Source: a bacterium (GTDB lineage Bacteria; Pseudomonadota; Alphaproteobacteria; Ferrovibrionales; Ferrovibrionaceae). From it: a stretch of 64,000 bases of DNA. Position 1 is the first letter of the stretch, and each line of letters starts with the position of its first letter. The translations under genes and the position numbers were made by a program. The stretch spans positions 1 to 64,000 of the forward strand of contig JALHMN010000001.1 in assembly GCA_022844005.1 (NCBI GenBank), given 5' to 3'. The notes below the pieces were generated by a model. It searched no databases, was not told the origin of the DNA, and saw only the letters and a list, made by a program, of their open reading frames with translations. Positions 1 through 64,000 of the stretch are shown piece by piece.

Positions 1-2
1 AA

Positions 3-1088
3 CAGCTGCGCGAGGTCGCGCGCGAGTTCCTGAAGAAGCATTGCCCCAGCAGTGTGCCCCGGCGCGTGCTGGAGGCGGGCGGCACGCATGACCCGGCGCT
101 GTGGGCGGCGATGGCCGGATTGGGCTGGACCGGCGCCGCCATCCCGGAAGCCTATGGCGGGGCCGGCATGGGCCGGCTCGCCGTCTGCGTGCTGGCCGAG
201 GAGGTGGGCCGGGCGCTGGCGCCGGTGCCGTTCTCGTCTTCCGTCTATCTCGCCACCGAGGCGCTTCTCCTCTACGGCAGCGAGGCGCAGCGGCGCGACC
301 TGCTCCCCCGCCTCGCCGAGGGCTCGCTGATCGGCACCTTCGCGCTCGCCGAGGGGCCCGGCCCGTTCGAGCCCTCGCGGCTGCGGGCCCGGGTCGAGGC
401 GGGGCGTCTCTTCGGCGCCAAGGCGGCGGTGCCCGATGGCGGGGCGGCCGATTTCTGCATCACCGCCGTGCAGGCGGGCGGGGCCGAGGTGTCGCTATAC
501 CTCGTCGATCTCGGCGCGGCCGGGGTGAGCCGGCGGGCGATCACCGGCATCGATCCCTCGCGCGGACATGCGGCGCTCGGCTTCGAGGGCGCGGCGGCCG
601 AATCGCTGCCGGGCGCGATCGGGCCGGGGGCGATCCGCGCTTTGGTCGACCGCGCCGCCTGCATGATGGCCTTCGAACAGCTCGGCATCGCCCAGGCCGC
701 GCTCGAGATGGCGCGCGACTATGCGCTCTCGCGCTTTGCCTTCGGGCGGCCGATCGGCTCGTTCCAGGCGATCAAGCACAAGCTCGCCGATATCTATGTC
801 GCGGTGGAGCTGGCGCGATCCAACGCCTATTGGGGCGCCTGGGCGCTCGACACCGACGCGGCCGAACTCGGGCTCGCCGCCGCCACGGCGCGCATCGCCG
901 CGGGCGATGCCGGCTGGATCGCCACCAAGGAGAACATCCAGACGCATGGCGGCATGGGCTATACGTGGCAGCTCGACTGCCATCTCTACTATCGCCGCGC
1001 GCGGCTCTTGGCGCTCACGCTGGGCGGATCGCGCGAGTGGAAGCGCCGGCTGATCGCCGAGCTGCGCGCCGGCCGGGCCGCGGCCTGA
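3..1088 (+). CDS. Acyl-CoA dehydrogenase, 5'-truncated by window edge
   Basis: FAD-dependent oxidation of an acyl-CoA thioester. The open frame runs off the left edge with no start visible (residues QLREVAREFLKKH precede the first internal GTG), so the N-terminus lies outside the window. Family marks visible are the C-terminal helical segment with ASRFAFGRPIGSFQAIKH-like residues (SRFAFGRPIGSFQAIKHK) and QTHGGMGYTW near the end. The middle domain is less conserved than in the following gene. It lies 13 nt before a second acyl-CoA dehydrogenase, the usual arrangement for paired, possibly heteromeric, acyl-CoA dehydrogenases of steroid, terpenoid or branched acyl-CoA breakdown. The substrate cannot be read from the sequence. 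Confidence 0.88.
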   Translation, partial: QLREVAREFLKKHCPSSVPRRVLEAGGTHDPALWAAMAGLGWTGAAIPEAYGGAGMGRLAVCVLAEEVGRALAPVPFSSSVYLATEALLLYGSEAQRRDLLPRLAEGSLIGTFALAEGPGPFEPSRLRARVEAGRLFGAKAAVPDGGAADFCITAVQAGGAEVSLYLVDLGAAGVSRRAITGIDPSRGHAALGFEGAAAESLPGAIGPGAIRALVDRAACMMAFEQLGIAQAALEMARDYALSRFAFGRPIGSFQAIKHKLADIYVAVELARSNAYWGAWALDTDAAELGLAAATARIAAGDAGWIATKENIQTHGGMGYTWQLDCHLYYRRARLLALTLGGSREWKRRLIAELRAGRAAA

Positions 1089-1101
1089 AGGGGGAGAGAC
1101 G

Positions 1102-2334
1102 ATGGATTTCGAGGATTCCCCGGAAGAGGCCGCCTGGCGCGCGCGCTGTCGCGCCTTCCTCGATCAGGTGGCGGAGAAGCGGAAACCGAGCGACGTGCGC
1201 GGCTATCGCCGGGGCGAGGACGCGCCGGGCGTGATGGCGTCGGCCCGCATCTTCCAGAAGAAGAAATGGGAGGCGGGTTTCGCCGGCATCACCTGGCCGA
1301 AGGAGTGGCACGGGCAGGGCGGCAGCGCCATCCAGCAGATGATCTACGACCAGGAGGAGAGCAACTACGTCACCACCGTCAACGCGCTCGGCCTGCAGCT
1401 CGGCATCTGCGTGCCGACCATCTGCCGCTGGGGCACGCAGGCGCAGCGCGACCGCTTCGCCCCGCCGGCGCTCCGCGGCGAGGAGGCCTGGTGCCAGTTC
1501 TTCTCCGAACCGGCCGGCGGCTCCGACCTCGGCGCGCTCAGGACCCGGGCCGAGCGCGACGGCGATGACTGGGTGATCAACGGCCAGAAGATCTGGACCT
1601 CGCTGGCGCATGAGGCGGATTGGGGCGTCTTGATCGCGCGGAGCGATTTCGATAAGCCCAAGCACGAGGGCCTCACCTTCTTCTATCTGAGCACGAAGAC
1701 GCCCGGCGTGGAGATGCGCCGGATCAGGCAGATGTCGGGGGCGGCGCATTTCAACGAGGTGTTCTTCAACGACGTGCGCATTCCCGACAGCCAGCGCCTG
1801 GGGCCGGTGCATGGCGGCTGGAAGGTGGCGATCAGCCTGCTCATGGGCGAGCGCGGCGCCATCGCCGACGATTTCGGCCCCGCCTTCAAGGAGCTGTTCG
1901 CGCTGGCCTCAGGGCTGGAGCTCGAGACCGGGCCGGCGCTGGACGATGCCGGCGTGCAGGAGCGGCTGGCCGATTTCTACGTGAAGGCGCAGGGCCTGCG
2001 CTTCACCCGGCACCGCATCATGACCGCGCTGTCGCGGGGCGCCGCCCCCGGGCCGGAAGCCTCGATCGCCAAGCTGGTGCTGGCCTCGAAGATTCAGGAG
2101 GCGGCCGCCTATGGGCTGGAGTTGATGGGGGCGGCGGGGATCGAGAGCGGGCCGGACATGCCGCTCGCCGGCATCTTCGAGGAGGCCTTCCTCGATTCGC
2201 CGGCCTTGCGCATCGCCGGCGGCACCGACGAGATCATGAGGAACACCATTGCCGAAAGGGTGCTGGGCCTGCCGGCCGATCTGCGCGCCGACAAGGGCAT
2301 GCCGTTCCGCGACATCCCGACGGGGTCGCGCTAG
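1102..2334 (+). CDS. Acyl-CoA dehydrogenase
   Basis: 410-residue flavoprotein of normal family length. The FAD/substrate-binding middle domain shows WCQFFSEPAGGSDLGALRT and the C-terminus ends with the GGTDEIMRNTIAERVLGLP block that packs on FAD. The ATG follows a GGGGGAGAG ribosome-binding site. It is co-transcribed with the dehydrogenase just upstream (13-nt gap), so the two may form an alpha2beta2 enzyme or act in successive steps. Its stop overlaps the stop of a convergent small gene by 4 nt. The substrate is unknown; a long, branched or cyclic acyl-CoA is only inferred from pairing. Confidence 0.93.
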   Translation: MDFEDSPEEAAWRARCRAFLDQVAEKRKPSDVRGYRRGEDAPGVMASARIFQKKKWEAGFAGITWPKEWHGQGGSAIQQMIYDQEESNYVTTVNALGLQLGICVPTICRWGTQAQRDRFAPPALRGEEAWCQFFSEPAGGSDLGALRTRAERDGDDWVINGQKIWTSLAHEADWGVLIARSDFDKPKHEGLTFFYLSTKTPGVEMRRIRQMSGAAHFNEVFFNDVRIPDSQRLGPVHGGWKVAISLLMGERGAIADDFGPAFKELFALASGLELETGPALDDAGVQERLADFYVKAQGLRFTRHRIMTALSRGAAPGPEASIAKLVLASKIQEAAAYGLELMGAAGIESGPDMPLAGIFEEAFLDSPALRIAGGTDEIMRNTIAERVLGLPADLRADKGMPFRDIPTGSR

Positions 2335-2693
2335 CGCATCGCTCCGGCCGATCCGGACCGGGCAATGATCGTCATGAGGGCGGCGTGCACTTCCTGAAGC
2401 CGTTCCGCCGCTTCGGTGAGGCCGGCGGCGCCGCCATCGGCGCGGATCTCGATCGCCGAGAGCCAGGCCAGCATCGATTCGAGTTCGGCGACCATGGCCC
2501 GGTCGCGCGGGCCGGAAGCAGCGTCGCTCTCAGCGTTCCGGGCATTGCCGTTGGCGAACGTGCCGAGGCCGCGGAGCAGGGCGGCGAGGTCGTGCATCGC
2601 CTGCAGCCGCTTCAACCGGCAGGTGGCCACCACCGCCTCGATCCCGTCGCCTTCCGCGCGCGGGCGCAGCGGGACCACATTTGAACGGGCCAT
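2331..2693 (-). CDS. Small hypothetical protein, 120 aa
   Basis: I do not recognise a family. The predicted protein starts MARSNVVPLRPR (an N-terminal VxxLRPR pattern often seen in small alphaproteobacterial proteins) and is then largely alpha-helical with heptad-like Leu/Ala spacing, suggesting a helical hairpin. There is no signal peptide or membrane segment. Third-position G/C is high, as in neighbours, supporting coding. It overlaps the end of the convergent acyl-CoA dehydrogenase gene by 4 nt, and a strong hairpin separates it from the upstream chemoreceptor gene, so it probably has its own promoter. Confidence 0.6.
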   Translation of the reverse strand: MARSNVVPLRPRAEGDGIEAVVATCRLKRLQAMHDLAALLRGLGTFANGNARNAESDAASGPRDRAMVAELESMLAWLSAIEIRADGGAAGLTEAAERLQEVHAALMTIIARSGSAGAMR

Positions 2694-2732
2694 CTGGACT
2701 GTCTCCGAATGCTGCGGGAAAAGGGGGCCCGC

Positions 2733-2769
2733 CGCCAGGGCGTGTCCGGCACTTGGACACGCCCTGGCG
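2733..2769 (-). terminator. Perfect 15-bp stem hairpin downstream of chemoreceptor gene
   Basis: Arms CGCCAGGGCGTGTCC (2733-2747) and its exact complement (2755-2769) flank a 7-nt loop, GGCACTT. It sits 20 nt after the stop of the minus-strand chemoreceptor gene and before the start of the next minus gene. Reading the minus strand, a short CCCCCTTTT tract follows about 10 nt after the stem. This fits a terminator for the chemoreceptor transcript, although the T-run is short and displaced. Confidence 0.65.
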
Positions 2770-2789
2770 CTGGGGCCGGGTATGGGCGG

Positions 2790-4649
2790 TCAGGCGGCCC
2801 GCACCTTGGCGATGAAGCGGTCGACCTCGGTGCGGAGCGTGGTCGCCTGATGGGCGAGTTCGGCCGAGGCGCCGTTCATCTGCGTCGCCGCGGCGCCCAC
2901 CTCGCCGGAAGCCTGGGTGACGTTGGAGATGTTCTTGGTCACCTCCTCGGTGCCCTGGGCCGCCTGCTGCACGTTGCGGCTGATCTCCTTGGTCGCCGCG
3001 CCCTGTTCCTCGATCGCCGAGGCGATGGAGGTGGAGACCTCGCTCACCTGCTCGATCATCGCCGCGATCGACTGGATGGCCTGGATCGCCTCCTGGGTCG
3101 CGCCCTGCACCGACTGGATCTGCGTCGCAATCTCGTCGGTCGCCTTGGCGGTCTGGTTCGCCAGCAGCTTCACCTCGGAGGCGACGACGGCGAAGCCCTT
3201 GCCGGCCTCGCCTGCCCGCGCCGCCTCGATGGTGGCGTTCAGCGCCAAGAGGTTGGTCTGGCTGGCGATGGTGGTGATGAGGCTCACCACATCGCCGATC
3301 TTCGCCGCCGCCTTGGCCAGTCCGTCCACCGTGTGGCCGGTGGAGCGCGCCTGTTCCACCGCGTTGTGAGCCAGGCGCGAGGATTCGCTCACCTGCCGGG
3401 TGATCTCGTGGATCGAGGAGGAGAGTTCCTCCGAAGCCGCCGCCACCGTCTGCACATTGGAGGAAGCCTGCTCGGAAGCGGCCGCCACCGCGGTCGCCTG
3501 CCGGCTGGTCTCCTCCGCCGTCGCCGACATCGAGGTGGACGAGGCCTGCAACTCGGTCGCCGAGGATGACACCGTCTGCACCACCGCCTTCACCGTCGCC
3601 TCGAATTCGTCGGCCAGCAGGTTCATCTCGCGCTTGCGCTCGACTTCCGCTTCCGCCTTCAGGCGTTCCTGCTCGGCGCGAAGGTTCTCGTCGGCCTTGC
3701 GCTTCGCCTCCTCGGCCGCACGCTCGCGGCGCTGCTCGGCGGCGGCGGCTTCTTCCTTCAGGCGGCGCTGCTCGGTCTCCTGCACGGCCTGCTGCTCGCG
3801 GGCGGCCTCGACCTCGGCGCGCATGCGGTTGTTCTCGATGCCGGCATCCTTGAAGACCTGCAGCGCGGTCGCGATCTCGCCGATCTCGTCCTTGCGGCCG
3901 GCGCCGAAGATGTCGGTTTCGAGATTGCCGCCGGCCAGCGCGTTGATGTCGCCGATGGACCGGCCGAGCGGGCGGGAGACGCCGTAGGAGGCCAGGGCAT
4001 AGCCGAGCGCGATGCCGCCCAGCACGCCCACCAGCGCCACGCCGATGGTGACGAACAGGATCACCCGCGACGTCGTTTCGGCCTCCTCGGCGATCGCCTG
4101 GCCCTTGGCGGAGGAATATTGGTTGTAGGCGGCGACGGCGGCGAAGAGCTTGTCTGCCGCATCGCGGCTCGCTTTTACCGAATCGTTGATGCGCTTCTGC
4201 GCTTCGCCCAGTTCGACCTTGTCACCCATCTTGCGGGCCTCTTCCAGGGTCTGCTCGAGCTCGACCAGATAGGCCTTATAGATGGTGTCGACGCTGCCCA
4301 GGAGTTTGCGCTGTTCCGGGTCCGCGGTGGCGGCCACCTGCGCATAGAAGGCTTCGAGCGCCTTCTTCTGCTCGGCGATCTGGGTCACGATGTCCTTCAG
4401 GCTTTCGGCCGAGGGGTCGGAGCCCACGCGGTATTCGGAGCGGTTGAGCCGCAGTACTTCCTGGTTGAGGCGGGCGCCGATCAGCGTCTCCGCCCCCGTC
4501 AGCAGAATCTCCTTCTTGTCGCTGTTCAGGCTGTCGACCGAGAACAGGCCGATGCCGGACACGACGGCGATGAAGGTTGCCATGATGCCGACGAGCAGCA
4601 TCAACTTGGATTGGATCTTCCAATTACTGAGATTCACGGCCGGTTCCAT
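2790..4649 (-). CDS. Methyl-accepting chemotaxis protein
   Basis: 619-residue membrane chemoreceptor passing signals to CheA/CheW. TM1 is about residues 16-37, a helical periplasmic sensor (four-helix-bundle type) follows to about 195, TM2 is about 196-220, then HAMP, then an unusually charged Glu/Arg/Lys/Ala coiled coil (about 275-345), then the signalling domain. The hairpin tip is recognisable in the [22 protein letters not shown] region. No PAS or Cache domain is seen. No che genes are nearby, so it is an orphan receptor. The ligand is unknown. It is divergent from a small gene across an AT-rich intergenic stretch that probably carries its promoter. Confidence 0.95.
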
Positions 4650-4917
4650 TCATAAACGGGATGAGGGCATTCCCATATCGCGCCACTTTCGATTCGAATA
4701 TTTCGACGGCGCCGCAAAATGGTTTCTCCAATTCAACAATTGTATGGAATTGTAAATGCCTTGTTTTAAAGAATGACTTAGAAGCCGGCGTCTATTTTTA
4801 GTTCTTTTGGTCTAAGTAATAGTCCCTATACCTCCGGCGCCCGCCGCCCGACGGTCCCCGCTAACGCCCAGCTAACGGCGCCCTCGGATCATGGATCTGT
4901 CGAGTTGGGGGTGAAAA
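4650..4917. promoter_or_regulatory. AT-rich divergent intergenic region
   Basis: 268 nt between the chemoreceptor start and a small plus-strand gene, clearly richer in A/T than the surroundings between about 4690 and 4830. It contains a loose inverted repeat, CAATTC (4729-4734) and GAATTG (4747-4752), with CAATTG at 4737-4742 inside it. This is the likely site of divergent promoters; no confident -35/-10 pair was assigned. Confidence 0.4.
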
Positions 4918-5148
4918 ATGAACCAGGGGATGCTCACCAGCCCGCGCGGTGCCGCCGATGCGCCGCTGCAAGATGCGACCGCACCGGCGCCCAGCGCGGA
5001 GGAGCGGCGGGCCGAACTCGCCGCCATCCGGGAGATGCTGGCCGAAGTCGCCGAAGGCGCCGCCGCGCTCGGCATCGATGCCTGCATTCCCCTGATCGCG
5101 GCGGCCGATCTCGCCGTCGAGGACGCCCTCGGCGACTCCGGCCGCTGA
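4918..5148 (+). CDS. Small hypothetical protein, 76 aa
   Basis: Unrecognised acidic small protein. The ATG follows GGGGGTGAAAA, a good ribosome-binding site. A Pro/Ala-rich N-terminal third is followed by an amphipathic helical region rich in Ala, Glu and Leu (about residues 27-70). No membrane segment, cysteine cluster or DNA-binding motif is seen. It converges on another small gene 10 nt downstream. Coding is supported by strong G/C third-position bias and the ribosome-binding site only. Confidence 0.5.
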   Translation: MNQGMLTSPRGAADAPLQDATAPAPSAEERRAELAAIREMLAEVAEGAAALGIDACIPLIAAADLAVEDALGDSGR

Positions 5149-5158
5149 GGTCCTGGGT

Positions 5159-5398
5159 CTATTGCAGCGCGGCGCCGCCGGAGGCTGCCGCCACGCGGTT
5201 CAGCATCGCGCGGGCCAGCGGGATGGCGGCCTTGAGATCGCCCAGCGTCGCCTCCGGCACTTCCTCGGCCAACGCCTCGGCCACGCCCACCCAGCCGAGG
5301 CCGAGGGTGACCAGCGGCAGCCGCAGCAGCACGGCGGCGCAGCGCTGCACGACGGGAAGGCGGTGGCGGAAACCGTTTGGACCGGGGCCGGAGGGCAT
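5159..5398 (-). CDS. Small hypothetical protein, 79 aa
   Basis: Unrecognised. The start is taken at the ATG reading MPSGPGPNGFRHRL, because the longer upstream frame runs antisense to well-supported genes. It has a short hydrophobic stretch (residues about 21-45, AVLLRLPLVTLGLGWVGVAEA) that could be a weak membrane or amphipathic segment, followed by an Ala-rich helix. It is convergent with the previous small gene. Evidence is codon bias alone, so it may be spurious. Confidence 0.35.
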   Translation of the reverse strand: MPSGPGPNGFRHRLPVVQRCAAVLLRLPLVTLGLGWVGVAEALAEEVPEATLGDLKAAIPLARAMLNRVAAASGGAALQ

Positions 5399-5515
5399 GG
5401 GCGGAATAATAGATCGCGCCGGCCGGCCGGACAAACGAGGCGGGCCCGGTCGGGGGCGCCGGGCGGCCTGGCGATTCAGGGCGGCCGTGCAGTGCCGGTA
5501 GTCCGCATCGTCGCC

Positions 5516-5716
5516 ATGCCGGACGACACGGCCGATCGCGGCGGCGCCATCGAGGCGGCATTCGCCGAGGCGGGCGTGGTGCCGGCGACCGACGACCAGG
5601 TGCTGGTCATCCCGCAGATCGGTGTCGGCGAGGGGCGGCCCCGGCTGGTGCATGAATTCACCGTCGATGCCGCCCTCCCGCCACCGGAAGAAGACGGGGG
5701 GGCGGGCCAGGCCTGA
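5516..5716 (+). CDS. Possible small protein, 66 aa
   Basis: Short frame starting MPDDTADRGGAIEAAF with strongly G/C-biased third positions and an acidic, non-membrane composition; an in-frame GTG at 5492 is an alternative start. No family is recognised. It fills the gap between a small minus-strand gene and the metallo-hydrolase gene and ends 17 nt before that gene's stop on the opposite strand. A minus-strand frame across 5476-5661 has a much less protein-like composition. Low confidence. Confidence 0.3.
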   Translation: MPDDTADRGGAIEAAFAEAGVVPATDDQVLVIPQIGVGEGRPRLVHEFTVDAALPPPEEDGGAGQA

Positions 5717-5733
5717 GCGCGGCCATCGGCCTT

Positions 5734-6609
5734 TCAGAAGCGCGGACGGAAGCCCTTGCCCTCGGCCTCGACGCGGCAGACGAAGGGGGCGCCGAAATGC
5801 GCCGGCATCAGCAGCGCGCCCGAGCCCGCGCAATGCTCCAGCACCTTGCGGCGGCTCTGCCGCGCCAGCGCTTGGTCGGCGCAGGCGAAGCTGTTCCATT
5901 GGGGATGAAACACCTGGATGGCGTGATGCAGGATGTCGCCGCAGAAGCTGGCGCGGGCGCCCTTGGCCTGAAGCTCGATCGCGATGGTGCCGGGCGTATG
6001 CCCCGGGGCGGGGGCATAGGAGAGGTATTCGTCGAGCGATCCCGGCCCGCTCACCATCTGCGCCAGGCCCGCCTCCACCACGGGGAGCACGCTGTCGCGG
6101 AAGGAGCCGCCGTTGACCGGCCCTGTCTTCGGGTCGCTGTCCAGCGCAAGGTAGTGCTCGTAGTCCTCCCGGCTGAACACGTATTTCGCATTCGGGAAGG
6201 TCGGCACCCAGCGGCCGTTGTCGAGCCTGGTGTTCCAGCCGATATGGTCGACATGCAGATGCGTGCACATGACGACGTCGACCTGCTCGGGCGTCACCCC
6301 CGCCGCCGCCAGCCGCTCGAGCCAGGGCGTTCTGAGCAGATGCCACATCGGCCGGTGGGCGCGAGCCTTGTCGTTGCCGACGCAGGTATCGATCAGGATC
6401 GTCTTCGTCCCGATACGGATCAGCCAGCTGTGCACCGACAGCTTCAGCATGCCGGAGGCGGGGTCGTAGTGGTGCGGCAGCATCCAGTCGCGATGCGTCT
6501 CGACCACGGCGGGATTCCAGTCGGCGAAGAACTTCGCGGCTTCGAAATTCGGCTCGTAAGTCTCCTCGATCCGCGTGACCGTGACGGTGCCGATCTCGAA
6601 GCTCTGCAT
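5734..6609 (-). CDS. MBL-fold metallo-hydrolase
   Basis: 291-residue metallo-beta-lactamase-fold enzyme. The zinc motif is H117-x-H119-x-D121-H122 in MCTHLHVDHIGWN, with later ligands expected in the APGHTPGT region and the C-terminal MPAHF. The overall layout resembles the AHL-lactonase/AttM-like and other cytoplasmic MBL hydrolases, but the substrate cannot be assigned; a lactone or thioester from the neighbouring pathway is possible. No signal peptide is present. It follows the DUF1993 gene by 6 nt and is the last gene of the minus-strand molybdenum-hydroxylase block. Confidence 0.88.
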   Translation of the reverse strand: MQSFEIGTVTVTRIEETYEPNFEAAKFFADWNPAVVETHRDWMLPHHYDPASGMLKLSVHSWLIRIGTKTILIDTCVGNDKARAHRPMWHLLRTPWLERLAAAGVTPEQVDVVMCTHLHVDHIGWNTRLDNGRWVPTFPNAKYVFSREDYEHYLALDSDPKTGPVNGGSFRDSVLPVVEAGLAQMVSGPGSLDEYLSYAPAPGHTPGTIAIELQAKGARASFCGDILHHAIQVFHPQWNSFACADQALARQSRRKVLEHCAGSGALLMPAHFGAPFVCRVEAEGKGFRPRF

Positions 6610-6615
6610 CGCAGT

Positions 6616-7137
6616 TCAGGCCTTCATCCGCAGCCGGCCGAGGAAATCGCGCTTGCCGAGCGGGACCGCATTGGCGCGCAGGATGTCGTAGGCGGTGGCG
6701 GCGTGGAAATAGAAGTTGGGGAAGGAGAAGGAGAGGATGAAATCCTCCACCACGAAGGGAAGATCGTTCTTGCCGAGCCTGAAGATCATGTCCTTCCCCT
6801 GCAGGCCGTCGACTTCCGCGGGCGTGAGCTTCTGGATCGCCTCGCGCGTCTCCGCCACCAGCGCCTGCAGGCCCTTGTAGTCGAGTGCACCGGCATCGCC
6901 CGGCGGGCCGAACAGCCCTTCGGCCGCCCCGGCGAGCGCGCCGCGCGAATGATGGCAGACCGAGACGATCTGAAAGCGCAGCGGCAGCATGTCGGCGATC
7001 AGGCGCGCCTCGACCAGGGCGGCGGGGTCCTTGCCCGCGCTCTCGCAATGGGCGAGGCCCTTCTCGAGGAAGCCGGCGACGGCGCCCAGCGTCTGCAGAT
7101 AGCTCGGCACGCTGAGGGCATGGAGCGAGAGCGGCAT
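6616..7137 (-). CDS. DUF1993 family protein
   Basis: 173-residue protein starting MPLSLHALSVPSYLQTL. The start was chosen at the second Met, which opens with the hallmark MxxSxxxxSVPxxxxxL pattern of DUF1993; the in-frame start 21 nt upstream adds residues not seen in the family. The domain is thought to adopt a DinB-like four-helix fold. The function is unknown. It is a cytoplasmic protein located between an amidohydrolase and an MBL hydrolase in the same orientation, suggesting a role linked to that pathway, but this is only context. Confidence 0.82.
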   Translation of the reverse strand: MPLSLHALSVPSYLQTLGAVAGFLEKGLAHCESAGKDPAALVEARLIADMLPLRFQIVSVCHHSRGALAGAAEGLFGPPGDAGALDYKGLQALVAETREAIQKLTPAEVDGLQGKDMIFRLGKNDLPFVVEDFILSFSFPNFYFHAATAYDILRANAVPLGKRDFLGRLRMKA

Positions 7138-7207
7138 GTTGTTTCCTTCCCGGGACAAGTCGAGGCGACGCTGCCAGTTGCCCGCCTGACTGGCAAGCGG
7201 TCCGGCA

Positions 7208-8050
7208 TCAGCGCGTCGCGGGCGACCAGCCGTAGATCCGCTGCAGCGTTCCGCCCATCAGCGCCGTCTTCTCGGTCTCCGACAGCCGGTCGGTGACGCG
7301 GAAGGCCTCGACCCCCTCCTTGTAGGTGAGGAGGGCGACGGCGCGGGTCCAGTCGGTGCCCCACATGCAGCGCTCGATACCGAAGGCATCGAAGATGCGC
7401 CCGAGCGGGTCCCACAGGTCCTTATAGGGAAAGGGCTGCTTCGACAGGGTGCAGGCGCCGGTGATCTTGATCGCCACGTTCTCGCAGGCCCCGAGCGCCA
7501 GCACGTTCGGCAGGTCGGCGAAGGGGGCGGCGGGGGGCGGCGGTTCGAAGGGCTGCTGCAGGCCCAGATGGTCGATCACCAGCCGGGTCTCGGGATTGCG
7601 CGCGGCGAGTTCCTTCACCTGCGCGAGCCGGCCCCAGCAGAGGAGATTGACCGGCAGCCCGTGCCGGGCGGCGGCGGCCAGCACGCGGTTGATGCCGGGA
7701 TCGGCGGCATCGGTCGATACGGTGGGGCCCATCATGATGCGGATGGCGACGGCGCCGTCGACTTTCGCCCATTCGGCGATCTCCTCCGCCACCGCCGGAT
7801 CGGCCGGATCGACCGGCTTGATCACCCCGAAACGGCCGGGGTGCGCTTTCTGCACCCCAATCGCGTAGGAGGCATCGAAGCGGTACATGGTCCAGACCGA
7901 GACGAGCAACGCGCCGTCGACGCCGACCGCGTCCATCGCCGCCAGCATGTCCTCCGCCGTCACCTCGGGTGGGCCGTGCAGCACCGCCGCCCAGGGCCGG
8001 CCGGGATGGTTCCGCTCGTAGCAATGCACCTGCGCGTCGATGGTCAGCAT
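7208..8050 (-). CDS. Amidohydrolase family protein (TIM-barrel hydrolase)
   Basis: 280-residue metal-dependent hydrolase of the amidohydrolase-2 type (2-pyrone-4,6-dicarboxylate lactonase-like group). It begins MLTIDAQVHCYERNHPGRPW with the N-terminal QVH metal-site variant, has VIDHLG in the centre and CMWGTDW near the C-terminus, all family marks. This start was preferred over one 21 nt upstream because GGGAGG lies 5 nt before it. It lies 17 nt after the MoaD-like gene in the molybdenum-hydroxylase operon, so it may hydrolyse or decarboxylate a ring-cleavage or hydroxylated product. The substrate is unknown. Confidence 0.87.
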   Translation of the reverse strand: MLTIDAQVHCYERNHPGRPWAAVLHGPPEVTAEDMLAAMDAVGVDGALLVSVWTMYRFDASYAIGVQKAHPGRFGVIKPVDPADPAVAEEIAEWAKVDGAVAIRIMMGPTVSTDAADPGINRVLAAAARHGLPVNLLCWGRLAQVKELAARNPETRLVIDHLGLQQPFEPPPPAAPFADLPNVLALGACENVAIKITGACTLSKQPFPYKDLWDPLGRIFDAFGIERCMWGTDWTRAVALLTYKEGVEAFRVTDRLSETEKTALMGGTLQRIYGWSPATR

Positions 8051-8067
8051 GCTGCCTCCCGGCACTT

Positions 8068-8325
8068 TCAATGAGCTCCGCCACCCCCGATCGGCGGGAT
8101 GAAGGCCACCTCGGAGACCTCGCCCACGTCTTCCAGCCAGGCGTTCTGGTGGATGACGCCGTCGATCACCACGGCGATGTCGCCTTCGAGCTGGCCCGCG
8201 ATGGCCGGATAGCGCGCCTCCAGGCCGCGGATCAGCTGCCGGACCGTGCGGCCCGGCAGCTCGATCTCCGTTTCCCCGCCCGTGTACTGCTGGGCGAAGG
8301 AATAGGTCAGGATCACCCGCGCCAA
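8068..8325 (-). CDS. MoaD/ThiS-like ubiquitin-fold protein
   Basis: 85-residue beta-grasp protein resembling small sulfur carriers: an initial VILTYSFAQQY strand, the ELPGRTVRQLIRGLE segment and the C-terminal VAFIPPIGGGG tail typical of MoaD. Unlike true MoaD it does not end in Gly-Gly but carries two extra residues (Ala-His). It sits 16 nt after the molybdenum-subunit gene, so it is probably involved in molybdopterin sulfur chemistry or maturation of that enzyme. It could instead be a sulfur carrier for another pathway. No MoaE or MoeB gene is in the window. Confidence 0.8.
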   Translation of the reverse strand: MARVILTYSFAQQYTGGETEIELPGRTVRQLIRGLEARYPAIAGQLEGDIAVVIDGVIHQNAWLEDVGEVSEVAFIPPIGGGGAH

Positions 8326-8341
8326 CGCCTCCGCCGCCCGG

Positions 8342-10621
8342 CTATTCGGCGGCCATGGCCGGCGTCGCCGCGTCGATCGCCGCCGACAGGCGGGGCGGGG
8401 ACATCGGCAGGTCGAGCATGCGCACGCCGGTGGCCCGGGCGATGGCGCTGCCGATCGCCGCCATCGGCGGGATGATCGGCACTTCGCCGACGCCGCGCAC
8501 GCCGTAGGGATGCGTGGGGTTCGGCACCTCGACCAGCACCGTCTCGATCATCGGCAGGTCGGAAGCGACCGGCATGCGGTAGTCGAGAAAGCCCGGATTC
8601 TGCAGCCGTCCCTGCTTGTCGTAGATATATTCCTCGTTCAGCGCCCAGCCGATGCCCTGCACGGCGCCGCCCTGCAGCTGGCCTTCCACGTAGGAAGGGT
8701 GGATCGCCGTGCCCACGTCCTGCACCGCGGTGTAGCGGTCGATCGTGACGATGCCGGTGTCCATGTCCACCTTCAGGTCGACGATATGGACGCCGAAGCC
8801 CGGGCCCGCGCCTTGCGCATTCAACTGCGCATGGCCGTTGATCGGGCCGCCCGTCCTGCTGGCGGAGGCCGCCAGCTTGGCCAGCGACAGCGGCTCGAAC
8901 TTGCCGACATTGGTGCTGGAGGGGCGTGCCTCGCCTTCTTCCCAGACCACGCCCTCGACATCGACTTCCCAGATCTTGGCCGCGCGGGCCTTCAGCTGGG
9001 AGATCGCATCGCGCGTCGCGTTGATGACCGCGAGGCCGGTTGCGAAGGTGACGCGGCTGCCGCCGGTGACGAAGTTGAAGCCGATGGAGGCGGTGTCGGC
9101 GACGATGGGCCGGACCTTGTTGTAGTCGATGCCGAGTTCCTCGGCGGCCATGAGCGCCAGCGAGGCGCGTGAACCGCCGATATCGGGGTTGCCGGAGATG
9201 ATGGTGACGGTGCCGTCCTCGCCCACCTGGGCGGCGGCCGAGGAATCCGCGCCGACGTTGAACCAGAAGCCGGCGGCGACGCCGCGCGCATGCCCGGGCT
9301 TCACCGGCGCCCGGTAGTGGGGCGAGTTCTTCGCCGCCTCCAGCGTCTCCACCAGGCCGATGACGCCGAAGGACGCGCCGTAATGGGTCTTGGTGCCCTG
9401 CTTCGCGGCGTTCTTCAGGCGCAGATCGATCGGGTCGATGCCGAGTTCCTGCGCCAGCATGTCGACCACGCTTTCGACCGCCCAGGCCGAGATCGGCGCC
9501 CCGGGCGCGCGATAGGCCGCGACCTTGGGCCGGTTCGAAACCACGTCGAAGCCGACGACGCGGATGTTGTCGATGTCATAGCAGGCAAGGCTGCACATGC
9601 AGGAGGGACCCACCGGGGAGCCGGCGAAGGCACCGGCCTGCAACGCCACGGTGACGTCGGCGGCGACGATGCTCCCGTCCTTCCTGGCGCCGAGCTTCAC
9701 CTTCACATGGCCGCCCGACGTGGGGCCGGAGGCGCGCATGACTTCCTCGCGGCTCATCACCATCTTCACCGGCCGGCCGGCCCGCTGGGACAGGCGGATG
9801 GCGAGGGGTTCCAGATAGACAACCGTCTTGCCGCCGAAGCCGCCGCCGATCTCGGAGGGTGTGACGCGCAACTGCGCGGTCTCGAGATCGAGGAGGCGGC
9901 AGCAGAAGCCGCGGACCTGGAAATGTCCCTGGGTGGTGGTCCAGAGCTGCACCTGGCCGTCCTCGGAGGCGGAGGCGAGGGCGGCGTGGGGCTCGATATA
10001 GCCCTGGTGGACCGGTTCGGTGGTGAATTCGCGCTCGATCACCACCTCGGCCTGCGCGAAGCCGGCATCGGCGTCGCCCTTGGCGAATTCCAGGCGCTTG
10101 GCGATGTTGGACGGCTTGTCCGGCGCGGGCTTCACGCCTTCGGTGCGCATATGCGCGTGCAGGACCGGCGCATTGTCCTTCATCGCCTCGCGCACGTCGA
10201 TCACATGCGGCAGGATTTCGTAGTCGACCTTGATGAGCGAGAGGGCCTCGGCGGCGACGGCGGCCGTGGTGGCGGCGACCGCGGCGACGGCATGGCCTTC
10301 GTAGAGGGCCTTTTCCTTGGCCATGATGTTGCGGGTGACGTCACGCAGGTTCACCTGCATTTCGCCGGCCGGCAGCAGCTGGTCGGGCTGTTCGGGGAAG
10401 TCGGCGCCGGTGACGATCGCCTTCACGCCCGGCAGCCTGGCCGCGGCGGTGGTGTCGATCGAGCGGATGTTCGCATGCGCATGCGGGCTGCGCAGCACCT
10501 TGCCGACCAGTTCGCCGGGCAGGTTGAAATCGGCCGCGAAACGTGCGCGGCCGGTGACCTTGTCGGCGCCGTCGGGGCGGTTCTGACGGGTGCCGACCCA
10601 CTTGTAGCGTTGTGCGCTCAT
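8342..10621 (-). CDS. Xanthine dehydrogenase-family molybdopterin-binding subunit
   Basis: 759-residue catalytic large subunit of a molybdenum hydroxylase. The start MSAQRYKWVGTRQNRPDG overlaps the end of the 2Fe-2S subunit gene by ATGA, which fixes it; the longer open frame upstream belongs to another reading frame of that gene. It has the GGGFGGKT molybdopterin motif, AYRAPGAP in the active-site loop and GVRGVGEVPIIPP near the C-terminus with the conserved catalytic Glu. The AYRAPG loop argues against carbon monoxide dehydrogenase, whose loop carries AYRCSFR with an active-site Cys. The likely substrate is a heterocycle, aldehyde or aromatic acyl-CoA. Confidence 0.93.
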   Translation of the reverse strand: MSAQRYKWVGTRQNRPDGADKVTGRARFAADFNLPGELVGKVLRSPHAHANIRSIDTTAAARLPGVKAIVTGADFPEQPDQLLPAGEMQVNLRDVTRNIMAKEKALYEGHAVAAVAATTAAVAAEALSLIKVDYEILPHVIDVREAMKDNAPVLHAHMRTEGVKPAPDKPSNIAKRLEFAKGDADAGFAQAEVVIEREFTTEPVHQGYIEPHAALASASEDGQVQLWTTTQGHFQVRGFCCRLLDLETAQLRVTPSEIGGGFGGKTVVYLEPLAIRLSQRAGRPVKMVMSREEVMRASGPTSGGHVKVKLGARKDGSIVAADVTVALQAGAFAGSPVGPSCMCSLACYDIDNIRVVGFDVVSNRPKVAAYRAPGAPISAWAVESVVDMLAQELGIDPIDLRLKNAAKQGTKTHYGASFGVIGLVETLEAAKNSPHYRAPVKPGHARGVAAGFWFNVGADSSAAAQVGEDGTVTIISGNPDIGGSRASLALMAAEELGIDYNKVRPIVADTASIGFNFVTGGSRVTFATGLAVINATRDAISQLKARAAKIWEVDVEGVVWEEGEARPSSTNVGKFEPLSLAKLAASASRTGGPINGHAQLNAQGAGPGFGVHIVDLKVDMDTGIVTIDRYTAVQDVGTAIHPSYVEGQLQGGAVQGIGWALNEEYIYDKQGRLQNPGFLDYRMPVASDLPMIETVLVEVPNPTHPYGVRGVGEVPIIPPMAAIGSAIARATGVRMLDLPMSPPRLSAAIDAATPAMAAE

Positions 10622-11100
10622 CGTGCCGTCTCCCTCTGATCGGCGGCCACGTCCATGACCGCGCGGATGATCTTGTCGTAGCCGGTGCAGCGGCAGAGAT
10701 TGCCGGCGAGGCCGAAGCGGACTTCGGTCTCGGTCGGGTTCGGGTTGCGATCGAGCAGCGCCTTGGCGGCGATCAGCACGCCCGGCGTGCAGACGCCGCA
10801 TTGAAGTGCGGCCATCTCGATGAACTTCTTCTGCAGCGGGTGCAGCTGGTCGCCGTGCGCCATTCCCTCGATGGTGAGGACGCGGCGGCCTTCGGCTTCC
10901 GCCCCCAGCATCAGGCAGGCACAGGTGAGGCGGTCGTCGACGATGACCGAGCAGGCGCCGCAATCGCCGGAGCCGCAGCCTTCCTTGGCGCCGGTGAGGC
11001 GCAGTTCGTCGCGCAGCACGTCCAGCAGCGTGTCGGTGGCGTTGCAGAGGAACTCGGTCGGCTCGCCGTTGACGGTGGTGGTGACGTGGATCTTCGACAT
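10618..11100 (-). CDS. Molybdenum hydroxylase 2Fe-2S subunit
   Basis: 160-residue iron-sulfur small subunit. The N-terminal plant-ferredoxin cluster is bound by CGSGDCGAC and a downstream Cys (CACLML region); the C-terminal cluster is bound by QCGVCTPG and CRCTGYDKI. It transfers electrons from the molybdenum centre to FAD. It overlaps the large-subunit gene by 4 nt and starts 2 nt after the FAD-subunit stop, so the three subunits are translationally coupled. The length is normal for the family. Confidence 0.95.
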   Translation of the reverse strand: MSKIHVTTTVNGEPTEFLCNATDTLLDVLRDELRLTGAKEGCGSGDCGACSVIVDDRLTCACLMLGAEAEGRRVLTIEGMAHGDQLHPLQKKFIEMAALQCGVCTPGVLIAAKALLDRNPNPTETEVRFGLAGNLCRCTGYDKIIRAVMDVAADQRETAR

Positions 11101-11102
11101 GG

Positions 11103-11969
11103 TCAGTGCTTCCCCGCGCGCTGGGCTGCGATGGCGACGGCACGCTTCAGGAGCACGCCTGCGATCTTGGTGCGATAGACGATGGTGCCTCGCTTGTCGT
11201 CGATCGGCTTGCAGGCGGCCCGGCAGGCCGCTGCCGCGGCTTCGAGCGAGGCGGGATCGAGCGTCGATCCGATCAGCGCCTTGGCCGCCGCTTCCACCAG
11301 CAGGACGGTGGGTGCGACGGCACCGAGCGCCACCCGGGCGGCAACGCAGTTGTGGCCTGAGAGCGTGAGGTTCACACCGCAACCCACCACGGCGATATCC
11401 ATCTCGGTGCGGGGAATGAGGCGGAGATAGGCGTCCCCCGACCCCTTCGGCCGCGCCGGCAGGGTGAGGGAGACGACGATCTCGCCCGGCGCCAGGCTCG
11501 TCCTGCCTGGACCGGCCGGGATCTGTTCCACCGGCACCGCGCGACGGCCGTTCGGCCCCTGCACCGTGGCGACGGCGCCCGCGGCGACCAGGGCGGGCAC
11601 GCTGTCGGCCGCCGGGGAGGCGTTGCAGAGGTTGCCGCCGGCCGAGGCGCGCCCCTGCACCTGTTTTGAGCCGATGAGGTTGATCGCCTCGACCACGCCG
11701 GGCCAGGCGGCCCGAAGCCCGGCGTGGTCGTGGATCTCCGCGCCGCTGACCGCCGCGCCGATGCGCCAGTCGCCGTCCTGCTGCACGATGCTCGTCATCT
11801 CGGCGATCCGCTTCACGTCGACGATCAGGCCCGGCACCTGCATGCCGGCGCGCATCTGCACCAGCAGATCGGTGCCGCCGGCGAGCACGCGGCCCTTGCC
11901 GCCGGATCCCGCCATGAGGCCGACGGCCTCGTCGACCGAGGTGGGGGCCCGGTATTCAGCTTGCATCAT
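11103..11969 (-). CDS. Molybdenum hydroxylase FAD-binding subunit
   Basis: 288-residue medium subunit of the xanthine dehydrogenase/CoxM family. FAD-contacting motifs AGGTDLLVQMRAG (residues about 31-43) and ASAGGNLCNASPAAD (about 111-125) are clear. Two adjacent ATGs are possible; a GGGAGGG sequence lies at suitable distance for either. It is the first of the M-S-L gene order. That order is shared with CO dehydrogenases, but the large subunit lacks the CO dehydrogenase loop. Confidence 0.94.
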   Translation of the reverse strand: MMQAEYRAPTSVDEAVGLMAGSGGKGRVLAGGTDLLVQMRAGMQVPGLIVDVKRIAEMTSIVQQDGDWRIGAAVSGAEIHDHAGLRAAWPGVVEAINLIGSKQVQGRASAGGNLCNASPAADSVPALVAAGAVATVQGPNGRRAVPVEQIPAGPGRTSLAPGEIVVSLTLPARPKGSGDAYLRLIPRTEMDIAVVGCGVNLTLSGHNCVAARVALGAVAPTVLLVEAAAKALIGSTLDPASLEAAAAACRAACKPIDDKRGTIVYRTKIAGVLLKRAVAIAAQRAGKH

Positions 11970-12116
11970 CGTCTCGCCCTCCCTGGCGATCGGGCATTGC
12001 CCGCGCCGTTCTTGCGCTGGCCGCCCCTGCCGGCGCCAGCGAGACCCGTTGCCGCCCAGTCTGGCGCAATCCGATGCCGATTCACAATTGCCGAGTTGGC
12101 CCGGTCGCCGCCGCGT

Positions 12117-12833
12117 TCAGGAAAAAGCCTCACCGAACAGATCCAGCATCGCCTTCCAGGAGCGGCGGTCGGCCACGGGATTGTAGGCGAGGGCCGGATT
12201 GCCGAGCTTGTCGGCATCCGGGTTGGTGAAACTGTGCACGGTGCCGCCATAGACTTGCACCTGCCAGTCCACCTTGGTCTGACGCATCTGTTCCTCGAAG
12301 GTGGCGATCTGGGCGGGCGTGATCATCGGGTCGTCGGCCCCGGTGCAGACCAGCACCTTGGCCTTGATGTTCCTGGAATCCTCCGGCTTCGGGCATTCCA
12401 GGCCGCCGTGGAAGCTGACGATCGCCGCGAGCGGGGCGCCGCTGCGCCCGAGTTCGATCGAGGTGGAGCCCCCGAAGCAGTAGCCGATGGCGGCGAGCTT
12501 CGCCTTATCGACATTGGCCTCGGCCGCCAGGGCATCCAGTGCCGCCCGGGCGCGGGTGCGCCACACGTTCACGTCGGCGCGGACCGTCCCCATCAGGCCG
12601 ATGGCGGCGGGCAGGTCGGACGCGGTGGCGCCGTTTCCATAGGGGTCGGCCGCCAGCGCCACATAGCCCAGGCCCGCGAGGCGGCGGGCGCGCTCCATAA
12701 CGTGCTCGCCGATGCCGAAGGCCTCGGGGAACAGCACCACGCCCGGGCGGGGGCCCGACTTCGTCTCGTCGAAGGCGAGGTAGCCTTTGCAGGTGGTTGC
12801 GCCGTCCTTGTACTCGAGCGTTCTCGTCTGCAT
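12117..12833 (-). CDS. Dienelactone hydrolase family protein
   Basis: 238-residue alpha/beta hydrolase. The nucleophile elbow IGYCFGGST uses Cys, as in dienelactone hydrolases; the acid is probably the Asp in CTGADDPMI and the base the His in GGTVHSF. It would open a lactone such as dienelactone or cleave a related ester. It is cytoplasmic with no signal peptide. It lies 147 nt upstream of the molybdenum-hydroxylase genes in the same orientation and may be part of the same catabolic set, but the gap allows a separate promoter. Confidence 0.9.
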   Translation of the reverse strand: MQTRTLEYKDGATTCKGYLAFDETKSGPRPGVVLFPEAFGIGEHVMERARRLAGLGYVALAADPYGNGATASDLPAAIGLMGTVRADVNVWRTRARAALDALAAEANVDKAKLAAIGYCFGGSTSIELGRSGAPLAAIVSFHGGLECPKPEDSRNIKAKVLVCTGADDPMITPAQIATFEEQMRQTKVDWQVQVYGGTVHSFTNPDADKLGNPALAYNPVADRRSWKAMLDLFGEAFS

Positions 12834-13272
12834 CGCCTGCTCTCCCCGTTGCGATCGAATGGCTTAGCGGCAGTTTAGTGAGCGGCAAGGGGCGGCGCCA
12901 GTTGAGAGCGTCGGGCGGACGCGCTGCGGGCCGTGCACGCCGTCGGTCGGGGGGCTCTGTTCATGCACCGCCTGGCCAATCCGCTTGTCTGCGGAGTGCT
13001 GGCACGTTGCCGCCTCATTCATTTGAGAGAGGCAGGCAATTTTACATGTCGCGCTCAATGCGTCTCGAAAAGGGCAGAGATCTTTCACTGGCGCAGTCCT
13101 TGCGTAAACGAACTGTAACCGTCAACCGGCAGATCGCGCGAAACGATAGACGTCGAGCGGGATTCTCGCCGCCTCCGGGTAACGGTGCGGTATAGGGTCA
13201 AAGTGGAGGACCATGACGGCGATGGGCGTCTCGATACTCCCTGTGCTTTCCGCGCGGGCCTGAGACTTCGGG
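12834..13272. other. 439-nt intergenic region before the cytochrome operon
   Basis: Holds the divergent promoters of the dienelactone hydrolase gene and the cytochrome operon. The part from about 13015 to 13120 is less G/C rich (CATTTGAGAGAGGC, GGCAATTTTACATG) and is a likely promoter zone. No FNR-type TTGAT-N4-ATCAA box was found. Near its right end is a short frame with a strong ribosome-binding site, listed separately. No RNA gene was recognised. Confidence 0.45.
13213..13263 (+). CDS. Possible 16-aa leader peptide before cytochrome gene
   Basis: ATG preceded by AGTGGAGG at ideal spacing, encoding MTAMGVSILPVLSARA and then TGA. It is in the same reading frame as the downstream cytochrome and stops 9 nt before its ATG, whose own ribosome-binding site is weak (ACTTCGGG). 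It could couple translation into the cytochrome, act as a leader, or be chance. No tandem regulatory codons are visible. Confidence 0.3.
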   Translation: MTAMGVSILPVLSARA

Positions 13273-15087
13273 ATGGGCATCCGGGCGGCGGGACTTTTCC
13301 TGCTGGGCATCCTTGCGTTCATCTCGATGCTTGTCGTCGCCCCGGGCAGCGAAGCCCAGACCCAGCCGTCGACCACCGCCGCGCCGGGAACCTTCCAGCA
13401 GGATCCCTCGGCGCATGGCGCGGGTGGCGACCCGCATGCCGCCGCCTTCGCCGAGACGCCGTTTCCCAGCGCCACCGTCTGCGCGACCTGCCACCCCAAG
13501 GTCTTCACCGAATGGGCGGCGTCGAACCACGCCTATGCGTCGATGTCGCCGATGTTCCACAAGTTCGAGCAGGCGGTGAACGACCTGACCAGCGGCACGA
13601 TGGGTTCGTTCTGTGTGCGCTGCCATCAGCAGATCGGCACCCAGATGGGCGAGCCGCGCGAGCAGCCGCTGTGGGAGCGCTCGGCCATCGCCCGCGAGGG
13701 CGTCACCTGCGTCACCTGCCATCGGGTCGACCAGCAGTTTGCCAAGGTGAATGGCGAGCGGAGCGTGCTGGCGGGCGATATCAGCCAGCCTGTCTATGGT
13801 GCCGGCACCGGTGCCGACAGCGGCCTCGAGGACGTGCTGGCGCAGAAGGATTTCTACCGCGTCGCCCGCACAGCCGGGGAAGAGGGCACGCGCATCCACC
13901 TCGGGACCATCAAGTTCGAGCAGATCTCCCGGTCGGAATTCTGCGTCTCCTGCCATCAGGTGCAGGTCAACCTGGGCATCAAGCTGGAGGTGGTCTGGGA
14001 ACAGTACCGCGCCTCTCCCGCCGCCGCCCGCGGGGTCACTTGCCAGGACTGCCACATGGGTCGCGTGCCGGGAGAGGCGAAGGGCTACGAGCGCTTCCCG
14101 ATCGCCATCGTCAATGGCCGCGTTGTCGGTGACGGGCAGGCCAAGCACTCGAACCACCTGTTTTTCGGGCCGGGCTATCCGATCGCCCATCCGGGCCTGT
14201 TCCCGTTCAATCAGCGCGCGCATCGCTGGTCGATCCAGGAATGGCTCTCGTTCAACTATCGGGCTCCATGGGGGGAGCCCGGCTGGGAAGACCGGATCGC
14301 CCGCGGCGAAGAAGCGGCGCCGGACTTCCCGACCGTGTGGCGCGAAAGGGCCGACCGCGTGGCCGCCCGCTTCATCATCGACCAGAACAAGGGCCTGCTG
14401 GAAGACAAGCGGCAATCGCGCCTGCAGGTGATGGAGAACGGCAGCAAGGTCGACGGGCCGTTCTTCGCCGACCCGCCGCAGGCCGGCCGGGCGCTCAAGT
14501 TCCGCTACCGGGTCACCAACAAGGACGACGGGCACAACCTGCCCTCGGGCTCGCTCGGCGCGCAGCCGGAGATCTGGTTCAACGTCGCGCTCACCGACCC
14601 CGACGGCAAGCGGGTCTGGGAGAGCGGCTATGTCGATGCCAACGGCGACATGGCCGATCTGCATTCCCTGGAAGTGGCCAAGGGACGGATTGCCCATGAC
14701 GACCAGCTCTTCAATCTGCAGACGAAATTCCTGACGACCAACGTCAAGGGGACCGACCGGGAGATGTACCTGCCGGTCAACTTCGATGTCGACCAGCTGC
14801 CGATGCTGCGGCCGGCGGGCCAGCCCACTTCGGTGCTGAACCACCCGCCCTTCGTGCGCATGGAAGGCCGCAGCCTGCCCCCGCTCGGCTGGCGCGACGC
14901 GAAGTACACGATCCCGGCCGAGTTCCTGCGGAAACCGGGTAAGTACATCCTGCAGAGCCGGCTGCGCAGCCGGGCCGAGCCGCTCTACTTCATGAAGTTC
15001 GTAGGCGCGACGAAGGACATGGAGCGGGCGATCAACGAATGGATGATCGACATCCATCCCTATGCCGTCGAGTTCGACGTTCGCTGA
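13273..15087 (+). CDS. Multiheme (5 CXXCH) cytochrome c, exported
   Basis: 604-residue c-type cytochrome. Signal peptide at residues 1-28 (hydrophobic core LFLLGILAFISMLVV, cleavage after SEA). Five CXXCH heme sites: C70-H74, C114-H118, C146-H150, C224-H228 and C257-H261, all in the first half, in a cytochrome c554-like arrangement. Extra His residues (KHSNHLFF) may be distal ligands. The C-terminal half (about 330-604) lacks heme sites and looks beta-rich. It is predicted periplasmic or surface-associated. The stop abuts the ATG of the outer-membrane barrel gene. An electron-transfer role is inferred; no enzyme activity can be assigned. Confidence 0.9.
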   Translation: MGIRAAGLFLLGILAFISMLVVAPGSEAQTQPSTTAAPGTFQQDPSAHGAGGDPHAAAFAETPFPSATVCATCHPKVFTEWAASNHAYASMSPMFHKFEQAVNDLTSGTMGSFCVRCHQQIGTQMGEPREQPLWERSAIAREGVTCVTCHRVDQQFAKVNGERSVLAGDISQPVYGAGTGADSGLEDVLAQKDFYRVARTAGEEGTRIHLGTIKFEQISRSEFCVSCHQVQVNLGIKLEVVWEQYRASPAAARGVTCQDCHMGRVPGEAKGYERFPIAIVNGRVVGDGQAKHSNHLFFGPGYPIAHPGLFPFNQRAHRWSIQEWLSFNYRAPWGEPGWEDRIARGEEAAPDFPTVWRERADRVAARFIIDQNKGLLEDKRQSRLQVMENGSKVDGPFFADPPQAGRALKFRYRVTNKDDGHNLPSGSLGAQPEIWFNVALTDPDGKRVWESGYVDANGDMADLHSLEVAKGRIAHDDQLFNLQTKFLTTNVKGTDREMYLPVNFDVDQLPMLRPAGQPTSVLNHPPFVRMEGRSLPPLGWRDAKYTIPAEFLRKPGKYILQSRLRSRAEPLYFMKFVGATKDMERAINEWMIDIHPYAVEFDVR

Positions 15088-16665
15088 ATGCTGTCAAGGT
15101 CCGGCCTGATCGCTCTCACAGCCTCGCTCGCCGGATTGCTGTTCGCCGAGGGGGCCCTGGCCCAGGCGCTTCGCCGCCCGGAAAGCGGGGCGCAGCCGAG
15201 CCCGCCGCCGCAGGAAGAGCATCATCACGACGATCCGCAGATGTCGCCGGAAGCCAAGCGTGTGCCGATCAATCCCGACCTTTTCGGTCGCGATCCGACC
15301 TATGAGGACCGATCTTACGATCCGAACGCGCAGTTCGAGATCTACGGCGGCAAGAAGCGGGTGGACAAGGTGCATCCGCTGCTGGAACTCGGCCAGCCGC
15401 TTTATGGCGAGGGGCCGCTCAACACCTCCTACAACATCATCGGTTCGAAGAACCTGGTTTCGCCCCAGCTCTACGTCTATGGCGACTTCCGCACCGTCGC
15501 CGCCTACAACGACAACGGGACCAAGGAGCTAGGCCAGATCGCGACCCGGCTCAATCTCGACATCGACCTGAAGCTGACCGCGACCGAACGCATTCACGCA
15601 CTGCTGCGCCCGCTGGACCGGAACGGCGACTTCACCCGCTACGAATTCGCCGGCCCCGACCGCAACCGCCGTGAGCCCGAGCGGTTGAAGCTGAACGGCA
15701 AGCCCGAAACGCTGTTCTTCGAAGGCGATCTCGGGGCCATCACCGCCGGCCTAAAGGACGAATACGTAAGCTGGGACCTGCCGTTCACCTTCGGCCTCAT
15801 TCCGCTGTTCTTCCAGAACGGTGTCTGGGTGGACGATGCCTTCCTGGGAGGCGCCTTCGCCATTCCGGCGAAGAGCGTGGCGGCGCTCGACATCTCCAAC
15901 ATGGACGTCACCTTCTTCGCCGGGGAGGGCAAGGTCTCGTCCGGCGCCATCCGCGACGGCGCCGGCAGGGTGGACGACGATGGCGCGACCATCTTCGGCG
16001 CCACCACCTTCATCGAGGCATTGGGCGGGTATATCGAGGCGGGCTACGGTTATACCCAGGACCGGCGGCCGGGCGTCGCCGATTTCAGTTACAACAACGC
16101 GACCGCCGCCTTCACCCGGCGCTATGGCGGCTGGCTCTCCAACAGCGTGCGGCTCATCTACAACTGGGGCCAGGAACCGCGCAACGCGGCGAAGACCGCC
16201 GACGGCTTCGTCCTCCTGGTTGAAAACTCCTTCGTCACCGCGCTGCCCTCGACGCTGGTCCCCTATGCGAATTTCTTCGTCGGCAGCGAGCGGCCGCAAT
16301 CGCTGCTGCGGGACGCCGGGGCAGGCGGCGTGCTGAAGAACACCGGCCTCAACTTCGAAACCGACAATCTGACCGGTTTCCCCAAGCTCGACGATTCCGC
16401 CAACGACACCTTGGGCGGCGCGATCGGCCTGCAGTACCTGTTCGACCTGAACCAGCAGATCGTGGTCGAGGCGGCGGCGCTGCAGGTGATCGGGGCCGAG
16501 AACAAGCCTGGTCGGCTCGCCCGGGGCGACCAGTACGCGATCGGCTTCCGCTACCAGATTCCGATCACAAATGCGTGGATCTTCCGGATGGACGGCATCT
16601 GGGGTTGGCTCGACGAGGCGCCCGACGTGCGTGGAGCCCGATTCGAAGTGCGGCGCAAGTTCTGA
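15088..16665 (+). CDS. Outer-membrane beta-barrel protein in cytochrome operon
   Basis: 525-residue protein with a signal peptide (cleavage after residue 25, GALA-Q). A short His/Asp-rich segment, EEHHHDDPQ, follows (about residues 47-55). The remainder alternates polar and hydrophobic residues in beta-strand fashion (for example QLYVYGDFRTVAAYN and YIEAGYGYTQD) and the last residue is Phe (FEVRRKF), the typical signature for barrel insertion. I do not recognise it as MtrB or PioB, which are longer, and it lacks an obvious CxxC. It is sandwiched without gaps between two multiheme cytochromes, suggesting a porin sheath for electron transfer or a substrate porin. Confidence 0.75.
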   Translation: MLSRSGLIALTASLAGLLFAEGALAQALRRPESGAQPSPPPQEEHHHDDPQMSPEAKRVPINPDLFGRDPTYEDRSYDPNAQFEIYGGKKRVDKVHPLLELGQPLYGEGPLNTSYNIIGSKNLVSPQLYVYGDFRTVAAYNDNGTKELGQIATRLNLDIDLKLTATERIHALLRPLDRNGDFTRYEFAGPDRNRREPERLKLNGKPETLFFEGDLGAITAGLKDEYVSWDLPFTFGLIPLFFQNGVWVDDAFLGGAFAIPAKSVAALDISNMDVTFFAGEGKVSSGAIRDGAGRVDDDGATIFGATTFIEALGGYIEAGYGYTQDRRPGVADFSYNNATAAFTRRYGGWLSNSVRLIYNWGQEPRNAAKTADGFVLLVENSFVTALPSTLVPYANFFVGSERPQSLLRDAGAGGVLKNTGLNFETDNLTGFPKLDDSANDTLGGAIGLQYLFDLNQQIVVEAAALQVIGAENKPGRLARGDQYAIGFRYQIPITNAWIFRMDGIWGWLDEAPDVRGARFEVRRKF

Positions 16666-18029
16666 TGCGCGCGCTTCTTCTCGGCCTCCTGCTGGTCGCC
16701 ACTTCCGGCGGCGTGCTCGGGGCACAGACGTTGCCGCAGCAGGGCAGTGCGGTCCATCTGGGCACCGCCACCTGCGGTGGATCGACCTGCCATGCCTCCA
16801 CCCAGCCGTGGAAGAACTCGATGGTGCTGCAGAACGAGTTCGTCACCTGGTCGACCAAGGATCGCCATGCCAGGGCCTATGGTTCGCTGGTCAGCGTGCT
16901 CGGCAAGCGCATCGCCGCCAATCTCGGCCTGCCCAACGCGCATGAAGCGAAAGTCTGCCTGGACTGTCATGCCGACAACGTGCCGGAAGGGCGGCGGTCG
17001 AAACAGTTCGCACTGACCGATGGGGTCGGCTGCGAATCCTGTCACGGCGGGGCGGAGCGCTGGCTCGGCCAGCATGTCTCGGGGACCGGCGGCCATGCGG
17101 AGAACGTGGCCGCCGGGATGTTTCCGACCGAGGACTCCGCGTCTCGCGCGCGGCTCTGCCTGTCCTGCCATTTCGGCGACGAAAACAAGTCGGTCACGCA
17201 TCGCATGCTGGGTGCCGGCCATCCGCGCCTGCGCTTCGAACTCGACACTTTCACGGCGGCGCAGCCGGCGCATTACCGCGTCGACGACGACTTTTTCAAG
17301 CGCAAGCCCTCGCCTACCGGGGTTCAGGTCTGGACCATCGGCAAAGCGATGCAGGTGCGCAGCTTCATGAGCATGCTGGCCGATCCGAAGCGAAACCAGG
17401 ATGGCCGTTATCCCGAACTCGCCCTGTTCGACTGCCAGGCCTGCCACCACCGCATCGACGGCGAGGCGATGCCGCGGCCGCGGGCGGCGCTCCCGGGCCG
17501 CAGCAGCCCGCGCCTGAACGAATCGAGCCTGGTGATCCTGCAGGTGATCGCCGACCAGACGAAGCCCGAGATGGGCACGTTGCTGCGCCGGCAGACCGCC
17601 GCGCTGCGCAGTGCCGCGACGAGCAGCATGGGCGCGCTCGCCGCCGCCGCCCAGGCGATCGCCGACAGTGCCGGGGCGATGGTCGATCACCTGGCCCAGT
17701 ATCCGTTCCGGCCGGGCGAGTATGCGGCCCTCCTCGGCGGGGTGCTCGATCAGGCCGATGTCGCCGGCTTCGACGACTATGCCGGAGCCGAGCAGGCAAC
17801 CATGGCGATGTCGGCCATCATCACCGAAATGGACCGCATCGGCCTCTTGAGCGGGGACCAGCGGACGCGCATGGCGGCGGAGCTGGAGAAGGCCTACAGC
17901 GCCGTCGACAGCGACATCGCCTTCAGCCCGCAGATCTTCGTCGCCGCCCTCCAGGGCATCGCGCGGGCACGACCCATACCGCCCGTGCCGGCACGGCGCT
18001 CCTATCTCGTCCCCGGGGTGCGCCGCTAG
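16665..18029 (+). CDS. Second multiheme cytochrome c, exported
   Basis: 454-residue cytochrome starting MRALLLGLLLVATSGGVLGA (signal peptide). The ATG overlaps the barrel gene stop by one base (TGATG). Heme sites: an unusual C37-x4-C42-H43, then C98-H102, C123-H127, C165-H169 and C257-H261. The block from HRMLGAGHPRLRFELDTF is one I recall from cytochrome c family proteins that accompany c554-like cytochromes. The C-terminal third is helical and Ala-rich without heme sites. It is predicted periplasmic. Its stop overlaps a convergent TetR gene by 4 nt. Confidence 0.88.
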   Translation: MRALLLGLLLVATSGGVLGAQTLPQQGSAVHLGTATCGGSTCHASTQPWKNSMVLQNEFVTWSTKDRHARAYGSLVSVLGKRIAANLGLPNAHEAKVCLDCHADNVPEGRRSKQFALTDGVGCESCHGGAERWLGQHVSGTGGHAENVAAGMFPTEDSASRARLCLSCHFGDENKSVTHRMLGAGHPRLRFELDTFTAAQPAHYRVDDDFFKRKPSPTGVQVWTIGKAMQVRSFMSMLADPKRNQDGRYPELALFDCQACHHRIDGEAMPRPRAALPGRSSPRLNESSLVILQVIADQTKPEMGTLLRRQTAALRSAATSSMGALAAAAQAIADSAGAMVDHLAQYPFRPGEYAALLGGVLDQADVAGFDDYAGAEQATMAMSAIITEMDRIGLLSGDQRTRMAAELEKAYSAVDSDIAFSPQIFVAALQGIARARPIPPVPARRSYLVPGVRR

Positions 18030-18595
18030 GTCCGGCGCAGCGCGCGGACGTAACCGCGGGCGATCTCGGCTGGGCTTTTGCGGCCCTTGCGGAACCAGGT
18101 CGGTGTCCAGTTGAGCGCGCCCAGCAGGTGCAGGCGCAGCAGGGCCCGATCTGCCGCTTCGGGAAGCGGTAGGTCCCGCAACAGGCCATCGAACAGGACC
18201 TCGTAGCGGTCGCGCAGCTCGACCAGCCGGAGACGCAGGGGTGGTGACAGTCGCTTCAGGTCGGCGGTCAGCACGGCGGCGAAGGGGCTCTCGGCCAGCA
18301 GGGCTTCCAGATGGGCCGCCGCCGCCGCCTCCAGTCTGGCCCACGGTTCGCCGGCCGGGTGCAGCGAGCGCTCCACCGCCGAAACGATCTGCTCCACGCC
18401 CAGCGCATAGACAGCGGCGATCAGTTCGTCCTTCGACTTGAAGTGATAGTAGATCGACCCCGCCAACATCCCGGCGTCGCGCGCGATCTCACGCATCGGC
18501 GCCGCCTCGAAGCCACCGCGGGCGAAATGCCGGGCCGCCGCTTCCAGCAGGGGCGTGCGACGATTGGCGTGCTCGGACAGGGAAGCGGCGCTCAT
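18026..18595 (-). CDS. TetR family transcriptional regulator
   Basis: 189-residue regulator. The N-terminal helix-turn-helix is standard (residues about 14-58: FARGGFEAAPMREIARDAGMLAGSIYYHFKSKDELIAAV), followed by an all-helical ligand-binding domain. It is divergent from a cytochrome P450 and thiolase pair, with a perfect palindrome between them that is very probably its operator. It therefore likely represses the P450 operon and itself, with an acyl-CoA or sterol-like ligand as inducer by analogy to related regulators. Its stop overlaps the end of the cytochrome gene on the other strand. Confidence 0.92.
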   Translation of the reverse strand: MSAASLSEHANRRTPLLEAAARHFARGGFEAAPMREIARDAGMLAGSIYYHFKSKDELIAAVYALGVEQIVSAVERSLHPAGEPWARLEAAAAAHLEALLAESPFAAVLTADLKRLSPPLRLRLVELRDRYEVLFDGLLRDLPLPEAADRALLRLHLLGALNWTPTWFRKGRKSPAEIARGYVRALRRT

Positions 18596-18624
18596 CCGGA
18601 CAGTGTAGCAGACCGTCGCATATC

Positions 18625-18646
18625 ACCAAACAAACACTTGTTTGGT
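18625..18646. promoter_or_regulatory. Perfect palindrome, probable TetR operator
   Basis: Arms ACCAAACAA (18625-18633) and TTGTTTGGT (18638-18646) separated by ACAC. A 9-bp perfect dyad in the 105-nt gap between the tetR-type gene and the P450 gene is the expected site for an autoregulated divergent TetR repressor. Confidence 0.8.
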
Positions 18647-18700
18647 AGACATTCATTCGCTAGCCTCGGTCCTGTCCCTAGCGGCAATGCGAGCGCATCC

Positions 18701-19939
18701 TTGGCCTTCGTCTTCGATCTCGGTGATCCGGCCATCAACGCCGATCCCTTTCCCTCCTTCTCTCGCCTGCGCAGAGAGGATCCGGTGCACTGGTCGCCGG
18801 CCATGAAGGCCTGGATCGTCACCCGCTACGAGGAGGTGAAGCGCGTGGCGCTCGACAATGCCTCCATCTCGGCCGACCGCCTGACCCCCTTTTTCGCCGC
18901 CGATCCGGCGCGCCGGCCAGCGGCCTATCCGAGCCTGATGCGCTATCTGAACCAATGGATGGTGTTCAAGGACCCGCCGGACCACACCCGGCTGCGGCGG
19001 CTCTTCAACAAGGTGTTCACCCCCGGCGCCGTGGAGGCGCTTCGACCCAACGTCGAGTCGATCGTCGGTCTGCTGCTGGACGGAATGGCGGCCAAGGCGA
19101 AGGCCGGGGAGCGGGTCGATTGGATCGCCGACTTCGCCTATCCGCTGCCGGCGCTGGTGATCATGGACCTGCTCGGGGTTCCGCGGGCCGACCTCGCCCG
19201 CGTGAAGGAATGGTCGGACGAGATCGCGCTGTTCATCGGCACCGCCCAGGTCGCCGGCGACAAATACGCCCGGGCGGAAGCCGGCGCGCGCGCCATGGCC
19301 GACTATTTCCGCAGCCTGGTCGATGCGCGGGCCGCTGCCCCGGCGGCGGACATGATCAGCCGCCTGGTTCTGGCGCGCGATGAGCAGGATGCCTTGAGCG
19401 CGGACGAGGTGATCGGCACCTGCATCCTGTTGCTCTTCGCCGGCCATGAGACCACCACCAACCTGATCGGTAACGGTCTCCTCTATTCGCTGCGCTTCCG
19501 TGGGCAGTGGGAGCGGCTGAAGGCCGAACCCGCGCTGCTCGAAAGCGCCATCGAGGAATGGCTGCGTTTCGACGGGCCGAGCGGCGCGGTTGCCCGGGTG
19601 GTTGCGCGCGATCTCTCCTTCGGCCGGAAGGAAATGAAGCGGGGACAGCGCGTCTTCGCCTTCGTCAATGCCGCGAACCGTGACCCGGATGCCTTTCCGG
19701 CCGCGGAGGAGTTCGACATCGGCCGAAGGGCCAATCCGCATCTCACCTTCGGACACGGCATACACTTCTGTCTCGGCGCGCCGCTCGCGCGGCTGGAGGC
19801 GCGGATCGCTGCACAGCGGCTGGCCGAGCGCTTTCCCGACATCAGGCTCACCGACGCCGTGCCGCAATGGCACGATTCCCTCATCCTGCGGGGCGTCAAA
19901 GCGCTTCCCGTCATCCCAGGCCGCGACGCGAGGACATGA
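18701..19939 (+). CDS. Cytochrome P450
   Basis: 412-residue soluble bacterial P450 monooxygenase. The heme-binding loop is FGHGIHFCLG with Cys357; the I-helix oxygen site is FAGHETTT; the ExxR motif is in EEWLRF. No ATG exists near the N-terminus; the TTG at 18701 gives a normal family length, while other in-frame TTGs upstream fall in the operator. The following thiolase overlaps by ATGA. It is likely under TetR control. The substrate is probably a lipid, terpene or steroid side chain, inferred only from the thiolase partner. No dedicated ferredoxin gene is adjacent. Confidence 0.92.
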   Translation: MAFVFDLGDPAINADPFPSFSRLRREDPVHWSPAMKAWIVTRYEEVKRVALDNASISADRLTPFFAADPARRPAAYPSLMRYLNQWMVFKDPPDHTRLRRLFNKVFTPGAVEALRPNVESIVGLLLDGMAAKAKAGERVDWIADFAYPLPALVIMDLLGVPRADLARVKEWSDEIALFIGTAQVAGDKYARAEAGARAMADYFRSLVDARAAAPAADMISRLVLARDEQDALSADEVIGTCILLLFAGHETTTNLIGNGLLYSLRFRGQWERLKAEPALLESAIEEWLRFDGPSGAVARVVARDLSFGRKEMKRGQRVFAFVNAANRDPDAFPAAEEFDIGRRANPHLTFGHGIHFCLGAPLARLEARIAAQRLAERFPDIRLTDAVPQWHDSLILRGVKALPVIPGRDART

Positions 19940-21129
19940 CCATGACCCAGGAGATCGTGCTGGCGGCGGGCGCGCGCACGCCCTTCGGCGACTTCGGCAA
20001 GGCGCTGCGCGAGGTGCCGCTCACCGATCTCGCCGCGCATGCCGCACGGGCGTCCATATCCCGCTCCGGGTTGAAGCCCGTCGATTTCGACCACTTCGTC
20101 TTCGGCAGCACGCTGTTTCCCGACCGCGATACGCTGTTCGGCGGCCGGGTGGTCGGCATCAAGGCGGGCTTGCCGGAAGAAGTGCCGGCCCTGAACGTCA
20201 TTCGCGCCTGCGGCACCGGCCTGCAGGCGTTGATCTCGGCCGGCCAGCAGATCAAGGAGGGACAAAGCGAGATTGCCTTGGCTGGCGGCGGTGAGAATTA
20301 CAGCCGCATGCCTCATGTCGTGACGACTGCACGCTATGGCCGCAAGCGCGGCCCACAGGTTCTGGAAGACCAGCTCGACTGGGCCTATCGCTGCCCGTTC
20401 AGCCAGGAATACATGGGCGAAACGGCGGAAAACCTGGCCGAGGAGTTCCAGTACGAACGCGCGCCGATGGACGATTGGGGCTTCATGAGCCAGCAGCGCG
20501 CCGGCGCGGCGATCGACTCGGGCTTTTTCGCCCGCCAGATCGCCCCGATCGAGGTGCCGGACGGGCGCGCCACGCGCCTCTTCGCGGTGGATGAATTTCC
20601 TCGCCCGGATGTCACACGGGACAAGCTCGCAAAGCTGAAACCCGCCTTTCGCGAGGCGGGGAGGGTGACTGCCGGCTCATCGTCGGGCGTGACCGACGGC
20701 GCCGCCTTCCTGGTGGTGGCGGATCGCGGCGCGGCGGAGGCGAAAGGCCTCCTTCCGGAAGCCCGTATGGTCGACTGGACGGCCGTCGGGGTGCCGCCGC
20801 GCATCATGGGGGCGGGCCCGGTGCCGGCCATCGCCAAGCTGCTGCAGCGTCAGGGCCTGAAGGTCTCCGACATCGACTATTTCGAGATCAACGAAGCTTT
20901 CGCGGTGGTCAACCTGCATGCCGAGCGCCAGCTCGGCATCCCGCGCGAGCGCACCAACCTCTATGGCGGCGGCATCTCGATCGGCCACCCGCCGGGGGCC
21001 ACCGGCGTGCGCATGAGCATCACCGCCATGCATCATCTGGCCGACAGCCGCGGCAAATACGCCGTGATTTCCATGTGCCTGGGCGGCGGCCAGGGCATGG
21101 CGATGTTGCTCGAAAACCTGCGGCGCTGA
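19936..21129 (+). CDS. Acetyl-CoA acetyltransferase / thiolase family protein
   Basis: 397-residue thiolase. The nucleophilic Cys92 lies in RACGTGLQA; NEAFAVVN, the GGGISIGHPPGATG loop and the C-terminal CLGGGQGMA supply the remaining active-site residues. It catalyses reversible Claisen cleavage or condensation of 3-ketoacyl-CoA. The start MTMTQEIVLAAGARTPFG overlaps the P450 stop, so both are translationally coupled and probably share a pathway in which the P450 hydroxylates and beta-oxidation follows. GHPPGATG differs from the commoner GHPIGATG at one position. Confidence 0.93.
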   Translation: MTMTQEIVLAAGARTPFGDFGKALREVPLTDLAAHAARASISRSGLKPVDFDHFVFGSTLFPDRDTLFGGRVVGIKAGLPEEVPALNVIRACGTGLQALISAGQQIKEGQSEIALAGGGENYSRMPHVVTTARYGRKRGPQVLEDQLDWAYRCPFSQEYMGETAENLAEEFQYERAPMDDWGFMSQQRAGAAIDSGFFARQIAPIEVPDGRATRLFAVDEFPRPDVTRDKLAKLKPAFREAGRVTAGSSSGVTDGAAFLVVADRGAAEAKGLLPEARMVDWTAVGVPPRIMGAGPVPAIAKLLQRQGLKVSDIDYFEINEAFAVVNLHAERQLGIPRERTNLYGGGISIGHPPGATGVRMSITAMHHLADSRGKYAVISMCLGGGQGMAMLLENLRR

Positions 21130-21151
21130 GCCGGAAGCGGCCTTCTCGGCG

Positions 21152-21179
21152 CTCGCCCCACCCGGCGGGGTGGGGCGAG
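21152..21179. terminator. 12-bp perfect stem hairpin after thiolase gene
   Basis: CTCGCCCCACCC (21152-21163), loop GGCG, GGGTGGGGCGAG (21168-21179), starting 23 nt after the thiolase stop. There is no T-run on the plus strand (AATCGAAAAAG follows), so it is a probable 3'-end stabiliser or weak terminator rather than a textbook one. Confidence 0.5.
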
Positions 21180-21298
21180 AATCGAAAAAGCCTTCACATG
21201 GGCCATCGATTGACGGCCCGGCATGCGCTATAGAACGAAAGCACCGCTCGCGCGTTTCGGGGGCGGGACCAGGCTTCGAGAGGCGAAAGCGGAGAGCG

Positions 21299-21949
21299 AT
21301 GAGTAAAGGGCGGGATCGCGGACCCAGGCGGCGCGGATTCGACGACGACATGTATTCCCCCCGCGATGCGGGCAGGGATGTACCGGCGTTTCGCAGTCCG
21401 CCCAGGTTCGATGCGGCACCGGCGGGCGCGCCGGCCGGTCCTTCTGCGGAAGCGACCGTGAAGTGGTTCAATCCGGAAAAAGGCTTCGGCTTCGTCGAAC
21501 TGGCCGATGGCTCGGGCGATGCCTTCCTGCATATCGGCGTGCTGCAGAGCGCCGGGCATGAAGCTGTCGCCCCCGGGGCGAAGCTCAAGGTGCAGATCGG
21601 TCAGGGCCAGAAAGGCCGGCAGGTCGCCGCCGTGCTGGAGGTCGATGCGAGCACGGCGACGGCGCCGGCGGCACGGCCTTCGGGTGGCCCGCGTGGCGGC
21701 GCCCCAGGCGGCCGCGAACGGCCCGACCCCTCGACCGCCATTCCGCTCGACGGTGTGATCAAGTGGTTCAATCCCGAGAAGGGATTCGGCTTCGCGGTCA
21801 CCGACGACGGCGGCAAGGACGTCTTCGTCCATATCGCCGTGCTGGAGCGCGCGGGCCTGCGTGAGCTGCCCGAGGGGCAGAAGGTTTCGATGCGCGTCGT
21901 ACAGACCCAGAAGGGTCGCGAGGCGATCTCGATCTCGCTGGCGGACTAG
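21299..21949 (+). CDS. Double cold-shock-domain protein
   Basis: 216-residue nucleic-acid-binding protein with two cold-shock domains. A basic, disordered N-terminus (residues 1-45, SKGRDRGPRRRG) precedes CSD1 (about 50-115), which shows VKWFNPEKGFGFVEL (RNP1) and DAFLHI (RNP2). A Pro/Ala/Gly linker leads to CSD2 (about 145-215) with IKWFNPEKGFGFAV and DVFVHI. Tandem-CSD proteins are common in alphaproteobacteria and bind RNA or ssDNA as chaperones. The ATG follows GGAGAGCG. A long 5' leader is possible, consistent with post-transcriptional control of csp genes, but no structure was verified. Confidence 0.93.
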   Translation: MSKGRDRGPRRRGFDDDMYSPRDAGRDVPAFRSPPRFDAAPAGAPAGPSAEATVKWFNPEKGFGFVELADGSGDAFLHIGVLQSAGHEAVAPGAKLKVQIGQGQKGRQVAAVLEVDASTATAPAARPSGGPRGGAPGGRERPDPSTAIPLDGVIKWFNPEKGFGFAVTDDGGKDVFVHIAVLERAGLRELPEGQKVSMRVVQTQKGREAISISLAD

Positions 21950-21974
21950 GCTTGGCCCGGGGCCGTGCCCGGCC

Positions 21975-22628
21975 TCAGGCCGGCTCGGCCTCGCGCTTGG
22001 CCCACATGGCCTTGAAGGCGGGGCGAGCCTGGCAGCCGGCAAGCCAGGCCTGCACCCGCGGCGCTGCCTCGAACAGTTCCGGCGCCGCCTGGGCGTAGCG
22101 GAAGACCTCGGCCAGATTGATATCGGCCACCGTGAACCGGCCACCTACCGGGTGGCCGTCGGCGGCCAGTGCTTGGTCAAGCACCGCGAAGGGTGCGCGC
22201 AGCTTCTCCACCGCCGCATCGGCGATCTTCGGGTCCTTCGGTGCCGTCGGGTTGCCGAGCCGGTTGTAGAGTATGTCGAGCGCCGGTGATTCCACCTCGG
22301 TGGCGGCCCAAAGTGCCCACATCGCCATCTGAGCGTCCTCGACCGCATTGGCCGGGGCGAGCGGGCCGCCGTGCTTCTTCGCCAGATAGAGATTGATAGC
22401 GAGGGATTCATGCAGCACCAACCCGTTGTCCTCGATCGAGGGAATATGGCCGTTCGGATTGACCCGCATGAACTCGGGCGAGCGGGTGTGCATGACACCC
22501 GCCGGTGCCGGGTCCGGCAGGCGATAGCGCTGGATTACCGGGACATGATTGAAGGGAATGCCGAGTTCCTCGGCCAGCCACAGGTTGCGCGAGGCGCGTG
22601 AACGGTAGACGCCATAGATCGTGAGCAT
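21975..22628 (-). CDS. Glutathione S-transferase family protein
   Basis: 217-residue GST. The N-terminal thioredoxin fold begins MLTIYGVYRSRASRNLW and has NGHIPSIEDNGLVLHESLAINLYLA with the Pro and Glu-Ser glutathione contacts; the helical C-terminal domain has FTVADINLAEVFR. It is cytoplasmic. It conjugates or isomerises an electrophile; the specific substrate is unknown. It is convergent with the cold-shock gene (25-nt gap) and divergent from the AraC regulator, so it is a single-gene unit. Confidence 0.93.
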   Translation of the reverse strand: MLTIYGVYRSRASRNLWLAEELGIPFNHVPVIQRYRLPDPAPAGVMHTRSPEFMRVNPNGHIPSIEDNGLVLHESLAINLYLAKKHGGPLAPANAVEDAQMAMWALWAATEVESPALDILYNRLGNPTAPKDPKIADAAVEKLRAPFAVLDQALAADGHPVGGRFTVADINLAEVFRYAQAAPELFEAAPRVQAWLAGCQARPAFKAMWAKREAEPA

Positions 22629-22834
22629 GGTCGAAATCTCTCCCTCCGGGACGGCATGCGCGGACAGGTATCAGAAACGGGTCCCCACCGTCCGATAGAA
22701 TAGCGCGAGCATACCGCCCGAACCCTCGGTGCCGGCCAGCCGGCCGATCATGGCCTGCCTCGCGGCGGCCTTGCGGGCGAACGGGGGGTCTGCTCTTCTC
22801 ACCGGCCCCAGCCGCCCGAACCATCAAGGCGCCG

Positions 22835-23980
22835 ATGCCCGACTTTCCGGTTCCCGCGATGCTGGACTACGCCCTGCGCGCGGCTGCGTCGGTGCTGTTG
22901 GCGCTGCTCGCCGGCCTGCTCCTGCGTGGGTATTCCCGCAGCGTGGTGGCCAGGCTCGGTGGCCTTCTTGCCATCGGGGTCGCCGCATACGCGATCTGCT
23001 CGGCGCCGGGGATCGCACCGCTCAGGACCTGGTGGCATGCGCCGCTGCTGATGCTGGCCGCCGGGAATGCCTTCGTGTTCTGGCTGCTGGCGCGCGCGCT
23101 GTTCGTTGACGCCCTCCGCCTCCGGATCTGGCACGGTTTCGCCTGGGCCACCTTCGCGACAGGGGCATTGATCGACTTCTATCTCTTCGATGCCGGGATG
23201 CGCGCCGGCGCGCATCCGCTCGGTCTGCTGCTGGCGGCCGGCCGGGTCGGCTTCGCCCTGGCGGCGGTGGCGCCGGTGCTTGCCTCCTGGCGGGCCGACC
23301 TGGTGGAAGGAAGACGGCGCCTTCGCGGATTCATCGTGGCTGCCATCGCTTCGCACGTCCTGGTCGACGCGCTGAGCGGATTCGCCGTTCCAGCGGGAGT
23401 CCCGCCGCCAGTGCTCAGCGCCCTCAGCGCCGCAGGTCTTCTCGCCATGGCACTGCTGATCTCATGGCCGCTCCTGCGCATCGGCGCGGAGGATCTGTTC
23501 GAACCGGTCGCTGGCAGCGGCCCCGCGCCCCGCCCTTTGGGCCGCGAACCGGTTCCTTTCGGCCAGGCCGACGCGGCGGATGCGAAGCTGATCGGCGCCC
23601 TGCAGCGGTTGATGACCGTCGAGCGCGTCCAACGTGGCGAAGGCCTGACCATCGGGGTTCTGGCCGTGAAGATGGGGCTTCCGGAATATCGTTTGCGGCG
23701 ACTGATCAACCAGCGGCTCGGCTATAGGAATTTCAACGCCTTCATCAACTTTTACCGGATCGAGGAAGCCAAGCAGGCCCTGGCCGATTCCTCCCAGGCC
23801 GACGTGCCGGTGCTGACCATAGCGCTCGATGCCGGCTTCCAGTCACTCGGGCCTTTCAACCGTGCCTTCAAGGCCGAAACCGGTCTCACGCCCACTGACT
23901 ACCGTCGGCTCCACCTTGCAGCGCCGGCAAGCAAGCCATTGAAATCGCCGGAGACTTCTGGAATCGGCGAGCCCATGTGA
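22835..23980 (+). CDS. Membrane-anchored AraC family regulator
   Basis: 381-residue regulator with an unusual layout. Residues about 10-215 contain six or seven hydrophobic helices (for example VLLALLAGLLLRGY, APLLMLAAGNAFVFWLLA, LLAMALLISWPLL), then a cytosolic linker, then an AraC double helix-turn-helix (about 260-370) ending with the canonical VLTIALDAGFQSLGPFNRAFKAETGLTPTDYR block. The membrane part probably senses an envelope or lipophilic signal. An internal ATG at residue 9 is an alternative start. The downstream lipoprotein hydrolase gene is a plausible target. Confidence 0.9.
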   Translation: MPDFPVPAMLDYALRAAASVLLALLAGLLLRGYSRSVVARLGGLLAIGVAAYAICSAPGIAPLRTWWHAPLLMLAAGNAFVFWLLARALFVDALRLRIWHGFAWATFATGALIDFYLFDAGMRAGAHPLGLLLAAGRVGFALAAVAPVLASWRADLVEGRRRLRGFIVAAIASHVLVDALSGFAVPAGVPPPVLSALSAAGLLAMALLISWPLLRIGAEDLFEPVAGSGPAPRPLGREPVPFGQADAADAKLIGALQRLMTVERVQRGEGLTIGVLAVKMGLPEYRLRRLINQRLGYRNFNAFINFYRIEEAKQALADSSQADVPVLTIALDAGFQSLGPFNRAFKAETGLTPTDYRRLHLAAPASKPLKSPETSGIGEPM

Positions 23981-24092
23981 AGGATTCGCGCAGCCGAGTT
24001 CCGAATGCGGCGTGACCGGACGCCGGATCTCGCTGCGGATGCACATCCTCCGCTTTCCGGACTGACCCGGAGGCGAAACCCGGGATGCATCA

Positions 24093-25481
24093 ATGCGCAT
24101 GTTGCTTTCAGGCTTGCTGACCATGGCCCTCGCGGCCTGCGCCAATGGCCCTGGCGATGCGTTGCGCGTCGCCACCGGAGCGGTCAGCCATTTTCTTTGT
24201 TCCGGTGTCTTCGGATCCGGCGAGCGGCCCGAGCAGGTTTATGCCGACGTCTTTGCGCCGCTCGGCGCCATGAGCCTGATCGATTGGGGCCTGCGCTACG
24301 AGGTAAACCGGAACGACCGGGAAATCCGTACCACATTCCTCGGCGGCTTCGAGTCCCGCGCCGGCCATGGAGACGCTACCGGATGCCGGATGTTGCACGC
24401 CGGGCCGATGCCGGACGACCAGATCGAGCCGGCCGAGGAATCACAGGGTCCGCCGCTGCTGCCCGCGATCGCCGGCGGGCAGATGGTGGAACCATCGGAT
24501 CCTCGGCTGCGCGCCGCCCTCGACAGGGCCTTCGCCGAGCCCGCCAAACCGCCATTCCGGCGCACCAAGGCCGTCGTCGTGGTGCATGAAGACCGAATCA
24601 TCGCCGAGCGATACGCGGATGGCTTTGGAATCGATACCCCGATCGCCGGAAACTCCATTGCCAAGTCGGTGACCAATGCCCTGCTCGGCATCCTCGTGCA
24701 TCAGGGCCTGCTCGACATGCAGGCCCCTGTGCACGTGACGGCATGGAGCGGGACCACGGACCCGCGCCGGGCTACAACGCCGGACGATCTGCTGCGCATG
24801 CGGAGCGGTCTCGACCTGGGCGATTCCTCGTCGGCCGGCTTCGACAGCCTGTGGGCACCCAGCAATCGCATGTTGTTCCTGGAGCGGGACATGGCCGGGT
24901 ATGCCGAGACGAGGCCGGCCACCGCCGCCGTGGGCACGCGTTGGGTTTATGCCGATGCCAATACGCTGCTTCTCTCGCGCATCATCCGCGATGCGGCAGG
25001 CGGCACCGCCGCCGATGTTCGTGCCTTTGCGCAACGCGAATTGTGGGCGCCGCTCGGCATCCGACGCCCGGCGATAGGATTCGACTCGGCCGGAACGCCC
25101 AACGGCGCCAACTCGATGCTCGCCCCAGCACGCGATTGGGCACGCCTCGGCTTGCTGTTCCTCAATGACGGGGTCGTCGGGGGCAGGCGCATCCTGCCGG
25201 CTGGATGGATGGCCTATTCCACCGCGCCGACGCCGGACGCCCGGATCGGGTATGGCGCCGGGTTCTGGACCAACCAGGGCGACAGCTATGGTGCCCGCCA
25301 CCGGAAAGACCTCGGCATGCCGGCGGATGCGTATTTCGGCCGAGGCATCTTCGGACAGTTCCTGGTGATCATTCCCTCCGCCCGCTTGGTCGTCGTGCGC
25401 TTCGGGACGACGCATGGCAACCAGGAGATCGAGGGCATATCGACCCTGATCGGCGACGTTATCGCGGCACTGGGCCCGTGA
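24093..25481 (+). CDS. Lipoprotein serine hydrolase, beta-lactamase class C fold
   Basis: 462-residue penicillin-binding-like serine hydrolase. A lipoprotein signal ends LAAC-A (residues 11-16), so it is anchored in the envelope. An extra N-terminal region of about 120 residues containing two Cys precedes the hydrolase domain. The catalytic SxxK is S188-I-A-K191 and the YxN-type motif is in WVYADANTLL. The family includes esterases, D-aminopeptidases and class C lactamases; the substrate cannot be set. It lies 112 nt after the AraC gene on the same strand. There is no evidence it confers drug resistance. Confidence 0.88.
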   Translation: MRMLLSGLLTMALAACANGPGDALRVATGAVSHFLCSGVFGSGERPEQVYADVFAPLGAMSLIDWGLRYEVNRNDREIRTTFLGGFESRAGHGDATGCRMLHAGPMPDDQIEPAEESQGPPLLPAIAGGQMVEPSDPRLRAALDRAFAEPAKPPFRRTKAVVVVHEDRIIAERYADGFGIDTPIAGNSIAKSVTNALLGILVHQGLLDMQAPVHVTAWSGTTDPRRATTPDDLLRMRSGLDLGDSSSAGFDSLWAPSNRMLFLERDMAGYAETRPATAAVGTRWVYADANTLLLSRIIRDAAGGTAADVRAFAQRELWAPLGIRRPAIGFDSAGTPNGANSMLAPARDWARLGLLFLNDGVVGGRRILPAGWMAYSTAPTPDARIGYGAGFWTNQGDSYGARHRKDLGMPADAYFGRGIFGQFLVIIPSARLVVVRFGTTHGNQEIEGISTLIGDVIAALGP

Positions 25482-25700
25482 TCGTCCTAGCCGCGTGACC
25501 GGCGCCAAGCTGCGGACCTCACTGCCAGCGCGCGGATCTCGGTGAGCGAGTGCGGAGCTGAGGAACCGCGGCAGGACGGCGCCCGTTCCGGTTTCCGGAG
25601 TAGGGGCATCGCCTCGACTGGGCCGAGGTTGATGGCCGTCATAGTCGGGCTTTTGCCACGTTGTTAACCTTTACACGCAGGAACTCTGTGGAGGACCCCT

Positions 25701-26879
25701 ATGGCCGGACTGCACGACCAGATGGCTTCCTCGATCGACACGCTCTACGCGGCCGCCGCCGGGCAGACCGACTGGCGGCAGGCGCTCGACCGACTGCTCG
25801 AGACGATGGGATTCACCCATGCCTCGGTCTATGCCTTCGACCGGCATAGCCAAGCGGTGGCGACGGATACCTATCGCCTGCCGCTCAGTGGGTTGTGGCA
25901 TCGCCACGAATCCCGCTCGCAGGCCGAATACGAGGCCGAATTCTTCAAGCACGAACCGGGACGGCACTATTTCCTGCGCCATCCCGGCACCCGCATCCGG
26001 CACGACCTCATGTTCATGACCGAGGCCGAGATGGACCGCAGTCCCTTTTACGACTGGGCGGAGCGCAATGCGGGCCTGCGATGGATCGTGGTCGGACAGA
26101 CCGATCCGAAACAGCCGGTCGGCGCGTCGCTGTCGTTGCAACGTCCGCGCGCGGCCGGCGCTGTCACGCGCGACGAACTGGCCCGGCTCGCCCTCCTGCT
26201 GGGCCATTTCGAACGCGCGATACAGGTCGAACACAGGCTGGGCAAGGCGCTGACGCCGAGCATGCCGAGCCTGGAGTTCATGGAGCGAAACCCCACCGGT
26301 GTCGTCCTGCTCGACCAGATCGGCCGCGTCGTTCATGCGAACAAGGCCGTTTGCGCCATGGCCGAGGCGGCCGACGGCTTCACGCTCGGCCCCGGGGGAA
26401 TTGCCGGTATCCGCCGCCAGGACGACGCCGACCTGCAGCGGTTGATCGGTCAGGCAGTGCGTACCGGGGCAGGGCGGGGCTTCGGCAGCGGCGGGGCGTT
26501 GACACTACCGCGCCGGAGCGGCATGCGCGGCTATGCGGTCGTGGTCGCGCCGATGGCGGGCAGGGAAAGCCCGCTGTCGCCCCTGATGCCGGTGGCCTGC
26601 GTGCTGGTCACCGATCCCGAGCGAAAGCCCGTGACGCCGGTCGCGGTGCTGCGCACGCTCTATGGGCTGACGCCGCAGGAGGCGCGGCTGTGCGAACGGT
26701 TGACGGCCGGCGACACGCCGGAGCAGGCGGCCCGCGCGTTGCACATCAGCATCGGCACCGCCCGGATCCATCTCGCCTCGATCTTTCGTAAGACGGAGAC
26801 CCACCGCCAGCCCGAGCTGATCCGCCTGCTGTTGACCCCGCCGTGGTGGATGCTCGATGGCGACGGGCCGCAGTCGTGA
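25701..26879 (+). CDS. LuxR-type helix-turn-helix regulator
   Basis: 392-residue regulator. The C-terminal LuxR domain (about 325-385) shows LTPQEARLCERLTAGDTPEQAA and the recognition helix ISIGTARIHLASIFRKT. The N-terminal 300 residues are PAS/GAF-like (a VVLLDQIGRVVHANKA segment at about 197-215 resembles PAS) and lack the autoinducer-binding motif of LuxR quorum regulators. The ATG has a GGAGG site 7 nt upstream. Upstream lies a 219-nt intergenic region with AACCTTTACAC as possible promoter material. Its targets are unknown. Confidence 0.9.
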   Translation: MAGLHDQMASSIDTLYAAAAGQTDWRQALDRLLETMGFTHASVYAFDRHSQAVATDTYRLPLSGLWHRHESRSQAEYEAEFFKHEPGRHYFLRHPGTRIRHDLMFMTEAEMDRSPFYDWAERNAGLRWIVVGQTDPKQPVGASLSLQRPRAAGAVTRDELARLALLLGHFERAIQVEHRLGKALTPSMPSLEFMERNPTGVVLLDQIGRVVHANKAVCAMAEAADGFTLGPGGIAGIRRQDDADLQRLIGQAVRTGAGRGFGSGGALTLPRRSGMRGYAVVVAPMAGRESPLSPLMPVACVLVTDPERKPVTPVAVLRTLYGLTPQEARLCERLTAGDTPEQAARALHISIGTARIHLASIFRKTETHRQPELIRLLLTPPWWMLDGDGPQS

Positions 26880-26885
26880 GCCGGA

Positions 26886-27503
26886 TCAGGTTGCGGAGAG
26901 CTTTTCCCTGACCGCGGGTATGTGCTCGCGGCCCCAGTAGAGATCACCATCCGGCAGGAGGAAGCTCGGCACGCCGAAGACGCCTGCGGCCTCGGCCTGC
27001 GACTGGATAGTTTGCAGGCGGGCACGGCCTTCGCTTTCCAGGAAGCGTTCGAAGCCGTCGCCGGCGCCGCTCTCGGCCAGAACGGCGGCGAGCGCGTCGG
27101 CATCTTCGATATCGAGTTCGCGCTGCCAGAAACGCTCAAACACGCGGTCCATGTAGGGACGCAGGGCGCCACGGTCGGCCGCATGGATCAGCCCGATATT
27201 GGCCAGCGAGGAATCGAAGATCTTTCGGGTGCCGAGAATCGTGAGGCCCCTCCGGTTCGCCTCGCGCCGGCAGTCCATGTAGCTGTATTTCACGCGCCGC
27301 CACTGATGCGCGTTGCGGTTCTGCTCGAGCACCGTATGCGACCCGTCGACCCTGGCGCTGCCCAGATAGGCGGGAATATCGAGCGTGTAGGGCAGCCATT
27401 CGAATTCGATACCCAGTTCGCGCTCGAGTTCGTAGGCCGGTTCCTTGGCGAGATAGGCATAGGGGCTCTTGAAATCGATGTAGAAGCGGGTCTTCACGCT
27501 CAA
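26886..27503 (-). CDS. DsbA-family / 2-hydroxychromene-2-carboxylate isomerase-like protein
   Basis: 205-residue thioredoxin-fold protein of the HCCA isomerase/GST-kappa group: YIDFKSPYAYLA places Ser-Pro-Tyr where DsbA has CxxC, so it is not a disulfide oxidase. The C-terminal GVFGVPSFLLPDGDLYWGREH block with cis-Pro is typical. It overlaps the stop of the TcuB-like gene by 4 nt, so it is the third gene of the tricarballylate operon. It may act as a glutathione-dependent isomerase on a cis/trans aconitate-type product; that role is inferred only from position. Confidence 0.87.
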   Translation of the reverse strand: MSVKTRFYIDFKSPYAYLAKEPAYELERELGIEFEWLPYTLDIPAYLGSARVDGSHTVLEQNRNAHQWRRVKYSYMDCRREANRRGLTILGTRKIFDSSLANIGLIHAADRGALRPYMDRVFERFWQRELDIEDADALAAVLAESGAGDGFERFLESEGRARLQTIQSQAEAAGVFGVPSFLLPDGDLYWGREHIPAVREKLSAT

Positions 27504-28651
27504 GCCTCCCCGGCGGTGCCGTCAGCGATCATGCGGCGTTCCCTGGCGTAACGCACCAGCGCCAGGAAACGGTAGAGCCCATGCACGAACCTGCCGTAGG
27601 GCATGGTCACGAACAGGCTGAACACCACCCCCAGATGCAGCGCGAGCAGGAGGCCCATCGCCGGCGTGGCGCGCAGGACGAGAAGAGCGAGCCCGGTCAG
27701 GGCGGTGAGGAAGAGCATCACGAGAAAGGCGACTTCCATGCCCCAGCGGCTCTCGTCGACCAAGGCCGGATCGCGCCTCATCTTCGCCGCCAGCAGACCG
27801 GCCGGGCCGATCAGCAACCCGATGCCGCCCGCCGTGCCGAGGAGGACGGGCAGGTCGTACCAGGGATAGGGCGCCTGCATGCCGAGCAGATAGTGATAGC
27901 CGGTGGCGACGCTGGTCGAGGCGAAGCACAGGAGGAAGCCGTAGAAGGTGAGGTGATGATGCAGGCGGCGATTGTCGGTCGGCTTCTCGTCCTCGTTCAT
28001 GCAGCCCACCCCGCCGCCATCGAGATAGCGTAAGGTCGCGGCGTCGCCCGCTGCCCGGCCAACCTCGCCCAGGCCTGCTTCCGGCCTGCCGATATCGCGC
28101 CAGAAGGCGAGGGCGCCCATCGCCATGGCCACGACGGCATAGAGAAAGGCGGCGCCGAAAATGCCCGCCATCCAGTCGTGCGGCATCAACCTGTAGAAGG
28201 CGCCCGGACCCTCATGGCTTCCCAGCAGCACCGGGGGATCATTCCAGGCGGCGAAGCCGGCGATGAAGGCGGCGACGCTGAGCGCCGCGATGATCGCGAT
28301 CGCCAGGCCGTTGCGGGCGAAGAGGCCCGAAAACGCCCGCGGCCAGGCATAGGCTGCGTAGGATTCGGCGCGGGCGATCGCCAGCGTCTTCGGCACGTTG
28401 ACATGAAATTCGTGCGGCGGGGCAAATTGGCAATCCGCGTAACAGGCGCCACAGCCGTGGCAGAGATTGGCGAGATAGTTGAGGTCGCCGTCGCCAAAGG
28501 AGCGCCGCATTTCCATGGCCGGAAAGACGGCGCAGAGGCCTTCGCAGTAGCGGCAGGAGTTGCAGACGGTCATCAGCCGGTCGGCTTCCGCCAGGATTGG
28601 TGTGGCATGCGCCGTCAGGGTCGTGCCGGCGCGCGCGCTGTTGTCCTGCAT
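27500..28651 (-). CDS. tcuB: Tricarballylate utilization 4Fe-4S membrane protein TcuB
   Basis: 383-residue membrane iron-sulfur protein that reoxidises the TcuA flavin and passes electrons toward the quinone pool. The N-terminal ferredoxin-like part has CNSCRYCEGLCAVFP and CHGCGACYADCQFAPPH (two cluster sites). Several membrane helices follow (for example GLAIAIIAALSVAAFIAGFAA and the cytochrome-like region with FYGFLLCFASTSVATGYHY). The start MQDNSARAGTTL is 2 nt downstream of the tcuA stop. It is the second gene of the operon. Closely similar citrate-utilisation CitB-like proteins are an alternative name. Confidence 0.92.
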   Translation of the reverse strand: MQDNSARAGTTLTAHATPILAEADRLMTVCNSCRYCEGLCAVFPAMEMRRSFGDGDLNYLANLCHGCGACYADCQFAPPHEFHVNVPKTLAIARAESYAAYAWPRAFSGLFARNGLAIAIIAALSVAAFIAGFAAWNDPPVLLGSHEGPGAFYRLMPHDWMAGIFGAAFLYAVVAMAMGALAFWRDIGRPEAGLGEVGRAAGDAATLRYLDGGGVGCMNEDEKPTDNRRLHHHLTFYGFLLCFASTSVATGYHYLLGMQAPYPWYDLPVLLGTAGGIGLLIGPAGLLAAKMRRDPALVDESRWGMEVAFLVMLFLTALTGLALLVLRATPAMGLLLALHLGVVFSLFVTMPYGRFVHGLYRFLALVRYARERRMIADGTAGEA

Positions 28652-28653
28652 GC

Positions 28654-30051
28654 TCAACCCCTGGCGCCGATGGCGGCTTCGCGGCCGGCGATGCGGCCGA
28701 AGACGCTGCCGATGGTCATCCCCATGCCGGCGGCATAGCCCTGGCCGAGGACATTGCCGGCCATGATCTCGCCGGCCGCGAACATGTTGGCCGCATCGCT
28801 GCCGTCGGCCATCCGCATGCGCGCGTCCCGGTTCACCCGGGTACCGAGATAGGTGAAGGTGATGCCCGGGCGGACGGGATAGGCATAGAAGGGGGGCTTC
28901 TCGATACGCCTCGCCCAATGGCTCTTGGGCGGCGTCAGGCCCTCTGTGCGGCAATCGTCCAGGATGGTGTGGTCGAAACTGCCCGGACGCACGGCCGCGT
29001 TGAAATCGTTCACCGTCCGCTCCAGCGCGTCGGGATCGAGGCCGAGCTTGCCCGCGAGCTCACGGATGCTGGCGGCGCCGATCGCCGGATAGAGCGAAGG
29101 CATGAACATCCCGAGCGACGGCGCATCGAAGACGATATAGGCGATCTGGTCGGGCTGGGCGGCGACCAGCCGGCCCCAGATGGCGTAGCGCTTGGGCCAG
29201 ACATCCTCACCCTCGTCGTAGAAGCGCACCGCGTCCTTGTTGACGACGATGCCGAATACCACGCAATCGAGCCGGGTGATGATGCCGCCGTCGAATTTCG
29301 GCGCCCGCGCGTCGATCGCCACCGCGTGGCATTGGGTCGGATCCCCGATCGCCTCCACCCCTGCATCCAGCAGCAACCGCAGGACCTTGCCCTTGTTGTA
29401 GGGGGTGCCGCGGATCAGGAAGTTGTCGGCCGGCGAGCCCCAGTGTTCCCGCAGCCAGTCGAAATTTGATTCGAATCCACCGGCAGCGGCGACGAGTGCC
29501 CTGGCTCGGAGGATGTGGTTGCCGTCGGGCCGTTTCACCGTCGCCTGTCTGAAGGTGCCGCCGTCGATGTCGAGCGCCACGACCTCGGCGTCGTAGGCGA
29601 CTTCGACCCCGAGGCTCTCCGCGGTCAGGTAGAGCGCGTTCAGCATCGCCCGCCCGCCGCCCAGGAAGAAGGAATTGGTCCGCCCCAGGCTGAGCGTGCC
29701 CCCGAGGGAGGGCTGCCAGCGCACCCCCTGTTCGGCGATCCAGGTCAGCATGGGCTTGGATTCGGCGATCATGAAGCGGGCCAGCTGTTCGTCGGTCCGC
29801 CCGCCGGTGACCCGCAGCAGGTCGTCCCAGAATTCCTCCTCGGTATAGGGCCCGGTCAGGATGTCCGTCGCCGCGTCATGGGCGCAGCGCATGTTGCGGG
29901 TGTGGCGGGTATTGCCGCCCCGGTAGAAGCGGGGTGCCGCCTCCAGCACCAGGACAGAGGCACCCCCGCGCGCCGCGCTGATGGCGGCGCAGAGCGCGGC
30001 ATTGCCCCCTCCGACCACCAGGACGTCCCAGGTTTTCGACCAGTCGACCAT
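28654..30051 (-). CDS. tcuA: FAD-dependent tricarballylate dehydrogenase TcuA
   Basis: 465-residue flavoprotein of the fumarate reductase/succinate dehydrogenase class; it oxidises tricarballylate (or a similar tricarboxylate) to cis-aconitate. The FAD site is VVGGGNAALCAAISAA near residues 12-28, followed by FYRGGNTRHTRNMR typical of TcuA, and the C-terminal FAD block is MFAAGEIMAGNVLGQGYAAG. It is the first gene of the tcuA-tcuB-isomerase operon and is divergent from a GntR regulator. No TcuC transporter is adjacent. Confidence 0.92.
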   Translation of the reverse strand: MVDWSKTWDVLVVGGGNAALCAAISAARGGASVLVLEAAPRFYRGGNTRHTRNMRCAHDAATDILTGPYTEEEFWDDLLRVTGGRTDEQLARFMIAESKPMLTWIAEQGVRWQPSLGGTLSLGRTNSFFLGGGRAMLNALYLTAESLGVEVAYDAEVVALDIDGGTFRQATVKRPDGNHILRARALVAAAGGFESNFDWLREHWGSPADNFLIRGTPYNKGKVLRLLLDAGVEAIGDPTQCHAVAIDARAPKFDGGIITRLDCVVFGIVVNKDAVRFYDEGEDVWPKRYAIWGRLVAAQPDQIAYIVFDAPSLGMFMPSLYPAIGAASIRELAGKLGLDPDALERTVNDFNAAVRPGSFDHTILDDCRTEGLTPPKSHWARRIEKPPFYAYPVRPGITFTYLGTRVNRDARMRMADGSDAANMFAAGEIMAGNVLGQGYAAGMGMTIGSVFGRIAGREAAIGARG

Positions 30052-30075
30052 CGGTCCCGACTCTATTGCATGCGC

Positions 30076-30085
30076 TTGTATACAA
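30076..30085. promoter_or_regulatory. Palindrome TTGTATACAA, probable GntR operator
   Basis: Perfect 10-bp dyad in the 66-nt gap between divergent tcuA and the GntR/FCD gene. It matches the general TTGTATACAA-like sites used by FCD-type GntR repressors, so it probably controls both promoters. Confidence 0.7.
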
Positions 30086-30117
30086 TACTGACGAGGGGCA
30101 TGCTAGATTGAACAGTG

Positions 30118-30774
30118 ATGAAGGACTTGCCCGTCTCGCTCGCTGCCGGCCTGCCTCTCGGCGAAGCGGTCTATCGCGCGCTGCTCCAGGGTATTCGTGC
30201 CGGGGGCTGGGCCTCGGGCGAGCGGTTGCGCGAGGAGGAGGTGGCGGCCCACCTCAAGGTCAGCCGGACCCCGGTTCGCGAGGCCTTCGGCCGCCTGTTG
30301 GCGAAGGGCCTGGTTCAACAGGCTCGCGGGCGCGGGCTCGTCGTCCGCAGCCTCGACACGGCGGAGGTCTTCGAACTCTACGCCATGCGCGAGATTCTCG
30401 AGGGAGCGGCCGCCCGCCTGGCGGCCCAGCAGGCTTCGCCCGCCGAGGTCGAGGCGTTGAAGGACCAGTCGGATCGCTTCGAGGCTGCCAAGGACGCGGC
30501 CGACCTGGCCCGCCTGAACCGCATCTTCCATGAATCGCTCTTCCAGGCCGCCCGCAACCGCTATCTCGACCGCGCACTGCAGGAGTTGCAGGACGGCATC
30601 GGGCTACTCGGCATCACCACATTCAGCGTGCCGGGGCGGCCTGCTCCGGCTGCCATCGAGCATCGCGAAATCACCGCTGCGGTCGCGGACCGCGATCCGG
30701 AGCGGGCGGAGCGGGCCGCCCGCGCGCATATCCGCGAAGCGCTGCGGGCCCGGCTGAGGCTGCTGCAAGGCTGA
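30118..30774 (+). CDS. GntR family regulator, FCD subfamily
   Basis: 218-residue regulator. The winged helix is at about 12-75 (GEAVYRALLQGIRAG through KVSRTPVREAFGRLLAKGLV), followed by an all-helical FCD ligand domain (about 85-205) with the EVFELYAMREILEGAAARLAA start helix. The FCD domain usually binds a carboxylate with a metal, consistent with tricarballylate or citrate sensing. The ATG at 30118 was chosen over an overlapping GTG at 30115. Salmonella tcu genes use a LysR regulator, so the regulator type differs here. Confidence 0.92.
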   Translation: MKDLPVSLAAGLPLGEAVYRALLQGIRAGGWASGERLREEEVAAHLKVSRTPVREAFGRLLAKGLVQQARGRGLVVRSLDTAEVFELYAMREILEGAAARLAAQQASPAEVEALKDQSDRFEAAKDAADLARLNRIFHESLFQAARNRYLDRALQELQDGIGLLGITTFSVPGRPAPAAIEHREITAAVADRDPERAERAARAHIREALRARLRLLQG

Positions 30775-30811
30775 AGGGGGCAGCGGGAGGCGCCGGGATG
30801 GATCGGAATCC

Positions 30812-30836
30812 GGGCAGGAATGGCTTTTTTCCGCCC
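30812..30836 (+). terminator. Hairpin with T-run in loop after GntR gene
   Basis: GGGC-A-GGAA pairs with TTCC-GCCC around a TGGCTTTT loop (8 bp with one bulged A), 38 nt after the GntR stop. It is a possible terminator or RNA element; the T-run lies in the loop and not after the stem, so support is weak. Confidence 0.3.
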
Positions 30837-31035
30837 ATGATGCTATCCTTCTCTTCTGTGATCCCGGCCGCTTCGTTAACCGTCAGGGTGCTTTACAAAT
30901 TTTTCTGAGGACGTTGGCCCGGGAATCGAAAAGCGAGTGTTCATCAGGGTTTAACAGAATCGGCGCAAGACTTGCTACAGCGCAGACGGAACCAGGGTCG
31001 ATTCGTTTGTACCGACCTTCGCTAGGGATTGCAGC

Positions 31036-31467
31036 ATGACCGACGAGACAGGCAAGAGCGACGAGACAAAGCCGGCGGCCAATGCGGCGCCGAAGCCGTC
31101 CCGCCGCCAGATTGCGTTGCTGGGCGCCGCGGCGCCAGTTCTGCTCACCCTGCCGATCAAGGGAGCCCGCGCGACGGGCGGTGGCGGTTACGATCCCGAC
31201 GCCAAGGATACGGAGAAGTGGTACGGCACCTGCAATGCATCGACCTTTTCGGTGGATTACAGTCACAAGCAGGACAAGATCACCCAGGAAGCCAAGTGGA
31301 AGGACACCGGCGAGACCAAAAAAGACAAGGGTGTCTGGTACAAGAAGCAGGCTGAATACAATTACAAATACCAGTTCAATTATTCCTGTTTCGATCCGAG
31401 CTCCAAAGAGCACAAGAAATACAAGACTCGCATTGCTACCGGTAAGACGAAGTGGGTAAAAAAATGA
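31036..31467 (+). CDS. Small exported Lys/Tyr-rich protein preceding HprK-related cluster
   Basis: 143-residue unrecognised protein. A twin-arginine-like signal, SRRQIALLGAAAPVLLTL (residues about 22-39), suggests export by Tat or Sec. The remaining hundred residues are hydrophilic and very rich in Lys, Tyr, Asp and Thr (KYKYQ-like stretches), with two Cys (in GTCNAS and NYSCFD) that may pair. Base composition of the 3' half is noticeably more A/T rich than its neighbours. It lies 53 nt upstream of the PqqD-like gene. It could be the substrate of that modification system, but this is inference. Confidence 0.65.
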   Translation: MTDETGKSDETKPAANAAPKPSRRQIALLGAAAPVLLTLPIKGARATGGGGYDPDAKDTEKWYGTCNASTFSVDYSHKQDKITQEAKWKDTGETKKDKGVWYKKQAEYNYKYQFNYSCFDPSSKEHKKYKTRIATGKTKWVKK

Positions 31468-31520
31468 TCGCGAAAAGCGCTCAATCGTCGAGCCGTTGAT
31501 TTTGTAGTCGGGTATTATTT

Positions 31521-31814
31521 GTGACCGAACGGGTGTGGCGGGTTCGCCCGGAAGCCCGTATCCGGGAAGTTGTCTGGGATGACGAGGCGGTTGTCTTCAA
31601 CTGCGGGTCGAGCCACACTCACGTCCTGAACATGCCGGTACTGGCGGTCATCCATCGCCTGACCGGAGGATGGAGATTGATGGCCGATATCCTCGCGGCC
31701 TACAGAACCGCCTTACCCGAAGCTGCGGGCGCCGATGACGTGAGTCCGGATCTCCTCATCAGCCTGCTGGACGAGCTCGATCGTCTGGGAATGATCGAAG
31801 CCGGCCAGGCGTGA
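31521..31814 (+). CDS. PqqD-like protein of HPr-rel-A system
   Basis: 97-residue winged-helix protein of the PqqD type (RiPP recognition element). VVWDDEAVVFNCGSSHTHVLN forms the beta-hairpin strands and the C-terminal half is helical, ending LLDELDRLGMIEAG. PqqD proteins hold leader peptides for modifying enzymes. It starts at GTG with a weak ribosome-binding site and overlaps the HprK-related kinase gene by 4 nt. I recognise the combination with the next two genes as the set named HPr-rel-A in protein family collections; its product and substrate are not known to me. Confidence 0.85.
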   Translation: MTERVWRVRPEARIREVVWDDEAVVFNCGSSHTHVLNMPVLAVIHRLTGGWRLMADILAAYRTALPEAAGADDVSPDLLISLLDELDRLGMIEAGQA

Positions 31815-32716
31815 ACGTCGGCGATCTGGATGTTGCCGCGATCGAGCGCCGTCTCGCCGGCGCGGGCATGTCCCTGTCGGTCGGCCGCTTCGACTTTCAA
31901 ATCCGCTCCCGCCTGCCTGGGATGAGCGCCATTCTGCGCGGCATGTACGAGGCCTATCCCGTACCTTCCGACGGCGCGATCCTCGACTTTGTGGTCACGA
32001 TGGAGAGCGCCGGACGCCGGCACCGCTGGTTCGGCGACCCCTTGGCGAACTTCCACATAGACGGCGTTTCCGTCCGCGAGCCATTCCTGCGCAGCCTGGC
32101 CTGGGCGCATACGGAATGGGCCGCCAACTACGCTTTCGGTACCCGCACCAACCAGTATCTGCTGATCCACGCCGCCGTCGTCGAGCGCGATGGCGGTGCG
32201 GTTGCCCTTCCGGGACATCCTGGGGCCGGAAAGAGCACGCTCACGGCTGCCCTGGTGGCGCGCGGCTGGCGCTTCCTGTCGGACGAGTTTCTGATCATCG
32301 ATCCGGCCAATAGTGACCTGATCCCGTTTCCGCGGCCGATCAGCCTGAAGGAGCGCTCGATCGACATCATTCGCGAAAGGGCCCCCGAAGCTGTGTTCAG
32401 CCCCATGTTCGAGGGCACTCACAAGGGCCTCGTCTCCTACATGCGGGTGCCGGATGCTTCCGTGGTCCGGGCGCTGGAGCCGGCCCGGCTGCGCTGGGTG
32501 GTCTATCCGCTCTACGACGCCGGCTCGGGTCTCGTCATCGAGCCCAAATCCAAGGCGCGGGCCTTCCTGGAAATGGCCGACAATGCGTTCAATTACCAGA
32601 TCCGCGGCGAACTGGCCTTCGACGATCTGAGGCGCGTCTTTGAGCCCGTTCAGTGCTTCGATCTCAGATACGACGATCTGGATGCCGCGATCGCCGCCCT
32701 GGAGGCGCTGCATTGA
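31811..32716 (+). CDS. HprK-related kinase A
   Basis: 301-residue P-loop protein related to the HPr kinase/phosphorylase C-terminal domain. Walker A is GHPGAGKS at residues 135-142, with a preceding strand VVERDGGAVALP. The N-terminal 110 residues do not resemble HprK. True HprK phosphorylates HPr Ser46; no HPr gene is nearby, so its target is likely another protein or peptide. It overlaps the PqqD-like gene before it (ATGA) and the nucleotidyltransferase gene after it (TTGA), giving tight coupling of the three. Confidence 0.87.
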   Translation: MNVGDLDVAAIERRLAGAGMSLSVGRFDFQIRSRLPGMSAILRGMYEAYPVPSDGAILDFVVTMESAGRRHRWFGDPLANFHIDGVSVREPFLRSLAWAHTEWAANYAFGTRTNQYLLIHAAVVERDGGAVALPGHPGAGKSTLTAALVARGWRFLSDEFLIIDPANSDLIPFPRPISLKERSIDIIRERAPEAVFSPMFEGTHKGLVSYMRVPDASVVRALEPARLRWVVYPLYDAGSGLVIEPKSKARAFLEMADNAFNYQIRGELAFDDLRRVFEPVQCFDLRYDDLDAAIAALEALH

Positions 32717-33777
32717 CGGCTATTGCCGACGCTCGGCGGGCCGTGCGCCTGATCCGCGAGCCCGCGACGGCGCTAGGTCTGCCATCGCAGGCCTGGAACG
32801 AGATATTGCCGCAGTTGCGCAAGGCGCGTCTCCTCAGTCGCTTTGCCGTTCGAGCCGAGCGGGAGGGGGTCGCCGAGCGACTGCCGCCGAAGGTGCGCGA
32901 ACATATGGAATCGGCGCTGATTCTCGCGCAGTCGACACGAACCTCGTTGATCTGGGAATCGATCGAGGTCGAGCGCGTCCTGGCACGGATTTCAGTCCCG
33001 GGCGTCCTGCTGAAGGGCGCCGCCTTCGTCGCCGCCGACCTGCCGGCTGCGCTGGGCAGGCCGTCGAGCGATCTCGACCTCCTGGTACCGCGTACCGCCT
33101 TGCCTGCCGTCGTCGATGCATTGCGTGACGCCGGCTGGGAGGATTCCGACATGGACGAGGGGGAACGCCACCATTTCATGCGGTGGATGCATCAGATCCC
33201 CGCCATGTATCACGCCATCCGCAATACGGCGATCGACATCCATCATGCCATCACGCCCGTGGCCGGGCTGGTGAGCGTCGATTCCACGCCGCTGTTCGAA
33301 GCCTCCCGGCCGCTGCCGGGCCGGCAGTTGCGGGTCTTGTCGCCGGAAGACATGGTGATTCTCGCCGCCGTCCACTGGGCACGGTCCAGCGGCCTTTCCG
33401 GGTCCGTTCGCGACTTTCTCGACATTGACGATCTCGTGCGCGACTTCTCCGGTCACGACCCGAATTTCCATGACCGCCTCCAGGCCCGTGCCCGCAGGCT
33501 CGGCGTCAGCCGCACCTTGAACCAGGCGCTGGCGCTGGCGCAGGCTTTCTTCGATACGCCGGGACCGCCACATCGCCCGATGCCGGTCTTGGCGCGCCTC
33601 GTCCTTCTCGCGGGGGTACCCTCAGGCTCCAGCTTGCCCACCCTTCCGCAACTCACCGCGCGGAAGATCCTCGACTGGCGTTCCTATCGGATGCAGATGC
33701 CGCTCAACCTGATGCTGCGGCGAAGCGTCCAAAGCCGGCTTGAGAAATTCGGCCTGCGCCGCCAGACCGCCGCCTGA
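32713..33777 (+). CDS. Nucleotidyltransferase family protein of HPr-rel-A system
   Basis: 354-residue protein of the nucleotidyltransferase-5 (NTP_transf_5) type. The signature is LLKGAAFVAADLPAALGRPSSDLDLLV, carrying the DxD metal site, followed by a helical domain with HHFMRW and IDIHHAI. The start is TTG at 32713, inside the kinase stop (TTGA); the open frame upstream of it is antisense-like and overlaps the kinase. It could transfer a nucleotide to a protein or sugar. Such proteins recur beside HprK-related kinases and PqqD-like proteins. Confidence 0.83.
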   Translation: MTAIADARRAVRLIREPATALGLPSQAWNEILPQLRKARLLSRFAVRAEREGVAERLPPKVREHMESALILAQSTRTSLIWESIEVERVLARISVPGVLLKGAAFVAADLPAALGRPSSDLDLLVPRTALPAVVDALRDAGWEDSDMDEGERHHFMRWMHQIPAMYHAIRNTAIDIHHAITPVAGLVSVDSTPLFEASRPLPGRQLRVLSPEDMVILAAVHWARSSGLSGSVRDFLDIDDLVRDFSGHDPNFHDRLQARARRLGVSRTLNQALALAQAFFDTPGPPHRPMPVLARLVLLAGVPSGSSLPTLPQLTARKILDWRSYRMQMPLNLMLRRSVQSRLEKFGLRRQTAA

Positions 33778-33871
33778 CGCGGCGCACGGGGAAATTGAAC
33801 GGGCTTTCAAACTGTGGTCCGCTCCCGGCACATGGCCCCTCCTTCGAGGGCTCGCCAGCGGGAGGAAGAAC

Positions 33872-35431
33872 GTGCGGCTGATCGACTATCTCGATCGGGG
33901 TTGGGAGAACCATCCGAACCGCGACTGCGTGCATGACACGATCCGGGGCTGGACCTATGACGAAGTGCGAAACCTCACGCACCGCATTGCCCTGGCGCTG
34001 CGCGCGCCCGAGGGCGCCGGCCTTGCCGAAGGCGCCAAGGTCTCGATCTACGCGCCGAACCATCCGATGGGCTATGCGGCGATGTTCGGCATCGCGCGCT
34101 CGGGCTGCACCTGGGCGCCGATCAATGCCAGGAACGCCATCGAGGAGAACCTCTACATCCTGGCCAATCTGGACGTGGAACTGGTCTTCTACCATTCCAG
34201 CTTCGAGGGATATCTCGACCGCATTCGGGCCGAGTGCCCGGCGGTGAGGGCCTTCGTCTGCATCGACGCGCCCGGCGCTGCAGCCCCTTCGCTGGAAGAC
34301 TGGTTGAGGCCGCATCGGGGCCTGTTTCCCGACCGCCCCGACATTCCCGACGAGGTGGTGGCCTTCGTCTCCTCGGGCGGCACGACCGGGCGGCCGAAGG
34401 GCGTGATGGAAACCAATCGCGTCTTCGAGACGATGTGCGCGAATTTCTATGCCGGCATGCCGATCACCGAGCCGCCGGTGCACCTCGTCATCACGCCGAT
34501 CACGCACGCGGCCGGGGTCACCTCGTTTCCGCTGCTGCCGTATGGCGCCACCAACATCTTCATGACGGGCGCGGATCCGGAAGCGATCATGCGCAACATC
34601 GAGAAATACAAGGTCACGCATCTCTTCCTGCCGCCCACCGTCATCTACATGATGCTGGCGCATCCGAAAGTGCGCGACTTCGACTATTCCTCGCTGAAGA
34701 ACTTCATCTATGCCGCCGCGCCGATGTCCTCCGACAAGCTGCGTCGGGCGATCGAGATCTTCGGCCCCGTCATGACCCAGACCTACGGCCAGGCCGAAGC
34801 CTGCATGATCGCCACCTTCTTCTCGCCTGAGCAGCATGTGGAGGCGCTGCAACAGGGCAAGGAGCACCGCCTCATCTCCTGCGGCAAGCCAGCGGCCTTC
34901 ACCCGCCTCGCCATCATGGACGACGACGGCAACCTGCTGCCGCGCGGACAGGCGGGAGAGATCGTGGTGCGCGGCAACCTCGTGATGAAGGGCTACTACA
35001 AGAACCCGGAAGCGACCGCGGAAGTGTCGAAGTTCGGCTGGCACCATACCGGCGACATCGGCCGCATCGACGAGGACGGCTACGTCTACATCGTCGACCG
35101 CAAGAAGGACATGATCATCACCGGCGGCTTCAACGTCTATCCCTCCGAGATCGAACAGGTGCTCTGGGCCCACCCGGCGGTACGCGACTGTGCCGTGATC
35201 GGCGTGCCCGACGAGAAATGGGGCGAAGCGGTGAAGGCGGTGGTCGAGGTGAAGGAAGGTGAGAGCGTGGTGGCGGAGGAATTGATCCAGCTCTGCAAGG
35301 CCCGGCTCGGCAGCGTCTGGGCGCCGAAGACGGTCGACTTCATCGACGCGCTGCCGCGCAGCCCGGTCGGCAAGGTGCTGAAGAAGACGTTGCGGGAAAA
35401 ATACTGGCAGGGTCGCGAACGGGCGATCTGA
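33872..35431 (+). CDS. AMP-dependent acyl-CoA synthetase/ligase
   Basis: 519-residue adenylate-forming ligase. The P-loop-like A3 motif is SSGGTTGRPKGV, the A5 motif is TYGQAEA, A7/A8 is HHTGDIGRIDEDGYVYIVDRKKDMIITGG and the C-terminal catalytic Lys is in PRSPVGKVLKK. It activates a carboxylic acid with ATP and joins it to CoA. A GTG start was chosen because GGAGGAAGAAC precedes it; the frame upstream has no better start. It lies 11 nt before an SDR gene. The substrate is not determinable; a fatty, aromatic or alicyclic acid is possible. Confidence 0.92.
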   Translation: MRLIDYLDRGWENHPNRDCVHDTIRGWTYDEVRNLTHRIALALRAPEGAGLAEGAKVSIYAPNHPMGYAAMFGIARSGCTWAPINARNAIEENLYILANLDVELVFYHSSFEGYLDRIRAECPAVRAFVCIDAPGAAAPSLEDWLRPHRGLFPDRPDIPDEVVAFVSSGGTTGRPKGVMETNRVFETMCANFYAGMPITEPPVHLVITPITHAAGVTSFPLLPYGATNIFMTGADPEAIMRNIEKYKVTHLFLPPTVIYMMLAHPKVRDFDYSSLKNFIYAAAPMSSDKLRRAIEIFGPVMTQTYGQAEACMIATFFSPEQHVEALQQGKEHRLISCGKPAAFTRLAIMDDDGNLLPRGQAGEIVVRGNLVMKGYYKNPEATAEVSKFGWHHTGDIGRIDEDGYVYIVDRKKDMIITGGFNVYPSEIEQVLWAHPAVRDCAVIGVPDEKWGEAVKAVVEVKEGESVVAEELIQLCKARLGSVWAPKTVDFIDALPRSPVGKVLKKTLREKYWQGRERAI

Positions 35432-35442
35432 AGGAGAAGAGC

Positions 35443-36279
35443 ATGGCACGATTGAAGGACAAGGTCGCGATCATCACCGGTGCAACCAGCGGCATCGGCC
35501 GGCGCACCGCCGAACTCTTCGTCGCCGAAGGCGCGAAGGTGGTTGTCTGTGGCCGGCGCACAGCACTCGGAAAGGCCCTGGAATCGGAACTCGGGCGCGA
35601 GCGCTGCCTCTTCGTCGAAGCGGACGTGACGCTCGAAGCCGATATGAAGGGCCTTATCGACACGGCTGTGAAGACCTGGGGCCGGCTCGACTGCCTGTTC
35701 AACAACGCCGGCGGGCCGGCGCCGGTCGGCGGAATCGAGACCATACCCGTGGACGGCTTCGACGCGGCGATGGCGACGCTGGTCCGCTCGGTCATGCTGG
35801 GCATGAAGCACGCCGCCCCCGTGATGACGGCGCAGGGATCGGGCAGCATCATCAACAACGGTTCGGTCGCCGCCTCCCGCGCCGGGCTGTCCAGCTCGAT
35901 GATCTACAGCGCCGCCAAGGCGGCCGTGGTGCATCTCACGCGATGCGTGGCGATGCAGCTCGGCGAGCAGAACGTCCGCGTCAACGCCATCTCGCCCGGC
36001 GGAATCGCCACCGGCATCTTCGGCAAGGCGCTGGGCGTCCCGGCGGAACGAGCCGATGCCACCGCCGAAGCCGTGAAGGCCGGCCTTGCCAAGATGCAGC
36101 CCATTCCTCGGGCCGGGCTGCCGGACGACATCGCCAAGGCGGCCCTGTTCCTGGCTTCCGACGAGTCCACCTTCGTGAACGGCCATGACTTCGTCGTCGA
36201 TGGCGGTGTCATCGGCGGGCGCTTGTGGTCTGTCCACCAGCAGGGCCTGCAGGGCATGAAGGACGCATTCGGGGTCTGA
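35443..36279 (+). CDS. SDR family oxidoreductase
   Basis: 278-residue short-chain dehydrogenase/reductase. The cofactor site GATSGIGRRTAELF is at residues 12-25, VVCGRRT suggests NADP or NAD choice set by Arg, the catalytic Ser is in the NNGSVAAS region, and YSAAK carries Tyr and Lys. The C-terminal LASDESTFVNGHDFVVDGG is typical. The ATG follows AAGGAGAAGAGC. It is co-transcribed with the acyl-CoA ligase, so it likely acts on a hydroxyacyl-CoA or alcohol intermediate of the same route. Confidence 0.93.
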   Translation: MARLKDKVAIITGATSGIGRRTAELFVAEGAKVVVCGRRTALGKALESELGRERCLFVEADVTLEADMKGLIDTAVKTWGRLDCLFNNAGGPAPVGGIETIPVDGFDAAMATLVRSVMLGMKHAAPVMTAQGSGSIINNGSVAASRAGLSSSMIYSAAKAAVVHLTRCVAMQLGEQNVRVNAISPGGIATGIFGKALGVPAERADATAEAVKAGLAKMQPIPRAGLPDDIAKAALFLASDESTFVNGHDFVVDGGVIGGRLWSVHQQGLQGMKDAFGV

Positions 36280-36315
36280 TATCAGGACGGGTCGAACAGG
36301 CGACGGTTTCGTGGC

Positions 36316-36333
36316 ATGATTTACTGGGATCAT
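36316..36333. promoter_or_regulatory. Candidate toxin-antitoxin operator
   Basis: Short inverted repeat ATGAT (36316-36320) and ATCAT (36329-36333) with an 8-nt spacer, 13 nt before the antitoxin start. Autoregulation by the ParD-type antitoxin is expected for this kind of operon, but a 5-bp dyad can arise by chance. Confidence 0.35.
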
Positions 36334-36345
36334 TGAGGCAGCGCC

Positions 36346-36603
36346 ATGCATGTCGAATTGGACAAGCAGCTTGAGGAGTTTGTCGACAAGCTGGTTTCAT
36401 CGGGTCGTTACGGCTCGAAAAGCGATGTCTTGCGCGATGGCCTCCGCCTGATCCGGGAACGTGAGGATCGGCTCGAAATTCTGGATACCGCCATTCGAAG
36501 CGGATTGACCGATGCGGATACAGGGCGGGTGAAGCCCGCTGCCGAGGTTTTTGATCGGCTTGAAGCGAAGTATCGCGGAATGGCTGGCACCGGGGTTCGA
36601 TGA
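36346..36603 (+). CDS. Type II antitoxin, ParD-like
   Basis: 85-residue ribbon-helix-helix antitoxin. The N-terminal strand HVELDKQLEEFVDKLVSSGRYGSKSDVLRDGLRLI is the ParD/CC2985 pattern; the C-terminal half (RVKPAAEVFDRLEAKY) is the toxin-binding tail. It would bind the ParE-like partner and its own promoter. The stop overlaps the toxin start (ATGA). It sits between the SDR gene and the nitronate monooxygenase gene as a small insertion with lower G/C than its neighbours, suggesting horizontal entry. Confidence 0.93.
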   Translation: MHVELDKQLEEFVDKLVSSGRYGSKSDVLRDGLRLIREREDRLEILDTAIRSGLTDADTGRVKPAAEVFDRLEAKYRGMAGTGVR

Positions 36604-36896
36604 TTGTCGTCATCACCGACGCCGCAGAGCGTGATCTTGAGCAGATCGGTGACTACATCGCCCAGGACAGTCCGAATCGTGCGGAAACATTTATCCGCGA
36701 GTTCCGAGAGTGTTGCGAGCAACTGGCCGAGCTTCCAAGCCGGCACGCACTGGTCCCCCGATACGAAAAGACAGGAGTTCGGCGGAGACCGCACGGCGAC
36801 TATCTCATCTTCTATCGCATCGTCGATCCGACGGTCGCTGTTCTACATATCCTGCACGGCGCGATGGACTACGAGGACATTCTCTTCCCTGGCTAA
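36600..36896 (+). CDS. Type II toxin, RelE/ParE family
   Basis: 98-residue ParE-like toxin: VVITDAAERDLEQIGDYIAQDSPNRAETFI forms the helical hairpin and VRRRPHGDYLIFYRIVDPTVAVLHILHGAMDY is the conserved beta sheet end. ParE members poison DNA gyrase, while RelE members cut mRNA; the sequence fits ParE better because RelE-type catalytic residues are not evident. It is translationally coupled to the antitoxin. It is convergent with the nitronate monooxygenase gene 6 nt away. Confidence 0.93.
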   Translation: MIVVITDAAERDLEQIGDYIAQDSPNRAETFIREFRECCEQLAELPSRHALVPRYEKTGVRRRPHGDYLIFYRIVDPTVAVLHILHGAMDYEDILFPG

Positions 36897-36902
36897 GCGA
36901 AA

Positions 36903-37862
36903 CTATTCCGCCGCCAGCGCCCCTGCGAAGCTCGCTTTGGCGGCACGGTACTCGGCCTTCAGGCGGCGGCAGAGTTCGACGGTCGTGGGGATGTCGTCGA
37001 TGTTGCCGACGCCGTGGCCGGCGGTCCAGATGTCCTTCCAGCGCTTCTTCGATTCATGCGAGGAGATGATCTTGCCCGGGAGGGTCGTGCGCAGCACGTC
37101 GAGATCGACGCCCGCGGCGATCAGGCTCGGCGTCATCCAGTTGGCCGGCGCCCCGTCGATCGAGGCCGAGAAGAAGATGTCGGTGGCCTTCGAAGCGACG
37201 ATCATCTGCTTCTGGCCCTCGGCGGCGTCCGACTCTCTGGTCGCGATGAAGCGGGTGCCGAGATAGGCGAGGTCGGCGCCCATCGCCTGGGCCGCCAGCA
37301 CGTCGCGACCGGTCGTCATGCCGCCGGCCAGCACCACGATTCCGGAATGGATGCGCCGGATTTCATTCATCAGCGCGAAGGGATTGATAGTTCCGGTATG
37401 GCCACCGGCGCCACCCGCCACCGCGATCACCCCGTCCACGCCCGATTCGAGCGCTTTCTCGGCGTGCCGCTGGTTGGCGACATCGTGGATGACGACGCCG
37501 CCGTAGTCGTGGATCCGCTTCACCGCCTCTCCCGGCGCACCCTTGGACGAGAGCACCACCGGCACGCGGTACTTGATGCAGAGTTCGAGGTCGCCTTCCA
37601 TCCGCGGGTTCGAGGCATGCACGACCAGGTTGACGGCGAAGGGTGCCGGCCTCGCGCCCTGGTCGCGCAGGCGCTGCACGCCGTCGCGCGTGCGGATCAG
37701 CCAGTCTTCGAAAACCTCCCTGGATCGCGTCCCATGCGCGGGGAAGCTGCCCATGATGCCTTCCGAGCAGGCGGCGATGGTCAATTCCGGATTGGAGACG
37801 AGGAACATCGGCGCCACGATGACCGGAATCTCCAGTTGCGAGAGAAGGGCTTGCAGACTCAT
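36903..37862 (-). CDS. Nitronate monooxygenase family flavoprotein
   Basis: 319-residue FMN TIM-barrel oxygenase. PVIVAPMFLVSNPEL at the N-terminus, VAGGAGGHTG (phosphate and substrate loop, His) and the LAGGMTTGRDVLAAQAMGADLAYLGTRF block define the 2-nitropropane dioxygenase family. True nitronate oxidation is not certain because many family members reduce or oxidise other substrates. It is the last gene of the transporter and CoA-transferase operon (17-nt gap to the gene before it), so it probably acts on the transported compound or its CoA ester. Confidence 0.92.
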   Translation of the reverse strand: MSLQALLSQLEIPVIVAPMFLVSNPELTIAACSEGIMGSFPAHGTRSREVFEDWLIRTRDGVQRLRDQGARPAPFAVNLVVHASNPRMEGDLELCIKYRVPVVLSSKGAPGEAVKRIHDYGGVVIHDVANQRHAEKALESGVDGVIAVAGGAGGHTGTINPFALMNEIRRIHSGIVVLAGGMTTGRDVLAAQAMGADLAYLGTRFIATRESDAAEGQKQMIVASKATDIFFSASIDGAPANWMTPSLIAAGVDLDVLRTTLPGKIISSHESKKRWKDIWTAGHGVGNIDDIPTTVELCRRLKAEYRAAKASFAGALAAE

Positions 37863-37879
37863 GACGGTGCTTCCTCGTC

Positions 37880-39016
37880 CTAGGAACTCGGCTCGGCGCG
37901 GGTAACCCCCAGCGTCTTGAGCCTTTCGATTTCAGCGGGGCCGAGGCCCAGGATTCCGGTCAATACCTCTTCGGTATGCTGGCCGAGATCGGGAGCGGTG
38001 CGGCGGATTTCGAGCGGCCGGCCGCCGAAGTCATAGGGCATGCCTTTCACCAGGCTGCCGTCCTCGTGCCGGATCAGGGTATGTCCCCAGAGGTCGGGCC
38101 GGTGCAGCAGGTCGAGGCCGTCGAGCGACACGGCTGCGGGGATGCCGGCCGCGGCGAGCACTGCGACTGCCTGCTCCGCCGGCTGCCCGGCGATCCAGGC
38201 GGCAAGATCGGGAGCGGGTAGCTTCGCGGCCGCCGTTTCGTCGGCGACCGTCACGGCTACCCAGCGACCATCGGCGCTGCGGAAACAGTCCTGCAGAATT
38301 ATGCCCGCCTGCGCATTTCCGGAGCGGGTGGCTGAAACCCCGGCAGCGGCGGCCAGAATTTCTTCCCCGATCAGGAAGCTGGTGATCTCCCGCTGGGACA
38401 GGTCGAGATGCGCGCCCCTGCCGGTGCGCTTCGCTTCCCGCACCGCGGCGATGACGATGCCGGTGGCGAACAGCGAGACGATCTGGTCGGGATAGTTCAC
38501 GTCCATGCCGCTGATGGCCGGCGGGCCGTCGGCATAGCCGGTGATCGAGGCAACGCCGCCGGTCGCATCCAGGGTCGAGCCGAAGGAGGCGTGCATGCGG
38601 TTCGGCCCGCTCTCGCCCTGGCTCGAGATCGAGGCCAGCACGATCCGCGGATTGGCGGCGGCGAGGGCGGGGTAGGTCAGGCCGAGGCGTTCCAACACGC
38701 CGCGGCGGAAATTCTCCACCACCACATCGGCGTCCTTGATCAACTCGAAAACCAGCCGGCGGCCTTCCTCGGATTTCAGGTCGAAGGCAACGCCGCGCTT
38801 GTTGCGATTGGTGAAGCGGAACTGCGGCGAGCGGTTCCACCAGCCCGGTTCGCTGTCGCGCGCGCCGACGGCACGGAACAGGTCCATATAGGCCCCGGAT
38901 TCCACCTTGATCACGTCGGCGCCCAGATCGGCCAGCATGGCCGAGGTATTGGCACCGGCGGTCAGCTGGCCGAAATCGACCACCCGCACGCCTTGGAGGG
39001 CTTTGGTCGTGCTCAT
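37880..39016 (-). CDS. CaiB/BaiF CoA-transferase family protein (active-type subunit)
   Basis: 378-residue class III CoA-transferase. It begins MSTTKALQGVRVVDFGQLTAGANTSAMLADLGADVIKVE, the standard family start, and has the ADVVVENFRRGVLERLGL block. The probable catalytic Asp is D177, in GMDVNYPDQIVSLFATG, where the family has its CoA-carrying aspartate. It overlaps the next CoA-transferase gene by 4 nt. It moves CoA between carboxylic acids; the acceptor is probably the compound imported by the adjacent TAXI transporter. Confidence 0.92.
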   Translation of the reverse strand: MSTTKALQGVRVVDFGQLTAGANTSAMLADLGADVIKVESGAYMDLFRAVGARDSEPGWWNRSPQFRFTNRNKRGVAFDLKSEEGRRLVFELIKDADVVVENFRRGVLERLGLTYPALAAANPRIVLASISSQGESGPNRMHASFGSTLDATGGVASITGYADGPPAISGMDVNYPDQIVSLFATGIVIAAVREAKRTGRGAHLDLSQREITSFLIGEEILAAAAGVSATRSGNAQAGIILQDCFRSADGRWVAVTVADETAAAKLPAPDLAAWIAGQPAEQAVAVLAAAGIPAAVSLDGLDLLHRPDLWGHTLIRHEDGSLVKGMPYDFGGRPLEIRRTAPDLGQHTEEVLTGILGLGPAEIERLKTLGVTRAEPSS

Positions 39017-40146
39017 GCCGCGCGCACTCTCGCCAGTGCCTCGAACGTCGTCGCGCCGACCGGCGAGGGCGCGAAGCTTCGCCCGTTCCACTGCACCGGC
39101 ACCTGCGGCAGTTTCAGCGTGCCGAGCGTGGGATGGGTCATTTCGGCGATGAAGCCGCGCGCGAGATACTGGGGATCTTCCAGCAGATCGGCGGGCGTAT
39201 AGGCCGGACCCAGAGGCACGCCGCGGCCCTGTGCCTCGGCATAGATCGCCTCGCGGTCGCGGGCGGCGAACCAGGGCTTCAGCATGCCGTAGAGCTCGGC
39301 GCCGTACCTGATCCGCCCGGCCCGGGTGGCGAATTTCGGATCGCGCAGGCGCGGGTCCCCGATCAGGTCGCACACGGCTCCGTACTGGGTAACGGTGAAG
39401 ACCAGCGCGATCCAGCCGTCGCGGCAGGGAATGACCTGGAATTCCGAGCGGTCGCCCTGTCGGGTCGGCGCCTTGCCGTCGGCCTCGGCACCGCAGATCG
39501 CCTTCCAATTCACCCAGATCATCGTCTCAACCAGCGACAGGCGCGCCGGCTCGGGCGCGAGGCCTGCTTCCTTCGCCACCAGCTGCGCCATCAGGGCGGT
39601 GAAGGTCGACAATCCGGCGGCATAGGCCCCCTGATGCCCGCCCAGGCGCAGGGGCTCGCGAGCCGGATCGCCCACCATGTCGAGCAGTCCGCCGAGCGCC
39701 AGGACGGTGAAATCCGACAGCGGCGCCTTCGCATCGGCGACGCCGGCGGGCCAGCCGGCGACTTCCACGCTGGGAATCCCGCGGCCGCCGGCCGCCGCCA
39801 GTACCGGATCGCCATCCTCGCAGAGCAGGAGGTCGATCCTTCCCTTCAGCAGGATGCCGGCCGCCTCGACCCGCCCCGCGTCGGGTGCCGTGACGGCGTT
39901 CTTCCCGGTGTTCAGGAACTGGAACAGCGCGCTGCGCTCCCCCTCCGGCCCGATGGGAAGGAAGGGCGGCAGGCGGCGTGTGGGATCGCCGCCCGCCGGT
40001 TCCAGCTTGACCACCGCCGCGCCCAGGTCCGCGGCTATCTTGCCGGCGAGCGAAGCCGCCAGCCGCACCGCGATCGGTGCGGCCGGGTTGTTCACCTCAA
40101 GGATCGAAACGCCCGCCAGGGGACGGGCCGGCTCACGCGCACTCAT
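39013..40146 (-). CDS. CaiB/BaiF CoA-transferase family protein (Asp-less partner)
   Basis: 377-residue homologue of the preceding CoA-transferase. The N-terminus RPLAGVSILEVNNPAAPIAVRLAASLAG and the LGAAVVKLEP block fit the family. At the position aligned with the catalytic Asp it reads GGHQGAYAAGL, with Ala near residue 174, so it probably lacks transferase chemistry by itself. By analogy with two-subunit enzymes such as the BbsEF type, it may form a heteromer with its neighbour. The ATG at 40146 is preferred to a TTG 3 nt upstream. The alignment was made by eye. Confidence 0.87.
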   Translation of the reverse strand: MSAREPARPLAGVSILEVNNPAAPIAVRLAASLAGKIAADLGAAVVKLEPAGGDPTRRLPPFLPIGPEGERSALFQFLNTGKNAVTAPDAGRVEAAGILLKGRIDLLLCEDGDPVLAAAGGRGIPSVEVAGWPAGVADAKAPLSDFTVLALGGLLDMVGDPAREPLRLGGHQGAYAAGLSTFTALMAQLVAKEAGLAPEPARLSLVETMIWVNWKAICGAEADGKAPTRQGDRSEFQVIPCRDGWIALVFTVTQYGAVCDLIGDPRLRDPKFATRAGRIRYGAELYGMLKPWFAARDREAIYAEAQGRGVPLGPAYTPADLLEDPQYLARGFIAEMTHPTLGTLKLPQVPVQWNGRSFAPSPVGATTFEALARVRAA

Positions 40147-40161
40147 CAATGCTTCCAGTAC

Positions 40162-41121
40162 CTACTTGATGCCCTTTTCGGCGAAGTAGCGCGCGGCGCC
40201 GGGATGCACCGGGGTCTTGCCGACGTACTTGCCGAGTTGCGGGGTCATGCCGGCGAAGGCCGTATGCTCCTTCGCCATGTTGTCGATCTCCTGCCAATAG
40301 GCCTTGGTCATCTCATAGACCTCGGATTCGGCGGCATCCTTGTGCACGAACAGGACGGCGGTGGTGAAGACCGTATTCGCCGCCTCGGTCTGGCCGGGAT
40401 AGGTATTGGCGGGGACCGTGTACTTGAGCAGCACGCCGTCGTAGTCGGCGTTGATCTTGTCGAAGACGTCGTCGGGCAGGCTCAGCAGGCGCACCGGCAC
40501 CGTCGCGGTCAGCTGCTGCAGCGTGGATAGTTTGAGCGCGTAATTGTGGAAGCCGACGTCGATCACCCGGTCCTGCAGCGCCTCGAAATGCTTGCCGGTC
40601 GAGATGCTGAACACCTGGATCTCGTTCAGGCCGATGCCGGCGGCCTTCAGCAGCCTTTCGTTGAACCCGCGCGTGAAGGTGGCGGGTGTGTTCAGGTTCA
40701 CCTTCTTGCCGCGGATGTCATAGAAGCTCTTGATGCCGGAATCGGCCCGGGTCAGGAAATGGAACATCGCACCGCCGTAGTTGAAGGTGGCGCGCAGGTT
40801 CTGGAACATCTCCTTGCCCGGCATCTTCTCGAACTTGCCGCGGCCGAGATAGGCGTCTTCCAGGTCGAGCGTGGTGTTCTGCCCCACGTTCATCCGCCCG
40901 CCGGCCACGAGCGCCAGGTTCTCGTTGTAGCCGCCGGTGGTCTGGGCGGAGACCCGGATCGCCGTCTGCGCCCGGTTGATGGCATTCGCCATGATGACGC
41001 CGCTGACATAGGGCTCGGACCCGGTCGACGAGGTCCCCATCGACCATTGCTTCTGTGCCAGCGCAGGCGTTGCGAGAATCGTAGTCAGGGTGGCTAGGGC
41101 AAGTATGGCTTTGATCGTCAT
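40162..41121 (-). CDS. TAXI family TRAP transporter solute-binding protein
   Basis: 319-residue periplasmic receptor. The signal peptide is residues 1-22 (MTIKAILALATLTTILATPALA). WSMGTSSTGSEPYVSGVIMANAINR is the TAXI start, and VNLNTPATFTRGFNERLLKAAGI lies in the ligand domain. It binds a solute, often a C4/C5 dicarboxylate, glutamate or an aromatic acid, and hands it to the fused permease gene that precedes it in the operon. The ligand is unknown. Confidence 0.94.
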   Translation of the reverse strand: MTIKAILALATLTTILATPALAQKQWSMGTSSTGSEPYVSGVIMANAINRAQTAIRVSAQTTGGYNENLALVAGGRMNVGQNTTLDLEDAYLGRGKFEKMPGKEMFQNLRATFNYGGAMFHFLTRADSGIKSFYDIRGKKVNLNTPATFTRGFNERLLKAAGIGLNEIQVFSISTGKHFEALQDRVIDVGFHNYALKLSTLQQLTATVPVRLLSLPDDVFDKINADYDGVLLKYTVPANTYPGQTEAANTVFTTAVLFVHKDAAESEVYEMTKAYWQEIDNMAKEHTAFAGMTPQLGKYVGKTPVHPGAARYFAEKGIK

Positions 41122-41136
41122 GACGGCTTCACTCCC

Positions 41137-43080
41137 TTATTGGTTGTCGGTGGCGAGTCTGAGCACGGGGCTGAGCCGCTGGGGCAGAACCCAGCGGCGC
41201 AGCGCATAGAGCGCGGCAATGGCGAGGAGGCCGGCGATATTGACGCCGATCGCATAGGGCACCGCCAGCAGCGAGACGGCGAAAAGCAGGATGCGCTCGG
41301 GAATCGACAGGAAGCCGCCGAACCAGCCCTGGACCGCGCCGGCGATGCCGAGGGCGCCCCCGGCGGCGACGGCGAGGCAGAACAGGATCTCCCACCAGGC
41401 CCCCTGCCACAGAAGCGGTGGCGAATAGAGGAACATGAAGGCGACCACGAACCCCGGCAGCGAATACCAGAAGGCATAGAGGCCGGTCAGCCACCAGCTC
41501 GCCCTGGCGATACCGGCGGCCACCACCGCCACGACGGCTACCGGCGGGGTCGAACCTGACTTGATGGCGAAATAGAAGATGAAGAGGTGGGTGGCCAGTT
41601 TGTCGAAGCCCACCGCCTCCATCGCCGACGCAGCGAAGAGCGCGAGCAGCAGATAGGCGATCGGCGTCGGCATGCCCATGCCGAGGATGGTGGCGGCGAC
41701 CACGACGAGGCCAGCCGTCATCAGCGGATCGCCAAGCGAGACCGCCAGGATGATCTCGGTCAGCCGCCCACCAAGGCCCGTCGTCACCATGGCCATCTGC
41801 ACCAGGCCGATGGCGGCGACCAGGCCGGTGATCGCCGCGGATTGCCTGACCCCTTCGTCGAATACGCGCAGGAAGGCGCGCCAGCCGTAGCGGCTGTAGC
41901 GGCGAGTGAGGGCGACGGCGAGCGCGATTCCCATGCAGACAATGCCGGCATAGGCGGCGGTGAAGCTCTCCACCATCAGGAGATAGAACAGCGCCGCGGG
42001 GGCAATCAGCAGATGCCAGCCATCCGCCAGGACCTGTCGGGCATCCGGGATCTCGTCCTCCGGCAGCCGCCCGATGCCCATGCGCAGCGCCTCGGTATGG
42101 ATAACGAAATAGGCCGAGGCGTAGTAGAGGATTGCCGGCAGGAAGGCCGCGACCGCGATGCTCGCATAGGGAATGCCGGTCAGTTCGGCCATCAGGAAGG
42201 CGCCCGCGCCCATCACCGGCGGCATGATCTGTGAGCCCTCCGAGGACAGGACCTCGATGGCGCCGGCGCTGTGCGGCTTGAACCCCGCGCGTTTCATCAG
42301 GGGAATGGTGAAGGTGCCGGTCGACACGACATTGCCGATCGAACTGCCCACCATGGTGCCGAGCCCGGCCGAGGCGAACATGGCCCCCTTGGCCGGCCCG
42401 CCGACCAGGCGCCCGGTACCGGCATTGGCGAAACGGATGATGAACTCGCCCGTCTTTGTCTCGGTCAGTGCCGAGCTCAACAGCATGAACATGAACAGGA
42501 ACGTGGCGGCTACCGACAGCCCGCTGCCGAAGATGCCTTCCTCGGTATAGGCGGTCAGATAGATGAAGCGGTCGAACTCCATCCCCGGGTGCTTGAGCAG
42601 GCCGGGCATATGCTGTCCGAGCATCACATACAGGATGCTGGCCAGCGACAGCAGGAAGAAGGCGATGCTTTGCCGCCGCGCCGCTTCCAGCACGATGAAG
42701 GTCATGCCCGCGCCGGCGACGAGGTCGAGCGGACTGAGGAAAGCCGCGCCCCACAGATTCAGCAAACGCTCGAAGTCGACGATCAGGTAGCCGACCGAAA
42801 GGGTGACCACCGCCGCGCAGAACCAGTCGTAGGCGCGCGCGGCCGGACTGTAGGGCCGTTCGTCGCTGGCCCGACGATCGAGGAAGTAGATCACCATCAT
42901 GACGATCAGGAACATCGCGAGATGCACCAGCGTCGTTTTGTAGGGGCCGTAGAAGGTCGAATAGATCATGTAGACGGCAAAGCCGGTGGCGAGGACGGAC
43001 AGGGCCAGCTGGGTGCCGCGCTCGAAGGCGCCTGCCCTTGCCGGGGTGCTGCCGCCGACCGCCTTTTCGCCTTCCGTCAT
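41137..43080 (-). CDS. TRAP transporter fused permease (DctQM-like)
   Basis: 647-residue membrane protein combining the small and large TRAP permease domains, as is normal for TAXI systems. The small domain occupies roughly residues 25-180 with four hydrophobic helices; the large domain follows with many helices, including GTMVGSSIGNVVSTGTFTIPLMKRAGF and GMGMPTPIAYLLLALFAASAM. It drives uptake by sodium or proton gradients. It is the first gene of the five-gene minus-strand operon and is divergent from a LysR regulator 158 nt away. Confidence 0.95.
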   Translation of the reverse strand: MTEGEKAVGGSTPARAGAFERGTQLALSVLATGFAVYMIYSTFYGPYKTTLVHLAMFLIVMMVIYFLDRRASDERPYSPAARAYDWFCAAVVTLSVGYLIVDFERLLNLWGAAFLSPLDLVAGAGMTFIVLEAARRQSIAFFLLSLASILYVMLGQHMPGLLKHPGMEFDRFIYLTAYTEEGIFGSGLSVAATFLFMFMLLSSALTETKTGEFIIRFANAGTGRLVGGPAKGAMFASAGLGTMVGSSIGNVVSTGTFTIPLMKRAGFKPHSAGAIEVLSSEGSQIMPPVMGAGAFLMAELTGIPYASIAVAAFLPAILYYASAYFVIHTEALRMGIGRLPEDEIPDARQVLADGWHLLIAPAALFYLLMVESFTAAYAGIVCMGIALAVALTRRYSRYGWRAFLRVFDEGVRQSAAITGLVAAIGLVQMAMVTTGLGGRLTEIILAVSLGDPLMTAGLVVVAATILGMGMPTPIAYLLLALFAASAMEAVGFDKLATHLFIFYFAIKSGSTPPVAVVAVVAAGIARASWWLTGLYAFWYSLPGFVVAFMFLYSPPLLWQGAWWEILFCLAVAAGGALGIAGAVQGWFGGFLSIPERILLFAVSLLAVPYAIGVNIAGLLAIAALYALRRWVLPQRLSPVLRLATDNQ

Positions 43081-43238
43081 TCCGTCCCCGATCGATCGGC
43101 CACCGGAAGCCTCTCCGGCGGCAGGCGTTTCCTTGTTCTTTTGTGGCGCAAGGCTAGGGGGCGCGGCGCGGCTGGCTCAACGCCAATCTCATCAAGTAGA
43201 CTGTGCGAAAATCTCAACACTGGAGGAACCTGGGTTTC

Positions 43239-44174
43239 ATGCGGCACCGCCTTCCGTCCCTGAACGCATTGCGCGCCTTCGAGGCGGCCGGACGGCATGG
43301 CAGCTTCAGCGAGGCGGCGCAGGAACTCTCCGTGACCCCGGGCGCGGTCAGCCGGCAGATCGCGCTCCTTGAGGCGCATTTCGCCTGCCGCCTGTTCACC
43401 CGCCAGCGGCGCGGCATGGCGCCGACCGAGAAAGGCCATCACCTGCTACGCGCCGTATCCGAGGCTTTTGAGCGGATCGATGCGGCGGCGCTGCACCTGA
43501 GGGGCGAGCAGCCGACTTCACGCCTTTCCTTCCGTGTCTATCCGACCTTCGCCACCGAATGGCTGGTGCCCCGGCTCAGCGTCTTCCGAGCTGCCCATCC
43601 CGAAATCGACTTCCGCCTCACAACCTCGCTGCAGCCGGTGGATTTCGAGTCCGACGAGGCGGATCTCGGCATCCTGCAGGGTCCGGGGGACTGGCCGCAT
43701 CTGCATGCCGATCAGCTCTTCTTCCCGAGCTTCCTGCCGGTCTGCAGCCCGGCACTCCTCGAACGCGGTCCTCCGCTCAGGACACCCCAGGATCTGCGTT
43801 ACCATACGTTACTGTATTCCTCCATCCAGGCGCCGATGTGGCAGGCTTGGCTCGCCAAGGCGGGGGTCGGCGGTATCGATCCGGAGCGCGGTTCGCTGTT
43901 CGAGAACTCCTCGCTCTCCTACCGGGCGGCGCGCGAGGGGATGGGCGTCGTTCTCGGCCAGCGGCTCTTCCTGGCGGACGATCTCATCGCGGGCCGCCTC
44001 GTCGCGCCTTTCGATCTGGTGCTCGATTCACGCCAGGCCTATTGCTTGGTCTGTCCGCACCGTCGCGCGGGCGATGCGCCGATCGTCGCCTTTCGTCGAT
44101 GGCTGACGGCCGAGATCGCGGTGACGGAAGCCCGGATCGGCGCCAGCCTTCCCGCGCTGGGGGCCGCCGGATGA
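43239..44174 (+). CDS. LysR family regulator (GcvA-like)
   Basis: 311-residue regulator. RLPSLNALRAFEAAGRHGSFSEAAQELSVTPGAVSRQIALLEAHFACRLFTR is the winged helix-turn-helix (residues 4-60), with the LNALRAFEAAGRHGSFSEAAQEL opening seen in GcvA-like proteins. The effector domain extends to about residue 300. The ATG was chosen for the GGAGGAACC site 10 nt upstream. It is divergent from the transporter/CoA-transferase operon and most likely controls it. The downstream PAS-like gene overlaps by 4 nt. Confidence 0.93.
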   Translation: MRHRLPSLNALRAFEAAGRHGSFSEAAQELSVTPGAVSRQIALLEAHFACRLFTRQRRGMAPTEKGHHLLRAVSEAFERIDAAALHLRGEQPTSRLSFRVYPTFATEWLVPRLSVFRAAHPEIDFRLTTSLQPVDFESDEADLGILQGPGDWPHLHADQLFFPSFLPVCSPALLERGPPLRTPQDLRYHTLLYSSIQAPMWQAWLAKAGVGGIDPERGSLFENSSLSYRAAREGMGVVLGQRLFLADDLIAGRLVAPFDLVLDSRQAYCLVCPHRRAGDAPIVAFRRWLTAEIAVTEARIGASLPALGAAG

Positions 44175-44656
44175 GCGGCGATCACACCCCCGCCGGCCAG
44201 CCGACAGGCATCATGCGGCCGGCCGATCCCGCCGCGCTGCCGGGCGATCTCCCCCGTTTCCTGGCGCTCTGGGAGGAAAGGCGCGGATCACGGCGCCTTC
44301 CGCGGCGGCAGGACTTCTCCTTCGAAGACCTGGCCCCCTGGATCGGCCGGATAAACGTGATGCAGGTGGAAGGAAACACGGCGCGCTTCCTGATCTTCTG
44401 CGAGGAATCTGCCCGCCGCTATGCCGGCGAGATGACCGGCAAGACCTTCGATGCCTTCCGTCCCGAGAGCCTGGCCCTCGCCGCCCAGGCCAATCACGAG
44501 GCCTTCATGGCGGGGGGCGGCATCCCGATGAGCAGCGTGGTGACCGGCCCCTTCGGCGATCGGGCACTGAGCTGGGCGCGCCTCTGCGTGCCGCTCTCCA
44601 CCGACGGAATCGAGATCGACCGCTATTTCGTGGTGCTGCTCTTCCCGGACGACTGA
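44171..44656 (+). CDS. PAS_5-type small protein
   Basis: 161-residue cytoplasmic protein. The pattern LPRFLALWEERRGSRRLPRRQDFSFEDLAPWIGRINVMQVEG and FLIFCEESARRYAGEMTGKTFDAF matches the alphaproteobacterial PAS-domain family (PAS_5) whose role is unknown. A single PAS-like fold occupies most of the length and no output domain is present. The start overlaps the LysR stop (ATGA), so it is co-expressed with the regulator. It converges on the PHA synthase gene 4 nt away. Confidence 0.8.
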   Translation: MSGDHTPAGQPTGIMRPADPAALPGDLPRFLALWEERRGSRRLPRRQDFSFEDLAPWIGRINVMQVEGNTARFLIFCEESARRYAGEMTGKTFDAFRPESLALAAQANHEAFMAGGGIPMSSVVTGPFGDRALSWARLCVPLSTDGIEIDRYFVVLLFPDD

Positions 44657-44660
44657 ACGC

Positions 44661-46493
44661 TCAGGGCTCCAGCACGTACGTGCCGGGCGCATCGCCCAGC
44701 GCGGGCTGACCCATCTGTGGCGGCGGTCGCTTCCCGGTCGAATGGCTGGCGAGCCAAGCCGTCCAGGCCGGCCACCAGGATCCTTCGCTTGCCGGTGTCT
44801 GCTCCACCCAGCTGCCCGGATCCACATAGGCCTCGTTGGCGCCGCGGTGACCGACGCGGAAGCGCCGGCCCTTGCGGCCGACTTCGCTGACGATGCCGGC
44901 ATTGTGCCCGCCCGAGGTCAGCGCAAAGGTGACATCCGTATCGGTCAGCAGATTGATCTTGTAGGCGGATTGCCAGGGCGCTACGTGGTCCCATTCGGTA
45001 CCCACCGCGAAGATGGGCGCGCGGATGTCGGTCAGGGCCACCGGCTGTCCATCGACGCGATAGCGTCCCTCGGCCAGATCGTTGTTCAGGAACAGGCCGC
45101 GCAGGTATTCGCTGTGCATGCGATAGGGCATGCGCGTCGCGTCCGCGTTCCAGGCCATCAGGTCCGACATCGGCGCCCGGTCGCCCATCAGGTATTCGTT
45201 CACCAAGCGCGACCAGATCATGTCGTTGGACCGCAGCAGGTGGAAGGCACCGGCCATCTGGTGGGTGTCGAGATAACCGTGCTCCCACATCATGTCCTCG
45301 AGGAACGAGACCTGGGAATCGTCGATGAACAGCATCAATTCGCCGGCTTCGGTGAAATCGACCTGCGAGGCGAGCAGCGTGATCGACGCCAGCGCGTCGA
45401 CCCCGTCGCGCGCCATCGCGGCGGCGGCGATGCTGAGCAGCGTGCCGCCCAGGCAATAGCCACAGGCGTGAACCTTGCTGCCGGGCGAGATTTCGGCGAT
45501 GCGTTCCAGCGCCGCCTGCGGACCCAGCCGGAGATAGTCGGCCATCCCGAGATCGCGATGCGCCTCTGTCGGGTTGCGCCAGGAGACCATGAAGACGGTG
45601 AAACCCTGACCGGTCAGGTACTTCACCAGCGAGTTCGATTCCGACAGGTCCAGGATGTAGTACTTCATGATCCAGGCAGGGATGATCAGCACCGGCTCGC
45701 GCTGAACGGTTTCGGTAGTGGCCTCGTACTGGATCAACTCCATCAGTTCGTTGCGCCAGACCACCTTGCCCGGCGACGTGGCGACGGTTTCGCCGACGCG
45801 GAACGACTCGGCTCCCACCGGCGGCCGACCGAGGGCGGTTCGATTCATGTCTTCCAGCAGGTTGCGGAAGCCCTGCACGAAGTTCATGCCGCCGGATTCG
45901 GCTGCCCGCGTCAGAACCAGCGGATTGGTCAGCGGGAAGTTGCTGGGCGAGAAGATGTCGAGCAACTGGCGCGCGGTGAACTCGGCGACCTGCTCATGGT
46001 GCCGGGAAACGCCACGCACTTCGGTCGTGGCGTTGTACCACCACTGCTGCGTCAACAGGAACGCCTGGTGCATCAGGTTGAACGGCGGCTGATGCCATTC
46101 CGGTGCGTTGAAACGGCGGTCCTGCGGCAGCGGTGTGATGCAGGCATTGCCCTCGCCGCCGCCGAATGCGCAATGGGCGGCGTAGTTCAGGAATCGCGTC
46201 CATTTCCGCCCGGCCTTTTCCATCAGCCAGAGCTGCTTTCCGGGCGAGGTGGCAAGATGCGCCGACCAGTCGAGCCAGGCGGACGCAAGCGCTGTCGGCG
46301 ACAGTCCGTGCGTAACCCGGCCCAGCATCGCGCGGGCCATCCGGTCGTAGGGGGAATGATGCGCCACTTGTCCGTCGCGCTGCACTCCCGAGGGCGGCGC
46401 GATGGTGGGAGCCGGCTTTGCCGGTGCGGAGCCTCGCGGTTCCGGCCCCGGCGCGGCGGGGGGAACGATCGATAGTTTGGCGCGGCGCGGCAT
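44661..46493 (-). CDS. phaC: Poly(3-hydroxyalkanoate) synthase, class I
   Basis: 610-residue polymerase joining (R)-3-hydroxyacyl-CoA into storage polyester. The nucleophile is Cys347 in GYCLGGT (lipase-like G-x-C-x-G); the Asp is expected in the VGTEWDHVAPW region and the His near TSGGHNAGIV. The N-terminal 50 residues are Pro/Ala-rich and the rest is standard for PhaC. The start MPRRAKLSIV is preceded by AAGGAGGTTCC. The upstream region carries FNR-type sites shared with the divergent Lon-like gene, so expression is probably oxygen-linked. No phaA, phaB or phasin gene is adjacent. Confidence 0.93.
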   Translation of the reverse strand: MPRRAKLSIVPPAAPGPEPRGSAPAKPAPTIAPPSGVQRDGQVAHHSPYDRMARAMLGRVTHGLSPTALASAWLDWSAHLATSPGKQLWLMEKAGRKWTRFLNYAAHCAFGGGEGNACITPLPQDRRFNAPEWHQPPFNLMHQAFLLTQQWWYNATTEVRGVSRHHEQVAEFTARQLLDIFSPSNFPLTNPLVLTRAAESGGMNFVQGFRNLLEDMNRTALGRPPVGAESFRVGETVATSPGKVVWRNELMELIQYEATTETVQREPVLIIPAWIMKYYILDLSESNSLVKYLTGQGFTVFMVSWRNPTEAHRDLGMADYLRLGPQAALERIAEISPGSKVHACGYCLGGTLLSIAAAAMARDGVDALASITLLASQVDFTEAGELMLFIDDSQVSFLEDMMWEHGYLDTHQMAGAFHLLRSNDMIWSRLVNEYLMGDRAPMSDLMAWNADATRMPYRMHSEYLRGLFLNNDLAEGRYRVDGQPVALTDIRAPIFAVGTEWDHVAPWQSAYKINLLTDTDVTFALTSGGHNAGIVSEVGRKGRRFRVGHRGANEAYVDPGSWVEQTPASEGSWWPAWTAWLASHSTGKRPPPQMGQPALGDAPGTYVLEP

Positions 46494-46544
46494 TGGAACC
46501 TCCTTGCAAGGGGGGGATGCTCCCTCGGCAGGGAAAGACAGGCA

Positions 46545-46558
46545 TTGCTGTCGATCAA
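46545..46558. promoter_or_regulatory. FNR-type box (9/10)
   Basis: TTGCTGTCGATCAA matches the FNR/FixK consensus TTGAT-N4-ATCAA in nine of ten positions. It lies 52 nt upstream of the phaC start and 85 nt upstream of the Lon-like gene. Confidence 0.7.
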
Positions 46559-46566
46559 GGCGCCGG

Positions 46567-46580
46567 CTGATGCAGGTCAA
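46567..46580 (+). promoter_or_regulatory. Second FNR-like box with class II spacing
   Basis: CTGATGCAGGTCAA matches TTGAT-N4-ATCAA at eight of ten positions. Its centre is 22 bp from the first box. A CAGAAT -10-like hexamer at 46603-46608 would place this box at about -41.5 for a start near 46615, ahead of the Lon-like gene. Confidence 0.5.
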
Positions 46581-46642
46581 TGTTCCGCGCGGCGGTGGCG
46601 CCCAGAATATGTCGAGTCGATGGTTCGAGGGAAAGGTTGTCT

Positions 46643-49075
46643 GTGACAGACCCGGTTGCGCCACTGGACGCCGAAGCGGTGTGTCGGACCTGCGATGCCG
46701 CCGGGTTGTCTTTCGACAGCACGGCGGTCTTGGAACCGCTGGAGCACCCCATCGGGCAGGTCCGGGCGCTCGCTGCCCTCGAATTCGGCGCCGGCATGCG
46801 GCGCGACGGATACAATCTGTTTGCGCTCGGCCGACCCGGTACCGGTCGCTTCGGATTCGTGACGGACATCCTGCGCCAGCGCGCGGCGGGCGAACCGGCG
46901 CCGAGCGCTTGGTGCTATGTCAACAATTTCGCGGAACCTGACAAGCCGAAGGCGCTGTCGCTGCCGGGTGGGCGGGCGAGCGAACTGCGCCAGGCGATGG
47001 ACGTTCTGATCCAGGAACTGCGTGCCACGCTGCCGGCCGCCTTCGACAGCGACGACTACCGCGCTCGCCGCCAGGTGGTCGACGAGCAGTTCAAGCGCCG
47101 CCACGACGAGGCATTCGAGGCCCTGCAGGAGAAGGCGCAGGGCCAGGGTGTCGCCATGATCCGAACGCCACTCGGCATGGGCCTGGCGCCGGTCCGCAAC
47201 GGCGAAGTGATACCGCAGGAGGAATTCAATCGCCTGCCCGCCGAGGAGCAGGCACGTCTGCGGACGACCTTGAAGGAAATGCAGGAGGAACTCGAGCAGG
47301 TCGTGGCCCGGCTGCCGCAATGGCAGCGCGAGCACCGGGCCGCGGTACGAAAGTTGAACGAAGAGGTCAGCCGCTTCGCTGTCAATCAGCTAATCGGCGA
47401 GGTGCGCGCGGATTTCGCCGACCTGTCGGCGGTTGCGGCCTATCTGGATGAAGTCGAGCGCGACATCGTGGTCTATGCCGACGATTTCCTGGGGGAAGGC
47501 GCCGCTGCCGGCGCTGAGCGGCCGGACCCTGCTCCCGCTGCGGATCGTGACTCGGAAGGTGGCCGCTATCGCCGATACCGCGTCAACGTCATGGTCGATC
47601 ACCCGCCCGGCACCGGTGCCCCGGTCGTCTATGAAGACCATCCCACACACCAGTCGCTGGTGGGCCGGATCGAGCACATGGCGCGCTTCGGCGCCTTGCT
47701 GACCGACTTCAACCTGGTGAAGCCGGGTGCGCTGCACCGCGCGAATGGCGGCTATCTGGTCCTCGACGCCCGGCGCCTGCTGACCAATCCCTTTGCGTGG
47801 GAGTCGCTGAAACGCGCGCTCCGCGCCCGCCAGATCCGCATTGAATCGATCGAACAGCTGATGGCGCTGGCGACGACCGTATCGCTGGAGCCGGAACCGT
47901 TGCCGCTCGACGTCAAGATCGTCCTGATCGGCGACCGCATCGTCTACTACCTGTTGAGTGAGCTCGATCCGGAATTCGTCGAGCTGTTCAAGGTTGCGGT
48001 CGATTTCGAGGACGACGTGCCGCGGGACCCGGAGTCCACGCAGCTCTTCGCCCGTATGATGGGGACGCTGGCACGTCAGCGCGGCCTGCGCCATCTGGAT
48101 CGCGGCGCGGTCTCCGAGACGATCGGGCAGGCGGCGCGCGAATCCGGCGATGCGGAGCGGCTGTCGACACGTATCCGCTTCATCGGCGAACTGCTGGAAG
48201 AGGCCGACTACCTCGCCGGCCGGCGAGGCGCCGACCTGATCGGCGCCGAGGATGTGCGTGCGGCGGTGGCGGCCCGCCGCGCCCGCTCCGATCGCATCCA
48301 TCTGCGGATGGTGGAACAGATTGCCCGAGGCACCATTCTGATCGACACGCGCGGAGCCAAGATCGGCCAGATCAATGCCCTTTCCGTCATCGGTCTCGGG
48401 GGCTTCAGTTTCGGCCGTCCCACCCGTGTCACGGCGCGGGTACGATTCGGGCGAGGCGCGGTGGTCGATATCGAGCGCGAGGTGGCGCTCGGTGGGCCGC
48501 TGCATTCCAAGGGTGTGATGATTCTCGCCGGCTTCCTTTCGGGCCGCTATGTCACCGACCGGTCGCTTTCCCTCGCCGCGAGCCTGGTATTCGAGCAATC
48601 CTACGGCGGTGTCGACGGTGACAGCGCCTCGTCGACCGAGCTCTATGCGCTCCTCTCGGCACTGGCGGAGGCGCCGATCCGCCAGGATCTGGCGGTGACG
48701 GGGTCCGTCAACCAACTCGGCGAGGTTCAGGTCATCGGCGGCGTGAACGAGAAGATCGAGGGTTTCTTCGACGTCTGTGCGGCGGCCGGAATGACCGGCA
48801 GCCAGGGTGTGCTGATACCCTTCGGCAATGTGCGTCACCTCATGCTGCGCCCCGATGTCGTGGAGGCAGTCCGGGCGAAGACCTTTTTCGTCTATCCGAT
48901 CCGGACCATCGACGAGGGGATCGCACTCCTCACCGGCGAAGCGGCGGGGGAGCGCGACGAAGCCGGTCGCTATCCCGAGGCCAGCATCAACGGCCGGGTC
49001 GAGAAGCGGATCGCCGCCTTCGCCGATCTCGCGGCGCGGTTCGGCGCCGCCGGGAAGGTTGACCGATATGACTGA
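46643..49075 (+). CDS. Lon-like ATP-dependent protease (AAA_32/LonB type)
   Basis: 810-residue Lon-family protease with an N-terminal AAA-like region and C-terminal Ser-Lys protease domain. The catalytic dyad is S661 (DGDSASSTEL) and K704 (GGVNEKIEG), 43 residues apart as in Lon. The nucleotide site NLFALGRPGTGRFGF has Arg where a Walker A has Lys, a variant I recall in this subfamily. A coiled-coil insertion (about 150-260) is present. A GTG start with GAGGGAAAGG upstream was chosen over a further ATG at 46580. It is the first gene of an FNR-box-linked operon with two small downstream genes. Confidence 0.9.
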   Translation: MTDPVAPLDAEAVCRTCDAAGLSFDSTAVLEPLEHPIGQVRALAALEFGAGMRRDGYNLFALGRPGTGRFGFVTDILRQRAAGEPAPSAWCYVNNFAEPDKPKALSLPGGRASELRQAMDVLIQELRATLPAAFDSDDYRARRQVVDEQFKRRHDEAFEALQEKAQGQGVAMIRTPLGMGLAPVRNGEVIPQEEFNRLPAEEQARLRTTLKEMQEELEQVVARLPQWQREHRAAVRKLNEEVSRFAVNQLIGEVRADFADLSAVAAYLDEVERDIVVYADDFLGEGAAAGAERPDPAPAADRDSEGGRYRRYRVNVMVDHPPGTGAPVVYEDHPTHQSLVGRIEHMARFGALLTDFNLVKPGALHRANGGYLVLDARRLLTNPFAWESLKRALRARQIRIESIEQLMALATTVSLEPEPLPLDVKIVLIGDRIVYYLLSELDPEFVELFKVAVDFEDDVPRDPESTQLFARMMGTLARQRGLRHLDRGAVSETIGQAARESGDAERLSTRIRFIGELLEEADYLAGRRGADLIGAEDVRAAVAARRARSDRIHLRMVEQIARGTILIDTRGAKIGQINALSVIGLGGFSFGRPTRVTARVRFGRGAVVDIEREVALGGPLHSKGVMILAGFLSGRYVTDRSLSLAASLVFEQSYGGVDGDSASSTELYALLSALAEAPIRQDLAVTGSVNQLGEVQVIGGVNEKIEGFFDVCAAAGMTGSQGVLIPFGNVRHLMLRPDVVEAVRAKTFFVYPIRTIDEGIALLTGEAAGERDEAGRYPEASINGRVEKRIAAFADLAARFGAAGKVDRYD

Positions 49076-49853
49076 ACGGTCCGTGGATCGCCGTTCCCGC
49101 CGGCTCCTCGTGGCAGTCCCGGTCACTGGCGAGATCCGGCCGCTACTGCGGCATGCGGCCCGGCTCGCTGCCCTGCTGCAGGCTGATCTCGCCAGCCTTC
49201 TGATTGAAGAGGAGGACTTGTGGCAGATGGCGGCGCTGCCCTTCGTGCAGCAGGTCAGTTTCGCGACCGCGCGTGTCGAACCGCTCGAGGAAGCGGACCT
49301 GAGACGACACCTCGTTGCCGTCGGCCGCATTGCCGAACAGGTGCTGGGGGAGGTGGCGCGCGAAGCGGGTGTAGCGGCGACCCTCGGTCATGTCCGTGGC
49401 CGCATCGGCCCCGCGCTCCTGGCGGCAAGCCTTCCGGGCGATATCGTGTTGCTGCACACGCGCCCGCGGGCCGGGAAAGCGGAACTCACTCCAGAGTCGC
49501 TGGCCGAGTTTCCCGCTTGCGATGTGCTGGTCGTTCAGCGCGGTCACGCCGAGCCGAGACGCATCGTGGTTTGCGACGACGGTAGCCCGGCAGCGGCGGC
49601 TGCGCTGCAATTGCTGGGCGGCCTGGCGCGCCGGACCGGGAGGCCGATCACCGTGCTCGGCCTCGGCCGGCCGCCATCGGGCTCGCCGGCCGCAACCGCT
49701 TTCCAGCAGTTGCCAGCGCTCGATTCGGCGGCAATCCTGACCGCTTGCGCCGCCGCGGGAGATGTCCTCCTCGCCGTTCCGGTGGCGCTGGCCGACCGGA
49801 TCGGGACCGAACGATTGCTCGGCGGGACGGCCGGTCTCCTTCTCATGCGCTGA
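49068..49853 (+). CDS. USP-like two-domain protein, degenerate
   Basis: 261-residue cytoplasmic protein that I cannot place with certainty. RRLLVAVPVTGEIRPLLRHAARLAALLQADLASLLIEE resembles the first strand and helix of a universal stress protein, and a second half begins RRIVVCDDGSPAAAAALQLLGGLARRTGRPITVLGL. The ATP-binding G-x2-G-x9-G motif is not visible in either half, so it is probably a non-nucleotide-binding relative. It overlaps the Lon-like gene end by 8 nt and precedes the endonuclease/phosphatase gene by 12 nt. Confidence 0.7.
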   Translation: MTERSVDRRSRRLLVAVPVTGEIRPLLRHAARLAALLQADLASLLIEEEDLWQMAALPFVQQVSFATARVEPLEEADLRRHLVAVGRIAEQVLGEVAREAGVAATLGHVRGRIGPALLAASLPGDIVLLHTRPRAGKAELTPESLAEFPACDVLVVQRGHAEPRRIVVCDDGSPAAAAALQLLGGLARRTGRPITVLGLGRPPSGSPAATAFQQLPALDSAAILTACAAAGDVLLAVPVALADRIGTERLLGGTAGLLLMR

Positions 49854-49865
49854 TCCGGCTGGTCC

Positions 49866-50828
49866 ATGCTTCGTCTCGCGACCTTCAACCTCGAGAGTTT
49901 CGGCGAACGCCGCGGCGCGCCGCCGCTTGACGCCCGCATCGCGGTGCTGCGGCCCCGGTTGGTCGCCCTCGGCGCCGACGTGCTCTGCCTGCAGGAGATC
50001 GATGCGGGGCGCGCCGGGCCGGAGGCTCCGCGGGTGCTCGATGCCCTAGATCGGCTGTTGCACGGCACTCCCTATGCTTCCTTCCGGCGTGCCGTATCCA
50101 CCGTCGCGAGCGGAAAAGGGCCGGCAGACCGCCACAATCTCGTGACCTTGAGCCGGATGGACTTCGTCGACGCGGTGTCGATCCGGCACGACTTCCTGCC
50201 TGTCCAGTCGCTCGACCTGCCGCATTTCGGCGTGACCGCCATCGACTTTGACCGGCCGCTGCTCCATTGCTCGATTCGCCTCGAGGACGGGCGGCTGCTC
50301 GACGTGGTCAATCTGCATCTACGCGCGCCCCTCGCCGTACTGCCCGAAGAGATGCGCAGCCGGGCAGACGGGTGGGAAAGCGGGGTCATCTGGGCCGAAG
50401 GCTATCTGCTTGCCTCCCTCAAGCGCAGCGGTCAGGCGCTGGAAGCACGCTACCTCGTGGAGCGAATCCTGGCGGAACGGCCGGACGCCCTGATCGCTGT
50501 CTGTGGCGACTTCAACGCGCGATCGCTCGAATTGCCGGTGCGCCTTGTCTCGGCGGCGCAGCGCGATACCCATACCGCGAGGCTCGCCACGGCGGAACTC
50601 GTTGCGCTGGCCGATCGGGTGCCGGCCGAGCATCGCTTCAGTGTTCGCTATGGTGAAGACGCGGTATTGGTCGACCACATCCTGACCAGCCGGTCGCTCG
50701 CGGCCGTATGCCGCGGCGTGGATATCCATAACCAGACGCTGATCGAGGAAGAGAGTGCCGAGCGGCTCGGCGCCGCTTTCGTCGACTCCACCCACGCACC
50801 GGTGGTCGCGACTTTCGATTTGGGCTAA
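49866..50828 (+). CDS. Endonuclease/exonuclease/phosphatase family protein
   Basis: 320-residue metal-dependent phosphodiesterase-fold enzyme. ATFNLESFGER with LCLQEID, CGDFNAR and DSTHAPVVATF provide the Asn, Glu, Asp/Asn and His of the exonuclease III-like active site. The substrate could be DNA, RNA, a nucleotide or a phospholipid. No signal peptide is seen. It ends 4 nt into the stop of the convergent FNR gene. It probably belongs to the same transcript as the Lon-like and USP-like genes. Confidence 0.88.
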   Translation: MLRLATFNLESFGERRGAPPLDARIAVLRPRLVALGADVLCLQEIDAGRAGPEAPRVLDALDRLLHGTPYASFRRAVSTVASGKGPADRHNLVTLSRMDFVDAVSIRHDFLPVQSLDLPHFGVTAIDFDRPLLHCSIRLEDGRLLDVVNLHLRAPLAVLPEEMRSRADGWESGVIWAEGYLLASLKRSGQALEARYLVERILAERPDALIAVCGDFNARSLELPVRLVSAAQRDTHTARLATAELVALADRVPAEHRFSVRYGEDAVLVDHILTSRSLAAVCRGVDIHNQTLIEEESAERLGAAFVDSTHAPVVATFDLG

Positions 50829-51580
50829 CCGCCCGTCGCGATCTCGCGAAGGGTCCCGAGGTCGGGAAAGCGCACCCGATCGACCGTATCCAGCACGATG
50901 CGGCCCTCCTTGCGCAGGCGGGTGAAGGCGCGGCTGACGGTTTCGATGGTGAGGCCGAGATAGTCGGCGATCTCGCCGCGGGTCATCGGCAGGCTGATGG
51001 GCGAGCCGGGCCGGCCACGGGCGGCGTGCCGGTCCGACAGCGAGATCAGGAAGGAAGCGACGCGTTCGACCGCGGTTTTGCGGCCGAGCAGCAGCATCTG
51101 GTCCTGGGCCGCCGCGAGTTCGTTCGATGCCATGCTCAGTAGGCGATGTTCCATCCCGGGCGTCTCGCTCAGGAAGCGTTGGAACTTCTCGATGGGGAAC
51201 CGGCACAGCGCGATCGGCGTCAGCGCCTCGGCCGTATAGGCATAGCTGTCCCCTTGCTGCAGGCCGAGGAAGTCCCCGGGCAGGAGAAAGCCGGTGATCT
51301 GCCGGCGGCCATCGGCCAGCGCCTTCGAAATGCTGACCGCGCCGTCGGTGAGGTTGAACACATGCCCCGCCGGGTCGCCCTCTTGGAACAGGGTCCGCCG
51401 CTGCTCCAGCCGGATGGTCGTCGCCAGGGCGAAGAACCGGACCTGGGAATCCTGATCGAGGGGGGCGCATACGGAAAACTGTCGCGCGGCGCAAAGGGCG
51501 CAGGGCGACGACGGCCTGCCGTTTTCACGCGGCAAGGCCGGAGGGAGGGGCAGGCGCCCTTCTGACGGTGGCAGTGTCAT
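50825..51580 (-). CDS. fnr: FNR-type oxygen-sensing transcriptional regulator
   Basis: 251-residue Crp/Fnr regulator. C27, C30, C38 in SPCALCAARQFSVCAP and C126 in PIALCRF match the four cysteines that bind the oxygen-labile 4Fe-4S cluster. A cNMP-like barrel (about 45-155) is followed by the dimer helix and the winged HTH with TRGEIADYLGLTIETVSRAFTRLRKEG, whose E-x2-S-R recognises TTGAT half-sites. It is predicted to activate under low oxygen. A near-perfect FNR box lies 34 nt upstream of its start, suggesting autoregulation. Confidence 0.93.
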   Translation of the reverse strand: MTLPPSEGRLPLPPALPRENGRPSSPCALCAARQFSVCAPLDQDSQVRFFALATTIRLEQRRTLFQEGDPAGHVFNLTDGAVSISKALADGRRQITGFLLPGDFLGLQQGDSYAYTAEALTPIALCRFPIEKFQRFLSETPGMEHRLLSMASNELAAAQDQMLLLGRKTAVERVASFLISLSDRHAARGRPGSPISLPMTRGEIADYLGLTIETVSRAFTRLRKEGRIVLDTVDRVRFPDLGTLREIATGG

Positions 51581-51613
51581 GCGCGGAAGCGGTGCCGGAG
51601 AAGAGTTGGCTCG

Positions 51614-51627
51614 TTGATTCAGATCAT
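51614..51627. promoter_or_regulatory. FNR-type box (9/10) between fnr and divergent gene
   Basis: TTGATTCAGATCAT matches TTGAT-N4-ATCAA at nine of ten positions, between the fnr start and the divergent small gene at 51682. The position close to the fnr start would suit repression of fnr by its own product, or activation of the divergent gene. Confidence 0.7.
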
Positions 51628-51681
51628 AGCTGGAATTCACGTGGCGCTGTTGTGTTTTCCCCATCCAGCGGAGGCCACGCC

Positions 51682-52158
51682 TTGTACCCCCTTTACCCTG
51701 TCGTACTCGACCGTCACCACCTGCACCGGGCTTGGCCCCTGGTGCAGTTGGCGGCGCCCGCGTCGACATTGAAGGAGTGGCTCGACTATGGCCGCCGACA
51801 GGTCAAGGGTGGCAGGATGCCGCGGCGCGGTCTCTTCGCGCTCGCCTGCGATCGCGGCTATTTCTACGGACTGGCTGCGTTCGAGCGCAGCGGCCGGCCA
51901 CCGGCCGAGGTGGTGCTGGAAATCAACCTTCTGGGACAGGCCGGACTCGCCCATGCCCGCGCGCCGCTCGCGACCATGACCGACGCGATGGTGCGCCTCG
52001 CCTGCCTCATGCAGTGCAGCCTTATCCGCCTGAAGGCCCGCGACCTGCCGAACTTTGTGCCCGTAGCGGCGTTGGCCGATTGTGGCTTCGCCGGCAATGG
52101 CGACTATCTCGAACGCCGGACGAATGCCCGGGACACGACATCAGGAGACGACAGATGA
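51682..52158 (+). CDS. Conserved-looking hypothetical protein, 158 aa
   Basis: Unrecognised. It starts at TTG with GGAGG 10 nt upstream (51670-51674); a start 114 nt upstream would overlap the FNR box and fnr region. The predicted product is soluble with mixed alpha/beta content (LKEWLDYGRRQ, GLFALACDRGYFYGLAAFE, VVLEINLLGQAGL), reminiscent of an acetyltransferase-like fold, though without a recognisable acetyl-CoA loop. The stop overlaps the start of the following gene (ATGA). Its place between fnr and a USP gene suggests a low-oxygen role. Confidence 0.6.
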   Translation: MYPLYPVVLDRHHLHRAWPLVQLAAPASTLKEWLDYGRRQVKGGRMPRRGLFALACDRGYFYGLAAFERSGRPPAEVVLEINLLGQAGLAHARAPLATMTDAMVRLACLMQCSLIRLKARDLPNFVPVAALADCGFAGNGDYLERRTNARDTTSGDDR

Positions 52159-52514
52159 CCCTTCGCCACATCCGCCTCGAACTCGCCCGCACGCCGGAGT
52201 TCCCCGAAGGCAGCCATGAGCGAGGCTACGAGTTCCAGGCGCCGCTGACCGCCGAGGGGCATCTCGACGTCGACGCCTTCCGGGCCGAGCGCGCCGGCTG
52301 CACGGTGCGCCGCTTCTGGCCGGGAGAGGAGGAGCGGCTGGGCACGCTGCACCATACCCGCAACCATGCCTGGGTCTTCTCCTATGCGCCGGGAGAGGAA
52401 GACGACGAGGCCTTCTACAAGCTCGACCGGCATCTCTTCCGCGTCGGCGAATACGTCACCATCCGCGAGCCGGAAGGGCATTCCCATACCTTCCGGGTGA
52501 CCTCGGTGCGTTAG
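52155..52514 (+). CDS. Hypothetical protein, 119 aa, in FNR block
   Basis: Unrecognised soluble protein beginning MTLRHIRLELARTPEFPEGS; a CAGGAGACGAC ribosome-binding site precedes the ATG, which overlaps the previous stop. The predicted fold is beta-rich with many charged residues (RNHAWVFSYAPGEEDDEAFYKLDRHLFRVGEYVTI). It is very probably co-expressed with the preceding gene. No cofactor motif is seen. The name and function remain open. Confidence 0.7.
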   Translation: MTLRHIRLELARTPEFPEGSHERGYEFQAPLTAEGHLDVDAFRAERAGCTVRRFWPGEEERLGTLHHTRNHAWVFSYAPGEEDDEAFYKLDRHLFRVGEYVTIREPEGHSHTFRVTSVR

Positions 52515-52525
52515 GGCCGGGCGAC

Positions 52526-52567
52526 TTGATCCCGATCAAGGCATGGCATTTCATGGGCGCACATAAC
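52526..52567 (+). promoter_or_regulatory. Perfect FNR box and class II promoter upstream of USP gene
   Basis: TTGATCCCGATCAA (52526-52539) matches the consensus TTGAT-N4-ATCAA at all ten positions. A CATAAC hexamer (52562-52567) is placed as expected for a class II FNR promoter, with the box centred at -41.5 of a start near 52574. The coding start is 52602. Confidence 0.85.
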
Positions 52568-52601
52568 TGCCTCGTACCGCTATCGGAAGGAAACCCCCAT
52601 C

Positions 52602-53426
52602 ATGTCGATCAAGAGCATTCTCGTTCAGGCCGGTAGCGACAAGCGCGCCGGTGAGCGGCTCGCGGTGGCGCTGTCGGTCGCAGAGACTTTCGATGCGCAT
52701 GTCACCGCGCTCTACCCGGTCCCCAGCCCGATCATCCCCACCGGTTATGTCGACTACATCCCCCCCAGCGTGATCGAGCAGGAGGTCGCGCGGACCAGGG
52801 AACGGATGGCCGCCGCCAAGGCGGTGGCGCTGGAGACGGCGCGCAAGGCCGGCCGGGGCATCGAGTGGCGCGAGCAGGATGGCCCTGCCATCAGCACCAT
52901 CGTCGAGCAGGCCCGCTATTCGGATCTCGTCGTCGTCGACCAGAAGGACCCGCTGGACGAGGGGCTGCCAGGTACCATGGTGCTGGCGGCGCATGTGGCG
53001 CTGGGTGCCGGCCGCCCGGTTTTCTGCGTCCCCTATGTCGGCTCCTATGCGAAGCCGATCCGCAAGGTCATGATCGCCTGGAACGGCACCCGCGAGGCCA
53101 CGCGCGCCGCGCATGACGCGATGCCCTTCCTGCAGAAAGCCGATCAGGTCATCGTTTTCAGCGTCAATCCGGATGCGGAAAGCCACTATCCCGGCGCCGA
53201 TATCGCCACCCATCTCGCCCGCCACGGCGTGAAGGTCGAGGCACGCCACACCGTGGCGAAGGACATCGAGGTGGCCGATGCGCTCCTCGCCGCGGTGTCG
53301 GATTTCGGCATCGACCTCCTGGTCATGGGCGCCTATGGCCACACCCGCCTGCGCGAACTGGTCTTCGGCGGTGCCACCCGCACATTGCTCGAATCGATGA
53401 CCGTCCCGGTCATCCTGTCGCACTAA
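52602..53426 (+). CDS. Universal stress protein, tandem USP domains
   Basis: 274-residue cytoplasmic protein with two USP folds: residues about 1-145, starting MSIKSILVQAGSDKRAGERLAVALSV, and about 150-274, starting YAKPIRKVMIAWNGTREATRA. The ATP-binding motif appears only in the second half (MGAYGHTRLRELVFGGATRTLLESMTVPVILSH; G-x2-G... then G-x9-G(S/T)). A perfect FNR box lies upstream, so low oxygen probably induces it. FNR/Anr-controlled tandem USP genes are known in other proteobacteria as anaerobic survival proteins. Confidence 0.93.
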   Translation: MSIKSILVQAGSDKRAGERLAVALSVAETFDAHVTALYPVPSPIIPTGYVDYIPPSVIEQEVARTRERMAAAKAVALETARKAGRGIEWREQDGPAISTIVEQARYSDLVVVDQKDPLDEGLPGTMVLAAHVALGAGRPVFCVPYVGSYAKPIRKVMIAWNGTREATRAAHDAMPFLQKADQVIVFSVNPDAESHYPGADIATHLARHGVKVEARHTVAKDIEVADALLAAVSDFGIDLLVMGAYGHTRLRELVFGGATRTLLESMTVPVILSH

Positions 53427-53447
53427 CAGCCACAGGGCTGCGCCGCC

Positions 53448-54377
53448 TCAGCGGTTGAGGTGGTGCAGCCCGAGGCCCGGCCGCGGCCATTCGAAGGAAA
53501 CGAGCTTTCCCGTCATCGACAGTGTCGCAAAGGCGGTGCGCAGGCCCGGGCCGCCGAAGCAGACATTGGTGACCAGCGGATCGGGCAGGGCGTAGTGTTC
53601 GATCACCTTGCCGTCGGGTGAAACCGCGGTGATACCGCCATTGCCGATGGTGGCGGCGCAGACATACCCTTCCGCGTCGACCGCCAGGCTGTCCAGCAGC
53701 TGATACCCCGGCAGTCCCGCCAGCAGGTGGCCGCGCTCGTGCCCGAAGCCGCCGCGCACCCGCTCGACCTCGCCCTCGCCCTTGATGTCCCAGCCCCAGA
53801 ATCGGCCGCAATGGGTCTCCACCGTGTAGACGCGGCTGCCGTCGGGCGACAGTCCGACGCCGTTCGGCCCATCCAGCGCGCCCACCACTTCCCGGATCAG
53901 CGAGCCGTCGGCGCGGGCATAGAACAGGGCGCCGCGGTCCCTTGACCGGCGATAGGTCTTGCCGTGGTCGGTGAACCAGAATCCGCCCTTGCCGTCGAAC
54001 ACCAGGTCGTTCGGGCCCTTCAGCGGCTCGCCGTCGCATTCGGTGTACAGCACCTCGACCTTGCCGGTGTCGAGGTCGACGCGCTCGATCCTGCCCCCCG
54101 AATAGCCCCGGTCGGCGAGGCCCGGGAAGGTCCGTCCGTCCTTCTCGTACCACTCGTTGCCGCCGTTGTTGCACAGATAGAGCTTGCCGCCGGGGCCCAT
54201 CGCCGCGCCGTTCGGGCCGCCGCCGGGCTCGGCCACCGTGGTGCGCTTGCCGTCAGGCGCGATGCGCGAGACCCGCCCGGCGGCGATTTCGACCAGGATG
54301 ATGCTGCCGTCGGGCATCGCCACCGGGCCTTCGGGAAAGCGCAGGTCCTTGGCGATTTCAGTGATTTTCGGGTTCAT
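53448..54377 (-). CDS. SMP-30/gluconolactonase family protein
   Basis: 309-residue beta-propeller lactonase/esterase-like protein: RFPEGPVAMPDGSIILVEI at the start, ENKDG-like GPNDLVFDGKGGFWFTD in the middle and LDGPNGVGLSPDG further on. Metal ligands are Glu and Asp/Asn residues in those segments. A start at 54377 was chosen because CCGGAGGAAACG precedes it. It would hydrolyse a sugar acid lactone or related ester. It is divergent from a LysR-type gene that may control it. Confidence 0.9.
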   Translation of the reverse strand: MNPKITEIAKDLRFPEGPVAMPDGSIILVEIAAGRVSRIAPDGKRTTVAEPGGGPNGAAMGPGGKLYLCNNGGNEWYEKDGRTFPGLADRGYSGGRIERVDLDTGKVEVLYTECDGEPLKGPNDLVFDGKGGFWFTDHGKTYRRSRDRGALFYARADGSLIREVVGALDGPNGVGLSPDGSRVYTVETHCGRFWGWDIKGEGEVERVRGGFGHERGHLLAGLPGYQLLDSLAVDAEGYVCAATIGNGGITAVSPDGKVIEHYALPDPLVTNVCFGGPGLRTAFATLSMTGKLVSFEWPRPGLGLHHLNR

Positions 54378-54559
54378 TCGTTTCCTCCGGGTACTGTTTG
54401 GCCGAAAGCATAGGCGGGCGGGAGGAGGCGCCAAGCGCCAATATATAACATATAAAAGTCGTATAAATTATTAAATATCTGGATGATTCCGTATTGGTGA
54501 TTATATCTCGCTCGCGGGCGTGCTTTGCCCCGCCTTTTTCGCCTCGATCGGATCCGCAG
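54378..54559. promoter_or_regulatory. AT-rich divergent promoter region
   Basis: 182 nt between the SMP-30 gene and the divergent LysR gene, with a strongly A/T-rich core at about 54437-54490 (ATATATAACATATAAAAG and ATAAATTATTAAATATC). It is well suited to overlapping divergent promoters with a LysR-binding site. No single T-N11-A box was fixed. Confidence 0.5.
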
Positions 54560-55474
54560 ATGAATGCCCCTCTCGGCCGGCTGCCGCCGCTCAACGCCAT
54601 CCGCGCCTTCGCCGCTTCGGCCCGCCACCTCAGCTTTTCCAAGGCGGCGGCGGAACTGTTCGTCACCCCGGCCGCGGTCAGCCAGCAGGTGAAGCTGCTC
54701 GAGGATCATCTCGGTACCCGCCTGTTCCGCCGCACCAGCAAGGCCCTCGTCCTCACCAATGCCGGCCAGGCCTGCCTCCCGGGGGTGCTGGAGGGCTTCG
54801 CCGCCATCGCCGCAGCCCTCGCCCGGCTCAAGCCCGGCGCCGGCGCCGGGCCGCTCACCGTCTCGGTGGCGCCGTCCTTCGCCGCGAAATGGCTGATCCC
54901 GCGGCTGGAGAGCTTCCAGGACCTGCATCCGCAGATCGACGTGCGCGTCTCGGCCTCCATGCATCTGGTCGACTTCGAGACTGAGGAGGTCGATTGCGCC
55001 ATCCGCTACGGCATCGGCGGATACGATGGACTGGTGGTCGAGAAGCTGCTCAGCGAGAGCGTGACGCCGGTGATCGGCCCCGACCTCCTCGCACGCCACG
55101 GCCCGATCGGCACGCCGGACCAACTGGCCGGATTGACGTTGCTGCACGACGACAGCCCGGACCAGGACCCCAGTTGCCCCACCTGGGCCATGTGGCTGAA
55201 GGCGGCCGGGGTCGAGGGCATCGACACCGCCCGGGGCCTGCATTTCAACCAGGCCAGCCTGGTGCTGGAAGCCGCCGCCGCCGGCCGCGGCGTGGCGCTG
55301 GCGAAGTCGCGCCTCGCCGCCGAGGATCTGTCCACCGGCCGGCTGGTGCAGATCTTCGGCGCCAGCCTTCCGGTCGACTTCGCGTACTACTTCGTCGCTC
55401 CGGCGGCCCGCGCCGCCAACGCCGAGGTCGACGCCTTCAAGGCCTGGCTGCGCCAGCAGGCGGAAGGGCGATAG
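54560..55474 (+). CDS. LysR family regulator (GcvA-like)
   Basis: 304-residue regulator beginning MNAPLGRLPPLNAIRAFAASARHLSFSKAAAELFVTPAAVSQQVKLLEDHLGTRLFRR, the GcvA-type winged helix. The effector domain shows AAKWLIPRLESFQDLHPQIDVRVSAS. It is divergent from the SMP-30-like gene across an AT-rich region and likely regulates it. Of two frames opening before it, the ATG at 54560 gives the family length and directly precedes the conserved start. Confidence 0.93.
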   Translation: MNAPLGRLPPLNAIRAFAASARHLSFSKAAAELFVTPAAVSQQVKLLEDHLGTRLFRRTSKALVLTNAGQACLPGVLEGFAAIAAALARLKPGAGAGPLTVSVAPSFAAKWLIPRLESFQDLHPQIDVRVSASMHLVDFETEEVDCAIRYGIGGYDGLVVEKLLSESVTPVIGPDLLARHGPIGTPDQLAGLTLLHDDSPDQDPSCPTWAMWLKAAGVEGIDTARGLHFNQASLVLEAAAAGRGVALAKSRLAAEDLSTGRLVQIFGASLPVDFAYYFVAPAARAANAEVDAFKAWLRQQAEGR

Positions 55475-55536
55475 CCGCGCGGGCGGCAGCGCCTGAGCAT
55501 GTGCGTTGACGCTTCGTTCCCGGCTATACTCACCCC

Positions 55537-57738
<2,202 letters not shown>

Positions 57739-57748
57739 ACTCCCCCGC

Positions 57749-59413
57749 ATGGAGGATCCGGACCGACTGCTCGCCGCCGCCGAGAAGCTGGCCCGCTTGG
57801 GCGAGACCAAGCAGGCCGAGGGCATGATCCGCGATCTCCTCTGGGCTTTCCCCGAACATCCCGAGGCGCATTACCGCTATGCCCGCCTCTTGCGCGACGA
57901 GCAGCGCCTGTTCGATGCCGAGCGGGCCTATCGCGTGGCGATCGACCTCGACCCCCGGGCGGTCTCGCCGGTGGTCGAACTGGTCGACCTGCTCCGCGCC
58001 AGCGGCCGGCACGAGGAGGCCTTCGGCATCGCCGCCAAGTTGAGCCTCGGCGAGCTCCCGGCCGAGGCGGCCCTCGCCATTCGCGAACTCTGGGCCGATG
58101 CCGCCGATTTCCTGAAGGCCGACGAGGCGGGCGATCCGCTCGACCTGGTCGAGCAGCTGGCCGAGGGCGTGCGCGGCCGCGCCTTTTCGCTGCCGAGCCT
58201 GCTCGCCGCCGCCGATACGCCCGAACGCATCCGCCGCCTCAATGCCTGCATTCGCGACTGGGCCCGCGCCAAGTCGATCGAAGCCTCGATCCTGCCGATC
58301 GAACATCCGCCCCGGCTGCGGAACGGCATCCTCCGCCTCGGCCTCGTCTGCGCCGCGGCACCGCCCACCGCCGCCGGGCGCGCCGCCGATCTGGCATTGA
58401 GGCTCGACCGCGCCCGCATCTCCCCCGAACTCGTCGTCCACGGCGCCGCCGACCGCGAGGCCCGCGCCGGCTTCGCGCCGATCGGCAAGGCCTTCGATCG
58501 CCTGATGGTGACCGAGGAGACCTCGCCGCGCGCCTTGGCCGAACTGCTGGCGGGCCGCGGCTACGACGTGGTGATCGACCTCGACGGGCATGGGCATGGC
58601 GGCTCGCGCCTCGCCGCCCTCTCCTGGAAGCCGGCCGGCCTGCATCTCCTCTGGCCCGAACGCCCGGTGCCCGGCGGCCTCGCGGCCCTCGCCGGCACGC
58701 TCTGCGATGCCGTGCTGGCCGCGGTGCCGAAGGGCGGCGCGATCGAGGCGCCGATCCCGCTCGAAGGCCCCTGGCTCGCCCTCGAGGCGATGGACGATGT
58801 CGAGGTGGAGGCCGAGGTGGCCTCGGTGCGCGCCTCCTTCCCGGTCTTCGCCACCATGGCCGAGCCCGACTGGCTGCGCCCGCAGGCGATCGAGACCTGG
58901 GCGGCGATCCTGCAGGAGCTGCCGCCTGCGCGGCTTCTCTTCTTCGGCCCCGCCTACACGGTGCCGACGGTGCGCCGGAACCTGATCGCCGCCTTCGAGG
59001 CCTGCGGCATCGGCCAGCGCATCGACTTCGCCCATGCGCCCGCCTCCGGCATTCCGGAACTGGCGCTCTGGAACATGGTCGATATATGCCTCGACAGTTT
59101 CCCGCTCAGTCTGGGGGCGAAGCTGGCGGCACCGCTGCACATGGGCGTGCCCGCCGTCACCTGGGCCGGCACCTCGGCCTGGACGCGGACGGGGGCGAGC
59201 GTGCTTACCGCCGCCGGCCTCGCCGATCTCTGCACCGGCTCGCGCGATGCCTATGTCGAAAAGGTGCTCGACCTCACCTGGGACGTCGCCCGCCGCCGCC
59301 AGCTCCGCCAGGACCTGCGCGGCACGCTGGCGAACGGCCCGCTCCTGGACCAGGACCGCCTCGCGCGGCAGATCTCCGACCGGCTGTTCGAACTCGCCAC
59401 AGCCCCGACCTGA
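57749..59413 (+). CDS. TPR protein with GT41 (O-GlcNAc transferase)-like C-terminus
   Basis: 554-residue protein. Residues about 1-100 form helical repeats of TPR type (AEKLARLGETKQAEGMIRDLLWAFPEHPEAHYRYARLLRDEQRLFDAERAYRVAI). The C-terminal 200 residues resemble the SPINDLY/GT41 catalytic end (LWNMVDICLDSFPLSLGAKLAAPLHMGVPAVTW, KVLDLTWDVARRRQLRQDLRGTLANGPLLD). The middle (about 180-330) is GT-B-like but divergent. It probably transfers a sugar to a protein; whether it retains activity is uncertain. It starts 10 nt after uvrB on the same strand, probably by chance location rather than function. Confidence 0.78.
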   Translation: MEDPDRLLAAAEKLARLGETKQAEGMIRDLLWAFPEHPEAHYRYARLLRDEQRLFDAERAYRVAIDLDPRAVSPVVELVDLLRASGRHEEAFGIAAKLSLGELPAEAALAIRELWADAADFLKADEAGDPLDLVEQLAEGVRGRAFSLPSLLAAADTPERIRRLNACIRDWARAKSIEASILPIEHPPRLRNGILRLGLVCAAAPPTAAGRAADLALRLDRARISPELVVHGAADREARAGFAPIGKAFDRLMVTEETSPRALAELLAGRGYDVVIDLDGHGHGGSRLAALSWKPAGLHLLWPERPVPGGLAALAGTLCDAVLAAVPKGGAIEAPIPLEGPWLALEAMDDVEVEAEVASVRASFPVFATMAEPDWLRPQAIETWAAILQELPPARLLFFGPAYTVPTVRRNLIAAFEACGIGQRIDFAHAPASGIPELALWNMVDICLDSFPLSLGAKLAAPLHMGVPAVTWAGTSAWTRTGASVLTAAGLADLCTGSRDAYVEKVLDLTWDVARRRQLRQDLRGTLANGPLLDQDRLARQISDRLFELATAPT

Positions 59414-59436
59414 CAGACACGACAGGAAACGCTCCC

Positions 59437-60249
59437 ATGTCCACCGACCGCATCCGCGTCAGTATCGAAGCCGGCGTCGCCGATGTCCGCTTCGTCCGGC
59501 CCGAGAAGATGAACGCGCTCGACGAACACATGTTCGCCGCCCTGGTCGATACCGGCGCGGCGCTGATGGAGAACCGGGCCGTCCGCGCCGTCGTCCTCTC
59601 GGGCGAGGGCCGCGCCTTCTGCGCCGGGCTCGACATGGGCAACTTCGGCCGCATGGCCGGTGCCGAGAAGAAGGAGGAGGTCCCCGGCGTCGGCCGCCTC
59701 GGCCCCCGCACCCACGGCAATGCCAACCGCGCCCAGCAGGCGGTGATGGTCTGGCGGAAACTCCCCATGCCGGTGATCGCCGCCGTGCACGGCGTCGCCT
59801 TCGGCGGCGGCTTCCAGGTCGCCCTCGGCGCCGACATCCGCTACGTCGCCCCCGACACCAAGCTCTCGGTGATGGAGATCAAATGGGGCCTCGTCCCCGA
59901 CATGGCCGGCATGGCGCTGATGCGGAGCCTGGCGCGCGAGGACATCGTCCGCGAGCTCACCTATACCGGCCGCGTCTTCTCCGGCGAGGAGGCGCTGCAC
60001 TACGGCTTCGCGACGAAGCTCACCGTCGATCCCTACGCCGAAGCCCTGAAGACCGCGGCCGAGATCGCCGGCCGCAGCCCCTCGGCGATCAGGGCCGCCA
60101 AGCGCATCTTCAACACCATCCCGGACGCCGATGAATCCGCACTGCTGCAGGCGGAATCGGACGAGCAGGACAAGCTGATCGGCAGCGCCAACCAGAAGGA
60201 AGCCATCATGGCCAACCTCGAAAAGCGCGCCCCGAATTTCGCGGATTGA
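59437..60249 (+). CDS. Enoyl-CoA hydratase/isomerase family protein
   Basis: 270-residue crotonase. FCAGLDMGNFG (about 60-70) and GVAFGGGFQVALGADIRYVAPDTKLSVMEIKWGLVPDMAG (about 115-154) form the oxyanion hole and active-site loop; the family Glu is in the KWGL region. It hydrates or isomerises an enoyl-CoA. The ATG at 59437 gives the standard crotonase start; longer frames upstream lie within the preceding gene. It lies 23 nt after the TPR/GT41-like gene. Confidence 0.93.
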   Translation: MSTDRIRVSIEAGVADVRFVRPEKMNALDEHMFAALVDTGAALMENRAVRAVVLSGEGRAFCAGLDMGNFGRMAGAEKKEEVPGVGRLGPRTHGNANRAQQAVMVWRKLPMPVIAAVHGVAFGGGFQVALGADIRYVAPDTKLSVMEIKWGLVPDMAGMALMRSLAREDIVRELTYTGRVFSGEEALHYGFATKLTVDPYAEALKTAAEIAGRSPSAIRAAKRIFNTIPDADESALLQAESDEQDKLIGSANQKEAIMANLEKRAPNFAD

Positions 60250-60259
60250 GGGAGCAGGC

Positions 60260-60871
60260 GTGCGAGCCCCGACAAGTAAGCTCGTGGTCGCCGAACTGTG
60301 GTCCACCGTTCTGCTGGACTGCTACGACGATTTCGTCTGCGGCCAGCCAAGTGCTTTTGGTCTTGAATGTTACTGGCACCAGCCACTCTCCGAGGGCCCG
60401 TCCGGAAGCTCGCATGCCCTCATTCCTGTTGGGGATGCGACTTACCGGATAGTGGCAGAGGTGGTCGAGGCGAGTGATCACGGCTGGGCAGTCGACGCAG
60501 GGATCATGATGACCTGCCAAGGCATTCGCCCCCCGTTTGCAAGGCCGGGGGTCTGGGTACAGGGAGAGGTCCATGTTCAGGTGGATTCCGGCGGTACAAA
60601 CCTCTCGGGCCCCTGTCCGGGTTTCGTCTACGACTGGCAGATCGAGAAGATTGAGTTCCAGACGGCGCCGTTGATCCAGCAAGGGTGCACGCTGATTCTC
60701 GATCCCTCACTCCTGGGCTGGAAGGAGATCGCTGCGACTCACCGCTATGGCGACGAGGCCGACTATCTGCTGCATTGCCGATGCCTTGGAGGCCCGGCGC
60801 CGCGCAAGGTGATCGGTGCTGACGAGCCGGTTCGGTTCTGGACCATCTTCGATTCCCGCAGCGAGCGCTAA
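60260..60871 (+). CDS. Hypothetical protein, 203 aa
   Basis: Unrecognised. The start is GTG at 60260 with GGGAGCAGGC upstream. The predicted protein is beta-rich with several aromatic residues and five or more Cys (DCYDD, LECYWH, MMTCQG, GPCPGF, LLHCRCLGG). Codon third positions are less G/C-biased than in neighbours and the base composition is lower in G/C, so it may be a horizontally acquired gene. It ends just before a palindromic repeat and the toxin-antitoxin cluster. The function is unknown; a beta-sandwich or immunity-type protein is only a guess. Confidence 0.6.
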   Translation: MRAPTSKLVVAELWSTVLLDCYDDFVCGQPSAFGLECYWHQPLSEGPSGSSHALIPVGDATYRIVAEVVEASDHGWAVDAGIMMTCQGIRPPFARPGVWVQGEVHVQVDSGGTNLSGPCPGFVYDWQIEKIEFQTAPLIQQGCTLILDPSLLGWKEIAATHRYGDEADYLLHCRCLGGPAPRKVIGADEPVRFWTIFDSRSER

Positions 60872-60890
60872 GGGTGGTCGAGCATGCTTC

Positions 60891-61017
60891 CCTTCTCCCT
60901 TGGGGAGAAGGTGCCCGAAGGGCGGATGAGGGGCACACTCGACGAGTGATCTCTGCGGATAGGGTGCCCCTCACCCGGCGCATTCGCGCCAGCCTCTTCC
61001 GAAAAATGGAGAGGGGG
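60891..61017. repeat. Palindromic intergenic repeat element
   Basis: Two nested dyads: CCTTCTCCC (60891-60899) with GGGAGAAGG (60903-60911), loop TTG; and GAGGGGCAC (60928-60936) with GTGCCCCTC (60964-60972). A further CCTCTTCC/GGAGAGG pairing lies to the right. The sequence style (CTTCTCCC...GGAGAAGG...GGATGAGGGG) resembles dispersed palindromic repeats of alphaproteobacterial genomes. One copy is in the window. Confidence 0.6.
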
Positions 61018-61074
61018 AATCGCCTTCAGATATAAGTGGCGGACTGTGCTCTCGAAGAACGTGGAGCGACACGG

Positions 61075-61455
61075 ATGGGTGAAAAGCTGAAGGCCTATGA
61101 TCCCACCGAGGATCTGCGCTCCGATGAAGCCATCGCGGCCTTCATGGCCGAGGCCTTTGAAACCGAGGATGCGGGCTATATCGCCCATGCCCTCGGTGTC
61201 GTGGCGTGTGCCAAGGGCATGACCCAGATCGCCAAGGAGACCGGGCTGTCCCGCGAGCAGCTCTATCGCTCCTTCAGCGCGAACGGCAACCCGACGCTGA
61301 AGACGACGATCGCGGTCATGAAGGCGCTCGGCATCAAACTCACGGCGAGGTCCCAAAACGGAGCGGAACGCCTTTCACCCTCACGTCCTCCGGCGGTTCG
61401 GTGGGCGTCTCGGTCCGGGTTTCGCTTCCGCAAGGGCGATTTCCATGAGCGATAG
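61075..61455 (+). CDS. Addiction-module antidote protein, HigA-like, with extended tail
   Basis: 126-residue helix-turn-helix antitoxin. MGEKLKAYDPTEDLRSDEAIAAFMAEAFETEDAGYIAHALGVVACAKGMTQIAKETGLSREQLYRSFSANGNPTLKTTIAVMKALGIKL is the standard core (about residues 1-90). The last 34 residues are basic, low-complexity and antisense to the toxin VapC 3' end, so a stop has probably been lost. No RelE/HigB-type toxin frame was found in the 203 nt upstream, so it seems an orphan antitoxin. Confidence 0.83.
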   Translation: MGEKLKAYDPTEDLRSDEAIAAFMAEAFETEDAGYIAHALGVVACAKGMTQIAKETGLSREQLYRSFSANGNPTLKTTIAVMKALGIKLTARSQNGAERLSPSRPPAVRWASRSGFRFRKGDFHER

Positions 61456-61860
61456 CGCCCGGCCGCCGAATGAAGCCTCACTGCTCTGCTCGAGCTTCCG
61501 CACCAGCCGCGCATCGGCGGTGACGAAACGGCAGTCTTCGCTCATCGCCAAGGCCAGGTACAGGCAGTCATAGGCCGGGTGGTCGAGGTCGATCGCCAGA
61601 TGCGTCGCCTCCTCGAGGAGTGATCGCGACGGCCGAAGCTCGATCTCGGCGGCCTGCAGCAGGCGGGCGGCGAGCCGCGCCTCCTCGGCGGAGAGTTCGC
61701 TTCGCCGCACCTTCTTCCACAGGATGTTGGCGCATTCCGCCACCAGCAGGTCGGGCGCGATCAGCCGGGCCTGCCGGCGCAGCGCCAGCGCCTCGGCGGT
61801 GCCTTCCTCTTCGACCACCCACTTGATGACGACGCTCGCATCGATGACGAAGGCGTTCAC
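61381..61860 (-). CDS. vapC: VapC-like PIN-domain ribonuclease toxin
   Basis: 159-residue PIN-domain toxin. Acidic residues are D7 in FVIDASVVIKW, a Glu in VAECANILWK, an Asp in HPAYDCLYLALA and the TADARLV Asp. It would cleave RNA and is neutralised by the adjacent antitoxin. The C-terminal 20-residue Pro/Arg tail extends past the PIN core and overlaps the orphan antitoxin on the other strand. The start overlaps the antitoxin stop by 4 nt. Confidence 0.92.
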   Translation of the reverse strand: MNAFVIDASVVIKWVVEEEGTAEALALRRQARLIAPDLLVAECANILWKKVRRSELSAEEARLAARLLQAAEIELRPSRSLLEEATHLAIDLDHPAYDCLYLALAMSEDCRFVTADARLVRKLEQSSEASFGGRALSLMEIALAEAKPGPRRPPNRRRT

Positions 61861-62096
61861 CGTTCGCGCCGCCCCTCCCGCTGCAGCGTCTGCGCGGGCG
61901 TGTGCTTGCGGCCGCGCGTCAGCGCGCGAAGCTCGGCGGCGAGTTGGTCGAAGTCGGGCTCGGCCTCGCCCGCCAGCGCCTGGCGCAGGATCTCGCGATG
62001 CTCGGCTTCGGTCGACCGGCCATGCCGGGCCGCCCGGCGCTTCAGCCGCGCGATCAGGCCGTCATCCAGGTTGCGGACATGCAGGTTGCCGGCCAT
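61857..62096 (-). CDS. vapB: Type II antitoxin, FitA/VapB-like
   Basis: 79-residue ribbon-helix-helix protein: GNLHVRNLDDGLIARLKRRAARHGRSTEAEHREILRQAL is the typical FitA-like N-terminus, and the remainder is the toxin-binding tail. It binds its own promoter and the PIN toxin. A perfect 8-bp inverted repeat 11 nt upstream is probably its operator. Confidence 0.92.
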   Translation of the reverse strand: MAGNLHVRNLDDGLIARLKRRAARHGRSTEAEHREILRQALAGEAEPDFDQLAAELRALTRGRKHTPAQTLQREGRRER

Positions 62097-62106
62097 GACC
62101 TGACCC

Positions 62107-62129
62107 CATTGCTCACGATGGGAGCAATG
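62107..62129. promoter_or_regulatory. Inverted repeat, probable VapB operator
   Basis: Arms CATTGCTC (62107-62114) and GAGCAATG (62122-62129) with a 7-nt spacer, 11 nt upstream of the vapB start. It is in the usual place for autoregulation by the antitoxin dimers. Confidence 0.75.
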
Positions 62130-62168
62130 ATCTCAAAAGCCCCGTCGCCGGTCAATCGGCCGCCGGCT

Positions 62169-63710
62169 TCACGCGAAGCTGAGATTGTCCGGCCGCAGAT
62201 CCATGAAATAGAAGGTGTAGGGCCGCCACTTCACGTTGCTCCGCACGGCGTAGAACTCCGCCGGCTGGTACAGCACGGTGCCCGGCGCCTCGTCTTCCCA
62301 GGCATCCAGCATCGCCTTGAACAGCGCCTTGCGCTTCGCCGGGTCCACCTCCGCCTCCAGCGCCTTGCCGGCCGCATTGAAGGCTTCCGTCGACTTGAAG
62401 GCGCCCGACTTCTGGAACGCCGACCCCGGCCCCCAGGAGATCCACAAGGCGCCGAGCGGATCGGGCAGGCGGGTGGAGTTCGAGTTGTTGCCGATCTGCT
62501 GGCCCTCGGCCCGCATCTGGGTGAAGTTCTCCACCACCTGCAGCCTCGCCTTCACCCCCACCTCGCGCCACATCTCCACCAGCACCTGCGCCGCCTTGAG
62601 CGCATTGGTGTAGTAGTTCGGCATGGTGCGATAGGTGATCTCCTGGCCGGCATAGCCCGCCTCCTTCAAGAGCCGCCGTGCCTCGGCCGGATCGAAGCGC
62701 AAGGACCGCCCTTCGAGATAGATCGGCCCGTATTCGGGATAGTTGTGCCCGGCCGGCACCACCGCCTTGCCGTCCCACAGCGTATCGACCAGGAGCTTCC
62801 GGTTGATCGACAGGCCGAGCGCCTGGCGCAGCCGCTTGTCGCCCATCTGCGGGCCGCGGGCGTCGAAGGTCAGCACATGCGAATTCGCCAGCACGACGGA
62901 GCGGATGTCGATCCCGGACGTGCGGGCGAGCGGCTGTACCTGGTCGGGCGGCACGTTGGTGATCAGGTCGAGGTCGCCCGCCTGCAGGCCGGCGACCCGG
63001 CTCGCCAGTTCCGGCATGGCGCGGAATTCGATCGCCTGCGCTGTCGGCCGGCCCATCCAATGCTCGTCGAAGGCTTCCAGCGTGATGCGTTGGTCGCGGC
63101 TCAGCGCCTTCAGCCGATAGGGCCCGGTGCCGACCGGATCGAGCGAGAAGCCGTCATAGCCCCGCTCCTCATAGGCCCGCTTATTGACGATCCAGGCGCA
63201 CCAGGAGGCGAGCCGCTGTTCCAGCAGCACGTCGGGCACCTTCGTGGTGAAACGCACCGTCTGCGGCCCCACCGCCTCCACCCCGGCCAGCGTGGCGAAA
63301 TAGGACCGCGCCTCGGGCATCAGCGGCTTCTCGCCGAACATGCGGTTGGAGGTGAAGGTGTAGACCACGTCCTCGGGCGTCAGCAGGTCGCCGTTGTGGA
63401 AGCGCACGCCCTGGCGCAGTTCCAGCACCAGCGCCTGCGGCCCCTCGCGCCGCCAGGATGTGGCGAGATGCGGCTTCAGCCCCGAACCGCCGCCATCGGG
63501 CGAGCCCAGGAAGTCGCGCCGGATCAGCGTGTCGAAGATCGAATAGGTGACGCGCGTGCCGACATTGGAAAGCTCGCGCGCCGGCTCCAGCGTCGGCGGC
63601 ACTTCCGCCACGCCGATGCGCAAGACCGGCCGCGCGCCTTGCGCGAAGGCCGCACGGCTGAAGGGAAGGGCGAGGCCGGCACCGAGAAGGGTGCGTCGGG
63701 CGATCTGCAT
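62169..63710 (-). CDS. ABC transporter substrate-binding protein (peptide type, SBP_bac_5)
   Basis: 513-residue periplasmic binding protein for peptides or nickel-like solutes. The signal MQIARRTLLGAGLALPFSRAAFA is twin-arginine-like. The core includes LRQGVRFHNGDLLTPEDVVYTF and FSLDPVGTGPYRLKAL, both diagnostic of SBP family 5. Permease and ATPase genes are not in the window on its downstream side, where VapB lies. It is the last part of an operon continuing to the right or a solitary receptor; the ligand is unknown. Confidence 0.92.
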   Translation of the reverse strand: MQIARRTLLGAGLALPFSRAAFAQGARPVLRIGVAEVPPTLEPARELSNVGTRVTYSIFDTLIRRDFLGSPDGGGSGLKPHLATSWRREGPQALVLELRQGVRFHNGDLLTPEDVVYTFTSNRMFGEKPLMPEARSYFATLAGVEAVGPQTVRFTTKVPDVLLEQRLASWCAWIVNKRAYEERGYDGFSLDPVGTGPYRLKALSRDQRITLEAFDEHWMGRPTAQAIEFRAMPELASRVAGLQAGDLDLITNVPPDQVQPLARTSGIDIRSVVLANSHVLTFDARGPQMGDKRLRQALGLSINRKLLVDTLWDGKAVVPAGHNYPEYGPIYLEGRSLRFDPAEARRLLKEAGYAGQEITYRTMPNYYTNALKAAQVLVEMWREVGVKARLQVVENFTQMRAEGQQIGNNSNSTRLPDPLGALWISWGPGSAFQKSGAFKSTEAFNAAGKALEAEVDPAKRKALFKAMLDAWEDEAPGTVLYQPAEFYAVRSNVKWRPYTFYFMDLRPDNLSFA

Positions 63711-63806
63711 GGGGCGCCTCCGGGTTGGAAGCCCGAAGGGTTAGCGGCGGCGGATGGAAGTTCGGCGACGGTTCGGTTGCGGGGATGTGACGAGAGGGGG
63801 CGGCGT

Positions 63807-64000
63807 TCAGCCGCCGAGTGTCTTCAACCGCTCGTCGAGATAGGCGAAATCCCGCCGCCACTGCGGATGATCCGGATAGCGATCGAGCAATCCCGCGACA
63901 ATCGCCCGTGCCATCTCGATCTCCCGCCTCGCGCCGGTGAGGTCGCCCTGGGCCACCTTCACATCGCCGATCTTGTTGTGGCTGACGGAGAGGTCGCGCT
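63807..64000 (-). CDS. TPR-repeat protein, C-terminal part only
   Basis: The frame is open from the right edge to a TGA at 63807 and encodes about 63 residues: LSVSHNKIGDVKVAQGDLTGARREIEMARAIVAGLL then DRYPDHPQWRRDFAYLDERLKTLGG. The SHNKIGDVKVAQGDL block is a common repeat of long TPR-containing proteins such as those with a serine protease or kinase-linked head. The head is outside the window. It has the same strand as the binding protein gene, with a 96-nt gap. Confidence 0.75.
   Translation of the reverse strand, partial: RDLSVSHNKIGDVKVAQGDLTGARREIEMARAIVAGLLDRYPDHPQWRRDFAYLDERLKTLGG

Follow-up and report, generated by a model that had tools for sequence, protein, structure and literature searches.

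The three-gene cluster described here is probably the outer module of a trans-envelope electron-transfer system of the PCC4 type, which was put forward by He et al. (2017; PMC5566968) as a putative porin-cytochrome cluster on the basis of a limited set of genomes. The cluster lies in a 64,000-nucleotide stretch of DNA (the window) and encodes an outer-membrane barrel (BarB) between two multihaem cytochromes (CytA and CytC). That barrel and exported cytochromes form one redox unit, as the original prediction had assumed, is strongly supported, because the cytA-barB pair is conserved and an inner-membrane electron-transfer module is co-located with it in relatives.

Direct reading of the sequence confirmed that the three co-directional genes abut or overlap without any spacer (Table 1). 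The stop codon of cytA (15085-15087) is directly followed by the ATG of barB at 15088, and the TGA of barB (16663-16665) shares its A with the ATG of cytC at 16665 (TGATG), which in turn ends with the stop codon at 18027-18029. The predicted start at 13213 lies 60 bases ahead of the cytA ATG at 13273. All three proteins carry an N-terminal Sec-type signal, judged by eye, and none of them has a lipobox; that neither a lipoprotein nor a clearly extracellular cytochrome is encoded speaks against a trans-envelope system. Apart from the trio, no open reading frame of at least 100 codons in the window contains more than one CXXCH motif. The cluster is flanked by catabolic genes, with a molybdenum hydroxylase set, a dienelactone hydrolase and an amidohydrolase on one side and a TetR protein, a P450 and a thiolase on the other. 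The gene order is unusual, since cytC is located upstream of cytA in other loci.

Table 1. Features of the cytA-barB-cytC cluster (positions in the window; residues of the encoded protein)
Feature	Position	Strand	Description
cytA	13273..15087	+	exported c554-like cytochrome, 604 aa, pentahaem; C-terminal domain large, without haem sites and highly conserved
cytA haem motif 1	13480..13494	+	CATCH, residues 70-74
cytA haem motif 2	13612..13626	+	CVRCH, residues 114-118
cytA haem motif 3	13708..13722	+	CVTCH, residues 146-150
cytA haem motif 4	13942..13956	+	CVSCH, residues 224-228
cytA haem motif 5	14041..14055	+	CQDCH, residues 257-261
cytA residues 494-524	14752..14844	+	pLDDT <50 (AlphaFold2); candidate interface or plug
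barB	15088..16665	+	exported outer-membrane barrel, 525 aa, about 18 strands, probable PCC4-type porin
cytC	16665..18029	+	exported c554-like cytochrome, 454 aa, four CXXCH and one CX4CH
cytC first haem site	16773..16793	+	CX4CH type, CGGSTCH, residues 37-43
cytC haem motif	16956..16970	+	CLDCH, residue 98
cytC haem motif	17031..17045	+	CESCH, residue 123
cytC haem motif	17157..17171	+	CLSCH, residue 165
cytC haem motif	17433..17447	+	CQACH, residue 257

CytA contains five CXXCH motifs and CytC four, compared with means of 0.004 and 0.007 expected from shuffled sequences, and both proteins match the Cytochrome_C554 family (PF13435) above its gathering score of 20.8 bits (CytA 36.7 bits, CytC 42.4 bits). 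The predicted number of five haem sites each is therefore correct for CytA, whereas CytC reaches five only if the CX4CH variant, which recurs in the CytC subtype, is counted; its CQACH motif is a fifth site that goes beyond those of the other subtype's tetrahaem cytochromes. Sequence searches of the PDB returned only weak c552/c554 matches for both cytochromes, and decahaem models matched CytA only far below their cut-offs. The AlphaFold2 model of CytA has a haem domain made of helices, then a long helix and finally a C-terminal domain rich in beta structure, and a fold search with this model gave no significant PDB match (best E 0.004, to unrelated beta-sandwich proteins). In the homologue alignment residues 485-530 are about 81% identical, and the stretch from 494 to 524, which combines this high conservation with a low AlphaFold2 confidence, is a likely interface.

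CytA is conserved most strongly in its C-terminal domain, which lacks haem sites (mean identity 0.71 compared with 0.61 for the haem domain). As this domain could be catalytic, CytA might instead be a periplasmic multihaem redox enzyme, with BarB importing or exporting its small substrate and with the inner module passing NAD(P)H electrons via the membrane protein and the decahaem cytochrome to CytA. Enzymes are known within the c554-like and NrfA-like families, flavin/NAD(P) and Fe-S proteins co-occur with the pair, and the barrel has the size and fold of a substrate porin. However, the five CXXCH motifs together with exactly five further histidines (86, 209, 295, 306 and 421) are invariant in all 62 CytA homologues, and because the number of these extra histidines equals the number of haems, the sequences are consistent with five bis-His, six-coordinate haems of the electron-transfer type. 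Furthermore, none of the NCBIfam enzyme models reaches its cut-off with CytA, and the neighbourhoods of the homologues lack a conserved substrate-specific gene. We consider the enzyme reading unlikely overall, with a probability that is small but by no means negligible.

For BarB, the predicted exported 525-residue barrel with a terminal phenylalanine was corroborated: the protein ends in RRKF, and AlphaFold2, supplied with 67 homologues, yielded a confident barrel (mean pLDDT 84) of about 18-19 long strands, preceded by some 48 disordered residues at the N-terminus. According to Foldseek the nearest folds are the outer-membrane barrels MOMP, chitoporin, AlgE and the Occ porins. At the sequence level BarB has no convincing match in Pfam or NCBIfam, a PDB sequence search gave nothing, and none of the 67 aligned barrels matches MtrB_PioB (PF11854) at E<=0.5 or, convincingly, any porin family in Pfam. 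An identity as MtrB or PioB, not recognised in the original prediction either, is rejected in view of the missing family match and the lack of an MtrB among the top 50 fold matches. Membership of a classical substrate porin family (Occ, AlgE, MOMP) failed in the sequence comparison and is a likeness of fold only. BarB is no ordinary porin without conserved cytochrome neighbours, the outcome that had been named as opposing the original prediction: its nearest folds are substrate porins, but it has no convincing family match and its cytochrome neighbour CytA is conserved.

The size of the barrel also bears on how electrons would pass it. In an MtrAB-like insulated wire the haem domain of CytA would be threaded through the barrel, with haems at the cell surface, and the near-universal adjacency of cytA and barB, which resembles that of MtrA and MtrB, as well as the porin-cytochrome precedent are in line with such an arrangement. 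However, an inserted MtrA-like wire is doubtful, because the barrel matches substrate porins in size and is not of the 26-stranded MtrB kind. Calculated from textbook geometry, the backbone diameter is 32-35 angstrom for an 18-strand barrel compared with 46-50 angstrom for 26 strands, which would make a tight fit for a pentahaem domain. CytA has five haems compared with ten, an MtrA chain was absent from the results of a phmmer search with CytA against the PDB, and the MtrB_PioB family is not matched, so that we regard the insulated wire as improbable. Of the MtrAB/PioAB-type conduit logic in the original prediction, the redox unit persists, whereas the barrel has the dimensions of a substrate porin and the described putative system is PCC4.

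A scan with one genome per species gave 170 confirmed BarB relatives, which belong to Pseudomonadota, Planctomycetota, Verrucomicrobiota and Myxococcota, and 80 loci were kept; the organism names derive from metagenome-bin records and are in some cases doubtful. Wherever a fetched barrel gene had enough sequence ahead of it, cytA was located directly upstream, and the four barrels lacking it start at or near a contig end. Among 240 alphaproteobacterial genomes, the group suggested earlier for checking the conservation of the trio, cytA was present in 20, each time with barB adjacent (20/20); the three genomes with barB only have their barrels either at the end of a contig or on a single short contig. 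The cytA-barB pair is a two-gene core across at least four phyla. Its carriers are mostly uncultured marine and groundwater lineages, and the pair also occurs in strains whose records lack the mark of a metagenome bin (a Marinobacter and Adhaeretor mobilis). In view of this adjacency and spread, the idea that BarB is an ordinary solute porin placed by chance between cytochrome genes, without a common function, is effectively refuted, despite the Occ-, AlgE- and MOMP-like fold and the catabolic genes nearby.

The companions conserved around the homologues are an FHA-decahaem cytochrome, the membrane protein IMP, a cNMP/Fe-S protein, a tetrahaem c554-like (or CytC-like) cytochrome and an NAD/2Fe-2S reductase, and all 42 IMPs of related loci contain two WX3HX13H motifs and [ST]GxxG. 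Three forms can be distinguished. In the first, genes for the c554-type tetrahaem cytochrome, the cNMP/Fe-S protein, IMP, FHA-decahaem, CytA, BarB and the NAD/2Fe-2S reductase occur together, and judged by their gene set and IMP motifs these loci are probably the PCC4 of He et al. (2017); a Mariprofundus (Zetaproteobacteria) locus with a barrel 46-47% identical has a PCC4-type gene set. In the second form cytC, cytA and barB constitute one unit, adjoined by an opposite-direction unit for the decahaem, IMP and a Pyr_redox-cNMP-Fer4 protein, and the NAD/2Fe-2S reductase is absent from these loci. The third, found in many Planctomycetota and in Marinobacter, consists of cytA-barB, the other members not being found in the stretch examined. 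In the tree the window groups with Ferrovibrio and two further loci, all of the CytC type (support 98/87), and this type requires 2 changes compared with 9.5 for shuffled labels, which is compatible with a single origin. In Ferrovibrio the counterparts of the window genome's PCC4 genes stand side by side.

In the window's own genome the decahaem, IMP and a fused Pyr_redox-cNMP-Fer4 protein are encoded together on contig C42, where IMP (20535-21353) contains WLSAHVYLGLALIVVATLH, WLYVHVPLSFGLLAALITH and SGVFG. Because this inner module belongs to the same genome, we read the trio on contig C1 as the outer half of a PCC4 that is split; both contigs could be part of one chromosome, some distance apart. 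The C42 module adjoins a different porin-cytochrome-like cluster and may, given this position, serve that cluster instead. In the window genome, as in two relatives, a search for a separate NAD/2Fe-2S reductase of the PCC4 type gave only distant family members (22-32% identical), and contig C74 of the same genome contains a sub-threshold trace of MtrB_PioB. In a relative (G002) the inner module and a cytC gene with four CXXCH and the CX4CH site are together on one contig, and cytA-barB is reduced to a remnant in which residues 61-111 of CytA are joined to 389-502 of BarB. The remnant sits at a contig end beside a transposase-like start and could reflect either a genuine deletion or a misassembly. 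Together with the variable relative placement of the modules across loci, it fits outer and inner modules that are separable.

As an outer module of the PCC4 type, the trio might work as follows. CytA would sit on the periplasmic side of BarB or within the opening of the barrel and trade electrons with a partner that is extracellular or enters the pore (Fe(II)/Fe(III), Mn or a redox compound of small size), CytC would ferry electrons across the periplasm, and the membrane-anchored FHA-decahaem together with the di-b-haem-like membrane protein would link the chain to quinones or to a cytoplasmic flavin/cNMP/4Fe-4S protein. As the modelled barrel is only about 18-stranded, a Cyc2-like logic, in which partner and haem meet at the pore, seems more likely than a full-length wire like MtrA. 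The electrons may flow inward to quinones, the direction drawn for PCC4 by He et al. (PMC5566968), or outward, which would suit the NAD(P)H-type flavoproteins and the NOX/ferric-reductase-like motifs. Judging from its FHA and cNMP domains, the system may be regulated by phosphorylation and by a nucleotide signal. A search for RuBisCO in three family members (the window genome, which is 73% complete, and two others) gave none, so that Fe(II)-driven autotrophy via the Calvin cycle is unsupported, and the literature on iron oxidation in Ferrovibrio offered nothing usable.

More tentatively, and less likely than not, the loci may represent a further conduit type, in which a pentahaem protein docks via its haem-less domain onto a barrel of about 18 strands, residues 494-524 become ordered only in the complex and gate or plug the pore, and outer and inner modules can be separated and exchanged, with one inner module able to serve different outer conduits. 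The last point is suggested by the split between C1 and C42 beside another porin-cytochrome-like cluster. If electrons indeed cross the outer membrane by way of a barrel of porin size, electroactivity would extend to many organisms to which it is not currently ascribed, and direct structural study could turn to a compact alternative to the 26-stranded MtrAB wire.

Among known systems, cytochrome c554 (PF13435) shares the haem domains of CytA and CytC, whereas the trio has no nitrification context and CytA an additional domain of about 330 residues. With MtrAB, MtoAB and PioAB the trio has in common that the gene of an exported multihaem cytochrome adjoins that of an outer-membrane barrel; it differs in its barrel of about 18 instead of 26 strands without an MtrB_PioB match and in the pentahaem instead of decahaem CytA, which combines a c554-like haem domain with a large haem-less one. 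Cyc2 (PMC8406198), a fused cytochrome-porin with one haem and 16 predicted strands whose donor must enter the pore, likewise pairs a small barrel with a cytochrome, but in one protein, whereas the barrel and the five-haem protein of the trio are separate.

PCC4 was proposed on paper in 2017 as a hypothesis, and no experiment on any PCC4 was found in the literature. According to He et al. (PMC5566968), it comprises a porin, periplasmic cytochromes with 4, 5 and 10 CXXCH, flavin/Fe-S proteins and an IMP marked by SGxxG and a pair of WX3HX13H motifs; it was reported from Hyphomicrobium, Zetaproteobacteria and Planctomycetes as well as from further Alpha- and Gammaproteobacteria. The window genome agrees in the porin encoded beside multihaem cytochromes, in the motif numbers (CytC 4, CytA 5 and the decahaem on C42) and in the IMP motifs. 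It departs in the additional CX4CH site of CytC, in the position of cytC downstream of the barrel gene and the C-terminal extension of its product, and in the fused Pyr_redox-cNMP-Fer4 protein in place of the NAD/2Fe-2S reductase. To judge by the literature available, the CytC subtype, which has the CX4CH site, is new. The split of the system, the recognition of a two-gene core in several phyla, the model of a porin-sized barrel and the specific interface prediction are new as well. The gene set is divided between two contigs, with the outer trio on C1 and the inner module on C42, and does not form a single cluster; since clustering served for discovery and is not a functional criterion, we regard this split as a variant of PCC4.

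The cytA-barB family (pentahaem cytochrome and outer-membrane barrel) extends beyond the range covered by the retained loci. L008 (genome G033) and L009 (genome G024) form a divergent clade of the pair, in which the barrels are 23-29% identical and cytA about 40%. A gene set of the PCC4 (putative porin-cytochrome cluster) type is present in L008. In Marinobacter sp. CHS3-4 the pair has genes for caspase-like (Peptidase_C14) proteins on either side, one of them bearing WD40 repeats, and no other PCC4 genes were found nearby.

In the relative G002, cytA residues 61-111 are fused to barB residues 389-502, and a transposase-like start follows this remnant at the contig end; either the outer module has been lost here or the contig is misassembled. 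The disordered N-terminus of the window's barB has a stretch rich in histidine and acidic residues, EEHHHDDPQ, which is not conserved among relatives.

Coordinates of the features discussed
Feature	Location	Strand
Marinobacter cytA-barB neighbourhood	L066:5964-14282
G002 remnant	L007:8778-9271
EEHHHDDPQ stretch	window 15214-15240
MtrB_PioB match	G000:C74:12399-12713
Exported protein, 157 aa	within L106:10677-18796	as inner PCC4 module
HbpS-like protein, 634 aa	within L106:10677-18796	as inner PCC4 module
Probable barrel, 620 aa, C-terminus LTLTY	within L106:10677-18796	as inner PCC4 module
Multihaem cytochrome, 1308 aa, with LVIVD propeller domain	within L106:10677-18796	as inner PCC4 module

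Elsewhere in the window's genome, an open frame of 856 aa on contig C74 is possibly a further barrel; it contains a sub-threshold match to MtrB_PioB, the Pfam family of MtrAB/PioAB barrels (19 bits versus a cut-off of 23). On contig C42, a further gene cluster, made up of the four L106 genes tabulated above, lies immediately past the inner PCC4 module and resembles a described group that combines a large decahaem with a porin of about 20 strands (PMC13264449).
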